Assembly (NCBI GenBank): GCA_017881315.1
Contig: JADGRB010000008.1
Coordinates: 1-47,711 of the forward strand
Source of the DNA: Pseudomonadota bacterium
GTDB lineage: Bacteria; Myxococcota_A; Polyangia; Fen-1088
Direction of reading: 5' to 3'
Length of the DNA: 47,711 nt
In this document: positions 1 to 47,711 of the stretch, in pieces
Layout: every line of letters begins with the position of its first letter
Numbering within the stretch: the first letter of the stretch is position 1
The notes under the pieces: generated by a model
What the model was told of the DNA's origin: nothing
Seen by the model: only the letters and a program-made list of their open reading frames with translations
Databases searched by the model: none
Program-made: the position numbers and the translations under genes

Positions 1-1
1 T

Positions 2-868
2 CTCGACGCGGCCGAGGCGGGCGGCGCGGGCGACGCGGCCGAGCGGGGCGGCGCGAGCGACGCCGGCGAACCGCTCGACGAAGCGAGCCTCGGCCCGCCG
101 TTGCCCCGCGCCTACGAATGGATCGACGGCTCGTCGTTTCTCAACCACGTTCGTCTGGTCCGACGCGCGCGCGGCGCCGCGCCGCCGGCGACCCTCGAGA
201 CCGATCCCCTCATCTACCAGGGCGGCTCCGGCGTCCTGGCCGGCCCGCGCGACGACATCCCGCTGCCCGATCCCAACTGGGGCCTCGACTTCGAAGCCGA
301 GGTGGCCGTCATCCTCGGTGACGTCCCGCGCGGCGCCGGCGTCGGCGAGGCACCCGGACAGATCCGCCTCGTCATGCTGGCGAACGACGTCACCCTGCGG
401 AATTTGATCCCGGACGAGCTGGCGAAGGGATTCGGATTCTTCCAGTCCAAGCCCGCCACGGCGTTTTCGCCCTTCGCGGTCACCCCCGACGAGCTCGGCG
501 AGGCCTGGAGGAACGGCCGCCTCCATCTGCCGCTTCGATCGACCTACACCCGCGCCGACGGCGGCACACTCGTCGGCGATCCCGACGCCGGGCCCGAGAT
601 GCACTTCTCGTTCTTCGATCTGATCGCCCACCTGGCGCGCACGCGCGCCTTCTGCGCCGGCACGATCCTGGGGAGCGGCACCGTGTCGAACGTCGACCGC
701 GCGCGGGGCGTCTCCTGTCTCGCCGAGCGGCGCGCGATCGAGATGATCGAGGGCGGTCGCGCGACGACGCCGTTCATGGCGGTGGGGGACCGCATCGCCA
801 TCGAGATGCGGGACGCCACCGGACGCGACCTCTTCGGCCGCATCGACCAGCGGGTGGTGAGCACCTGA
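2..868 (+). CDS. FAH-family hydrolase, 5' partial
   Basis: The reading frame is open from the window edge, so the N-terminus lies outside; about 289 residues are visible, whereas full-length relatives have roughly 330. The segment with PLPRAYEWIDGSSFLNHV, then GLDFEAEVAVI, LVMLANDVTLRNL and the Gly-Ser-Gly-Thr-Val-Ser-Asn stretch is typical of the fumarylacetoacetate hydrolase fold, with the acidic metal-binding residues in FEAEVAV. Family members cleave or hydrate beta-diketo acids at the end of aromatic-ring breakdown. The next gene overlaps its stop and looks like maleylacetoacetate isomerase, so fumarylacetoacetate hydrolysis in tyrosine/homogentisate degradation is the likely role; another diketo acid substrate is possible. 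TTG at 101 is an internal codon, not the start. Confidence 0.85.
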   Translation, partial: LDAAEAGGAGDAAERGGASDAGEPLDEASLGPPLPRAYEWIDGSSFLNHVRLVRRARGAAPPATLETDPLIYQGGSGVLAGPRDDIPLPDPNWGLDFEAEVAVILGDVPRGAGVGEAPGQIRLVMLANDVTLRNLIPDELAKGFGFFQSKPATAFSPFAVTPDELGEAWRNGRLHLPLRSTYTRADGGTLVGDPDAGPEMHFSFFDLIAHLARTRAFCAGTILGSGTVSNVDRARGVSCLAERRAIEMIEGGRATTPFMAVGDRIAIEMRDATGRDLFGRIDQRVVST

Positions 869-1521
869 TCCTCTACGACTACTGGCGCTCGAGCTCGGCC
901 TGGCGGGTGCGGCTCGCGCTGCATTTCAAAGGAATCGCCTTCGAGCGTCGCCCGATCGACCTCCTCGAGGACGGGGGTCGGCAACACGCGCCTGCGTTCC
1001 GCGCGCTCAATCCGCTGGGCCAGGTTCCGGTGCTGGTCGTCGACGACGCCCGCGGTCCGCGCACGATCGCGCAGTCGATGGCGATCCTCGCGTATCTGGA
1101 GGAGACGTTCCCGACTCCGCCGCTCCTGCCGGCCGATCCCTGGCTGCGCGCGCGGGCGCGGCAGCTGGCCGAAATGATCGTCGGCGGCATTCAGCCCTTC
1201 CACAACATGGCGACGCTGGCGCACGTACGCGGGCTGGGCATCACCGATCCGAACGTCTGGGCGGGACATTTCATCGCGCGCGGCCTCGCCGCGCTGGAGA
1301 CGACGGCCGCCGAAACGGCCGGCGCGTTCCTGGTCGGCGACGCGCCGAGCTTGGCCGACCTCTGCCTGGTCCCGCAGCTGTACGCGGGCCGCCGCTTCGC
1401 CGTCGATCTCACCCCCTACCCGATGCTCCTGCGCGTCGAGGCCACCGCCGCGTCGCTGCCGGCGTTCGTTGCCGCCCACCCGGATGTCCAGTCGGACGCG
1501 CGGCCCCCACAGAAATCGTGA
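865..1521 (+). CDS. maiA: maleylacetoacetate isomerase-like zeta-class GST
   Basis: A glutathione S-transferase with N-terminal thioredoxin fold (residues 1-80, NPLGQVPVLVVDD and the glutathione-binding QSMAILAYLEE) and a C-terminal helical domain ending in the usual DAPSLADLCLVPQLY motif. The sequence after the upstream stop reads LYDYWRSSSAWRVRLALHFKG, the zeta-class start with its catalytic Ser-Ser pair. No ATG, GTG or TTG precedes that motif; the first in-frame GTG (907) lies after it and would delete the active site. CTG at 865, overlapping the preceding TGA as CTGA, is therefore the best start, giving 218 residues, a normal family length. It would isomerise maleylacetoacetate to fumarylacetoacetate using glutathione, feeding the upstream hydrolase. 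Confidence 0.8.
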   Translation: MILYDYWRSSSAWRVRLALHFKGIAFERRPIDLLEDGGRQHAPAFRALNPLGQVPVLVVDDARGPRTIAQSMAILAYLEETFPTPPLLPADPWLRARARQLAEMIVGGIQPFHNMATLAHVRGLGITDPNVWAGHFIARGLAALETTAAETAGAFLVGDAPSLADLCLVPQLYAGRRFAVDLTPYPMLLRVEATAASLPAFVAAHPDVQSDARPPQKS

Positions 1522-1533
1522 CACCCTAGATCG

Positions 1534-2823
1534 ATGAATCGTGGCGGGAACAGACTGGCTTCGTTTGCATGGACATGGACCGCTCTGGCCGCAGCGTTTC
1601 TGCCGGCCTGCGGCGGCTCCGGCACCTCGGCCCCTGTCGGGGTCGAGCAATCCACCCAGGCGCGCATCACCGACCCGTCGGTCCCTGCGGGCGATGCAAC
1701 GGAGCTGGCCGCCGACAACCAGGCGTTCGCTGTCGACCTCTACCAGCAGCTGCGTTCCGGGGCCGGAGCCGACGACAACCTCGTATTTTCTCCGGTCAGC
1801 ATCTCGGTCGCGCTGGCGATGCTCTATAGCGGCGCCGAGACCGACACGGCGACCCAGATCGCCACGGCTCTGCACTTCACGCTGCCCCAGGATCGTCTGA
1901 ACGCCGCCTTCGACGCGCTCGATCTGGCGCTCACCACCCCGCCGTCCAGCAGCGACGCGGGGACGTTTCAGCTCTCGCTCGCGAACTCGACCTGGATGCA
2001 GCGCGACTTCGCGATCCTGCCGTCGTATCTCGATGTGCTCGCCGAGAGCTACGGGGCCGGCATCCATACCGTCGACTTCGCGTCCGCGCCCGATGATGCG
2101 CGCAACGCAATCAACGGCTGGGTGGCGAACGAGACCCAGAACCAGATCCCCACGCTGTTCCCACAGGGCTCGATCGATGATCTGACTCGGCTGGTTCTGG
2201 CGAACGCCGTCTACTTCCACGGCGACTGGGCCGTTCCCTTCGCCGGCAACAGCCCGAACGGCACCTTCCACGCCCCGTCGGGCGACGTCAGCGTTCCGAT
2301 GATGAAGGGCGAAGGCACTGCGACACTCTGGAGCGGTACGGGGTGGAGTGCCGCCTCCCTTCCTTACAAGGGCGGCACCGTGTCCATGGTGCTGGTTGTC
2401 CCCGACGCCGGGACCTTCGACGCGTTCGAGTCGGCGCTGACAGCCGAAGGTCTGGCGGCGATCCTGGCCAACGGGCAGCACGCGGGCGGCGACCTCTACA
2501 TGCCGCGCTTCAAGTTCTCGACGGCCAAATCGCTCTCCGATACCCTGACGGCGCTGGGGATGTCCGACGCGTTCGACCCCACGACTGCCGATCTCTCCGG
2601 CATCGACGGCACCAAGGACCTCTACGTCCAGGCGGTGGTCCATCAGGCAGACATCGCCGTCGACGAGAAGGGGACCACCGCCGCGGCGGCGACGGGCGTG
2701 GTGGTCGGAACGACGTCGATCGCCCTCAACAGCCTGAGCGTCGACCGGCCGTTTCTCTTCTTCATCGTGCACCAGCCGACCAGCGCGCTGCTGTTCGCGG
2801 GGCGCGTGGTCGATCCGTCATGA
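1534..2823 (+). CDS. serpin-family lipoprotein, copy 1
   Basis: A 429-residue protein with a lipoprotein signal (lipobox LPAC, Cys at about residue 26) and a complete serpin domain. The hinge reads VDEKGTTAAAATG, matching the inhibitory consensus (P17 Glu, P15 Gly, P14 Thr, small residues P12-P9), and the C-terminal signature is LSVDRPFLFFI. Counting from P17, the predicted scissile bond is Thr394-Ser395, suggesting an elastase-like rather than trypsin-like target. Serpins trap serine or cysteine proteases irreversibly; anchored on the outer envelope it would guard the cell surface. Its stop overlaps the start of a close paralogue by ATGA, so the two are co-transcribed after tandem duplication. 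The target protease is unknown. Confidence 0.9.
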   Translation: MNRGGNRLASFAWTWTALAAAFLPACGGSGTSAPVGVEQSTQARITDPSVPAGDATELAADNQAFAVDLYQQLRSGAGADDNLVFSPVSISVALAMLYSGAETDTATQIATALHFTLPQDRLNAAFDALDLALTTPPSSSDAGTFQLSLANSTWMQRDFAILPSYLDVLAESYGAGIHTVDFASAPDDARNAINGWVANETQNQIPTLFPQGSIDDLTRLVLANAVYFHGDWAVPFAGNSPNGTFHAPSGDVSVPMMKGEGTATLWSGTGWSAASLPYKGGTVSMVLVVPDAGTFDAFESALTAEGLAAILANGQHAGGDLYMPRFKFSTAKSLSDTLTALGMSDAFDPTTADLSGIDGTKDLYVQAVVHQADIAVDEKGTTAAAATGVVVGTTSIALNSLSVDRPFLFFIVHQPTSALLFAGRVVDPS

Positions 2824-4106
2824 GTCCGCGCGGAACCACTCGGTCCCTTTTCACGGCGGCCATCCTGCTGGTGGGATCTCTTCCGGCCTGCGGCGGCTCC
2901 CGGTCAGCAACCGTGGGGGTCGAGCAGTCCACGCAGACCCGCATCACCAACCCGTCTGTCCCAGCGGGCGATGGCATGCAGCTGGCGACGGACAACCGGG
3001 CTTTCGCGATCGATCTCTACCAGGCGCTGCGCGCCCAGGCGGCACCCGACGCCAACCTGGTGTTCTCACCCGCCAGCATCTCGCTCTCGCTGGCGATGCT
3101 CTGGAACGGAGCCGGGACCGAGACCGCCACCCAGATCGCCACGGCGTTGCACTTCACCTTGCCGGTGGATCGCCTGAACGCGGCGTTCGACGCGCTCGAT
3201 CTGGCGCTCACCACCCCGATCGGCAGCGACCCGGGGACCTTTCAACTGTCGTTGGCCAATTCCACCTGGGTCCAGAAGGACTTTCTCGTCTTGCCGTCGT
3301 ATCTCGACGTCCTCGCCCAAAGCTACGGCGCCGTCGTCAACACGGTCGACTTCCAGACCGCGCCCGAGGACGCGCGCAACGCGATCAACGGCTGGGTGGC
3401 CGGCCAGACCCAAAACCAGATCCCGAGGCTCTTTCCGGCGGGATCCATCAACGAGCTCACCCGCCTGGTCCTGGCGGACGCCGTCTACTTTCACGGCGAC
3501 TGGGTGACGCCGTTCAAGCCGGGGAGCCCGAACGGCACCTTCCACGCGCCGGCCGGCGACGTGAGCGTCCCGATGATGAGCGCCGAGGACAACGCGATGC
3601 TCTGGAGCGGCGCCGGGTGGAGCGCGGCGTCGCTCACCTACAGTGGCGCCGACACCTCGATGATCCTGGTCGTCCCCGATGCCGGGACCTTCGACAGCTT
3701 CGAGGCAGCGCTGACCACCGACGGCCTGGCGGCCATGATCGCCCCGGCCCAGCAGGCGACCGGAGCGCTGGCGATGCCACGCTTCAAGTTCTCGTCGGCG
3801 GAGAAGCTCAACGACACGCTGGCTGGCCTGGGAATGCCGGATGCCTTCGATCTCAGCCGCGCCGATCTCTCCGGCATCGATGGCGCCAAGGACCTCTACG
3901 TCCAGGATGTGGTCCATCAGGCCGACATCGCCGTCGACGAGAAGGGGACCACCGCCGCCGCCGCGACGGGTGTGGCGGTCGGAATAAAATCGGTCGCTCT
4001 CAACAGCCTGACCGTCGACCGGCCGTTTCTCTTCTTCATCGTGCACCAGCCGACCGGCGCGCTCCTCTTCGCCGGGCGCGTCGTCGATCCGTCCGCGTCC
4101 AACTGA
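2820..4106 (+). CDS. serpin-family lipoprotein, copy 2
   Basis: A 428-residue paralogue of the preceding serpin, colinear along its whole length, with its own lipobox (SLPAC, Cys near residue 24), the same inhibitory hinge EKGTTAAAATG and the signature LTVDRPFLFFI. The ATG at 2820 overlaps the upstream TGA; open sequence further upstream in this frame is a shadow of copy 1. The bait differs: the P2-P1 residues are Ile389-Lys390 followed by Ser, predicting inhibition of a trypsin-like protease. These codons are ATA and AAA, an AT-rich patch in an otherwise GC-rich gene. The pair thus seems to cover two protease specificities from the same surface-anchored scaffold. Confidence 0.9.
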   Translation: MSPRGTTRSLFTAAILLVGSLPACGGSRSATVGVEQSTQTRITNPSVPAGDGMQLATDNRAFAIDLYQALRAQAAPDANLVFSPASISLSLAMLWNGAGTETATQIATALHFTLPVDRLNAAFDALDLALTTPIGSDPGTFQLSLANSTWVQKDFLVLPSYLDVLAQSYGAVVNTVDFQTAPEDARNAINGWVAGQTQNQIPRLFPAGSINELTRLVLADAVYFHGDWVTPFKPGSPNGTFHAPAGDVSVPMMSAEDNAMLWSGAGWSAASLTYSGADTSMILVVPDAGTFDSFEAALTTDGLAAMIAPAQQATGALAMPRFKFSSAEKLNDTLAGLGMPDAFDLSRADLSGIDGAKDLYVQDVVHQADIAVDEKGTTAAAATGVAVGIKSVALNSLTVDRPFLFFIVHQPTGALLFAGRVVDPSASN

Positions 4107-4165
4107 GCCGGCGTGGTAAGTCTGGTCGGGGTGTCCCGTCGGGTGTCCGATGAGACCTCGACGGC

Positions 4166-4822
4166 ATGGCGCGACTGAACCGACCGATCAAGATCCTCAT
4201 CGCCCTGGTCGCGCTCGCGATCTTCGGCTTCCTCTTCGTGCGCTCGGCACGCGATTCGCGCGCCAACCCGTACACCCTCGAGCGCTCACAGCTGCAAGGA
4301 TGGACCGTGGCGCTCGAACCGGCTGCGGGCCCGAGCTCACCGCTGCTGGTGTTGACGCCGCCGCCCGAGCTGCTGAGCGGGCTCTTCAATCAGGTGTTCG
4401 CGCGGGCCATGGAGTCGCTGAGCACGCCGGCGCCTGGCGCGATTCCACTCCTGCTCGAGGGCGAGTTCGATCGCGCGTTCGCCGGCCACGTGACGCCAGA
4501 GGCGCTGGTGGCTGCGGCGCGAACCGCGGGCCTGGAATCGGCGAGCCTGGAGCCCCGCTGCATGGCTTACCGTCGGGTGAGCAATCCGGATCGCACCCGT
4601 CAGCTCTACTTCCTGCTCTTCGACGCGCCGCCGTTCCAACGATTTCGCGAGCAGATCGCCACCCTCCTGGACGCCGCCGCCGGCGGCCACCTCGACTACG
4701 ATCCGGCCGCGCTCTCGCCGGTGCTGTTCGTCGCCGCGACCGACACCGAATTCAACCGCTGGCTGCCGATGAAGGCGAACCCCGCGGTTGACTGCGTGGC
4801 CCCGATCTCGGCCGGCCCCTGA
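4166..4822 (+). CDS. hypothetical single-pass membrane protein
   Basis: A 218-residue protein not recognised from family motifs. Residues 7-26 (IKILIALVALAIFGFLFV) form an uncleaved N-terminal membrane anchor preceded by basic residues, so the body probably lies in the periplasm. The rest is soluble with alternating helices and strands and two cysteines (in EPRCMAY and VDCVAP) that could pair. It starts 59 nt after the second serpin gene on the same strand and could be in the same transcript. A palindromic element follows immediately and probably ends transcription. Confidence 0.6.
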   Translation: MARLNRPIKILIALVALAIFGFLFVRSARDSRANPYTLERSQLQGWTVALEPAAGPSSPLLVLTPPPELLSGLFNQVFARAMESLSTPAPGAIPLLLEGEFDRAFAGHVTPEALVAAARTAGLESASLEPRCMAYRRVSNPDRTRQLYFLLFDAPPFQRFREQIATLLDAAAGGHLDYDPAALSPVLFVAATDTEFNRWLPMKANPAVDCVAPISAGP

Positions 4823-4831
4823 CGCAGGTTA

Positions 4832-4879
4832 GGTCCCCTCTCCCTGGCCCTCTCCCCGCTCTCGCGGGGAGAGGGGACC
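4832..4879. repeat. palindromic REP-like element / bidirectional terminator
   Basis: GGTCCCCTCTCCC at 4832-4844 is exactly complementary to GGGAGAGGGGACC at 4867-4879. An inner left arm (CCCTCTCCCCGC, 4848-4859) can pair with the same right side (4864-4875) across a TCTC loop, so the right arm can swap between two partners. It sits between convergent genes, a position suited to a two-way terminator. Very similar CCCTCTCCC...GGGAGAGGG elements are scattered through many GC-rich genomes. Confidence 0.7.
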
Positions 4880-4899
4880 GGAGACCGTCAGCGGCCACC

Positions 4900-4999
4900 G
4901 CCGTGGAGCTACGGCCGCACGCCGCGGAGCTACGGCCGCACGCCGCGGGGCTACGGCCACACGCCGTGGAGCTACGGCCGCACGCCGTGGAGCTACGGC
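4900..4999. repeat. 21-bp tandem repeat, about 4.8 copies
   Basis: Four full units (4900-4920, 4921-4941, 4942-4962, 4963-4983) and a 16-bp partial unit (4984-4999), each beginning GCCG(T/C)GG(A/G)GCTACGG. Units differ at only a few positions. The array adjoins the 3' end of the GIDE-like gene, whose TAG stop (4995-4993, minus) lies in the partial unit. With a 21-bp period the array changes no reading frame if it expands or contracts. Confidence 0.9.
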
Positions 5000-5663
5000 A
5001 GGCGCGGGCGCGGAAAGTCGGGGGGCGCGAGGCGGGCGAAGGATCCCGGCGGCCGATCGACGCGCCAGGCACTGGCGCCCGGCGGGAGGTGCGCCAGGTG
5101 ATACCGCCAGGCGGCCCAGGTCGCGAGGCCCATGGCGCCCAGCAGTGCGGCCGCCGTCCCCAGCGCCCAGGGCAAGAGCGCGGGACCGAGACTTCGCGAG
5201 GGCAGACGCACGGTCGCCTCGAGGAGCTCCAGACCTTGCGCCGCCGCCCGGAACGGACCGGCGCCGAAGGTGAGGTCCTGCAGGACCCCATCGGCAGAGA
5301 GCGCCTCCCCCGCCCGGATGACCACCTCCTCGACGGAGAGCGCGCCGCGGAAGCCGAAGGCCTGCGCCACCGCGACCGCGCCGCGCGTCCCCGCCCGGTG
5401 CAGGCTCGGCGTGGCCTCGATGCGCGCCGTGGCCGGATCGACGCGAATCCGCACCGGCGGACGCCACGGGGCGGAATCGCCGCCCCACACGAGATCGAAG
5501 GGTTCGGGCGAGGTGAGCTCATGGACCAGCTCGGTCCGCGCCGTGAGATGTTCGACGACCCGCAAGCGCCAGTGAACGCAAGGCTGCCCGGACGCGGGCG
5601 CACGCAGCAGCTCGAAGCCGGCCTCGGCCCGGGCCTCCAAGCTCACCAGGGAACCGATTTCGT

Positions 5664-5667
<4 letters not shown>
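4993..5667 (-). CDS. GIDE-domain-like membrane protein
   Basis: A 224-residue protein. Residues 20-140 resemble the GIDE region of bacterial E3-ligase-like membrane proteins: a [16 protein letters not shown] block, a strand-rich middle, and a segment rich in [19 protein letters not shown]; this assignment is from pattern memory and moderate. Residues 160-186 form one transmembrane helix, leaving a short Pro/Arg-rich tail. No RING or catalytic motif is visible, so no ligase activity is implied. Its ATG overlaps the stop of the response regulator gene (ATGA), making it the third gene of a signalling operon. It may be a membrane partner or output of that system. Confidence 0.6.
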
Positions 5668-7130
<1,463 letters not shown>

Positions 7131-7148
7131 GGCGCGCTGTCTACCCGA

Positions 7149-8795
7149 TCAATCCTTGCCGATCGACTGGGGTTGGGCAAGGGCGGCGGCAGCGGCAGGG
7201 GCAGGGGCAGGGGCAGGGGATCTTTCGGCGGATGAGCCCTCACCCGAATCCTCACTCCCCGAAGCCCCCACGGCGCAGGGGAGAAACACCCGAAACACGG
7301 CGCCGCCGGTGGCTGGGCTGTCGACCTCGATCCAGCCGTCGTGATCCTTGACGATCCCGTGGCTCACCGCCAGACCGAGGCCGGTTCCCTGCCCCTCATC
7401 CTTGGTCGTGAAGAAGGGCTCGAAGATCTTCTCGCGGTCGGTGAGCGGAATCCCCGGACCGCCGTCGGCGATGGTCAGGACCACATACTCGGCGGGCGGC
7501 GCCAGGTCGAGCCCCCCTTTGCGCCGCACCACCCGTTCGGTCGCCACCTGCAGCCGACCCCCGTGCGGCATGGCGTGAATCGCGTTCATGAACAGGTTCA
7601 AGCAGACCTGCTGGATCTGATCCGGATCGCCCGGCACCTCGGGCGGCGCGGGTGAGGTGCGCAGATCAACCGCGATCCCCTGGCGGCGAATCGTCTCGCG
7701 CAGGAACTCCAGCGCCTCCGCCACCACCGCCGCCAGGCGAACACGCGTGACCGTCGGACCCCGCGGGCGCGAGAAATCCAGCACCTGGCGGATGATCTTG
7801 GTGATGCGCGCGACCTCGTCGCCGATGATGACGGCGTTCTTCGTCACCTCCCGCGCCACCTCGGCCGCATCCGGCGCGAGGGACGACGACGCCACCTTCT
7901 CCGCGCGCTTGGCCATCGCCCGCGCCCGCCCCCCGATGACGTTGAGGGGGGTCCCGAGCTCGTGCGCGATCTCCGCCGCCATCTGCCCGATCGTCGCAAG
8001 CTTCTCCGACTGCCGCAGCCGCGCCTCCAGGCCGAGACGCGCGTCGGCCGCCCGCTCGCCTTCCTCGCGGGCCTCGCGCAGCGAACCGGTCATGGCGTTG
8101 AAGCGTCCCGCGATGGTTCCGATCTCGTCGTCGCGCTCGGCGAGGATCACCCGCGACAGATCGCCGGTGCCGACGGCGTCGATCCCCTCCAGGAGGCGCC
8201 GCAAGGCGCGGACCACGATCTGCTGGATCGCGATCCGCACGCCGACCGCCACCCCGATCACCACCACCAGGAAGAGGGGAAAGATCCTTCGCGCGCTGGC
8301 GGCCACCTCGGCGTCGATGTAGCCGGCGTCGCGCCGCATCCCCATGATCGCGATCGGGTGGCGGCCCGGGTGTCGGGGCGGCAGCTCGAGCGCGGCGGCG
8401 TCGAACAGCGGCACCGCCATCGCATACGACCGCGCGCCCGAGGCCGAATCGAACACCCGTCCGACTGGCGCGTCCTGGATGTCGGCCGCCCGCATCAGCA
8501 GGCGCCAGGCGTCGTCATCGGTGCGCTTCTCGTCGCCCACCGACAACACCTCCAGCGCGAACAGCTCGTCGTGCTGGCGCGCCGCGCGCGCGCGCTGGAC
8601 CAGCGTCTCCTCGGCGGTGCTCCGATCGAGCGGTTCGATGCCGGCCCGGAGCGCGGTCGCGATCTCGTGCGCCTCGCGATCGAGATCGGCCTCCAGGTTC
8701 GCCCGCCGCACCTTGAGCGCCGCGATGCCAGAGCCCGCCAGCACCGACGCCACCAGCAGCGTCGTCACCACGGTCACGCGCGTCCCCAGCGTCAT
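7149..8795 (-). CDS. sensor histidine kinase
   Basis: 548 residues: transmembrane helix 1 (about 5-27), a periplasmic sensor region (28-170) without a recognisable ligand domain, helix 2 (171-191), HAMP linker (about 192-245), HisKA with phosphorylatable His278 in [12 protein letters not shown], and an HATPase_c domain with the usual N, G1 (DGGPGIP), F and G2 (GTGLGLAVS) boxes. The C-terminus is a low-complexity Pro/Ala run encoded by GGCAGG-type hexamer repeats (about 7187-7221). It partners the adjacent NtrC-type regulator. A TATACT box (8809-8804) lies 8 nt before the ATG, so the mRNA may have almost no leader. Confidence 0.93.
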
Positions 8796-8818
8796 CGGAT
8801 GCGAGTATACCGTGACGT

Positions 8819-8826
8819 GCTATACA
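8819..8826 (+). promoter_or_regulatory. extended -10 box for the bolA-glutaredoxin operon
   Basis: TGCTATACA (from 8818/8819) matches an extended -10 element (TGN-TATAAT with one mismatch) about 16 nt upstream of the bolA ATG. No convincing -35 box is visible. The divergent kinase gene has its own TATACT box at 8809-8804, so the two promoters lie back to back. Confidence 0.4.
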
Positions 8827-8842
8827 GACCCCGCCAGCCACC

Positions 8843-9100
8843 ATGACGCCCGACGACATCAAAGCGCGCATCCGGACCGCCCTCCCCGACGCCGAAGTGA
8901 GCGTCACCGACACGACCGGCGGCGGCGACCATTTCTCGGCGACGGTCGTCTCGGCCGCTTTCGCCGACAAGGGCCTGGTCGATCGCCACCGCCTGGTCTA
9001 CGCGGCGCTGGGGGAGGTGATGCGCGGCAACCACGCGCCGATCCACGCGCTGGCGCTCACCACCGAAACTCCCGACGAATACCGACAGGGACGTCAATAA
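8843..9100 (+). CDS. BolA/IbaG-family protein
   Basis: 85 residues with the compact BolA fold: an N-terminal helix (DDIKARIRTALPDAEVSVTD), a GGGDHFSATVVS strand pair, and the conserved helix-turn DRHRLVYAALGEVM followed by the His-containing IHALALTTETP end. BolA proteins bind monothiol glutaredoxins through a shared Fe-S cluster and act in iron-sulfur trafficking. That partner gene begins 13 nt downstream, which supports this role over transcriptional regulation. Length is typical of the IbaG/YrbA subgroup. Confidence 0.9.
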   Translation: MTPDDIKARIRTALPDAEVSVTDTTGGGDHFSATVVSAAFADKGLVDRHRLVYAALGEVMRGNHAPIHALALTTETPDEYRQGRQ

Positions 9101-9113
9101 ACAGGAGCCGCAC

Positions 9114-9443
9114 GTGAACGATCCACTCAAGAAACGCATCACCGACACCATCGCCAAGGGACGCGTCATGCTGTTCATGAAGGGAAACCCCTCCATGCCC
9201 CAGTGTGGCTTCTCCGCCGCGGTGGTGGGCGTCCTCAAGGAGATCGGCGTCCCCTTCGAGTCCTTCAACATCCTCGCCGACAACGAGCTGCGCGAAGGTC
9301 TCAAGGAATACTCGAGCTGGCCGACCTTCCCGCAGCTCTACGTCGACGGCAAGCTGGTGGGCGGCGCGGACATCGTGCGCGACCTGCACGCGCGCGGCGA
9401 GCTCAAGAAGATCGTCGCGGGCGCGCCCGCCGCCAGCGCGTAA
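9114..9443 (+). CDS. grxD: monothiol glutaredoxin, Grx4/GrxD type
   Basis: 109 residues with the diagnostic CGFS active site (Cys31 in MPQCGFSAAVV), the WPTFPQLYVDGKLVGGADI block that holds the cis-Pro and glutathione site, and a single-domain length. Such proteins ligate a [2Fe-2S] cluster between two monomers or with a BolA partner and deliver it to target proteins; they are poor disulfide reductants. Co-transcription with the bolA gene makes a classic cluster-transfer pair. The last 41 nt overlap the 3' end of the convergent gene on the minus strand. Confidence 0.95.
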   Translation: MNDPLKKRITDTIAKGRVMLFMKGNPSMPQCGFSAAVVGVLKEIGVPFESFNILADNELREGLKEYSSWPTFPQLYVDGKLVGGADIVRDLHARGELKKIVAGAPAASA

Positions 9444-10218
9444 CCCCGACCCGCAGCGCACCGGCGCCGGCCACGATCGCGATCGACGCGAACAGCACCA
9501 ACCGCAGGGATGGCGGTGGCGGCCAGATCTCCGCCAGCTGCACCGAGAGCGAGGTCACCAGGCCCAGCGGAACGGCGATGAAGAGCTTGACGAAGTCGGG
9601 CGCTCGACGGCGGTAGGCGAAGATGTAGGCGGCGGCGCAGGCGGCCAGGGCCCAGGCCTTGAGGCGCGCCGATTCGTCGACCGGCGTCCCCGTCTGCAGC
9701 GCGAGCGGCGGCGGCCAGCGCGGCGGGCAGGTGCCGGCGACGGAGAGCTCGGCGACGGCGTAGAGCCCGTCGCCCGCGGAGGCGGAGAGGCGCAGGTAGC
9801 GTCCGGTTCCGACCAGATCGCGCGCGGTGCGCGGCTGCATGCCACGATCGCCGGTCGCGCCCGCGCTCCACAGCGGCGTGAACAGGGCGCCGTCGCGCGA
9901 CAGCTCGAGCCGATAGAGGTCGTCGCCGTCCGCTTCGATGGCGGCGCACCCGATCTGGGTGTCGCGGCCGAGATCGTAGACGACGAAGCTCTGCGGCGAA
10001 GCGAGCACGGAGGTCAGATCGGTGCGCGGCGGATCGTCGGGCGCCGCGGCGATGCCGTCGGTGAGGCGATCGACGTGGCTGACCCCCCGCGATCGGAGGG
10101 GGGACTTCCCTCTCAGCAGACCCGCCTCCGGGCTCGGTCGGCCGGCGAGCCCCGTCGCGAGCCCCGTGCAACCCGCCGCCGTCACCAGCGCCAGCGCGGC
10201 CCAGCGGCTGGATTTCAT
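9403..10218 (-). CDS. discoidin-like lipoprotein with C-terminal membrane helices
   Basis: 271 residues. The N-terminus is a likely lipoprotein signal (ALVTAAGC, Cys17). Residues 65-165 look like an F5/8 type C (galactose-binding-like) beta sandwich: SFVVYDLGRDTQIGCAAIEADG, LELSRDGALFTPLW, GRYLRLSAS. Two or three hydrophobic helices follow (around 190-255), an unusual addition. Its ATG overlaps the hemD stop (ATGA), so it is translationally coupled to haem biosynthesis, although no functional link is evident. It may bind envelope glycans. The discoidin assignment rests on pattern only. Confidence 0.6.
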   Translation of the reverse strand: MKSSRWAALALVTAAGCTGLATGLAGRPSPEAGLLRGKSPLRSRGVSHVDRLTDGIAAAPDDPPRTDLTSVLASPQSFVVYDLGRDTQIGCAAIEADGDDLYRLELSRDGALFTPLWSAGATGDRGMQPRTARDLVGTGRYLRLSASAGDGLYAVAELSVAGTCPPRWPPPLALQTGTPVDESARLKAWALAACAAAYIFAYRRRAPDFVKLFIAVPLGLVTSLSVQLAEIWPPPPSLRLVLFASIAIVAGAGALRVGVTRWRRARPRRSS

Positions 10219-11060
10219 GCCCGCGGGCCCAGCGCGGCCACCAGCGCGGCAACCAGATTGCGCATGACGAACGCCTTGTCGGGAACGACGTCGATGCGAA
10301 CGCCCCGCCCGCCCAGCGCCTCGACAACGATCGGCCCGATGGCGGCCACGCAGGCCCGGGCCAGCGCCGCCCGCAACCGATCGTCGCCACCTTCGCCTTG
10401 GCCGCCGCCCACCTGAAACAATCGATCCACCTGCGACGCGCTGGTGAAGGCGATGGCGTCGACCTGCCCGGCCTCGAGGGCGTCGATGAGCGCGACCACC
10501 GCCCCCGCGTCGCTGGCGGACGCATAGACGTAGGGCGCCACCGTCCGCACGATCGCGCCGGCGCCGTCCAGGAAATCGACCAGAGGCCGATTCGGATCCT
10601 CGCCGTAAAGCTGCACGCCCACCCGTCGCCCGCGCAGATCGAGCGCGGACAGCGTCTCGATCACGCCCGCCGAGGTCGGGGTCGGCGCGGCCAGGTCGGG
10701 GTGAAGGCCGATCTCGTGCAGCGCCCGCGCCGGCTTGGGACCGCGGGTCACCTTGCGCGCACGGCCGAGCGCGGCGACGACCGCCTCGCGCAGACCGATT
10801 CGCTCGGCCGCGGCCAGCAGGCGCCGCAACCCCTCACCCGTGAGAAAGATCAGATCGTCGAGCTCGCCGGCGGCCAGCGCCCGCAGCCAGGCCTCCACCT
10901 CGCGCTGATCCGGGGCGTCCTGGATCGCGACCAGCGGGCAGCGCCAGGTCCGCGCCCCTTCCGCCTCGATGAGCACGGCCAGGCGATCCAGCTCCCGCGC
11001 CTCGGGCAGCGCGATGGTCCGCCCCGCCAGCGGACGCGCCGAGTCGCTCACGGTGTGCAC
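10215..11060 (-). CDS. hemD: uroporphyrinogen-III synthase
   Basis: 281 residues with the two-lobed HemD layout: GRTIALPEARELDRLAVLIEAEGA at the start, FLTGEGLRRLL, ALGRARKVTRGPKPARAL in lobe 1, and the conserved DAIAFTSASQVDRLF plus AAIGPIVVEALGGRGV near the end. It converts hydroxymethylbilane to uroporphyrinogen III, the branch point of tetrapyrrole synthesis. GTG at 11060 gives a 13-nt overlap with the upstream peptidase gene; GTG at 11051 is an alternative start. No other hem gene is in the window. HemD is a divergent family, so confidence is high but not complete. Confidence 0.85.
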   Translation of the reverse strand: MHTVSDSARPLAGRTIALPEARELDRLAVLIEAEGARTWRCPLVAIQDAPDQREVEAWLRALAAGELDDLIFLTGEGLRRLLAAAERIGLREAVVAALGRARKVTRGPKPARALHEIGLHPDLAAPTPTSAGVIETLSALDLRGRRVGVQLYGEDPNRPLVDFLDGAGAIVRTVAPYVYASASDAGAVVALIDALEAGQVDAIAFTSASQVDRLFQVGGGQGEGGDDRLRAALARACVAAIGPIVVEALGGRGVRIDVVPDKAFVMRNLVAALVAALGPRA

Positions 11061-12544
11061 CCCATCGGCGGGCGCCGGTCTGCCCAGGTGGGCGACTCGA
11101 AGCTCAGCCGCTGCGCGCGATCCGCGACGCTGCGGGCAACGCCGGCCACCAGCCGCGCCACCTTGACCACCCCGTCGACGTTGATCCTGTCCCAGGTATC
11201 GCTGCCCCGATGATAGTCGCAGTGCATACCGGTGAAGAGGAACAGCGCCGGCACCCTCTTCACGATGAACGGTTGATGATCACTCCCCGGCGGCACGGCG
11301 CGTGGATAACTCAGCGTCAGCGCATCGACCACGCCCGCACCGGCGACGTTTGCCCCGTCGACGATCGCCCGCCACGGCCCCGAGGTCGCCGACCCGTTCA
11401 CCTCCAGCGCGTTTCCCTTCATCCGCCCCACCATATCCATATTCAGCATCGCGACCACCGTCTTCGGCGCGCGCGCCACGAGCGCCCGCGAGCCGGCCCA
11501 ACCTTTCTCTTCGCCGGTGAAGGCCACGAACAGGATCGTGCGGCGTGGCCGCGGGCCGGCGCCGGCCAGCGTCGCCGCGACCGCCATCATCGCCGCGGTC
11601 CCCGACGCGTTGTCGTCGGCGCCCGGGTGGAGCCGCCGGCCGTCGAGCGCGCCCCCTTCCTCGCCCCAGCCGAGGTGATCATAGTGCGCGCCCACCACCA
11701 CCGCTTCGCCTCCGAGCTTTGGATCCGACCCGCGCAGCAGGCCGATCACGTTGCGCCCCCTCACGCGGGATGGCGTCCACGCCACCGCGAAGGTCGCCCA
11801 GCCGGGGAGATCGATCGGCGGCCGCTCCCCCGATCTGAGCGCCGACTGCAGCCTGGCGACCGTCAGGTGGCGGGGCGCCAGCACGCGATCGATTGCCGAC
11901 GGCCGCACGTGAAATGAAGCGATGGCCGAGACCTCGTCGACCGCGAAAGCCGACAGCGGCTCGAGGCCCTCCGTTGTCGCGTCCGCCGCCGACCGAGCGT
12001 CGACGAAGAGCACGCCTACCGCGCCGTGCGCCACGGCCTCCCCGAGCAGCCGCGAAGTCGAGACCGACTCTGAAAGCAGGCACAAGACCACCTTTCCGCG
12101 AGCGTCGATGCCGCCGAGATCGCCGCCGACAAAAACCAGCGGGCCCCCCGCCCGTGTCGTCGCCGATCCCGCGTTGGGGACGAAATCCACACCCAGGGTC
12201 AGGGGCTCGGCGCCGAGGGCGAGACGGGTTTCCGCCGAAGCACGTTGGGGAACCGGAATGTCGACGGCCTGGAAGAAGGTGCCGCGATCGCCCGCGGCCT
12301 CCAGGCCGACCGCGGCGAAGCGCGCCGCGACGAACTCGGCCGCCTGGTCGAGCCCGGACGTGAGGGCGCCGCGGCCGTCTCGTTCGGGCGCCGACAGAAA
12401 CCGCAGGTCGGCGCGTACCACCTCGGCGTCGGTCGTCCGCACGGTGGCGCGCACGCCAGTTGGCGCGGCCACCGAGGCGACGGCGAAGCCGAACCCCAGC
12501 GCGCGCACCGTCTGCCCCCCACGAGAGATCCGCCCGCGCCGCAT
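11048..12544 (-). CDS. exported M28-family zinc metallopeptidase
   Basis: 498 residues. After a Sec-type signal (hydrophobic ALGFGFAVASVAAP), a protease-associated domain (about 120-240) is inserted before the M28 catalytic domain. Two-zinc ligands and the catalytic Glu are present: GAHYDHLGWG (His), PGADDNASGTAA (bridging Asp), FTGEEKGWAGS (Glu-Glu), NMDMVGR (Asp) and MHCDYHRGSDTWD (His). Such enzymes are aminopeptidases or carboxypeptidases acting outside the cytoplasm. ATG at 12544 is chosen because the signal peptide follows at once; open frame further upstream is a shadow of the divergent gene. The hemD gene follows with a small overlap. Confidence 0.9.
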   Translation of the reverse strand: MRRGRISRGGQTVRALGFGFAVASVAAPTGVRATVRTTDAEVVRADLRFLSAPERDGRGALTSGLDQAAEFVAARFAAVGLEAAGDRGTFFQAVDIPVPQRASAETRLALGAEPLTLGVDFVPNAGSATTRAGGPLVFVGGDLGGIDARGKVVLCLLSESVSTSRLLGEAVAHGAVGVLFVDARSAADATTEGLEPLSAFAVDEVSAIASFHVRPSAIDRVLAPRHLTVARLQSALRSGERPPIDLPGWATFAVAWTPSRVRGRNVIGLLRGSDPKLGGEAVVVGAHYDHLGWGEEGGALDGRRLHPGADDNASGTAAMMAVAATLAGAGPRPRRTILFVAFTGEEKGWAGSRALVARAPKTVVAMLNMDMVGRMKGNALEVNGSATSGPWRAIVDGANVAGAGVVDALTLSYPRAVPPGSDHQPFIVKRVPALFLFTGMHCDYHRGSDTWDRINVDGVVKVARLVAGVARSVADRAQRLSFESPTWADRRPPMGCTP

Positions 12545-12622
12545 GATCTCGATCGATATTTTTAGGGTATGGTCCCGTCGCCAGCAAGGACCCCCGGAAC
12601 CTCCAAGGAAAACCAAGCACCC

Positions 12623-13669
12623 ATGACGGCCAAGGACAAGGAAACGAAGCGAGCGAAGCCCAAGTCCTCCCAGTCCGAGGCGCCCAAGGAGCTCAAGGAG
12701 CCCAGCCCCGAGGAGGCCCGGGTTCGCCTCGCCGCCACCGGCCGCAACGATTCCTGCCCCTGCGGTTCGGGCAAGAAATACAAGAAGTGTCATCTGCCCG
12801 TCGATGAGCGGGCCGCCGCGCCGGCGCCCACCGCGCCGGACGCGCAGGAGCTGCTCCAGAACGCATGGCGACTCTTCGAGCAGCGCCGGCCCGGCGCCGC
12901 CGAGAAGGAGTTCCGCGCCGCCCTGGCGGTTGCGCCAGATCTCACCGACGCCCGGGTCGGCATCGGCATGTCCCGTCTCGCGGCGGGCAACGCGGACGGC
13001 GCCAAGGAAGAGCTCGGCACGGTGCTGGCCGCCGGCGAAGCCAAGGCGGCGGAGCTCCGCGCCAAGGGAACCAAGGACGCCTTCAGCCAGCCCGAGGTGC
13101 AGCCCTACATCCGCGCCGCGCACGCGCTCGGCTGCCTGGCCTACGACGAGGAGCGCTACGAGGACGCGGCCAAGGATCTGGGGCGCGTGTACGACATCGA
13201 CGAGGGGACCGTCGGAATCGAGGCGCGCCTCATCGCCGCCAAGGCGCTCATGAAGCTCGAGCGCGGCGCCGACGCCGCAGCCCTGCTCGAGCCCGCCACC
13301 AAGCTCGAGACCGGCAAGGGACGCGCCGATCTGGGCCTGGCGCTGGCCCGCTTCTCGGCCGGCTCCGAACCGGAAGCCGAGGCGTCGCTCAACGTCGCGC
13401 TCGACGCGAACCCGCACTATGGAAAGGCGCTCCTCGGCCGGGTCCGCCGGCGCGTCGAGAACGTCGCCGCCGCGCAGCCCGGATCGCTCGAAGAGGCGCT
13501 GCTCTACACCCAGACCTACGGCGACGTCTGGACCGACGCGGCCAAGGCGTTCCTCGAGAAGGTCCTGGACGGGCGCGCAGAGACCAAGCGCGGCGCGCCG
13601 CCGGCCGAGCCCACCGAGGACGCGACCGCCGCGGACGCGGCCGCCGCGGACGTTCCCCCGCCGGCCTGA
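12623..13669 (+). CDS. SEC-C motif protein with TPR-like repeats
   Basis: 348 residues from ATG 12623, preceded by AAGGA; an in-frame ATG at 12569 would add 18 residues but has no ribosome site. A Lys/Glu/Pro-rich N-terminus leads to a SEC-C zinc motif, NDSCPCGSGKKYKKCH (Cys45, Cys47, Cys56, His57), the type found at the end of SecA. The remainder (70-325) is Ala-rich helical repeats in the style of tetratricopeptide repeats, then an acidic Ala-rich tail. The SEC-C module binds zinc and often ribosomes or SecB. Here it is N-terminal, so a binding or scaffold role is inferred, not an enzyme. Confidence 0.75.
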   Translation: MTAKDKETKRAKPKSSQSEAPKELKEPSPEEARVRLAATGRNDSCPCGSGKKYKKCHLPVDERAAAPAPTAPDAQELLQNAWRLFEQRRPGAAEKEFRAALAVAPDLTDARVGIGMSRLAAGNADGAKEELGTVLAAGEAKAAELRAKGTKDAFSQPEVQPYIRAAHALGCLAYDEERYEDAAKDLGRVYDIDEGTVGIEARLIAAKALMKLERGADAAALLEPATKLETGKGRADLGLALARFSAGSEPEAEASLNVALDANPHYGKALLGRVRRRVENVAAAQPGSLEEALLYTQTYGDVWTDAAKAFLEKVLDGRAETKRGAPPAEPTEDATAADAAAADVPPPA

Positions 13670-13713
13670 TCACGTCCGTCGGCGGACCATCGGCGGGCCA
13701 CTCGCGGGCCCGA

Positions 13714-14340
13714 TCACTTCTTGGCGGACTTCAGCTCGGCCAGCCAGTCCTCGATCTTCTTGGTGCGCTTGTCGAGCTCGGCGTTCTGTTCGGTGAGCGC
13801 CTGCTTGTCGCCGCCCAGCGAGGACGACAGAGCGTCAGGAAAGTCGTTCGCCAGCGCGTTCAGCATCACGTCGTAGTCGGTGGTGACGTTCGAGTTGCCG
13901 CCCTTGGGATCGATGGTCGCCATCTTCTTGGCGGTCGCCTCGATCGCCTTCTGCTGCGCCCCCCGGATCTTCTCGACGTCATCCTTGGTCTTGGCCTTGT
14001 CGTAGGCCGCCCGGTACTTCTTGATCGCGGCGAAGGTCTCCTTGTGCAGCGGCAGCTTCCCCTTGTCGTAAGCCAACAGGCGCTTCTGCTCCTCGCCGGC
14101 CAGCTCGGTGGCCAGCTTCTTGTCGGCGGCCTGACGCTTGGCGATCCGATCGGCCAACGAGAGGCCGTCGGGGTTGGCGACCATCTTGGGCTTGGCGGCC
14201 GCATCGACTGGCGCCGGCGGCGGCGCCGGTGGCGGCGCGGCGACCGGGGCCGGCGGCGGGCTCGGCGGCGCCTCCTTCGAACAGGCGACCGCGAACCCCA
14301 TCCCGAAAATCAACGCCCAGCTGGCAATCGCTCCACGCAT
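13714..14340 (-). CDS. hypothetical helical lipoprotein
   Basis: 208 residues. A lipoprotein signal ends at the lipobox AVAC (Cys20), followed by a Pro/Ala-rich flexible linker of about 30 residues and a charged, Lys-rich helical domain likely to form coiled coil (LADRIAKRQAADKKLATELAG and later QNAELDKRTKKIEDWLAEL). No family is recognised. It converges on the SEC-C gene and has its own divergent upstream region facing the release-factor-like gene. A periplasm-facing structural role is plausible only by its shape. Confidence 0.65.
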   Translation of the reverse strand: MRGAIASWALIFGMGFAVACSKEAPPSPPPAPVAAPPPAPPPAPVDAAAKPKMVANPDGLSLADRIAKRQAADKKLATELAGEEQKRLLAYDKGKLPLHKETFAAIKKYRAAYDKAKTKDDVEKIRGAQQKAIEATAKKMATIDPKGGNSNVTTDYDVMLNALANDFPDALSSSLGGDKQALTEQNAELDKRTKKIEDWLAELKSAKK

Positions 14341-14439
14341 GAGGACCTCCCGCGCCGGTTCGGCGACGGCGCAGTATCGACAAGCCCGCCGCCGGACGCA
14401 ACCCCACCGGCTCGCCCGAGCGGCTATCCTAGCGAGGCG

Positions 14440-14841
14440 ATGCCTCTATTTGGTGACAGGGCGCGGAGCCTCGGTGAGCGCCTGGCGCGGCTCGGCGTGC
14501 GCGACGAGGATCTGGAGGAGAGCTTCGTCCACGCGGGGGGCAAGGGCGGGCAGAACGTCAACAAGGTCGCCACCTGCGTGGTGCTGGTTCACCGCCCGAC
14601 CCGGATCGCCGTCAAGTGCCAGCGGGAGCGGACGCAGGGGGCGAACCGGCTCATCGCGCGGCAGATGCTGGCCGACAAGATCGAAGAGATGCGCCTCGGA
14701 GCGGCGAGCCGGCGGCAGCAGGAGGCCGAGAAGATCAGGCGGCAGAAGCGGCGCCGCTCGCGGCGGTCGAAGCAGAGGATGATGCAGGACAAGCACGCGG
14801 TCTCCGCCAAGAAGGCGATGCGCGGCAAAGTCGATGAGTGA
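14440..14841 (+). CDS. peptide chain release factor-like protein (GGQ domain)
   Basis: 133 residues made of little more than the RF-1 catalytic domain: HAGGKGGQNVNKVATCVVLVHRPT with the catalytic GGQ at 36-38, followed by a strongly basic tail (EKIRRQKRRRSRRSKQR). It lacks the stop-codon-reading domain of RF1/RF2. In known relatives (ArfB/YaeJ, ICT1, C12orf65) this build hydrolyses peptidyl-tRNA on stalled ribosomes, the tail probing the empty mRNA channel. The N-terminal section before GGQ is longer than in ArfB, nearer the PrfH/C12orf65 style. ATG 14440 has GAGG-like sequence upstream. It overlaps the next gene by 8 nt. Confidence 0.8.
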   Translation: MPLFGDRARSLGERLARLGVRDEDLEESFVHAGGKGGQNVNKVATCVVLVHRPTRIAVKCQRERTQGANRLIARQMLADKIEEMRLGAASRRQQEAEKIRRQKRRRSRRSKQRMMQDKHAVSAKKAMRGKVDE

Positions 14842-15616
14842 AGGCGGCGGCGCCGATCTCTACGCGGCGCTGGCCCCCATCTACGACGACTGGCAGGCGA
14901 GCGACGGGATGACGCCGTTCGCGTTGGTCACCGCCGCCAGGCTGGCGCCGGTACTCGAGCGCGAGGCCGCGGCGCCCGCGCCCCTGCCCCGCCCGTTTTC
15001 GTTTCTCGAGATCGGGTGCGGCACCGGCACGCTGCTGGGCGCGCTTCGGGCGGCACAGCCGACCTGGCGCCTGGCCGGCGCCGATGCCAGCGCCGCGATG
15101 CTGGGTGTGGCGGCGGGCAAACCCGGGCTCCGCCGGGTGGCCCTGGCGCGGGCCAGGCTGGAGCAACCGCTGCCCTTCGCCCGAGGCTTCGACGTCGCGG
15201 GCGTCTTCTACGACACGCTCAACCATCTGGCCGATCCGCCCGCGCTGGCCCGGGCGTTCGCGGCGCTGTCGGACGTCCTCCGGCCGGGTGGCCTGCTGGT
15301 CTTCGATGTCACCAACCTGCTCGGCTTCGAACGCTGGTGGCGTGGCCGGAACGAGTTTTCGGGCCGGCGCTGGCGCATCTCGGTCGACGCGCGCTTCGAT
15401 CCGACCTCCCGCCTGGGCCGAGCCGAGGTGACCATCGCCGGAGAAGAGAGGGCGCGATCGTTTCACCTGATCGAGCGCTATCTGTCCAGCGCCGACATCC
15501 GGGGCGGTCTGACGTCGGCCGGGTTCACGGTCGAACGAACGGAAGGCTGGGCTCCATTTACGAATGACGTGGAGGGGAAAACATGGTGGGTGGCTCGTCT
15601 CGGCCCCAAATCGTGA
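14834..15616 (+). CDS. class I SAM-dependent methyltransferase
   Basis: 260 residues with a Rossmann methyltransferase core: motif I FLEIGCGTGTLLGAL (residues 58-70), acidic ribose contact in LAGADASAAML, a FYDTLNHLADP motif and LRPGGLLVFDVTN. The substrate is not evident. It lacks the NPPY motif of PrmC, so it is probably not the enzyme that methylates the GGQ glutamine, even though its gene overlaps that of a GGQ protein. The FDVTN and SADIRGGLTSAGF segments resemble small-molecule or tRNA-associated methyltransferases. Translational coupling with the release-factor-like gene suggests shared timing. Confidence 0.8.
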   Translation: MSEGGGADLYAALAPIYDDWQASDGMTPFALVTAARLAPVLEREAAAPAPLPRPFSFLEIGCGTGTLLGALRAAQPTWRLAGADASAAMLGVAAGKPGLRRVALARARLEQPLPFARGFDVAGVFYDTLNHLADPPALARAFAALSDVLRPGGLLVFDVTNLLGFERWWRGRNEFSGRRWRISVDARFDPTSRLGRAEVTIAGEERARSFHLIERYLSSADIRGGLTSAGFTVERTEGWAPFTNDVEGKTWWVARLGPKS

Positions 15617-15653
15617 GCGGATCATCAAATCGACACGGATTTATGCGCCAGCT

Positions 15654-15743
15654 ATGAGAGCACTGCGTTATTTCGTCGAAATCGTCACTAACTTTGGTAT
15701 GGCCATCCACAAACCTCTGGACGAGGTACCCAAGTTGACGTAG
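15654..15743 (+). CDS. possible leader peptide of ilvB
   Basis: A 29-codon ORF (ATG AGA GCA ... AAG TTG ACG TAG) ends one base before a hairpin that in turn precedes the ilvB ribosome site. Eight of its 29 residues are Leu, Val or Ile. It has no strong Shine-Dalgarno sequence and its codons are much less GC-rich at the third position than those of neighbouring genes, so it may be a chance ORF in a regulatory leader rather than a translated one. Confidence 0.3.
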
Positions 15744-15767
15744 CTTTCCTTCGCACTCGAAAGAAAG
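15744..15767 (+). promoter_or_regulatory. hairpin in the ilvB leader
   Basis: CTTTCCTTCG (15744-15753) pairs with CGAAAGAAAG (15758-15767) over a CACT loop with 9 of 10 pairs. It starts directly after the TAG of the small upstream ORF and ends within the GTGAGG ribosome-binding region, so pairing would compete with ilvB initiation. There is no U-tract, so it would act on translation rather than as an intrinsic terminator. Confidence 0.5.
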
Positions 15768-15778
15768 TGAGGTTCCCC

Positions 15779-17563
15779 GTGTCCGTAACCCCCCTGGCCC
15801 ACAAGACACCTTCCGAAAAGCCCGCCACCCGGTCGGCGCCGGTCTCCGCGCCGGCGAAGCTGCAGACCGGAGCCGAGGCGCTCATCCGCTGTCTGGAACG
15901 GGAAGGGGTCGAATACGTCTTCGGGCTTTCGGGCGGCGCCGCGATGCCGATCTTCGACGCGCTCGTCGATTCGAAGATCAAGCTGATCTTGGTCCGGCAC
16001 GAGCAGGGCGCCACGCACATGGCGGACGGTTACGCGCGCGCGACCGGCAAGCCGGGCGTGGTGCTGGTGACCTCGGGCCCGGGCGCGACCAACACCGTGA
16101 CCGGCATGCTGACCGCGCTGATGGATTCGGTGCCGATGATCGTGCTCACCGGCCAGACCATCTCGCCGATGCTGGGCAAGGACGCGTTTCAGGAAGCCGA
16201 CGTCACCGGCATCACCTACCCGGTCGTCAAGCACTCCTACCTGGTGAAGAACGCCAACGACATTCCGCGGATTGCCCGCGAGGCATTCTACCTGGCGACC
16301 TCGGGCCGCCCCGGGCCGGTGCTCATCGATCTGCCGAAGGACATCACCAGCGGGCCCTGCAGCGCGCCGTTCGTCGACACGGTCGACCTGCCCGGCTACA
16401 CGATCCCCGGCCACGCCGATCCGGAGGGGATCAAGAAGACCGCCGCGCTCCTGGCCAGGAGCCGGAGGCCGGTGCTCTACGTCGGTCACGGCGCCGTCAT
16501 CTCGGGCGCGGGGCCGGCGATCCTGCAGCTGGCGGAAAAACTTCAGGCGCCGATCGTGAACACACTGCTCGGCAAGGGCGCGGTCCCGGAGGACCATCCG
16601 CTGCACCAGGGGATGCTGGGCATGCACGGCACCGCCTACGCCAACAAGACGGTGATGGACTGCGACCTCATCATGGCGATCGGCGCCCGCTGGGACGATC
16701 GCATCACCGGCAAGCTCAGCGAGTTCTGCGTGGGCGCAACCAAGATCCACGTCGACATCGACGTGGCGGAGTTCAACAAGATCGTCCGCCCCGACGTGAG
16801 CCTGGCGGGCGACGCGCGCCTCGTGATCGAGGATCTCTTGCCGCTGGTGGGCAAGCTCGACACGGCCGACTGGCTCAAGCAGATCACCGATTGGCGTCGG
16901 CAGTTCCCGCTCAAGTACGCCAAGCGCGGCGGCCTGCGCGCACAGCACGTGCTCGACCGGCTGGATGCCCTGGGCGGGCGCGACTGCATCCTCGCTACCG
17001 ACGTCGGTCAGCATCAGATGTGGGCGGCGCAGTTCTGCCGGACCACCAAGAACCGCCACTGGTTGTCGTCGGGCGGCGCCGGCACCATGGGCTACGGCTT
17101 CCCGGCGGCCATCGGGGCGCAGTTCGCCTGCCCCGACAAGAAGGTCTGGTCGATCTCGGGCGACGGCGGCTTTCAGATGACGATGATGGAGCTGGCCACG
17201 GCGGCGCTGCACAAGCTGCCGGTCAAGATCCTGATCATCAACAACAGCTACCTGGGCATGGTGCGCCAGTGGCAGGAGCTGTTCTTCGAGAACCGCCTCT
17301 CCGGCGTCGACCTGGAAGGGAATCCGGACTTCGTCAAGCTGGCGGGCGCCTACGGCATCAAGGGCTGGCACATCCGGCGGCCGGCGGACGTCGACCGCGT
17401 GATCAAGGCGGCCATGGCCTGGAACGAAGGCCCCTGCCTCATCGAGGCCGAGGTGATCAAGGAGGACAACGTGTTCCCGATGATCCCGGCGGGCGCCGCG
17501 CTGCGGGACATGCTCATCGAACGCCCCAAGCAGAAGATGGCCAAGCCCGAAGGGAGCACCTAG
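15779..17563 (+). CDS. ilvB: acetolactate synthase large subunit
   Basis: 594 residues with the three thiamine-diphosphate enzyme domains: N-terminal pyrimidine-binding domain with the catalytic Glu in [18 protein letters not shown], central FAD-type domain, and C-terminal pyrophosphate domain with [14 protein letters not shown]...[13 protein letters not shown]. It joins two pyruvates, or pyruvate and 2-oxobutyrate, in the first common step of Val, Leu and Ile synthesis. GTG 15779 is preferred over GTG 15767 because GAGG (15769-15772) lies 6 nt before it. The small subunit gene follows 2 nt after the stop. A short Pro/Ala-rich N-terminal extension precedes the domain. Confidence 0.95.
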
Positions 17564-17565
17564 AG

Positions 17566-18099
17566 ATGTCGGCCGCCGCTTTGAACATCGCGCCGCTGAT
17601 GCCGCCGGCGCCCTTCCATACGCTGTCGATCCTGGTGCGGAACAAGCCGGGCGTGCTGGTCCGGGTCGCGCTGATCTTTTCGCGGCGCGGCTACAACATC
17701 GAGAGCCTGGTGGTGAGCGCCGACGTCGCCAATGGCGACTTCTCGCGCATGACCATCACCTGCAGCGGCGATCCGGAGACGCTGGAGCAGATCATCAAGC
17801 AGGTGACCAAGCTCATCGACGTGGTGCACGCCTACGACCACACCGGCCAGTCGGTCTACGAGACGGAGGTCGCGCTCGTGAAGCTGAAATGCAAGGTCGC
17901 GGACCGGACCGAGATCCTTCAGATCGCCGAGCTCTACAGCGCCAAGGTGGTCGATTACGGCGTCGATTCGATGATCATCCGGATCGTGGGCGCCGCGGAG
18001 AAGCTGGACATCTTCCTGAGCCTGCTCGGGACCTATCAGATCGTCGAGCTGGTCCGCTCGGGCAAGGTCCTCATGACCCGCGGGCTCGAAACGACTTAG
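17566..18099 (+). CDS. ilvN: acetolactate synthase small (regulatory) subunit
   Basis: 177 residues: an N-terminal ACT domain (about 20-95, HTLSILVRNKPGVLVRVALIFSRRGYNIESLVV) and the C-terminal half of the IlvN/IlvH family (VALVKLKCKVADRTEILQIAELY...). It activates the catalytic subunit and gives feedback inhibition by valine. It follows ilvB after 2 nt with GGGAGC upstream as ribosome site, clearly one operon. Its TAG stop is followed two bases later by a perfect hairpin. Confidence 0.95.
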   Translation: MSAAALNIAPLMPPAPFHTLSILVRNKPGVLVRVALIFSRRGYNIESLVVSADVANGDFSRMTITCSGDPETLEQIIKQVTKLIDVVHAYDHTGQSVYETEVALVKLKCKVADRTEILQIAELYSAKVVDYGVDSMIIRIVGAAEKLDIFLSLLGTYQIVELVRSGKVLMTRGLETT

Positions 18100-18101
18100 T
18101 T

Positions 18102-18122
18102 CGGGACCCTGGGAGGGTCCCG
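18102..18122 (+). terminator. hairpin 2 nt after the ilvN stop
   Basis: CGGGACCCT (18102-18110), loop GGG, AGGGTCCCG (18114-18122): a perfect 9-bp stem. It lacks a U-tract, so it may be a Rho-assisted terminator or an mRNA 3'-end stabiliser. The same hairpin occurs at 20739-20719 after the pfkB-like gene. Confidence 0.6.
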
Positions 18123-18124
18123 AG

Positions 18125-18141
18125 CCCGACGCGATCTAGTT
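18125..18141. repeat. inverted repeat, left copy, flanking the sulfatase gene
   Basis: CCCGACGCGATCTAGTT is matched exactly, in inverted orientation, by AACTAGATCGCGTCGGG at 20623-20639. It is followed by a second partial copy of the TAGTTCGGGACCCT motif (to 18150) that begins the ilvN hairpin. Confidence 0.8.
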
Positions 18142-18158
18142 CGGGACCCTCGGAGTTC

Positions 18159-18185
18159 TTGACGCCGGAGAACGGTCGCGATACT
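18159..18185 (+). promoter_or_regulatory. possible promoter of the sulfatase gene
   Basis: TTGACG (18159-18164) is followed after 15 nt by GATACT (18180-18185), upstream of the proposed TTG start. The short spacing makes this tentative. Confidence 0.3.
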
Positions 18186-18197
18186 TGCGAAAGCGGC

Positions 18198-20624
18198 TTG
18201 CGTCTCCGACGTTCCGCGATCGTTTTCCGTTCGACTGGCCACCGCCCGCGCGGCCCCCGCACGCTCCCCGCGCTCGCTTTCTTGCTCGCGAGCTGCGGCG
18301 GCGGCGCCAAGAATCGAGAAAACCCGTCGTCCATCGACGCCCTCCGCATCGCCGTCGACGGTTCGGCGGCAATCGGGGCGCCGGCGGCGGCCGCACCCGG
18401 ACCAGCACCCGCACCCATCGATGGCGCTGGCTACCGGACCGCCTTCGATTTCATCGCCAACCGGGTGCACGCGGTCTCGCATCGCGACGGGCGGCTGGTC
18501 ATCGACACGGGTGGGCTCGACTTCATCAAGTTCGTCGACGGCGGGTGGAAGACCTCCTGGTTGCTGGGCGAGAAGGATGAAGGCAAGCCGGCCGCGCTGG
18601 TGTCCGGGCTGTCGGCGCTGGTCTTTCTGCCCGTCGATCGTGATGGCGACGGAGATAAAGGCGGTGGCGCCTCCAGCCCGACCGCGAGCACGCTCTCGGT
18701 CACCATGCGCGCGCTGGCGCCGCAGCAGAAGGTGTCGGTGTTCGTCAACGAGAAGCCGATCGGAACCCTGGACATCGCGACGACCCAGAAACGCTACGAG
18801 CTGAACGTCCCGGCCGAGGCGCTGCACCTGGGCGACAACCGCCTGCGGATGACCTTCAAGAGCGCCGCCAACATCGCGGGTGGCAAGCGGGCCGCCGCGG
18901 CGGTCCAGCAGATCGCACTCGGACCGGCGGCTCTCGGCCCGGCACCGGCCGATCTGGCTGTCACAGAAACACGCGACGCGGCCCCCAGTGGAGTCCGTCG
19001 GCGAGCGCTCGTGTCGGGTGGACACGACGGGCGGATCTCGTACTACGTTCAGCTCCCCAAAGACGCGCACCTGGCGGTCGGCACCGGCGTGGAGGCCGGG
19101 GCGGGCGGCACGGCGCTGGTGCGGGTCGCGATCGACGGGGCGCCCACGCGGACGCTGCACGAAGGACCGATCGCGAACCACTGGAACGACCTCCGGCTGG
19201 ATCTGGGCGCCGCGGCGGGCCACGCCGCGCGCATCGATTTCGTCAACCGCGGCGGTCCGGGCGCCTGGGCCGAGCCGCGCATCGTCGTACCGGCCCCCGC
19301 CCACGCCGCGCCGCCGGTCCCGCAGCCCCGTTTCGATCACATCTACGTCTGGATGGTCGACACCTTTCGCGCCGACAAGATGCACGCCTACAACCCGAAG
19401 ACGCGGGTGCTGACGCCGAACTACGATGCCTTCGCCGCCGACGCGACCCGCTTCGCCTGGGCGCAGGTCGCCGGCACCTGGTCGCTCCCCTCGCACGCGT
19501 CGCTGCTGACCGGCGTCTACCCGACGGTGCACCGCGCGACCGCGGCCGACTCCAAGCTCTCGCCGACGGTTCCGTTCATCGCCGAGGAGCTCAAGCACGA
19601 CGGTTACAAGACCGGCATGTTCTCTTCGAACGGCTACATCTCGTCCAAATGGGGCTTCGACCGCGGCTGGGACATCAACCGCAACTTCATCCGCGAGTCG
19701 CTCCCCAACGGCGCCGACTATCTGTGGAAGACCGCCAAGACCTGGATGACGCCGCTGCTGTCGAAGCGCCAGTTCCTGTATCTGGCAACCATCGAGCCGC
19801 ACGTCGCCTACACGCCCAAGAAGGAGTTCCTGGTCAAGTACTGGGACAAGCCTTATAGCGGGCCGCTCAAGCCGGTGCAGACCGGCGTGCAACTCGGCCT
19901 CATCAAGGTCGGCAAGCTCAAGGTCAACGACAACGACAAGGCCTACTTGGAGGCGCTGCACGACGCCGAGATCACCGGCAGCGACGCGCTCTTCGCCGGT
20001 TTCATCGCCGACCTCAAGAAGATGGGCCTCTACGAGAAGTCGGCGGTCATCGTGGTGTCCGATCACGGGGATCAGTTTTACGAGCACGGCAGCGTCGGCC
20101 ACGGCGATACCGTGTATCAGGAGCTGACCCACGTCCCGCTGCTGATCCGCGCCCCCGGCCTCTTGCCCAAGGGGCAGGTGGTGAACGCCGACGTCGAGGT
20201 GATGGACCTGGCGGCGACGCTGCTGGATCTGGCCGGCCTGCCACCCGATCCCAAGATGGAGGGGGCGACGCTGATCCCGCTCTGCTTCGACGAGGTCGGC
20301 GTCTCGCCGCGCGCCGCGCTCACCGTCGACGGTCAAGTCGCGCGCGGCCTCAAGGTCGATCGGTATCGACTGGTCCACAAGGGATTCGGCCGGATGGAGC
20401 TCTACGACGAGCTCGCCGACCCGCGCGAGCAGAAGGACGTGGCCGCCGATCACCCGATCGCGCTGCGCGGAATGCGCGGCGTCCTGGGCCTCCTCTACGC
20501 CTACGAGACCACCTGGTCGAAGGCGCGCTGGGGAACCGCCGCCAACGTCACCGAGGCGTTCTACTCGAGCGCCGGGCCCCCCGGCCACCGCGGCCCCGAC
20601 CCCAAGACGACCGGCCCGAAGTAA
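18198..20624 (+). CDS. sulfatase/alkaline-phosphatase superfamily lipoprotein
   Basis: About 808 residues from TTG 18198, the first usable start before a lipoprotein signal whose lipobox is LASC (Cys33). Residues 60-380 are a long strand-rich extracytoplasmic region of unknown family. The sulfatase fold begins at HIYVWMVDTFRADK (metal Asp), and the active-site block reads TWSLPSHASLLTGVYP: Ser429 at the nucleophile position but His433 where type I sulfatases have Arg (C/S-x-P-x-R). Later metal ligands are in VVSDHGDQFYEHGSVGHG. It may be a phosphodiesterase or phosphotransferase rather than a true sulfatase. It stands alone between converging transcripts, flanked by inverted repeats. Confidence 0.8.
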   Translation: MRLRRSAIVFRSTGHRPRGPRTLPALAFLLASCGGGAKNRENPSSIDALRIAVDGSAAIGAPAAAAPGPAPAPIDGAGYRTAFDFIANRVHAVSHRDGRLVIDTGGLDFIKFVDGGWKTSWLLGEKDEGKPAALVSGLSALVFLPVDRDGDGDKGGGASSPTASTLSVTMRALAPQQKVSVFVNEKPIGTLDIATTQKRYELNVPAEALHLGDNRLRMTFKSAANIAGGKRAAAAVQQIALGPAALGPAPADLAVTETRDAAPSGVRRRALVSGGHDGRISYYVQLPKDAHLAVGTGVEAGAGGTALVRVAIDGAPTRTLHEGPIANHWNDLRLDLGAAAGHAARIDFVNRGGPGAWAEPRIVVPAPAHAAPPVPQPRFDHIYVWMVDTFRADKMHAYNPKTRVLTPNYDAFAADATRFAWAQVAGTWSLPSHASLLTGVYPTVHRATAADSKLSPTVPFIAEELKHDGYKTGMFSSNGYISSKWGFDRGWDINRNFIRESLPNGADYLWKTAKTWMTPLLSKRQFLYLATIEPHVAYTPKKEFLVKYWDKPYSGPLKPVQTGVQLGLIKVGKLKVNDNDKAYLEALHDAEITGSDALFAGFIADLKKMGLYEKSAVIVVSDHGDQFYEHGSVGHGDTVYQELTHVPLLIRAPGLLPKGQVVNADVEVMDLAATLLDLAGLPPDPKMEGATLIPLCFDEVGVSPRAALTVDGQVARGLKVDRYRLVHKGFGRMELYDELADPREQKDVAADHPIALRGMRGVLGLLYAYETTWSKARWGTAANVTEAFYSSAGPPGHRGPDPKTTGPK

Positions 20625-20639
20625 CTAGATCGCGTCGGG
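20623..20639. repeat. inverted repeat, right copy
   Basis: AACTAGATCGCGTCGGG, the exact reverse complement of 18125-18141, overlaps the TAA stop (20622-20624) of the sulfatase gene. Confidence 0.8.
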
Positions 20640-20689
20640 GGAGCGCGAGCTTAAACCACCCCACACGCGAAGACGCGCGCGGGGACCCC

Positions 20690-20705
20690 GGGCTCGCGCG
20701 AGCCC
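20690..20705. repeat. perfect 16-bp palindrome
   Basis: GGGCTCGCGCGAGCCC lies in the 117-bp gap between convergent sulfatase and PfkB-family genes, next to a GGGGACCCC mini-hairpin. It probably contributes to two-way termination. Confidence 0.6.
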
Positions 20706-20718
20706 ATCGCGGGAGGCG

Positions 20719-20739
20719 CGGGACCCTCCCAGGGTCCCG
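20719..20739 (-). terminator. hairpin 2 nt after the pfkB-like stop
   Basis: On the minus strand the gene's TAG (20744-20742) is followed by CC and then CGGGACCCT-GGG-AGGGTCCCG, base-for-base the hairpin seen after ilvN at 18102-18122 and at the same 2-nt distance. Confidence 0.6.
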
Positions 20740-20741
20740 GG

Positions 20742-21653
20742 CTAAGCCGACAATCCGGCGACGAGCGTGATCTCGCTGAGCGAGGGGATGCCGCCCACGC
20801 CGCCGAGGTGCCGGCAGTTGAGCGCGGCGGCGGCGTTGGCGAAGGGCAGGCAGCGATCGATGGGCCAGCCCTGCAGGGTGCCGTAGATGAAGGCCCCGCG
20901 AAAAACCTCGCTGGCGCCGGTGGTGTCGTAGACCTCGATCGGCAGCGCGGGCTGGCGGACCAGCGTCTCGTTCTCGAGCGCGATGGCCCCCTCTTCGCCC
21001 AGCGTCAGGACCGCGATCTTCGGGCCCATCTGCGTCAGCTCCACCAGGCTGCGCTTCATGTCCGACGAGTGCGAGAACTCGGCGGCGAAGCGCTCGTTGC
21101 CGATCACGATGTCGGAGAGATCGAGCAGCTCGCCCATCCCGGGGCCCAGGCTGCGCGCGTCGAGCAGCACGGTGACGCCCAGCCCCTTGGCGCGCTCGGC
21201 GGCGGCGATGTGCGCGGCGGGCGTGCGGCCGTCGACCAGGAGAATCTTCGTGTCGTCGAACAGATCGCGCGGCAGCTCGCCCGGCTCGAGCGGCGTCGTG
21301 CTGCCGCGGGTGAAGCGGGTCAGGCGCCGGCCGGTCCGCTCGTCGACCAGGATGAAGGACCCCGGCGAGACCTTGCCCGGCTCGATCAACACCGACGCAG
21401 TGTCGACGCCAAATTCTTTCAGCCCGCGCAGGATGATCGATCCGAACTCGTCGTCGGAGAGCCGCCCGAAATACTTGGCCCGGCCGCCCAGCGCGGCGAC
21501 CGTCGACAGCGCGGTCCCGACCGCGCCCCCGCTCTGGATGCTGAACGTCGCCAGCTCGATGACGGCCTCCGGCGAGCGCGGCCCCACGCCGAGCATCTCG
21601 ACGGTCACCTGACCGAGCCCGACGACCCGATCAGACGTGCTGGGGGCAGCCAC
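20742..21653 (-). CDS. PfkB-family carbohydrate kinase-like protein
   Basis: 303 residues with the ribokinase fold: the N-terminal SGGAVGTALSTVAALGGRAKYFGRLSDDEFG block (sugar lid and GG motif), DARSLGPGMGELLDLSDIVIGNE, and the C-terminal anion-hole helix. That last motif reads DTTGASEVFRGAF (243-255) rather than DTTGAGDAFxGAF: the catalytic base Asp is Glu249 and the second Gly is Ser. The usual Asn of the GG motif is also absent. It could still be active with Glu as base, or be a binding or regulatory protein. GTG at 21653 is the start, 12 nt after the vapC-like stop, so it may share the toxin-antitoxin transcript. Confidence 0.8.
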   Translation of the reverse strand: MAAPSTSDRVVGLGQVTVEMLGVGPRSPEAVIELATFSIQSGGAVGTALSTVAALGGRAKYFGRLSDDEFGSIILRGLKEFGVDTASVLIEPGKVSPGSFILVDERTGRRLTRFTRGSTTPLEPGELPRDLFDDTKILLVDGRTPAAHIAAAERAKGLGVTVLLDARSLGPGMGELLDLSDIVIGNERFAAEFSHSSDMKRSLVELTQMGPKIAVLTLGEEGAIALENETLVRQPALPIEVYDTTGASEVFRGAFIYGTLQGWPIDRCLPFANAAAALNCRHLGGVGGIPSLSEITLVAGLSA

Positions 21654-21665
21654 GCCGCCAAAATA

Positions 21666-22082
21666 TCACGGCCGCTCGTCGGGCTGGTGAATCTTGATTT
21701 GCTTGAAGTACTTTCGGAAGAAGCCTCGGTCGCGCGTCAACAGGGCCTCGGCGTCGATCTGCGCGTGAGCGCCGATCAGAAAGTCAGCAACCACCCGGGA
21801 ACGTGGCTGCGAGCTGCGCGCACGATGCCGTCGCCAAAGCTCGCCGGCCAACCGAGCGGCTGCGCGGGACACCGGCGAGAAAGCCAGGCCGAGTCCCGCC
21901 ACGGCGTCATCGAACGCCTCGTCGTCCGGAAAGTGTGCGCGGACTTCGGACCAGACGACGTCGCACGCCACGAGCGTTCCAGCGTCGAATGCCACGCGAA
22001 GCGCCTCGCGCGAGCTCGGTCCGAAGACCGGGTCGGCCCCCAGAACATCGAGGAGAACCGACGAGTCCACGGCTGTCTTCAT
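21666..22082 (-). CDS. vapC: PIN-domain toxin, VapC family
   Basis: 138 residues. The PIN nuclease acidic residues are in place: Asp6 in MKTAVDSSVLLDVL, Glu in VWSEVRAHF, and the Asp pair in VVADFLIGAHAQ and ALLTRDRGFF. PIN toxins cut tRNA or rRNA in a Mg2+-dependent way when freed from the antitoxin. The ATG overlaps the antitoxin stop (ATGA), the usual VapBC layout that ties toxin synthesis to antitoxin synthesis. The C-terminus (KYFKQIKIHQPDERP) is a normal family ending. Confidence 0.9.
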   Translation of the reverse strand: MKTAVDSSVLLDVLGADPVFGPSSREALRVAFDAGTLVACDVVWSEVRAHFPDDEAFDDAVAGLGLAFSPVSRAAARLAGELWRRHRARSSQPRSRVVADFLIGAHAQIDAEALLTRDRGFFRKYFKQIKIHQPDERP

Positions 22083-22315
22083 GGCCGCTTCGGCCGCGGT
22101 CCCCTCATCTCATCGAGCAGCTCGTCCACGGGTCGCTTGAGCTTTAACCGGCCGTAAAGGCGATCGACGGGATGCGGTCCTCGGGTTGTCTTGCGAATGA
22201 GGGCGCCGCCGTCCAGCAATTCGAAGCGCACCGCGGTCCCCGGCGAGAGGCCCAACCTCTCTCGAATCTCCACCGGCACGGTGATCTGCCCCTTAGAGGA
22301 GATACTGCTTTTCAT
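22079..22315 (-). CDS. vapB: AbrB/SpoVT-type antitoxin, VapB-like
   Basis: 78 residues from ATG 22315. Residues 1-45 form a swapped-hairpin AbrB DNA-binding domain (SISSKGQITVPVEIRERLGLSPGTAVRFELL); the C-terminal arm (PVDRLYGRLKLKRPVDELLDEMRG) should wrap the toxin. Longer upstream ORF extension is excluded because it would cross a perfect palindromic operator and a promoter. It neutralises the PIN toxin and probably represses its own operon. Confidence 0.9.
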   Translation of the reverse strand: MKSSISSKGQITVPVEIRERLGLSPGTAVRFELLDGGALIRKTTRGPHPVDRLYGRLKLKRPVDELLDEMRGPRPKRP

Positions 22316-22343
22316 AAGTAAAGGATGATGTCCTTTACTTATG
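22313..22343. promoter_or_regulatory. palindromic operator of the toxin-antitoxin operon
   Basis: CATAAGTAAAGGA (22313-22325), spacer TGATG, TCCTTTACTTATG (22331-22343): a perfect 13-bp inverted repeat, AT-rich against a GC-rich background. Its left edge is the antitoxin start codon. On the minus strand a TTGACT -35 box (22350-22345) precedes it, and with a 17-nt spacer the -10 position (CATCCT, 22327-22322) falls inside the repeat, so a bound antitoxin would block RNA polymerase. Confidence 0.8.
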
Positions 22344-22346
22344 TAG

Positions 22347-23009
22347 TCAAGGACTGGGCGCGTAGCGAAGAACCGCGCGAAACCCACTCGGAAGAACGAG
22401 AAAGCGGTTTGGTTTCCAGGGGCCTATCGCCAGTGGCTCTCGCTTCTCGACTATCTTGACGTCGGACCGCGCCCAGGTCGCGTAGAGGCCTGGGCCACTT
22501 TCGACCTTCTCCATGCGTTCGCGACACTGCTCGACGCTGGACGCATAAATGTCAAAGCGCATGTGCTCGTCGTCGACGTTCCACCCACTATCCTGGCGTG
22601 CGAGAAACTCGTCGCCGTGGATCTCGGCCACGATCTGCCTTTTCATCGCATATCCAAGCGGGCTGTAGTCGACCCATCCCGGGTCGACCCTGCCGCGGCG
22701 GCGGAGCTCCGGCATCTCGGCGCGCGCGACCCGCGCCCGCTCGTTTTCGATGTCCGCTTCGCCGAGGATGACGATCCATCCGCGCGCTATCAACCGATTG
22801 AGCGCAGCCACGTACTCGGGGACCTTGGCGTGGTCCGCGACGGTGAACTGCTCGTAGTCCAGATTATCCAGGTTCCTGACGTAGATGACGAACTCGTCGG
22901 GTGGCGCCTGCTCCATCCAGGTGTAGTAGAGCAGCGCGAACTCGTGACTGTCCGTGCCGTGCGCCGCTAGCACTTCGGCGCTCCTTCGAGCCTCCTGGTC
23001 TCGGTTCAC
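22347..23009 (-). CDS. hypothetical protein
   Basis: 220 residues from GTG 23009, family not recognised. It is soluble, without signal or membrane segment, Trp/Tyr-rich and acidic, with a first half of helix-strand alternation (HEFALLYYTWMEQAPPDEFVIYV, LIARGWIVILGEADI) and a charged second half. Its TGA stop lies inside the -35 box of the downstream toxin-antitoxin promoter, so the two were probably inherited together. Its codon use looks less GC-biased than its neighbours', hinting at acquisition. No function is proposed. Confidence 0.55.
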   Translation of the reverse strand: MNRDQEARRSAEVLAAHGTDSHEFALLYYTWMEQAPPDEFVIYVRNLDNLDYEQFTVADHAKVPEYVAALNRLIARGWIVILGEADIENERARVARAEMPELRRRGRVDPGWVDYSPLGYAMKRQIVAEIHGDEFLARQDSGWNVDDEHMRFDIYASSVEQCRERMEKVESGPGLYATWARSDVKIVEKREPLAIGPWKPNRFLVLPSGFRAVLRYAPSP

Positions 23010-23075
23010 GCCCCCATTCTATCGCTGCCCCTGGCCCGGAGCGGGAGGTTCAAACCTGGGTCTCGGCGGCATCCC

Positions 23076-26000
23076 TCAGTGCGACGGCGTCTTCTCCATT
23101 GTCGCCGGCAACAGATCTCGCCCCAGCACTGTCTGCGAGCGGATGTAGCGTTCGAGGGCGTCGATGGCCTTGGTGTACATGGCGTTCGCGTAGTACGAGC
23201 GGCCCAGGTAGTAGAGCGCCTCGGGGCGGCGGGCGGCGAAGGTCGCGTCGTCGCTGAGCGCCTTCAGCTCGTCGATCGCGTCGCCGTAGAACTCGGCCTT
23301 GTAGTCGAAGAAGCCGACCAGCAACGAGAAATCCTGGCCGAGCCCGGTCCAGATCTCCTCCGGCCAGCGCTCGATGGCCTTGTAGCCGGTGGCGTAGCGC
23401 CGCGCGCGGTAGGCGGCCAGCACGTCGGGATATTCTTCCTTCACCTGCGCGACGTACTCGGGGTGCGCGGCCGCGAGCTTGGCGGGCACGACCGGCAACG
23501 CCAGCTCCTCGCCGGGCGCCAGCGGAATCTCGGGATCGCGATCGAGCCGCGTCGAGACCAGGTCGATGAGGAGCCGGGCGCGCTTGGCCTCGGGCGGATC
23601 CCCGGCCGCCTCCGCCCGTCGGGTCCACAGCTCCGCCTCGCGCGCCTTGCCGTGGGCGAGCAGGCTGCGCCCGAGTAACCCGCAGCGCGCCGCGCGATCG
23701 GGCCCGTCGTAGCCGCGCACGATCTCCGTCAACCGCCCGTATGGCCACAGCGGGCCGTAGACCTTGGCCAGGTAGGGATCGAACCGGGTATAGCCCAGCA
23801 GATCGCGCGGCGCCGCGAACTCGATGCGCGCGTTGTCGTCGGTGTTGATGGGCGATCCGGCCGTGAACGACTCCAGCTCCTCGGGCGTGAGCAGCAGATA
23901 CGCCAGCACGTCGTGCGGCGAATTGAACCCGCCCCGTCGCGCCTCGGCGCGCGTGATCGGATCGCGGAACGCCCGCTCCAGCACGTCGATGTCCAGCGGC
24001 AGCGGCTTCATGCTGCCGACCAGGATCGTGTCCGACGACAGATCCTCGGCCGCGAACACGTACACGTACGGAAACGCCTCGCGGACCGTGCCGTAGATGG
24101 TCTTGATGTTCCAGGGCGCCATCTCGTAGAGCTGCGCCCACTGGCAGAAAATCCCGTCCGGCTTGAGGCGCGTCTTGACGCTGCGGAAGTACTCGCGCGT
24201 GAAGAGATTCGACACGCCGGTCAGCCACGGGTTCGACGGCTCGCTCACGATGACGTCGAACTTGTCTTTGCGCTGGGTCAGGAAGTTGCGGCCGTCGCCC
24301 GCGCGCGCGGTGACCTTGGGGTTCTCCAGCGGACGGTGGTTGTCATTGGCGAAGAAGCGCGAGGCCCGGTAGATGGCGGGCTCCAGCTCCACCACCTCGA
24401 GCGACGCGATCGGGTACTGCGTGATCGCGCCGGCCGTCACCCCCGAGCCGAAGCCGACCAGCGCCACCTTGGGCGGAGCCGCCCCGCCGTAAAACAGCAG
24501 CGGCAACAGGCCGACCACGATCTGGGTCGGCATGTCGGCGTCGTTGGAGGCGTCGACCTTGCCGTTGTTCTTGAGCGAGTAGGTCTTGGCGTCCCACTGG
24601 TCGACGCTGACCGTGGTCGCGATGCCGTCCTCGTAGAACACCAGCTTGGGGTCGTGCCAGAAGTGCTTGCGGATCTTGCGGCTGATGTACTCGCGCGCGA
24701 TCGACAGCCGAAAGAAGCCCGACGAGAAGCTGACCAGATCCCAGCGCGGCAAGACCAGGCCCAGCAGCGCGAGCGCCACCGCAGCCCCGACGCCCGCATT
24801 TCGCCGACGGCGCGGCAGGCCCGGCGAGACCCAAAACAGATACGCCGCCAGCGCCAGATCGAACAGCACGGCCACGTAGATCCCGCGCTGCAGGCCCAGC
24901 TTGGGCAACACCACGAACCCCGACAGAAAAGATCCCACGATGGCGCCGGTGGTGTTGAGCGCGTAGGCCCGGCCCACGTCGCGCCCCACCGAATCGAGGC
25001 CGCCCGCGGCGATCCGCATGGTGAGCGGAAAAACCCCGCCCATCAGGATGGTCGCCGGCAGGATGATCATGCAGGCCATCACGAACTGGCAGGCCAGGAT
25101 CGTGTCGACCGCGAAGCTGGTCGACTGCAGGAGCCAGGTGAAGACGTACGGCATCTTGTCGGTGAGCAGGTAGGTCGCGCCCACCGCGGCGGCCGTCCCC
25201 AGGTGCAGCGCCGCCAGCCAGCGCACCGGGTGCGGCGTCCGCTGGCTGGCCCGCCCGAACACCGCCGCCCCGACGCCGAGGCCGACCAGGAAGGCCAGCA
25301 GGATCAGCGTGAACGAGAAGATCGACGACCCCAGCAGCACCGCCAGCGCGCGCGTCCAGAGCACCTGCAGCGTCATGGCGGTCGCGCCGGAGACCGCGAA
25401 GGCTCCCAGCGCCGCGCGGCGCGCCCGATCGTCGAGCACCGGCATCGCGGGCAGCGCCGGCGACTCCAAGTTCGCCTCCGCGGCGGCCGCGTCGAGGCGC
25501 TCGTCGATCGAGATGCCCTCGTCCGCCTGCGCCGGCAGAACGCGGCGCGCCAGCAGGATCGCGGCCGCCAGCGTCAGGTTGAACGACGCCGCGGTCACGT
25601 TGGTCCAGCGCAGACCGAAGGAGGGCAGGAAGACGAATCCGGCGAAGAACGCGCCCGCCACCGCGCCGAAGAGATTCACCGAATACAGCGTCCCGATGCG
25701 CAGCCCGATCCGTCGCAGCTCCCAGGGGCGGGTCACGAAGTGCCGCGCCAGGAACGGCAGCGTCGCCCCCATCAAGGTGGTCGGCACGATCAGCAGCGCC
25801 GCCGAGGCGGCGAACCGCAGAAACGACAGCAGCGCGTATCTGTCGCCGAACGCGCTCCAAAGCCCGCGGTTGAGCCCCGGGTAGGCCATGATCACCAGCG
25901 GGACCAGCAGGGCGTAGACGCCGATCCCGGCCTCGGCCAGCGCGTAGGCCCGCACCGGGTTCTTGAGCCGATCGGCGTACTTTCCCGCCAGATACGACCC

Positions 26001-26153
26001 GAGGCCGAGCCCGCCCATGAACGCCGTCAGCACCGTCGACACCGCCAGCGTCGTCGACCCGAAGACCAGCGTCAGCATGCGGGTCCAGAGCATCTCGAGG
26101 ATCAACCCCGACGCACCGGACAGGAAGAAACAGGCCAGCACCACGACCCGCAT
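23076..26153 (-). CDS. multi-pass membrane protein with spermidine-synthase-like domain and TPR-like tail
   Basis: 1025 residues. Residues 1-500 contain about a dozen hydrophobic helices in two related halves (each beginning near GASGLILEMLWTRML / GATAMTLQVLWTRALAVL) of the fused MFS-type. About 500-760 form a Rossmann domain related to SpeE: PKVALVGFGSGVTAG in place of the GGGxG nucleotide motif, VVELEPAI, and DVIVSEPSNPWLTGVSNLFT, where true aminopropyltransferases carry a catalytic Asp. About 850-1010 are TPR-like helices. The altered active site argues against polyamine synthesis. Family members are widespread and uncharacterised; a role in lipid or envelope modification is speculation. 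Confidence 0.85.
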   Translation of the reverse strand: MRVVVLACFFLSGASGLILEMLWTRMLTLVFGSTTLAVSTVLTAFMGGLGLGSYLAGKYADRLKNPVRAYALAEAGIGVYALLVPLVIMAYPGLNRGLWSAFGDRYALLSFLRFAASAALLIVPTTLMGATLPFLARHFVTRPWELRRIGLRIGTLYSVNLFGAVAGAFFAGFVFLPSFGLRWTNVTAASFNLTLAAAILLARRVLPAQADEGISIDERLDAAAAEANLESPALPAMPVLDDRARRAALGAFAVSGATAMTLQVLWTRALAVLLGSSIFSFTLILLAFLVGLGVGAAVFGRASQRTPHPVRWLAALHLGTAAAVGATYLLTDKMPYVFTWLLQSTSFAVDTILACQFVMACMIILPATILMGGVFPLTMRIAAGGLDSVGRDVGRAYALNTTGAIVGSFLSGFVVLPKLGLQRGIYVAVLFDLALAAYLFWVSPGLPRRRRNAGVGAAVALALLGLVLPRWDLVSFSSGFFRLSIAREYISRKIRKHFWHDPKLVFYEDGIATTVSVDQWDAKTYSLKNNGKVDASNDADMPTQIVVGLLPLLFYGGAAPPKVALVGFGSGVTAGAITQYPIASLEVVELEPAIYRASRFFANDNHRPLENPKVTARAGDGRNFLTQRKDKFDVIVSEPSNPWLTGVSNLFTREYFRSVKTRLKPDGIFCQWAQLYEMAPWNIKTIYGTVREAFPYVYVFAAEDLSSDTILVGSMKPLPLDIDVLERAFRDPITRAEARRGGFNSPHDVLAYLLLTPEELESFTAGSPINTDDNARIEFAAPRDLLGYTRFDPYLAKVYGPLWPYGRLTEIVRGYDGPDRAARCGLLGRSLLAHGKAREAELWTRRAEAAGDPPEAKRARLLIDLVSTRLDRDPEIPLAPGEELALPVVPAKLAAAHPEYVAQVKEEYPDVLAAYRARRYATGYKAIERWPEEIWTGLGQDFSLLVGFFDYKAEFYGDAIDELKALSDDATFAARRPEALYYLGRSYYANAMYTKAIDALERYIRSQTVLGRDLLPATMEKTPSH

Positions 26154-26207
26154 GGGGCCGGCACTCTAACACCGGGTGGCGCAATTCCCGCCGCGTGATG
26201 CTGGCCA

Positions 26208-26236
26208 TTGACGGTGGGGGCCGAGACGCGTCTAGT
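26208..26236 (+). promoter_or_regulatory. sigma-70-type promoter for the ECF sigma operon
   Basis: TTGACG (26208-26213), a 17-nt spacer and TCTAGT (26231-26236) form a good housekeeping promoter. Transcription from here would start near 26243, which excludes the TTG at 26208 as start codon of the sigma gene. Confidence 0.5.
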
Positions 26237-26258
26237 CGGGGGCAACCGGACGCGGCGC

Positions 26259-26909
26259 ATGGCAGTCAAACCTCCCCACACGACGATGCTCGGCGTCACG
26301 GCAATTGAAGGGCTACACCTGGCGCCGGCGGAGGGGACGCGGGTGCCGCTCGACGATGCCGCGCTGATCGCCGCAATCCAGAGGAGTGATCCGGGCAGCC
26401 GGGAGGCGCTCTACCACCGCTACAAGCGGCGGGTCTTCGGCCTGGCGCTGCGGATCGTCGGGTCGATCGACGCCGAGGAGGTGGCGCAGGAGGCGTTCAT
26501 CCGCATCTTCCGGGGGCTGCCGAAATTCCGGGGCGACGCGGCCCTGTCGACCTGGATCTACCGCCTGGCGGTGAACGCGGCGCTGTCGCACCGGACCCGG
26601 CGCGCGGCGGCGCGTCTGCCGATCGAGGAGGCGCAGGCCGCACAAGGCGGCGAGCCGCTGACCGCGGAGCCCGCGCGCGGCGACGCCGTGTTGCGCGCGA
26701 GATTGGAACGCGCGCTGGTGCGCCTGCCGACCGGCTACCGCACGGTGATCGTCCTGCACGACGTGGAGGGGCTGGAGCACGAAGAGATCGCGTCGATCCT
26801 GGGGTGCCACATCGGGACCTCGAAGTCTCAGCTGCACAAGGCCCGGGGTAAGCTGCGCGAAATTCTGGCCGCCGACGGCATCACCGCGGGGACGCTGCAA
26901 AATGGCTAG
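26259..26909 (+). CDS. ECF-family RNA polymerase sigma factor
   Basis: 216 residues from ATG 26259 (ATG 26286 is also possible). Sigma region 2 spans about 35-105 (ALYHRYKRRVFGLALRI, DAEEVAQEAFIRIFRGLPKFRG, STWIYRLAVNAALSHRTRR) and region 4 about 145-205 (LPTGYRTVIVLHDVEGLEHEEIASILGCHIGTSKSQLHKARGKLRE). There is no region 3, as usual for ECF. It directs polymerase to envelope- or stress-related promoters. Its stop overlaps the start of a zinc-finger anti-sigma gene by 8 nt, which almost certainly encodes its inhibitor. Confidence 0.93.
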   Translation: MAVKPPHTTMLGVTAIEGLHLAPAEGTRVPLDDAALIAAIQRSDPGSREALYHRYKRRVFGLALRIVGSIDAEEVAQEAFIRIFRGLPKFRGDAALSTWIYRLAVNAALSHRTRRAAARLPIEEAQAAQGGEPLTAEPARGDAVLRARLERALVRLPTGYRTVIVLHDVEGLEHEEIASILGCHIGTSKSQLHKARGKLREILAADGITAGTLQNG

Positions 26910-27639
26910 CCGGGAAAGCGACGGCAAGGTCGACGGCTGCACCGTCTATCCAGCCGAGACGCTGTCGGCCTTCGTCGACGGCGACCTGCCCGCCACCCTT
27001 GCGCAGGCGGTGCGCACCCACGGCGCCGGTTGCCCGCGCTGCGGGGCGGTGCTGGCCGATCTCTCGGCGATGGTCTCGGCCGCGCGTGGTCTGGATCGCC
27101 CGGAGCCGCCGCCGACGCTCTGGCCCGCGGTGGCGGGTGCGCTGGAACGACACGACCGTCCCTGGTGGATGTCGCTGCGCCTCTTCGGCACGGGCGCGCT
27201 GGCCGGTGCGGCGGCGGTCTCGATCGTCGCGCTCGGCCTGGCGTCGTGGCGCACCCACCGGGGCCCGGTCTTCGCTACCACGCCCGCCGCGGTCGCGGTC
27301 GCGGCGGCGGATCCGCTGCTGGCCGAGGCGGAGGCGGAGTTCGCGCGCGCCGCCGCCGCCTACGAAGGCTCGATCGAAAAGCTGCGCGGTCTCCTCGCGC
27401 GCGAGGAGCCGCGCTGGAGCGCCGAAGAGCGCGCGCTCTACGCCGAACGTCTGGTGCAGCTCGACGAGGCGATCGCGCGCTCACGCGATCTGGCCCGACG
27501 AAATCCGGGCGACAGCACCGGGAACGAACAGCTCTTCGCGGCCTACCAGCAGAAGATCGCGTTTCTGGCCGCGGCCGTTCATCGCGGCGGCGCCTGGACC
27601 GGAAGCGGACGCGCCGCTGGAAATGTCGGCACGCCATGA
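26902..27639 (+). CDS. zinc-finger transmembrane anti-sigma factor
   Basis: 245 residues: an N-terminal anti-sigma domain with the ZAS signature (His40, Cys44, Cys47 in RTHGAGCPRCGAVL), a short linker, one transmembrane helix (about 92-114, LFGTGALAGAAAVSIVALGLASW) and a periplasmic helical domain of about 130 residues (AEAEFARAAAAYEGSIEKLRG). It should hold the ECF sigma at the membrane until a periplasmic signal releases it. It overlaps both neighbours (8 nt upstream, ATGA downstream), fixing a three-gene operon. Confidence 0.88.
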   Translation: MASRESDGKVDGCTVYPAETLSAFVDGDLPATLAQAVRTHGAGCPRCGAVLADLSAMVSAARGLDRPEPPPTLWPAVAGALERHDRPWWMSLRLFGTGALAGAAAVSIVALGLASWRTHRGPVFATTPAAVAVAAADPLLAEAEAEFARAAAAYEGSIEKLRGLLAREEPRWSAEERALYAERLVQLDEAIARSRDLARRNPGDSTGNEQLFAAYQQKIAFLAAAVHRGGAWTGSGRAAGNVGTP

Positions 27640-28640
27640 AGCGCTTGGGTTGCGGCCTCGCGCTCGCGCTCGGCCTCGCGACCGCCGCGCCGGCCCTGGC
27701 CGCCGAGCAACCCGGCGCCGCGCAACCTGGGGCCGCGAACGGCACCGGCGAAGCGCTGCTGGTCGATCGCCGCGAGATCATCGTCCCCGCCCGCGGCGCC
27801 GAGATGGTCCGCATCGACAACCTGCTCGGCCGGGTCGGCATCCGCGGCACCGCCCGTCCGGGCGAGATCCACGTGGTGGCCGAAAAGCGCGCCTCGACCG
27901 CCGAGGCGCTGGGTCGTCTGCGGGTCCACTACACCTCCTTCGAGAGCGGCGAGGTGCAGATCGACACCCGCGTCGAGATCGGGGGCCGCGAGCGCTCGCT
28001 GCCGCTCGCCGGCAGCGGCGTCGATCTCTGGCTCGAGGTGCCGCCCGACGTGGCGGTGGAGGCCAAGACCTTCGGCGGCGACGTCTCGGCGTCGGGGCTG
28101 CGCGCCGGCGCCAAGCTCGAAACCACCGGCGGGCGCATCGGCGTCTCCGACGTGCGCGGCGGCGTCGTCACCCACCAGCTGCGCGGCGGGCAGCGCCTGG
28201 CGGCCGTCGAGGGCGACGTCGATCTCGACGGCGTCGAGGGGGACATGGACCTCAAGGATCTGGCCGGCGGCCGGGTCGACGCGCGCGTGGTCGACGGCAG
28301 CATCCACGCCGACGACATCCGCGCGGGCTTCGTGCGCCTGGTGACCACCACCGGACAGATCGTCCTCATCGGCGTGATCCGCCCCGGCGCGCACTACGAC
28401 CTGCGGAGCTACGCGGGCGACGTGCGGATGGTGCCGGTGGGCGAGTCGGCCCCGTTCGAGCTGCGCGCGCGCTCGGCGGTGCCGCTCGACACCAAGGTTC
28501 CGCTGCGCGGCGTTCGGCGCGACGGCGAGTGGCTGCGCGCCGATTACGTCGGCCGGCACGCCGCCGCCCACCCGCGCACCGCCCTGCTCGAGCTGTCGTC
28601 CGCCCTCGGCGGCGTGACCATCCAGATCCAGCCGAATTAG
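27636..28640 (+). CDS. exported DUF4097-like beta-helical protein
   Basis: 334 residues with a Sec signal (ends ALAAE, about residue 23) and a body of short repeated strands rich in Gly-Asp-Val (FGGDVSASGLRAGAKLETTGG, VEGDVDLDGVEGDMDLKDL, GGRVDARVVDGSIHADD), the pattern of the DUF4097 or adhesin-like right-handed beta-helix. It is the last gene of the ECF sigma/anti-sigma operon and could be an envelope sensor or structural protein controlled by it. No catalytic motif is visible. Confidence 0.75.
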   Translation: MKRLGCGLALALGLATAAPALAAEQPGAAQPGAANGTGEALLVDRREIIVPARGAEMVRIDNLLGRVGIRGTARPGEIHVVAEKRASTAEALGRLRVHYTSFESGEVQIDTRVEIGGRERSLPLAGSGVDLWLEVPPDVAVEAKTFGGDVSASGLRAGAKLETTGGRIGVSDVRGGVVTHQLRGGQRLAAVEGDVDLDGVEGDMDLKDLAGGRVDARVVDGSIHADDIRAGFVRLVTTTGQIVLIGVIRPGAHYDLRSYAGDVRMVPVGESAPFELRARSAVPLDTKVPLRGVRRDGEWLRADYVGRHAAAHPRTALLELSSALGGVTIQIQPN

Positions 28641-28667
28641 GTGCTCCGCACCCCACCAGGGTCGCAA

Positions 28668-28683
28668 ATAGGTGTTAACCTAT
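28668..28683. promoter_or_regulatory. inverted repeat before the metallophosphoesterase gene
   Basis: ATAGGT-GTTA-ACCTAT, 12 nt upstream of the ATG and AT-rich compared with its surroundings. It could be an operator or part of a -10 region. A small GGTGC-TCC-GCACC hairpin (28640-28652) overlaps the preceding stop codon. Confidence 0.4.
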
Positions 28684-28694
28684 GCGGTCGTCCG

Positions 28695-29426
<732 letters not shown>

Positions 29427-29427
29427 C

Positions 29428-31101
29428 GTGCGTCGGGTAATCTCGGTCACCGCCGTCGCCGCGCTGCTCGTCGCCGCGGCGGCGTCCCGGCCCGAGGCCG
29501 CGCCCGCGCGCGACACCTGCCCGCAAGATGATCCGGTGCCGACGCCGCCCGGCTACGCGGGCTGGGAACGCTCGGCGCCGGTTTCGTGGGAAGAGGTGGA
29601 GCGCCACGGTGGCGTCGTGCCCGACATCGAGGAGGACCGCACCCAGGCGCCGCCCGCCTGGTGGCGTTACCCGAGCCCGCTTCGCTCGGCAGCGCTCCTG
29701 GCGACCGAGGCCAAGAACCCCAAGGGGCTCTATGAGACGGTGGGGCGCGGCGATCTGCAAACCGGCGACATCGTCGTGCGCGCGACGGGGGCGGGCGCCT
29801 GCGGCAAGATGACGGTGGTCGCCGGGACCCTGCGCGACGAGTGGGTGACGGTCGAAGCCGCCCCCACGGAAGGCCAGACCACCCGCTCGAGCGATCCGAT
29901 CTTCTTCGACGGGAAATCCCTGCGCGCCGACGCCTTCGCCTACCGCATTCGGATCAAGAAGGACAACTCTCTCGGTCACGTCCGTGAGCTCGAGCGGGAT
30001 CTCACCCACCTCGAGCGGACGATCTCCGAACGGCCGCCTCTGATCGTCAAGCGGGGCGCCGGCGCGGTCGACGAGAAGGTCCACGATCTCCTCGACGAGT
30101 CCTGGTCGCTCGCGGCCGATCCCGCCTTCGTCGAGGAGCGGCGCGTGCTCACCGGGCGCGCGCTGGCGCTGGCGGCGGCGCTCGACTGGCCCGCCGCCGC
30201 CGAGGAGGCGGCCGCCGTGCTCGACGACGTGCTCGGCCGGACACCGCGGCGCGCCGAAGCGGCGCTGTCCCGCGCGGCGGTCCTGCTCCTGGCCGGAGAC
30301 GCCGCCAAGGCCATCACCCTGGCAGAAGCCGCCACCGCGATCCCGGACGTTCCCCCGCGCGTCCACTACCTCCTGGCCCGCGCGCTCATCGCCGCCGGGA
30401 AGGCGGCCGACGGCGCCGTGGAGCTGCGGCGCTACCGCCAGGCCGATCCGTTCGACGCGCTGGCCGTTCGGCTGGCTGGCAAGTCCAGCGCCGGCGCGAC
30501 GGTGCCGCTGCCGCCGCCGCCCGCACCACCGGCGGACGGCCCCGGATCGACCTTGCGCCTGTCGGCCACGCCCGAGCACGCCGCGCTCAAGAGCGCCCGC
30601 TACGGGTTGGAGCTGCAGTGGCCGATCGCTTGGCGCCTCACCACCCTCGCCGCGACGCCGGAGAGCGGCCTTCTGATCGACTTCGCCACCGGCCGCGTGC
30701 TGCGCGACGACGGCGAGGCCGAGCGCGGGACCGCCGTGGTCCTGGTCCAGCACCCCGACGCCGCCGCGGCGGCCGCGCTGGCGCGCAAGGCCGGCCGCAA
30801 CATGTTCCCCGACGCCAAGCTCAAGACCTTGCCGCCGCTGATTCCCGGCAGCCGGCGCGAACAGTTCCGCGAGCGGGCCGAGGGCGCGACCCACCAGGGC
30901 GAGGTGACCACCCTCGAAAAGAACGGGACGGTCTGCTTCCTGGTCTTGAACGCGACCACCGCCAGCTACCCGAAGCTCAAGGACGAGTACGCCGCCTTCG
31001 TCAAGAGCCTGGTGCTGGCGGGGTCGGCCGCGACGCCGTCAAGAGCGACGGCGCCCGCGGCGACGCCGAAAACCACGGCGCCGGCGCCGCCCTCGAAATA
31101 G
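29428..31101 (+). CDS. exported TPR-like hypothetical protein
   Basis: 557 residues from GTG 29428 with a Sec signal (VTAVAALLVAAAASRPEA). Residues 35-190 form an unrecognised domain with paired cysteines (DTCPQDD, GAGACGKM). Residues 230-350 are Ala-rich helical repeats of TPR type. A Pro linker (about 353-375) precedes a C-terminal domain (380-540, RYGLELQWPIAWRLTT, VVLVQHPDAAAA) reminiscent of PsbP/lipoprotein-like domains that follow TPRs. A Thr/Ala/Pro tail ends it. It is coupled to the phosphoesterase gene 1 nt upstream. No function is proposed. Confidence 0.65.
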   Translation: MRRVISVTAVAALLVAAAASRPEAAPARDTCPQDDPVPTPPGYAGWERSAPVSWEEVERHGGVVPDIEEDRTQAPPAWWRYPSPLRSAALLATEAKNPKGLYETVGRGDLQTGDIVVRATGAGACGKMTVVAGTLRDEWVTVEAAPTEGQTTRSSDPIFFDGKSLRADAFAYRIRIKKDNSLGHVRELERDLTHLERTISERPPLIVKRGAGAVDEKVHDLLDESWSLAADPAFVEERRVLTGRALALAAALDWPAAAEEAAAVLDDVLGRTPRRAEAALSRAAVLLLAGDAAKAITLAEAATAIPDVPPRVHYLLARALIAAGKAADGAVELRRYRQADPFDALAVRLAGKSSAGATVPLPPPPAPPADGPGSTLRLSATPEHAALKSARYGLELQWPIAWRLTTLAATPESGLLIDFATGRVLRDDGEAERGTAVVLVQHPDAAAAAALARKAGRNMFPDAKLKTLPPLIPGSRREQFRERAEGATHQGEVTTLEKNGTVCFLVLNATTASYPKLKDEYAAFVKSLVLAGSAATPSRATAPAATPKTTAPAPPSK

Positions 31102-31110
31102 CTCCGCGCG

Positions 31111-31659
31111 CTACTTCGCCTTGGGGCGCGAGTAGAGCCCGGTGAGCTTCGCCTTGCCGATGGCGTTGCCGTTGGCGTTGAAGCCCACCATTGCGGCCGA
31201 CGCGCCCGGCGGGACTTCGATCTTGTCGACCTTGAGCGCGAAGAGCGTGAAGTTGTAGTGGTGCTTGCCGCTGCCGGGCGGCGGGCAGGGGCCGCCGTAG
31301 CCGGGCTTGCCCATATCGTTGTTGCCGCCGACGGCGCCCTTGGGCAGCGCGCCGCCCTCGGGGATCGAGGTCGCGTCGGCCGGAATGTTGTAGGCGACCC
31401 AGTGCCACCAGCCCGAGCCGGTCGGCGCGTCGGGATCGTGCACCATGAGCGCGAAGCTCTTGGTCCCGGCGGGCGGGTTCTTCCATTCGAGCGGCGGCGC
31501 GACGTTCTCGCCGGTGCAGCCCATGCCGTTGAAGGCGTATTTGTCCGGGATAGCGGCGCCATTCTTGAACGCCGAGCTCGTCAGGGTGAACGCGGGCGCC
31601 GCCTCAGCTACCCCGGCGGTCGCGAGTAAAACAGCTCCGATCTTCAGAATGGCTCGCAT
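31111..31659 (-). CDS. exported YbhB/YbcL-family (PEBP) protein
   Basis: 182 residues: Sec signal cleaved after AEA (about residue 21), then a phosphatidylethanolamine-binding-protein fold with the anion-pocket motifs VHDPDAPTGSGWWHWVAYNIP and PGYGGPCPPPGSGKHHYNFTLFAL. Relatives are called Raf-kinase-inhibitor-like, but in bacteria they bind small anions or phospholipid head groups and their role is unclear. AGGAG sits 8 nt before the ATG. Its upstream region carries a candidate structured RNA ending in an intrinsic terminator, so transcription into this gene may be attenuated. Confidence 0.9.
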   Translation of the reverse strand: MRAILKIGAVLLATAGVAEAAPAFTLTSSAFKNGAAIPDKYAFNGMGCTGENVAPPLEWKNPPAGTKSFALMVHDPDAPTGSGWWHWVAYNIPADATSIPEGGALPKGAVGGNNDMGKPGYGGPCPPPGSGKHHYNFTLFALKVDKIEVPPGASAAMVGFNANGNAIGKAKLTGLYSRPKAK

Positions 31660-31740
31660 GATGGTCGTCTCCTGTGGTTGAGCTTTTTCGGTCTGCGGTT
31701 TTTCGCGACCCGAAAATTAGCAACTCCCGGAACGACGGCC

Positions 31741-31777
31741 ATAAAAATAAAGCGGAGGGCTCGTGGCCCCCCGCTTT
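31741..31777 (-). terminator. intrinsic terminator
   Basis: On the minus strand AAAGCGGGGGG pairs with CCCTCCGCTTT (10 of 11) across a 7-nt loop and is followed by ATTTTTAT. It is the best intrinsic terminator in the window. It would end tolC readthrough and the candidate RNA before the PEBP gene. Confidence 0.75.
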
Positions 31778-31890
31778 GTGGCTGGTCGACTGTCTCGGTT
31801 CGGTCGCTTGCTCGTCGCCCTTAGAAAACTTGCCTGCCCAACCCCACCACGATCCAGCGAGCCGACCCAGCAACTGTCTTCGTCACCACA
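31741..31890 (-). ncRNA. candidate structured RNA or attenuated leader
   Basis: This lies in the 307-bp gap between tolC and the PEBP gene, otherwise free of genes. On the minus strand TTGACC (31924-31919), 16 nt, TAGGTT (31902-31897) make a plausible promoter, and an intrinsic terminator ends at 31741, giving about 150 nt. Inside, TCGCT/AGCGA and TCGT/ACGA segments with a flanking TCGG/CCGA pair stack into one long interrupted hairpin with a G-rich loop. The RNA may be free-standing, or the 5' leader of the PEBP gene 82 nt downstream. No known RNA family is recognised. Confidence 0.4.
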
Positions 31891-31966
31891 CTTTTCAACC
31901 TAAGACGGAAGATGGTTGGGTCAAGACCCCGCCGCGAACGTCACCGACGGAATTCGACGGCAGAGC

Positions 31967-33376
31967 TCAGGGAACGGAGGTGCCGGTGGCCCGGGAGAGC
32001 GTCGCGGTCGAGATGTTCAGATCGTAGACAGCCTGCAAGGCGAAGGTCCGCATCTTGAAGGATTGCAGCAGGGCGTCCGAGAAATCACGGGCGTCGGCCA
32101 GGCCGAGCGCGAAGTTCTGCGACACGGCCGCCACCCAGGCCTTGCCGGCCTTCTCGCCCTTGCGCACCTCGGTGAGGCGGGTCTCCGCCTCCGAAAGCTC
32201 GAGGTAGGCCTTGGCCACTTCGAACCCCACGCCGCCCAGCGCCTCCTGCCGGCGGCCCTCGATCTCCTCGGCCTCGGCGCGGGTCCTATCGCCGCGGGCC
32301 AGCTTGGGGCCGAAGTCGAGCGGCAGTCGCATCGCCGCGGCGATGCCGCCCCCGTAGCCGTTGAAGGGGTTGCTGGCGAAGGCGTTCGCGGGCGAATCGA
32401 TGGTGGGCGCATACGCAAACGACACCTGGCCGATCAGCACCAGATCCGGGTAGAGCTTGCGGTGCTCCAGATCGGCCAGCGCCCGCTTGGCCTTGACGGC
32501 GTAGTCGAGGGTCCGCACTTCCGGCCGCGAGAGGCGAGCCTGCTCCTCGTAGTACGCGAGGGGCCGCTCCGGCACCTCGAGCGCCTCGAAGTCTTCGTCG
32601 TCGACATCCACGTCCTCGGGCGACTCGGTGCCCAGCAGCGCCCGCAACCCGCTGCGGGCGATCTCCTCCAGCCGCTTGGCCTCCAGGTGACGGACCTCGA
32701 TCTCCGTGCGCACCGTCCGCAGCCGCAGCTTGTCGCTGACCGTCACGCCTCCGCTCCCGTCGCCGAGCTGCTTTTCGATCTTCTTCTGCGCGCTGTCGAG
32801 GTAGCCCTCCCCCTCCTCCAGCATCGACCGCAGCTCGCGCGCCAGCTTGAGACCCCAGTAGGCCTTGCGGACGTTGAGCTCGATCTCGGCCCGCGCGCCG
32901 GCCTGGCGCCCGGTGGTCACCACCACCCCGGCCTCGGCGGCGGTGACGCCCGCCGAGATCTTGCCGAAGTCCCAGATCGGCTGGACCAGCTTCAGGTCGG
33001 TCCGGGAGTAGGCGCCGGCGAAGTTGGTGAGGTACTGGAGCGCACCGTGGGACGGGCTGGCGTTGGTCTGGATGCAGTTCGTCTCCCGTATGATTTGATC
33101 GCTGTTGGCTAAACCGTTTGCGTCTTCGCATTCGATCCGCGGCACCGGCGCCACGAACGAGGTCAGATCGCCCTGCGGAAACCAGTTGCGCTTGGCTTCG
33201 CTCACCTGCGCCTGCATCGCGTGCGTCGCGGCGTCGCCCGCGCGCAGCCCCGGGTTCTGGGTGCGCGCGATCTCGAGCAGCTCGTTCAGCGTGTATTTCC
33301 TGGCCACCGCCGAGGCGGGAACGACCGCCGACAGGAGGCCGCAGAAGAGGGCCAGACCGAAGGAGCGGGCGAACAT
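31967..33376 (-). CDS. TolC-family outer membrane efflux protein
   Basis: 469 residues with a Sec signal (ALFCGLLSAVVPASAVA) and the duplicated helical layout of outer membrane efflux channels: YTLNELLEIARTQNPGLRAGDAATHAMQAQV at the start, long charged helices, and the second repeat (RPEVRTLDYAVKAKRALADLEHRKLYPDLVLIGQ; LSEAETRLTEVRKGEKAGKAWV). No inner membrane pump or adaptor gene is adjacent, so the partner lies elsewhere. A patch around 33070-33140 has lower GC. TATAGT (33390-33385) lies 8 nt before the ATG, suggesting a near-leaderless mRNA. Confidence 0.88.
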   Translation of the reverse strand: MFARSFGLALFCGLLSAVVPASAVARKYTLNELLEIARTQNPGLRAGDAATHAMQAQVSEAKRNWFPQGDLTSFVAPVPRIECEDANGLANSDQIIRETNCIQTNASPSHGALQYLTNFAGAYSRTDLKLVQPIWDFGKISAGVTAAEAGVVVTTGRQAGARAEIELNVRKAYWGLKLARELRSMLEEGEGYLDSAQKKIEKQLGDGSGGVTVSDKLRLRTVRTEIEVRHLEAKRLEEIARSGLRALLGTESPEDVDVDDEDFEALEVPERPLAYYEEQARLSRPEVRTLDYAVKAKRALADLEHRKLYPDLVLIGQVSFAYAPTIDSPANAFASNPFNGYGGGIAAAMRLPLDFGPKLARGDRTRAEAEEIEGRRQEALGGVGFEVAKAYLELSEAETRLTEVRKGEKAGKAWVAAVSQNFALGLADARDFSDALLQSFKMRTFALQAVYDLNISTATLSRATGTSVP

Positions 33377-33442
33377 GCCGCACCACTATACAGGAGGCCA
33401 GCCCAACCCGGTTTGACGCCGGTCACGCCGGGTGGTACCGGC

Positions 33443-33949
33443 ATGGGCATGCCACGCCCGATTCCAGGAAAGCCGCGTCGCACGCCCCGCAGCTCCCGCG
33501 TCGAGACCGCGCAGCTGGTACTGCCGGGGCTGACCAACGTTCACGGCACCATCTTCGGCGGGATGCTGATGCAATGGATCGACATCGCCGCCGGGATCGC
33601 GGCCGCGCGTCACGCCGGGGGACCGGTGGTCACCGCCTCGATGGATCGCCTGCACTTCCTCACCCCGGTCCAGCTCGGCGAGGTGGTGCTGCTGCAAGCG
33701 CAGGTGAACTTCGCCGCGCGCACCTCGATGGAGGTGGGGGTGCGGGTGCTCTCCGAAAACCAGGTCACCTTCGAGCGCCGCCAGACGACGCGCGCCTACT
33801 TGACCTTCGTGGCCGTCGACGAGAACGGTCGGCCGCGGCCCGTCCCCCGCCTGCATCCCGAGACCGCCGACGAACGTCGCCGCCAGAAGGACGCGCGCGG
33901 CCGCCGGGCCGTGCGGCTGCGCGAGCGGCGCGCTATGAAGAACGGGTAA
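33443..33949 (+). CDS. hotdog-fold acyl-CoA thioesterase
   Basis: 168 residues from ATG 33443 (ATG 33449 is also possible). The hotdog core reads NVHGTIFGGMLMQWIDIAAGIAAARH with the catalytic Asp in QWID, then VVTASMDRLHFLTPVQLGEVVLLQAQV and SMEVGVRVLSEN, the YciA/BACH acyl-CoA hydrolase pattern. It hydrolyses acyl-CoA to free acid and CoA. The C-terminus is an Arg-rich extension. Its TAA overlaps the ATG of the ygfZ-like gene (TAATG). Confidence 0.88.
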   Translation: MGMPRPIPGKPRRTPRSSRVETAQLVLPGLTNVHGTIFGGMLMQWIDIAAGIAAARHAGGPVVTASMDRLHFLTPVQLGEVVLLQAQVNFAARTSMEVGVRVLSENQVTFERRQTTRAYLTFVAVDENGRPRPVPRLHPETADERRRQKDARGRRAVRLRERRAMKNG

Positions 33950-34941
33950 TGCCCACCACGCGCGACGTCGAGCTCCTGGCCAAGGGCGCGGTCCTGCGTG
34001 CCGGCGAAGGGCGTGAGTTGATCGTGGCGACCGGCGCCGATCGCGTCCGGTTTCTGAACGGCATCGTGACCGGCAACGTCGCCGGGACGCCGGTGGGCGG
34101 CGGATGCCACGCGGCGCTCCTCACCCCCAAGGGGCACGTGGTCAGCGAGATGTGGATCTTCGTGCGGGAGACCGAGATCTGGATCGTCGTCGACGCCGGC
34201 CAGGCCGAGCCGGTCGCCGCCGCCCTGGGGCGATACGCGATCATGGACGACTTCGCGGCGACGCCCCGGCGCGACTTCGCGATGTTCTCGATCCTGGGTC
34301 CCGAAGCGCCCGAGCGCCTGACGGCCGCCGGCGTCGACGTCGGCCCGCTCGCGGGCGGACCGAAGCTCGCCCACGCCGACCTCGGCGGGCTCTGGCTGGC
34401 GCGCGTTCGCCAGCTCGGCGCAGACGGATTCTGGGTCGGGGGCACCTCGGCCGAGATCGCCGCCGCCTGGGCGCGGCTCGACGGCGCCGGGGCGCCCGAG
34501 CTCGCGCCCGCCGCCGCCGAGGCCGCGCGCATCGCCGCCGGCGAGCCCCGCTTCGGCGCCGAGATCACCGCCGACTATTTTCCGATGGAGGTCGGCCTCG
34601 ACGACGCGATCGACTACGGCAAGGGCTGCTACCTCGGCCAGGAGCCGATCGTCCGGGTGCGCGACCGCGGCCACACCAACTGGCGCCTTGCCGGCCTCGA
34701 CATCACGGGCGCCGCCGACCCGCGCCCCGGCGACGCGCTCGAGAGCGACGTCAAGCCGAAGGCCGGACGGGTGACCAGCGCCGGGCGCTTCGCCGACGGG
34801 CGGGGCGTCGCGCTGGCCATGGTGCACGTCAGCGTCCCGATCGGCGCCGAGGTGCGCATCCGGCACGCCGGGGCCACCGAGGATGCGCCCGACGATGCGC
34901 CCATTCTGGCGCGCGTCAGCGGCGAGAAACCAGCTCGCTGA
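33949..34941 (+). CDS. ygfZ: YgfZ/GcvT-domain folate-binding protein
   Basis: 330 residues with the GcvT-like folate-binding fold and the family signature KGCYLGQEPIVRVRDRGHTNWRL around residues 224-246, including the conserved Cys. YgfZ proteins use tetrahydrofolate to help assemble or repair certain Fe-S enzymes such as MiaB. The RFLNGIVTGNV segment at residues 31-41 is also typical. It is coupled to the thioesterase gene by TAATG. Its last 26 nt overlap the 3' end of the convergent deacetylase gene. Confidence 0.92.
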   Translation: MPTTRDVELLAKGAVLRAGEGRELIVATGADRVRFLNGIVTGNVAGTPVGGGCHAALLTPKGHVVSEMWIFVRETEIWIVVDAGQAEPVAAALGRYAIMDDFAATPRRDFAMFSILGPEAPERLTAAGVDVGPLAGGPKLAHADLGGLWLARVRQLGADGFWVGGTSAEIAAAWARLDGAGAPELAPAAAEAARIAAGEPRFGAEITADYFPMEVGLDDAIDYGKGCYLGQEPIVRVRDRGHTNWRLAGLDITGAADPRPGDALESDVKPKAGRVTSAGRFADGRGVALAMVHVSVPIGAEVRIRHAGATEDAPDDAPILARVSGEKPAR

Positions 34942-35584
34942 CCGTCACCATCTGGTAGCCGGCCTCGCGGAGCGCGTGGAGCACGGGTGGCAGCGCCTCC
35001 AGCGTCCAGGGCTGCCCTTCGTGCAGAAGGATGATGTCGCCTGGGGAGAGCCGTCCGGGTGCGAGGTTCGCGATCAACTGCGCCGGCGAATCGCTGCGGC
35101 AGTCGTCGGAGTCGACCGACCAGAGCACGGTCGTGTACCCGGCGCGCGCGCAGCGGGCGACAGAGCCCGGCGAGACCCGGCCGCCCGGCGGGCGCACCAG
35201 CGCCCGGTACCGGGCGGGCGGCAGCAGCCCCGCCGTGCGCTTGAGCTCGTCCCGCAGCGCCGCCGCCGGCAGCGACGGAAACGGGCGGTGCGTGTAGCCG
35301 TGACCGGCGACCTCGTGCCCCCGCGCGACGATGGCCCGCAGCGCCGACCGATGCTGCGCGCAGGTCTCGCCCACCACGAAGAAGGTGGCCCGCGCCCCCG
35401 CAGCCTCCAGCGCGTCGAGGTAGGCCTCGGTCATCGCGCCCGGCCCGTCGTCGAAGGTCAGCGCCACCCGGCGCCGGTCGGGCGCGCCGCGGCCGATCAG
35501 GACCGCGTGCGGGAGCGCCCGCTCGACCACCAGACGCGCCAGGCGCCGGAGCCCGCGCGCATGACGGAGGGGCGGCGCCGGCAT
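34916..35584 (-). CDS. polysaccharide deacetylase (NodB homology)
   Basis: 222 residues from ATG 35584. NodB motifs are complete: TFDDGPG (catalytic base Asp and metal Asp), GHGYTHRPFPS (H-x3-H metal ligands), VRPPGGR, WSVDSDD and the catalytic His in ILLHEGQP. An amphipathic N-terminal stretch (RLARLVVERALPHAVLIG) may act as a weak anchor; no clear signal peptide is seen. Members remove N-acetyl groups from peptidoglycan or exopolysaccharide GlcNAc. It lies 10 nt downstream of folB in the same direction. Confidence 0.9.
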   Translation of the reverse strand: MPAPPLRHARGLRRLARLVVERALPHAVLIGRGAPDRRRVALTFDDGPGAMTEAYLDALEAAGARATFFVVGETCAQHRSALRAIVARGHEVAGHGYTHRPFPSLPAAALRDELKRTAGLLPPARYRALVRPPGGRVSPGSVARCARAGYTTVLWSVDSDDCRSDSPAQLIANLAPGRLSPGDIILLHEGQPWTLEALPPVLHALREAGYQMVTVSELVSRR

Positions 35585-35594
35585 CGATCGCGGC

Positions 35595-35960
35595 CTATTC
35601 CGGGCCCCGGCTGAGGCGGACCTCGGCGTAGGCGGGATGGCCGGGACAGCTCGGTGGGTTGAGCTTGCGCAGCGACAGGCGCACCCCCCGGACGGCCGGG
35701 AACTTGTTGCCGACCGCGTCCAGCATCCGCCGCGCCAGCGATTCGAGGAGGTGGTGGGGCTCGCCGGCGCCGACGCCGACCACGATCTCCGCCACCCGGC
35801 TGTAGTCGACGGTATCGGCCAAGCGATCGCCCCGCTCGGCGGCCGCAACCTCGCAGTCCAGCTCCACGTCCACCTCGAACTTGCGCGTCGTGCGCCGCTC
35901 GACCGCCGTCGCGCCATGGCGGCCGTCGAACTCGATCCGGCGGAGCGCGATCGTCAGCAT
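35595..35960 (-). CDS. folB: dihydroneopterin aldolase
   Basis: 121 residues with the tunnel-fold FolB sequence: GRHGATAVERRTTRKFEVDVELDCEVAAAERGDRLADTVDYSRV holds the substrate Glu (AVER) and strand pair, and LSLRKLNPP carries the catalytic Lys. It makes hydroxymethyl-dihydropterin in folate synthesis. It sits between def and the deacetylase gene on the minus strand, while ribA, the other GTP-derived pathway gene, is divergent nearby. Confidence 0.9.
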   Translation of the reverse strand: MLTIALRRIEFDGRHGATAVERRTTRKFEVDVELDCEVAAAERGDRLADTVDYSRVAEIVVGVGAGEPHHLLESLARRMLDAVGNKFPAVRGVRLSLRKLNPPSCPGHPAYAEVRLSRGPE

Positions 35961-36005
35961 GGAATATTAGTGTCGTCGCGCGCGTGAAACGGTCGAAATA
36001 TCCGA

Positions 36006-36033
36006 TAATACCCGGCCGATACTATCCGGCCGA
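36006..36033 (-). terminator. hairpin overlapping the def stop codon
   Basis: CGGCCGGATA and TATCGGCCG (minus strand, around 36029-36010) form an inverted repeat with one bulged G that includes the TAG stop of def at 36024-36022. It lacks a clear U-tract. Approximate limits are given. Confidence 0.4.
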
Positions 36034-36588
36034 GCGGGCGCGGCGCGCTGGCTCGCGCTCGGCGGCCTCCTGCCGTTCGGCTTCGGCGTCCTTGCGCAGC
36101 TTGCGCTTGATGATCTCCCGCTTGACCGGCCCCACCTGATCGATGAGCAGCCGCCCGTTCAGGTGATCGGTCTCGTGCTGCAGCGCCCGCGCGTAGAGCC
36201 CTTCGCCCTCCGCCTCGAAGCTGTTGCCGTCCAGATCGATCGCGCGCACTTTTGCGCGCAGCCCGCGCTTGACCGGAACGAACACATCGGGAAACGAGAG
36301 GCAGCCCTCGTCGCCGGTCTGCGCCTCCGCGGAGATCTCCAGGATCTCGGGATTGATGAACACCTTGGGGGGCGCCCCCTCGGGGCCGCCGGCCACCTGC
36401 CCATCGATGAGGAACAGCCGCAGCGGAACCGCCACCTGGATGGCCGCCAGGCCCGCGCCTTCTGCCTCGACCATCGTCTCGGCCATCTCGGCCACCAGCT
36501 GACGCACGCTGTCGTCCACGCCGTCCAGCTCGGCCGACCGCTGGCGCAGTTGCGGGTCGGGAAAACGAACGATCGGTCGCGCGGCCAT
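36022..36588 (-). CDS. def: peptide deformylase
   Basis: 188 residues with the three metal-site motifs: GAGLAAIQ (motif 1, with the oxyanion Gln), DEGCLSFP (motif 2, Cys ligand) and QHETDHLNG (motif 3, HExxH). It removes the formyl group from new polypeptides, using Fe2+ or Zn2+. The N-terminus (RPIVRFPDPQLRQRSAEL) is typical; a charged Arg/Glu/Ala-rich tail of about 20 residues follows the domain. It is divergent from ribA across 89 bp that contain no recognisable FMN riboswitch. Confidence 0.95.
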   Translation of the reverse strand: MAARPIVRFPDPQLRQRSAELDGVDDSVRQLVAEMAETMVEAEGAGLAAIQVAVPLRLFLIDGQVAGGPEGAPPKVFINPEILEISAEAQTGDEGCLSFPDVFVPVKRGLRAKVRAIDLDGNSFEAEGEGLYARALQHETDHLNGRLLIDQVGPVKREIIKRKLRKDAEAERQEAAEREPARRARSAG

Positions 36589-36677
36589 GCCTCCATTAAG
36601 ATGACACCGCCGCCCGGAACCCGCAACCGAACCGGTTTTGGAGTAACGTCACCGGCCCTCCCCCATCTAATCACCAG

Positions 36678-37334
36678 ATGAACCTCATTCGATACGCAGA
36701 GGCCGATCTGCCCACCGCGCACGGCCCGTTTCGGCTGGTCGTCTATCGCGACGCGGCCGACGCGGACAGCGACTCGCCCACGGTCGAGGAGCACATGGCC
36801 ATCGTGCGCGGCGACATCGACGGCGTCGGCAACGTGCTCTGCCGGGTGCACTCGGAGTGCTGGACGTCCGAGGTGATCGGATCGCTCAAGTGCGACTGCC
36901 GCGAGCAGCTGGACGCCGCGCTGGAACGAATCGCCGCCGAGGGGACCGGCCTGGTGGTCTATCTGCGCCAGGAGGGGCGTGGCATCGGCCTCGGCAACAA
37001 GGTCCGCGCCTACGCTCTGCAAAATGACGGCGCCGACACGGTGGAGGCGAACCTGGCGCTGGGCTTCGAGGCCGACTCACGCCGCTACGATCTGGCGGCC
37101 GCGATCTTGAAGGATCAGGGCGTCCGATCCATCCGCCTGCTCACCAACAACCCGCTCAAGGTGGCGGGGCTGCGGTCGGCCGGCGTCACGGTGGCGGAGC
37201 GGATCGCCCACTGGGTCGGCGAGAACCAGCACAACGCCGCCTACCTCGCGATCAAGCGCCGCAAGATGGGGCACCACCCCGACCAGCCGGCGCAGCTCCG
37301 AGCGCTCTCCTCGGCGCGGGCGAGAAAAGGCTAG
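36678..37334 (+). CDS. ribA: GTP cyclohydrolase II
   Basis: 218 residues. The zinc site is HSECWTSEVIGSLKCDCREQL (three Cys), the catalytic loop LRQEGRGIGL, and the substrate Asn/Thr motif LLTNNPLKV. It opens GTP to the pyrimidine precursor of riboflavin. It stands alone without the RibB domain found in bifunctional versions. GTG/ATG choice is simple: ATG 36678 begins right at the conserved LIRYAEADLPTAHGPF start. Confidence 0.95.
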   Translation: MNLIRYAEADLPTAHGPFRLVVYRDAADADSDSPTVEEHMAIVRGDIDGVGNVLCRVHSECWTSEVIGSLKCDCREQLDAALERIAAEGTGLVVYLRQEGRGIGLGNKVRAYALQNDGADTVEANLALGFEADSRRYDLAAAILKDQGVRSIRLLTNNPLKVAGLRSAGVTVAERIAHWVGENQHNAAYLAIKRRKMGHHPDQPAQLRALSSARARKG

Positions 37335-37417
37335 CAGTAGACCGCCAACTTCGGCAGGCTTCGCGCATTCCCTCCCCCCCCCCGACAACCGACGAGATCC
37401 GCGCCGTCCTCGGCGAG

Positions 37418-38476
37418 GTGCAAGACCCTGCGCTCGAGCGCGACCTCGCGTCGGCGGGCATGATCGCGTCGATCGAGATCGAAGCCGGCGCGGTCGCGGT
37501 GATCGGCATCGAGCTCACCACCCCCGCCTGTCCCTCCAAGGACGCGATCGCGAAGTCGATCCAGGAGGCGGTCGGGCGCCTGCCGGGCCTCGAGCGGGTC
37601 GAGGTGCGCTTCTCGTCGCGCGTGGTGGGCCGCCCCAACCATCCGTCGAATCCCCGCCTGCCCGGCGTGAAGAACATCATCGCGGTGGCCGCCGGAAAAG
37701 GTGGCGTCGGCAAATCGACGGTGACCACCAACCTGGCGGCCGCGCTGGCGCGCCTGGGCGCCAGTGTCGGCATCCTGGACGCCGACGTCTATGGCCCGTC
37801 GATCCCGCAGATGATGGGGCCGCCCGAGCGCGCCGCGATCGTGGACACCGGCAACAAGATCATCCCGGCGCTCCACCACGGCCTGCGGGTGGTCTCGATC
37901 GGATTCTTCGTCGAGCGCGGCGGCGCCGTGATCTGGCGCGGGCCGATGGTCCACAAGCTCCTCCAGCAATTCATCGAGGACGTCGCCTGGGGGGAGCTCG
38001 ACTACCTGATCGTCGATCTTCCGCCCGGTACCGGCGACGCCCAGCTCTCGCTCTCGCAGCTCTTGCCGATCACGGGCGCGGTGATGGTGACGACGCCTCA
38101 GGAGGTGTCGATCATCGACGTGGAGAAGGCGCTGGCCATGTGGACGCGGGTCGAGGTGCCGGTGCTCGGCCTCATCGAGAACATGAGCGGCTTCGTCTGC
38201 CCGAGCTGCGGCCACCACGAAGAGATCTTCCTGCGCGGCGGCGGACACAAGCTGGCCGAGCGCGCGGGGATCAAGTTCCTGGGCGAGATCCCCCTCGAGC
38301 CGGCGGTGAGCCGCGCCGGCGACGACGGCACGCCGGTGGTGATCCGCGATCCCGGCTCCAAGGTCGCCGAGCTCTTTTCGCGCATCGCCGGCGACGTTGC
38401 CTGCCAGCTCTCGGTCAAAAACGGTCCCGCCTCCGGGAGCGAGAAGCGCAGCGCCAAGCTCACGCTCATCCGCTGA
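37418..38476 (+). CDS. Mrp/ApbC-family Fe-S carrier ATPase
   Basis: 352 residues from GTG 37418. A shortened DUF59/MIP18 domain (to about residue 75) precedes the P-loop ATPase: VAAGKGGVGKSTVTTNLAAAL (deviant Walker A), LDADVYGPSIPQMMG, LIVDLPPGTGDAQLS, and the cluster-binding FVCPSCGHHEEIF (CxxC). It carries [4Fe-4S] clusters to apo-enzymes. The frame is open upstream and TTDEIRAVLGEVQDPALERDL clearly belongs to the domain, so the protein really starts before 37418, but no ATG, GTG or TTG exists between the ribA stop and 37418. ATT at 37367 or a frameshift in the C10 run (37374-37383) may explain this. Confidence 0.9.
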   Translation: MQDPALERDLASAGMIASIEIEAGAVAVIGIELTTPACPSKDAIAKSIQEAVGRLPGLERVEVRFSSRVVGRPNHPSNPRLPGVKNIIAVAAGKGGVGKSTVTTNLAAALARLGASVGILDADVYGPSIPQMMGPPERAAIVDTGNKIIPALHHGLRVVSIGFFVERGGAVIWRGPMVHKLLQQFIEDVAWGELDYLIVDLPPGTGDAQLSLSQLLPITGAVMVTTPQEVSIIDVEKALAMWTRVEVPVLGLIENMSGFVCPSCGHHEEIFLRGGGHKLAERAGIKFLGEIPLEPAVSRAGDDGTPVVIRDPGSKVAELFSRIAGDVACQLSVKNGPASGSEKRSAKLTLIR

Positions 38477-38504
38477 AATCCCGATCTGGTAGGCTTTCGT
38501 GGTC

Positions 38505-39617
38505 ATGAGCCTCCAGCGATCGACGCTGGCCGGTCTGGGCCTGCTCTTGCTGGGGCTGGCCGCCTGCCAGCGACAGCCCGAATCGATCTACCTGTGGCCG
38601 TTCGTGTGGGAGGACGCGGCGTCCACCGTCACCTACGACGCCGGCGCGGACGCCCCGCCGATTCCCCCCTCCGCCCCCAACCCCGACGCCGGCCCACCGC
38701 TGCCGGGCACCCCCTACACGGTAATCGCGATGCCCGACACGCAGTTTTACGCCGCCTTCTACCCCGACATCTTCGACGCGCAGACCCGCTGGATCGCTGG
38801 CGAGCGCGCTCTCGGCAACATCGCCTTCGTGCTGCACGAGGGGGATCTGGTCGACACCGACAACGAGGGCCAGTGGTCGGCCGCGGCGCGCAGCATGCAG
38901 CTGCTGGACGGCCTGGTTCCCTACGTGATTTCGACCGGAAATCACGACTACGACTACGGCGGCGACGGCTGGACCATGAGCCGCAGCACGCTCATCGATT
39001 CGTATTTCCCGGTCTGGAAGTTCGCCGCGCTCCGCTGGTTCAAGGGGACCTTCGACCCGCAGCACATCGAGAACAACTACGCGCTCATCGACGTGCCGGG
39101 CGGCGGCGGGCAATGGCTGGTCGTCTCACTGGAGTTCGGACCGCGCGACGAGGTGCTCACCTGGGCGGACGGCATCGTCAAGCAGTACCCCGACACGCCG
39201 GCGATGATCGTCACCCACGCGTATCTCTACCAGGACGGCACCCGCTACGATCACACCGCCCAGAACAAGCTCCAGGCCTGGAACCCGCACGGATATCCCA
39301 TCGGCGCGAAGCCCGGCGCCGTCAACGACGGGGAAGAGATCTGGCAGAAGCTGGTGCTCGGCAACAGCAACATCCAGTTCGTCTTCTGCGGCCACGTGCT
39401 CGACCGCGGCACCGGGCGGCTCCGCAGCACCCGCCCCGACGGCACCACCGTGAACCAGCTCCTCGCCAACTACCAGGTGCAGGACCTGGGCGGCGGCGGC
39501 TACCTGCGCGTCATGCAGTTTTTCCCGGCCGCCCGCACCGTCCACGTCCGCACCTACTCCCCCTACTTCGACGCCTTCAAGACCGACCCCGAAAACGACT
39601 TCGTGTTGGGGTACTAG
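38505..39617 (+). CDS. calcineurin-like phosphoesterase lipoprotein
   Basis: 370 residues from ATG 38505 (GTG 38499 is the alternative). Lipobox LAAC (Cys21), a Pro/Asp-rich linker, then a metallophosphoesterase domain: AMPDTQFY (first Asp), HEGDLVDTDN (GD), STGNHDYDYG (GNHD), VTHAYLYQ (His) and FCGHVLDRG (GH). D-T-Q instead of D-x-H is seen in other exported members. It probably hydrolyses a phosphodiester or phosphomonoester at the cell surface. It converges on the YXWGXW gene with a 10-nt gap. Confidence 0.85.
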   Translation: MSLQRSTLAGLGLLLLGLAACQRQPESIYLWPFVWEDAASTVTYDAGADAPPIPPSAPNPDAGPPLPGTPYTVIAMPDTQFYAAFYPDIFDAQTRWIAGERALGNIAFVLHEGDLVDTDNEGQWSAAARSMQLLDGLVPYVISTGNHDYDYGGDGWTMSRSTLIDSYFPVWKFAALRWFKGTFDPQHIENNYALIDVPGGGGQWLVVSLEFGPRDEVLTWADGIVKQYPDTPAMIVTHAYLYQDGTRYDHTAQNKLQAWNPHGYPIGAKPGAVNDGEEIWQKLVLGNSNIQFVFCGHVLDRGTGRLRSTRPDGTTVNQLLANYQVQDLGGGGYLRVMQFFPAARTVHVRTYSPYFDAFKTDPENDFVLGY

Positions 39618-39627
39618 GCCGCCCGGC

Positions 39628-40245
39628 TCAGCGCCATTCGCCCTGGCGCCAGACCTGGCGGTTGCCTTCGCGCTCCCAGTGGGGCCCGCGCCAGGCACGG
39701 CCGCGGCGCTCGCCTTCCCAGCGACCGCCGACCCAGACGTAACGGCCGCCGCGCCACTCGTGGTATCCCGGGATCCAGACGAATCCGGGGCGCGGTGGCG
39801 GCGCGACCTCCATCTGCGCCGGGGGCGGCGGCGGAGGAGCGGCGCCTTCATAGTAGATCGGTCCGCCGGGCGGGCCGGGCGGTGGCGGGGGCGGACCTTC
39901 CTCGACCCACGCGCCGGGCATCCAGACGTAGCGGCCGCCCTGCATTTCCCAGCGTCCCGGTTGCCAGCGGTGGCCGTGCCGCTCGCGCTCCCAGTGGCCC
40001 CGGCCCCAGACCCAGCGGCCGTCGCGCCATTCGTAGTTGCCCTGCACCCAGACGTGGCCGCGCCGAGATTCGACCCGCTCTTCGACCGGCGGTGGCGGCG
40101 GCCCGTTTGGCTCGCGGCGGAAGCCCTGCGCGACCTGCAGAGGCGCCGCGGCGAGGGGATGCGACGGCGAGGCCGCCGAATGGGACGGAGAGAGGACCGT
40201 TGCCAGCAATGTCAGAGGCAGAGTGAGTGCAGTCATGCGCGGCAT
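39628..40245 (-). CDS. YXWGXW-repeat exported protein
   Basis: 205 residues from ATG 40245 (ATG 40236 is also possible), with a Sec signal (LTLPLTLLATVLSPSHSAA). The mature part has repeated Trp/Tyr-Gly-rich units such as VWVQGNYEWRDGRWVWGRGHWER and, after a Pro-rich hinge (PPPPPPGPPGGP), FVWIPGYHEWRGGRYVWVGGRWEG. YXWGXW proteins are of unknown function; the repeats likely form an aromatic beta structure outside the cytoplasm. The Pro-rich spacer divides two repeat blocks of similar layout. Confidence 0.85.
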   Translation of the reverse strand: MPRMTALTLPLTLLATVLSPSHSAASPSHPLAAAPLQVAQGFRREPNGPPPPPVEERVESRRGHVWVQGNYEWRDGRWVWGRGHWERERHGHRWQPGRWEMQGGRYVWMPGAWVEEGPPPPPPGPPGGPIYYEGAAPPPPPPAQMEVAPPPRPGFVWIPGYHEWRGGRYVWVGGRWEGERRGRAWRGPHWEREGNRQVWRQGEWR

Positions 40246-40306
40246 TCTACCGCCGTCCGAATTTCGATGGCATAGCGTTGATCACGCCCGCGGCGCGCCC
40301 TTCACC

Positions 40307-42661
<2,355 letters not shown>

Positions 42662-42675
42662 CGCCGTTTACTCTG

Positions 42676-43086
42676 TCACGTCCGGCGCGCGGGTGGCGCG
42701 GGGACGGCGACCGAGGCGCGAAAAAGTCGCTCCAGCGCGGCGGTCGGATCGTCGCAAACGCCGGTGTGGGGCGCGGAAGGCTGCACCACCGTGCTGCGCG
42801 GCGCGGAGAGCCAGTGGAACCGCTCCGACACCGACAGCTGGGCGATGGGACCGGCCGCGGGATCGCCGGCGCAGACGGCGCGGATCGCGTCGAGCTGCCG
42901 CGTGACGGCGGGCAGGTCGATCGCGGGCGCCAGCGCGCGCAGACGGGATTCGTCGAGCGCGATCTCGCACCCGAGATACGCGGCCGACGGCGAGAATAGG
43001 ACCACGCCGGCGTTCATTCGCTCGTCGCGATCGACGCGCGGGACCACCTGCACGATGACGTAGTCAAACCCGTTTGGCGTGGGCAC
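42676..43086 (-). CDS. DUF3037 family protein
   Basis: 136 residues from GTG 43086. The opening (FDYVIVQVVPRVDRDERMNAGVVLFSP) and the middle (ERFHWLSAPRSTVVQPSAPHTGVCDDP) match the DUF3037 pattern as I recall it. Function is unknown. It overlaps the HipA-like kinase gene by 23 nt; this pairing recurs in unrelated bacteria, which points to a partnership with the kinase. Confidence 0.8.
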   Translation of the reverse strand: MPTPNGFDYVIVQVVPRVDRDERMNAGVVLFSPSAAYLGCEIALDESRLRALAPAIDLPAVTRQLDAIRAVCAGDPAAGPIAQLSVSERFHWLSAPRSTVVQPSAPHTGVCDDPTAALERLFRASVAVPAPPARRT

Positions 43087-43918
43087 GCGCCGCCTCCTCG
43101 ATGATGGCCGGCAGCGCCGCCCGGCGCGCGCGCAGCCAGGTCAGATAGGCGCCCCGCAACTCCGCGCCGCCGTTTCCCACCGCGGGACCTCCGGGGCCGT
43201 CCAGCCATTCCTCGGGAACGGCGGCGACCGCGCGCGCGATGACCTCGTCGTGGAGCGCCCGGCCGAGCGCGACGCCCGCCTCCGCCAGCCGATCGGCGAA
43301 TGGGAGCAGCACGTGCTCCCCCACCCGCGCGAACGGGCGGGCCGCCGACGCCTCCAGATCGTCGGCGGCGCCGATGGTGGGCGCCCAGCCGTGGTGCCAG
43401 TAGAGCGACGCGCCGTGATCGATGAGCCACAGGTCGCCCTTCCACCAGAGCAAGTTCGGATTGCGCGCGGTGCGGTCGACGTTGACGACGAACGCGTCGA
43501 ACGCGACCAGCGTCGACGCAAAATCAGCCGGCACCGGCCGCCGCGCCGCCACGTCGTACCCGACGGCGCCCTCCAGATAGCCCATCGCCAGGTTGATGCC
43601 GGCGCTGGCCAGCAGCACCTCCCGGATCTCCTGGTGCGGCTCGCTGCGCCCGAAGCCGCCGTCGATGTCGATGAGCGCCAGCTCCGGCACCCGCAGCCCG
43701 GCCGCCCGCGCCAGCTCGCCCGCGATCACCTCGGCCGCCAGCGCCCGGCTCCCCTGCGCCGCGCCCCGAAACTTCACCACGTAGAGCGCCCCGTCGTCCG
43801 CCTCCACCACCGCCGGCACCGAGCCGCCTTCCCGCAACGGCGTCACGTACCGCGCCGCGGTCAGCCGCCGCAGCGGTCCCGCGGACCTCTCACCGGAGCT
43901 GCTCGTGGGCGGTTCCAC
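43064..43918 (-). CDS. HipA-like kinase family protein
   Basis: 284 residues from GTG 43918. Kinase-like features: an ATP-site Lys in LYVVKFRGAAQGSRALAAEVIAGEL, the catalytic loop FVVNVDRTARNPNLLWW (Asp and Asn), and the metal-binding DHG in LWLIDHGASLYWHHGW. It lacks the N-terminal HipA_N domain and there is no HipB gene, so it is not a standard HipBA toxin. True HipA phosphorylates glutamyl-tRNA synthetase; the target here is unknown. It is followed by the overlapping DUF3037 gene and the helicase gene. Confidence 0.78.
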   Translation of the reverse strand: MEPPTSSSGERSAGPLRRLTAARYVTPLREGGSVPAVVEADDGALYVVKFRGAAQGSRALAAEVIAGELARAAGLRVPELALIDIDGGFGRSEPHQEIREVLLASAGINLAMGYLEGAVGYDVAARRPVPADFASTLVAFDAFVVNVDRTARNPNLLWWKGDLWLIDHGASLYWHHGWAPTIGAADDLEASAARPFARVGEHVLLPFADRLAEAGVALGRALHDEVIARAVAAVPEEWLDGPGGPAVGNGGAELRGAYLTWLRARRAALPAIIEEAARAHAKRV

Positions 43919-43993
43919 CGCGGTTACTTTGTCACACCCGAGCGCGTTTGGACGCCCGCGAAAAGCGACCGAGCGACCGAGCGACCCCGCCGC

Positions 43994-45807
<1,814 letters not shown>

Positions 45808-45811
<4 letters not shown>

Positions 45812-46719
45812 ATGTACCCGTCGCGGCGCAGCTCTTCGAGGCCGTGCTTGCCGTCCTGCAAGCGGCCCGAGCGCTCGGCGATGTTCTTGAGCTTGCCGCT
45901 CTTGAGCTCGGCGATGATGTCATCCACATTCTTCGATGTGCTCTTGATCGGCGCCTGACAGGGCCCGCAACCGAGGCTGCGGTAACGGGTCCCCGCCCCC
46001 TGATCGTAGTAGAGCGACACGGTGGGGATCGACTCGCGCTTGATGTATTCCCAGATGTTCAGCTCGGTCCAATCGAGCAGCGGGTGGATCCGCACGTGGG
46101 TGCCGGGCGCGAAGTCGGTCTTGAACTGGTTCCAGAACTCGGGCGGCTGATCCCCCACGTCCCAGACGTTGTTCTTGTCCCGCGGCGAGAAGTAGCGCTC
46201 CTTGGAACGGCTCCCCTCTTCGTCGGCACGCGCACCGACGATGACGCCGGTGTAGGGCTGGTGATCGTGGTCGGGCTCGTACTGGCCCGTCTCCAGATTC
46301 AGCCGCCGGCGCACGCCGGTGCCGTGCAGCGTGGCGCCCAGCGCCTCCGCCTTGAGCTTCCCGCAGCAGGCGGTGCGCGCGATGGCCTGCTCCTCGACCG
46401 TCATCTTCGGGTTGGCGGCCAGCCGGTCCGGGAAGGTGTCCTTCGCGGCCAGCGCCTCGACGTTCTGGCCGACCACCATCTGCAGCTTGTACTCCATGGC
46501 CAGCTTGTCGCGGTAGGCGATCATCTCGGGCAGCTTGTAGCTGGTGTCGACGTGGACCAGCGGGAACGGCACGTGGCCGAAGAAGGCCTTGCGCGCCAGC
46601 CAGAGCATCACCGTCGAATCCTTGCCGATCGACCAGAGCATGCACAGGCGCTCGAAGTGCCGAAAAGCTTCGCGCAGGATGAAGACGCTCTGTTGTTCGA
46701 GCTGTTCCAGATGATCCAT
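45808..46719 (-). CDS. cysD: sulfate adenylyltransferase subunit 2
   Basis: 303 residues from ATG 46719 (AGGA about 11 nt upstream). The PP-loop is [18 protein letters not shown] (30-35), then [17 protein letters not shown] and [23 protein letters not shown], characteristic of CysD rather than PAPS reductase. It lacks a long insertion found in E. coli CysD. It carries a Cys pair (118-119, TACCGKLK) and a later CxxC (251-254, LGCGPC), absent from E. coli CysD. With CysN it forms APS from ATP and sulfate. Its neighbours are cysN, overlapping by 4 nt, and a TPR gene 44 nt upstream. Confidence 0.92.
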
Positions 46720-46763
46720 GGGCTGGCTATCCTGACACAGTAGCGAAGGGTGGGCCCACCGGC

Positions 46764-47711
46764 TCAGTTGGGCGCGGCCAGCAGCTCGCGCTCCGCCTCG
46801 CGCAGCGTCTGTTTCCATTCCGGATCGCCGGGAACCGCCGCCACCGCGCGCCGATACAGCTTCACCGCGTCGCCGATCCGCCCGAGCCGCCGCAGGTGAT
46901 CGCCGTAGTCGACCAGCGTCTGGTGGCACCCCTCGCGATCGTGCTCCAGCGCCGATTGAAACAGCTCGGAGGCGCGCGCGGTGTTCCCCGCCAGCCCATG
47001 CTCGAGCGCCGCCTGGTGCAGCGCCCAGTGATCGTCGGGCTCGAACGCCAGCGCCAGATCGTAGGCGTCCGCCGCGTCGGTGTGGCGCTCCATCTCGGCG
47101 TAGATGTCGCCGCGGATCGCCGCGATGAAGAAAGGATCTCCGCCGCGGCTCCCGGCCTCGCCGATCGCCTCCAGCGCCTCCAGCGTCCGCCCCTGCTCGA
47201 GCAGCACCTGCGCCAGCTTGGCGTAGCCGAGCCCGTAGGTCGCGTCCATCGCCACCACCTGGCGGAACGCCGCCTCACCCTCTTTGAGGCGTCCCGCCTC
47301 CAGCTCCGCATCGCCGAGCTCGCGCCAGCCGTCGACCAGCGCCGGGTTGAGCTCGATCGCCCGCTTGGCGACCGCCGCCGCGTCGGGCGCGCGCACGGCG
47401 TTGAGCGCCTCGGCGAGAAAAGCCTGCGCCGCGCCGAGCTCGGCCAGCGCCGGCAGAGCGGCGACCGCGCGCGCGTCCCGTGCCGCGACCGCGGCCCGCC
47501 CCGCCTCGAGCTCCTCGCGCGCGGCTTGCAACCGACCGAGCCCCTCACGCAGCGCCGGCGTCGGCGCCCGCAGCTTGGCCAGATCGCGATCCAGCGGATC
47601 GAGCGCCGCCACGATCCGAACCGCCAGCGCACCGACGTTCGAGATCGGACCGGTGAAGGACTTTTTGCCGGATCCCTTGCCGACTCCCTTATCGGCTCCC
47701 TTTTCCGCTCC
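46764..47711 (-). CDS. TPR-repeat protein, 5' partial
   Basis: The frame stays open to the right edge of the window, so the start lies outside; 315 residues are visible. The first 20 visible residues are a Gly/Lys-rich low-complexity run with repeated GxxKG, then a short helical segment and about six tetratricopeptide repeats (for example [30 protein letters not shown] and [30 protein letters not shown]). It is a protein-binding scaffold. It is on the same strand as cysD with a 44-nt gap and may be co-transcribed, but nothing ties it to sulfur metabolism. Confidence 0.75.

Follow-up and report, generated by a model that had tools for sequence, protein, structure and literature searches.

A serpin presents its loop to proteases, and a protease cutting at P1 becomes trapped once the loop has moved into the main sheet. 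It is well established that tandem serpins of animals diversify their baits. Miropin of Tannerella forsythia is a bacterial serpin that is also a lipoprotein. It belongs to Group T of the bacterial serpins (PMC8233489), and according to the title of a reference in PMC5127057 it uses different loop bonds. Inhibitory serpins have the hinge consensus ExGTEAAAA at P17-P9, with small residues at P12-P9; membrane-anchored prokaryotic serpins have already been noted, with no mention of Myxococcota (PMC8233489). In the tandem SERPINA arrays of rodents, paralogues vary in function and show diversifying selection (PMC12646145). In the literature searched, we found nothing on serpins of Myxococcota and no description of bait diversification of tandem serpins in bacteria.

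Here, we analysed two neighbouring serpin genes of a bacterium of this phylum. They lie in a stretch of 47,711 nucleotides (contig JADGRB010000008.1), referred to as the window. We consider it probable that they encode inhibitory, lipid-anchored serpins that were duplicated in tandem and carry different bait residues at P1, with gene conversion keeping the hinge and the C-terminus alike.

Gene pair, predicted fold and lipoboxes

The first-pass annotation of the window had proposed tandem serpin ORFs, and both are present. Copy 1 (positions 1534..2823, 429 aa) and copy 2 (2820..4106, 428 aa), both predicted lipoproteins, overlap on the + strand, on which all window features given below lie; the start codon of copy 2 and the stop codon of copy 1 overlap in ATGA. 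Each matches the whole Pfam Serpin model (PF00079, cut-off of 27 bits), i.e., a full-length serpin domain: copy 1 with 344.9 bits (residues 61-428, profile 2-370 of 370) and copy 2 with 334.4 bits (profile 3-370 of 370). The structure prediction suggested by the annotation was run with AlphaFold2 and gave the serpin fold for both copies, with a pLDDT of 86.8 for copy 1 and 86.6 for copy 2 and a pTM of 0.85 for both. The low-confidence part of the domain was the loop, at residues 386-396 in copy 1, which includes its predicted P1 region, and at residues 382-387 in copy 2. When the model of copy 1 was used in Foldseek, 50 of 50 among the matches listed were serpins (best E 3.4e-37), and the nearest solved structures by sequence are serpins for both copies. 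The two proteins are 75% identical, far above chance, and are the only serpins in their own genome (5.47 Mb, 541 contigs).

In both copies, a basic and hydrophobic stretch precedes the lipobox LPAC, recognised by a simple pattern rather than a trained predictor. It is located at 1600..1611 in copy 1 (predicted lipidated Cys26) and at 2880..2891 in copy 2 (predicted lipidated Cys24). Such a lipobox points to a lipoprotein, leaving the membrane and its face unspecified.

Inhibitory hinge and predicted P1

Alignment with solved serpins placed the hinge P17-P9 at 2665..2691 in copy 1 and 3939..3965 in copy 2. It is identical in the two copies (EKGTTAAAA), as had been claimed; it departs from the consensus at P13 only, and the small residues at P12-P9 that mark an inhibitory hinge are found by sequence comparison in both copies. 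P1 was counted from P17, the Glu of EKGTTAAAA (residue 378 in copy 1 and 374 in copy 2). The count gave T394-S395 in copy 1 and K390-S391 in copy 2 as the predicted P1-P1', which are exactly the scissile bonds proposed earlier, and the view that the pair are paralogues, both predicted lipoproteins with an inhibitory hinge but each with its own predicted P1, was borne out. The P2-P1-P1' residues are Thr-Thr-Ser in copy 1 (ACG ACG TCG, 2710..2718), within the low-confidence loop, and Ile-Lys-Ser in copy 2 (ATA AAA TCG, 3984..3992). A P1 obtained by counting is a prediction, and a small P1 such as Thr leaves room for cleavage at a different bond of the loop.

The P2-P1 codons of copy 2 had been described as ATA AAA at 3984-3989, and the letters there are indeed ATAAAA. 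The AT patch AATAAAAT is real and is one of 14 A/T runs of six or more in the window, which has a GC content of 69.9%. In 12 coding sequences of the window, ATA accounts for 2/241 Ile codons and AAA for 13/151 Lys codons. Across 100 loops, P1 by counting was Thr in 24, Arg in 9, and Lys in 5; copy 1, with the most frequent residue, is thus typical, and copy 2 is less typical.

Locus and duplication history

A genome of the same genus (G001) has the gene order FAAH-GST-serpin-orf-orf-ntrC-HK, as at the window locus; FAAH, GST, orf4166, ntrC, and HK are the neighbours common to both. The conserved upstream neighbour is a glutathione S-transferase-like gene (907..1521, Pfam match, 87% identical), and the downstream one (4166..4822, 73% identical) encodes a 218-aa protein without a Pfam match. 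For the latter gene, dN/dS between the two genomes was 0.46, which is relatively high. An assembly artefact was rejected because synteny with this other genome holds on either side of the pair.

At this locus, G001 has a single serpin (L032/L040), and its second serpin is found on another contig (L033/L039). In the tree, L040 and copy 2 form a group (support 100/97) whose sister is copy 1; several wrongly trimmed rows appear there as long branches (e.g., L043, L049, and L050), and only the well-supported window clade was used. The reactive loop of L040 (..VGEKASV) has Lys at P1, as in copy 2, by the hinge count only, because one extra residue adjoins P1. In the case of L039, P2-P1-P1' is Thr-Thr-Ser, as in copy 1.

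The dS between copy 1 and copy 2 was 0.63 (0.65 for the body only), compared with 0.45 overall between copy 2 and L040 and 0.33-0.70 for the neighbour genes. The body value for the pair is not below that for copy 2 and L040 and falls near the top of the neighbour range. The duplication therefore probably dates from around the split within the genus or from before it, and G001 would have lost copy 1 afterwards, the order of events being uncertain. A recent duplication inside the species was rejected, as the body dS of 0.65 is not below the 0.45 of copy 2 and its ortholog.

Mosaic pattern of the two copies

The nucleotide identity of copy 2 and L040 was 0.91-0.93 in codon columns 200-320 and went down to 0.74 at 360-400. 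The identity of copy 1 and copy 2 was 0.70-0.75 and went up to 0.88-0.92 at codon columns 360-400. Odd-one-out sites, counted as copy 1 : L040, were 112:20 in columns 160-350 and 10:35 after them (Fisher 3e-14). For shared changes polarised with an outgroup, the ratio copy 2+L040 : copy 1+copy 2 shifted from 36:6 (codon columns 160-350) to 4:11 (columns 350-442; Fisher 5e-5). Segment trees favoured different topologies in a direction agreeing with the mosaic; the AU test rejected neither (p 0.11-0.16), so that gene conversion rests on the site patterns. The simplest reading of these is that the tandem copies underwent gene conversion across the hinge, loop, and C-terminus, with putative homogenised 3' blocks at 2593..2820 in copy 1 and 3867..4103 in copy 2, both with approximate borders.

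The homogenised block that was compared (171 nt) contains 16 differences, 4 of which fall on the six P2-P1 bases and all change the amino acid. The hypergeometric probability of this clustering is 7e-4 with the site chosen beforehand and 0.11 when all 6-nt windows are scanned. The P2-P1 codons thus appear to be a local replacement hot spot in an otherwise homogenised block, significant only if the site is preset.

Selection on the loop and the body

In the window pair, dN was 0.178 for the body, 0 for the hinge, and 0.158 for the loop (P8-P7'). Loop-wide positive selection was rejected for this pair because dN is no higher in the loop than in the body. The body dN/dS of 0.27 indicates that both copies are under purifying selection. 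Ten arrays were then compared, using the closest pair of each. The pooled dN/dS was 0.29 for the body, 0.05 for the hinge, 0.66 for the loop, and 0.15 for the C-terminus, and the hinge dN was near zero across arrays (0.038). The loop pN exceeded the body pN in 9/10 arrays (Wilcoxon 0.004), the exception being the window pair. As the pooled loop value of 0.66 is below 1, much of the divergence of the loops could be due to relaxed constraint.

The first-pass annotation had interpreted the pair as specificity diversification after duplication and proposed dN/dS along the paralogues as a check. The interpretation stands in part: the P2-P1 hot spot and the faster loops of the other arrays, together with the pooled contrast of loop and body, agree with it, whereas the full loop of the window pair evolves no faster than the body.

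The cleanest bait swap was seen in another array (L148, G070:C12), with tandem serpins at ~1485 and ~3432. Their bodies are 93% identical, and the loops differ by a substitution cluster and a 3-nt indel around P1 between near-identical flanks.

Serpins in Myxococcota

Serpins are encoded by 150/379 genomes sampled from Myxococcota. Among the long serpin ORFs of the window and its class relatives, a simple pattern detected a lipobox-like leader in 54/74, and tandem arrays of 2 to 5 serpins occur in at least nine genomes besides the window. Three genomes have arrays of 5 (G065), 3 (G405), and 3 (G254); the array size is 2 in the window and in each of G084, G070, G318, G339, G039, and G055. These counts and the ten arrays indicate that serpins are not unusual in this phylum and that the same applies to anchored tandem serpins, and the earlier statements that bacterial serpins are uncommon and lipid-anchored tandem pairs rarer still did not hold here.

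The array of G065 (L144, G065:C1:3467500-3477500) has five serpin genes in a row, all with lipobox-like leaders and with five different loops. In the window's family, a second serpin clade (L044, L045, L051, L054, and L058) was observed. It has the hinge DEHGVEAAAAT or DEHGIEAAAAT, with Val/Ile instead of Thr at P14, and mostly lacks a lipobox by the pattern used.

Proposed explanation and alternatives

Each copy would present its exposed loop as a bait, and a protease cutting at P1 would be trapped by loop insertion, as the fold and hinge suggest. With Lys at P1, copy 2 would be expected to act on trypsin-like proteases; copy 1, with Thr, may act on proteases preferring a small P1, e.g., elastase-like enzymes, or be cut elsewhere in the loop. 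The hinge and C-terminus of the neighbouring copies would be kept alike by gene conversion, while P2-P1 stayed or became different. The pair may protect the cell against its own or others' extracellular proteases. The own genome has 5 trypsin-like and 3 subtilisin-like protease matches, which makes self-protection possible; defence against foreign proteases is possible as well.

Alternatively, the loop may be under loose constraint and the P1 difference a product of neutral drift, with the two copies inhibiting the same proteases via shared bonds and the duplication only raising the dose. We regard this as rather unlikely. It agrees with the loop dN of the window pair and with the pooled loop dN/dS; most residues around P1 are common to both loops, and the several loop bonds reported for miropin offer a parallel. 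However, the changes are concentrated on P2-P1 and not spread over the loop, both P1 states recur in the same-genus genome, and the hinge and C-terminus are strongly conserved. A binding, storage, or structural role of one or both copies, without inhibition, seems highly improbable: Thr replaces the usual Glu at P13, but AAAA at P12-P9, Gly at P15, and Thr at P14 are kept in both, matching the consensus save for P13 (PMC8233489), and the hinge dN across arrays is near zero.

The reading as an inhibitory pair with different baits can be extended, with considerable doubt, to the phylum. The tandem lipid-anchored serpin arrays of Myxococcota might form a bait-diversifying system, in which duplication and conversion keep the trap uniform and P1-region residues are replaced under selection to match the proteases of prey, predators, or competitors as these change. 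The arrays, with 2 to 5 copies, a conserved body, and a changed bait, are natural loop swaps for studying how the specificity of bacterial serpins evolves, and they could also reveal which proteases these bacteria meet.

Comparison with known systems

Like miropin, the window serpins are bacterial and would trap proteases by the loop. Unlike the window pair, miropin comes from another phylum, and a tandem partner of it is unreported in the literature searched. The closest solved structures by sequence are conserpin, the bacterial-type serpin 8gxv, and human clade B (serpin B1 and B3), which have the same fold and hinge. Conserpin is designed and clade B eukaryotic, without a lipid anchor, whereas the window pair consists of bacterial predicted lipoproteins. 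The rodent SERPINA arrays are, like the window pair, tandem serpin duplicates; they encode secreted vertebrate proteins assayed against venom proteases (PMC12646145), whereas the pair described here consists of predicted lipoproteins of a bacterium.
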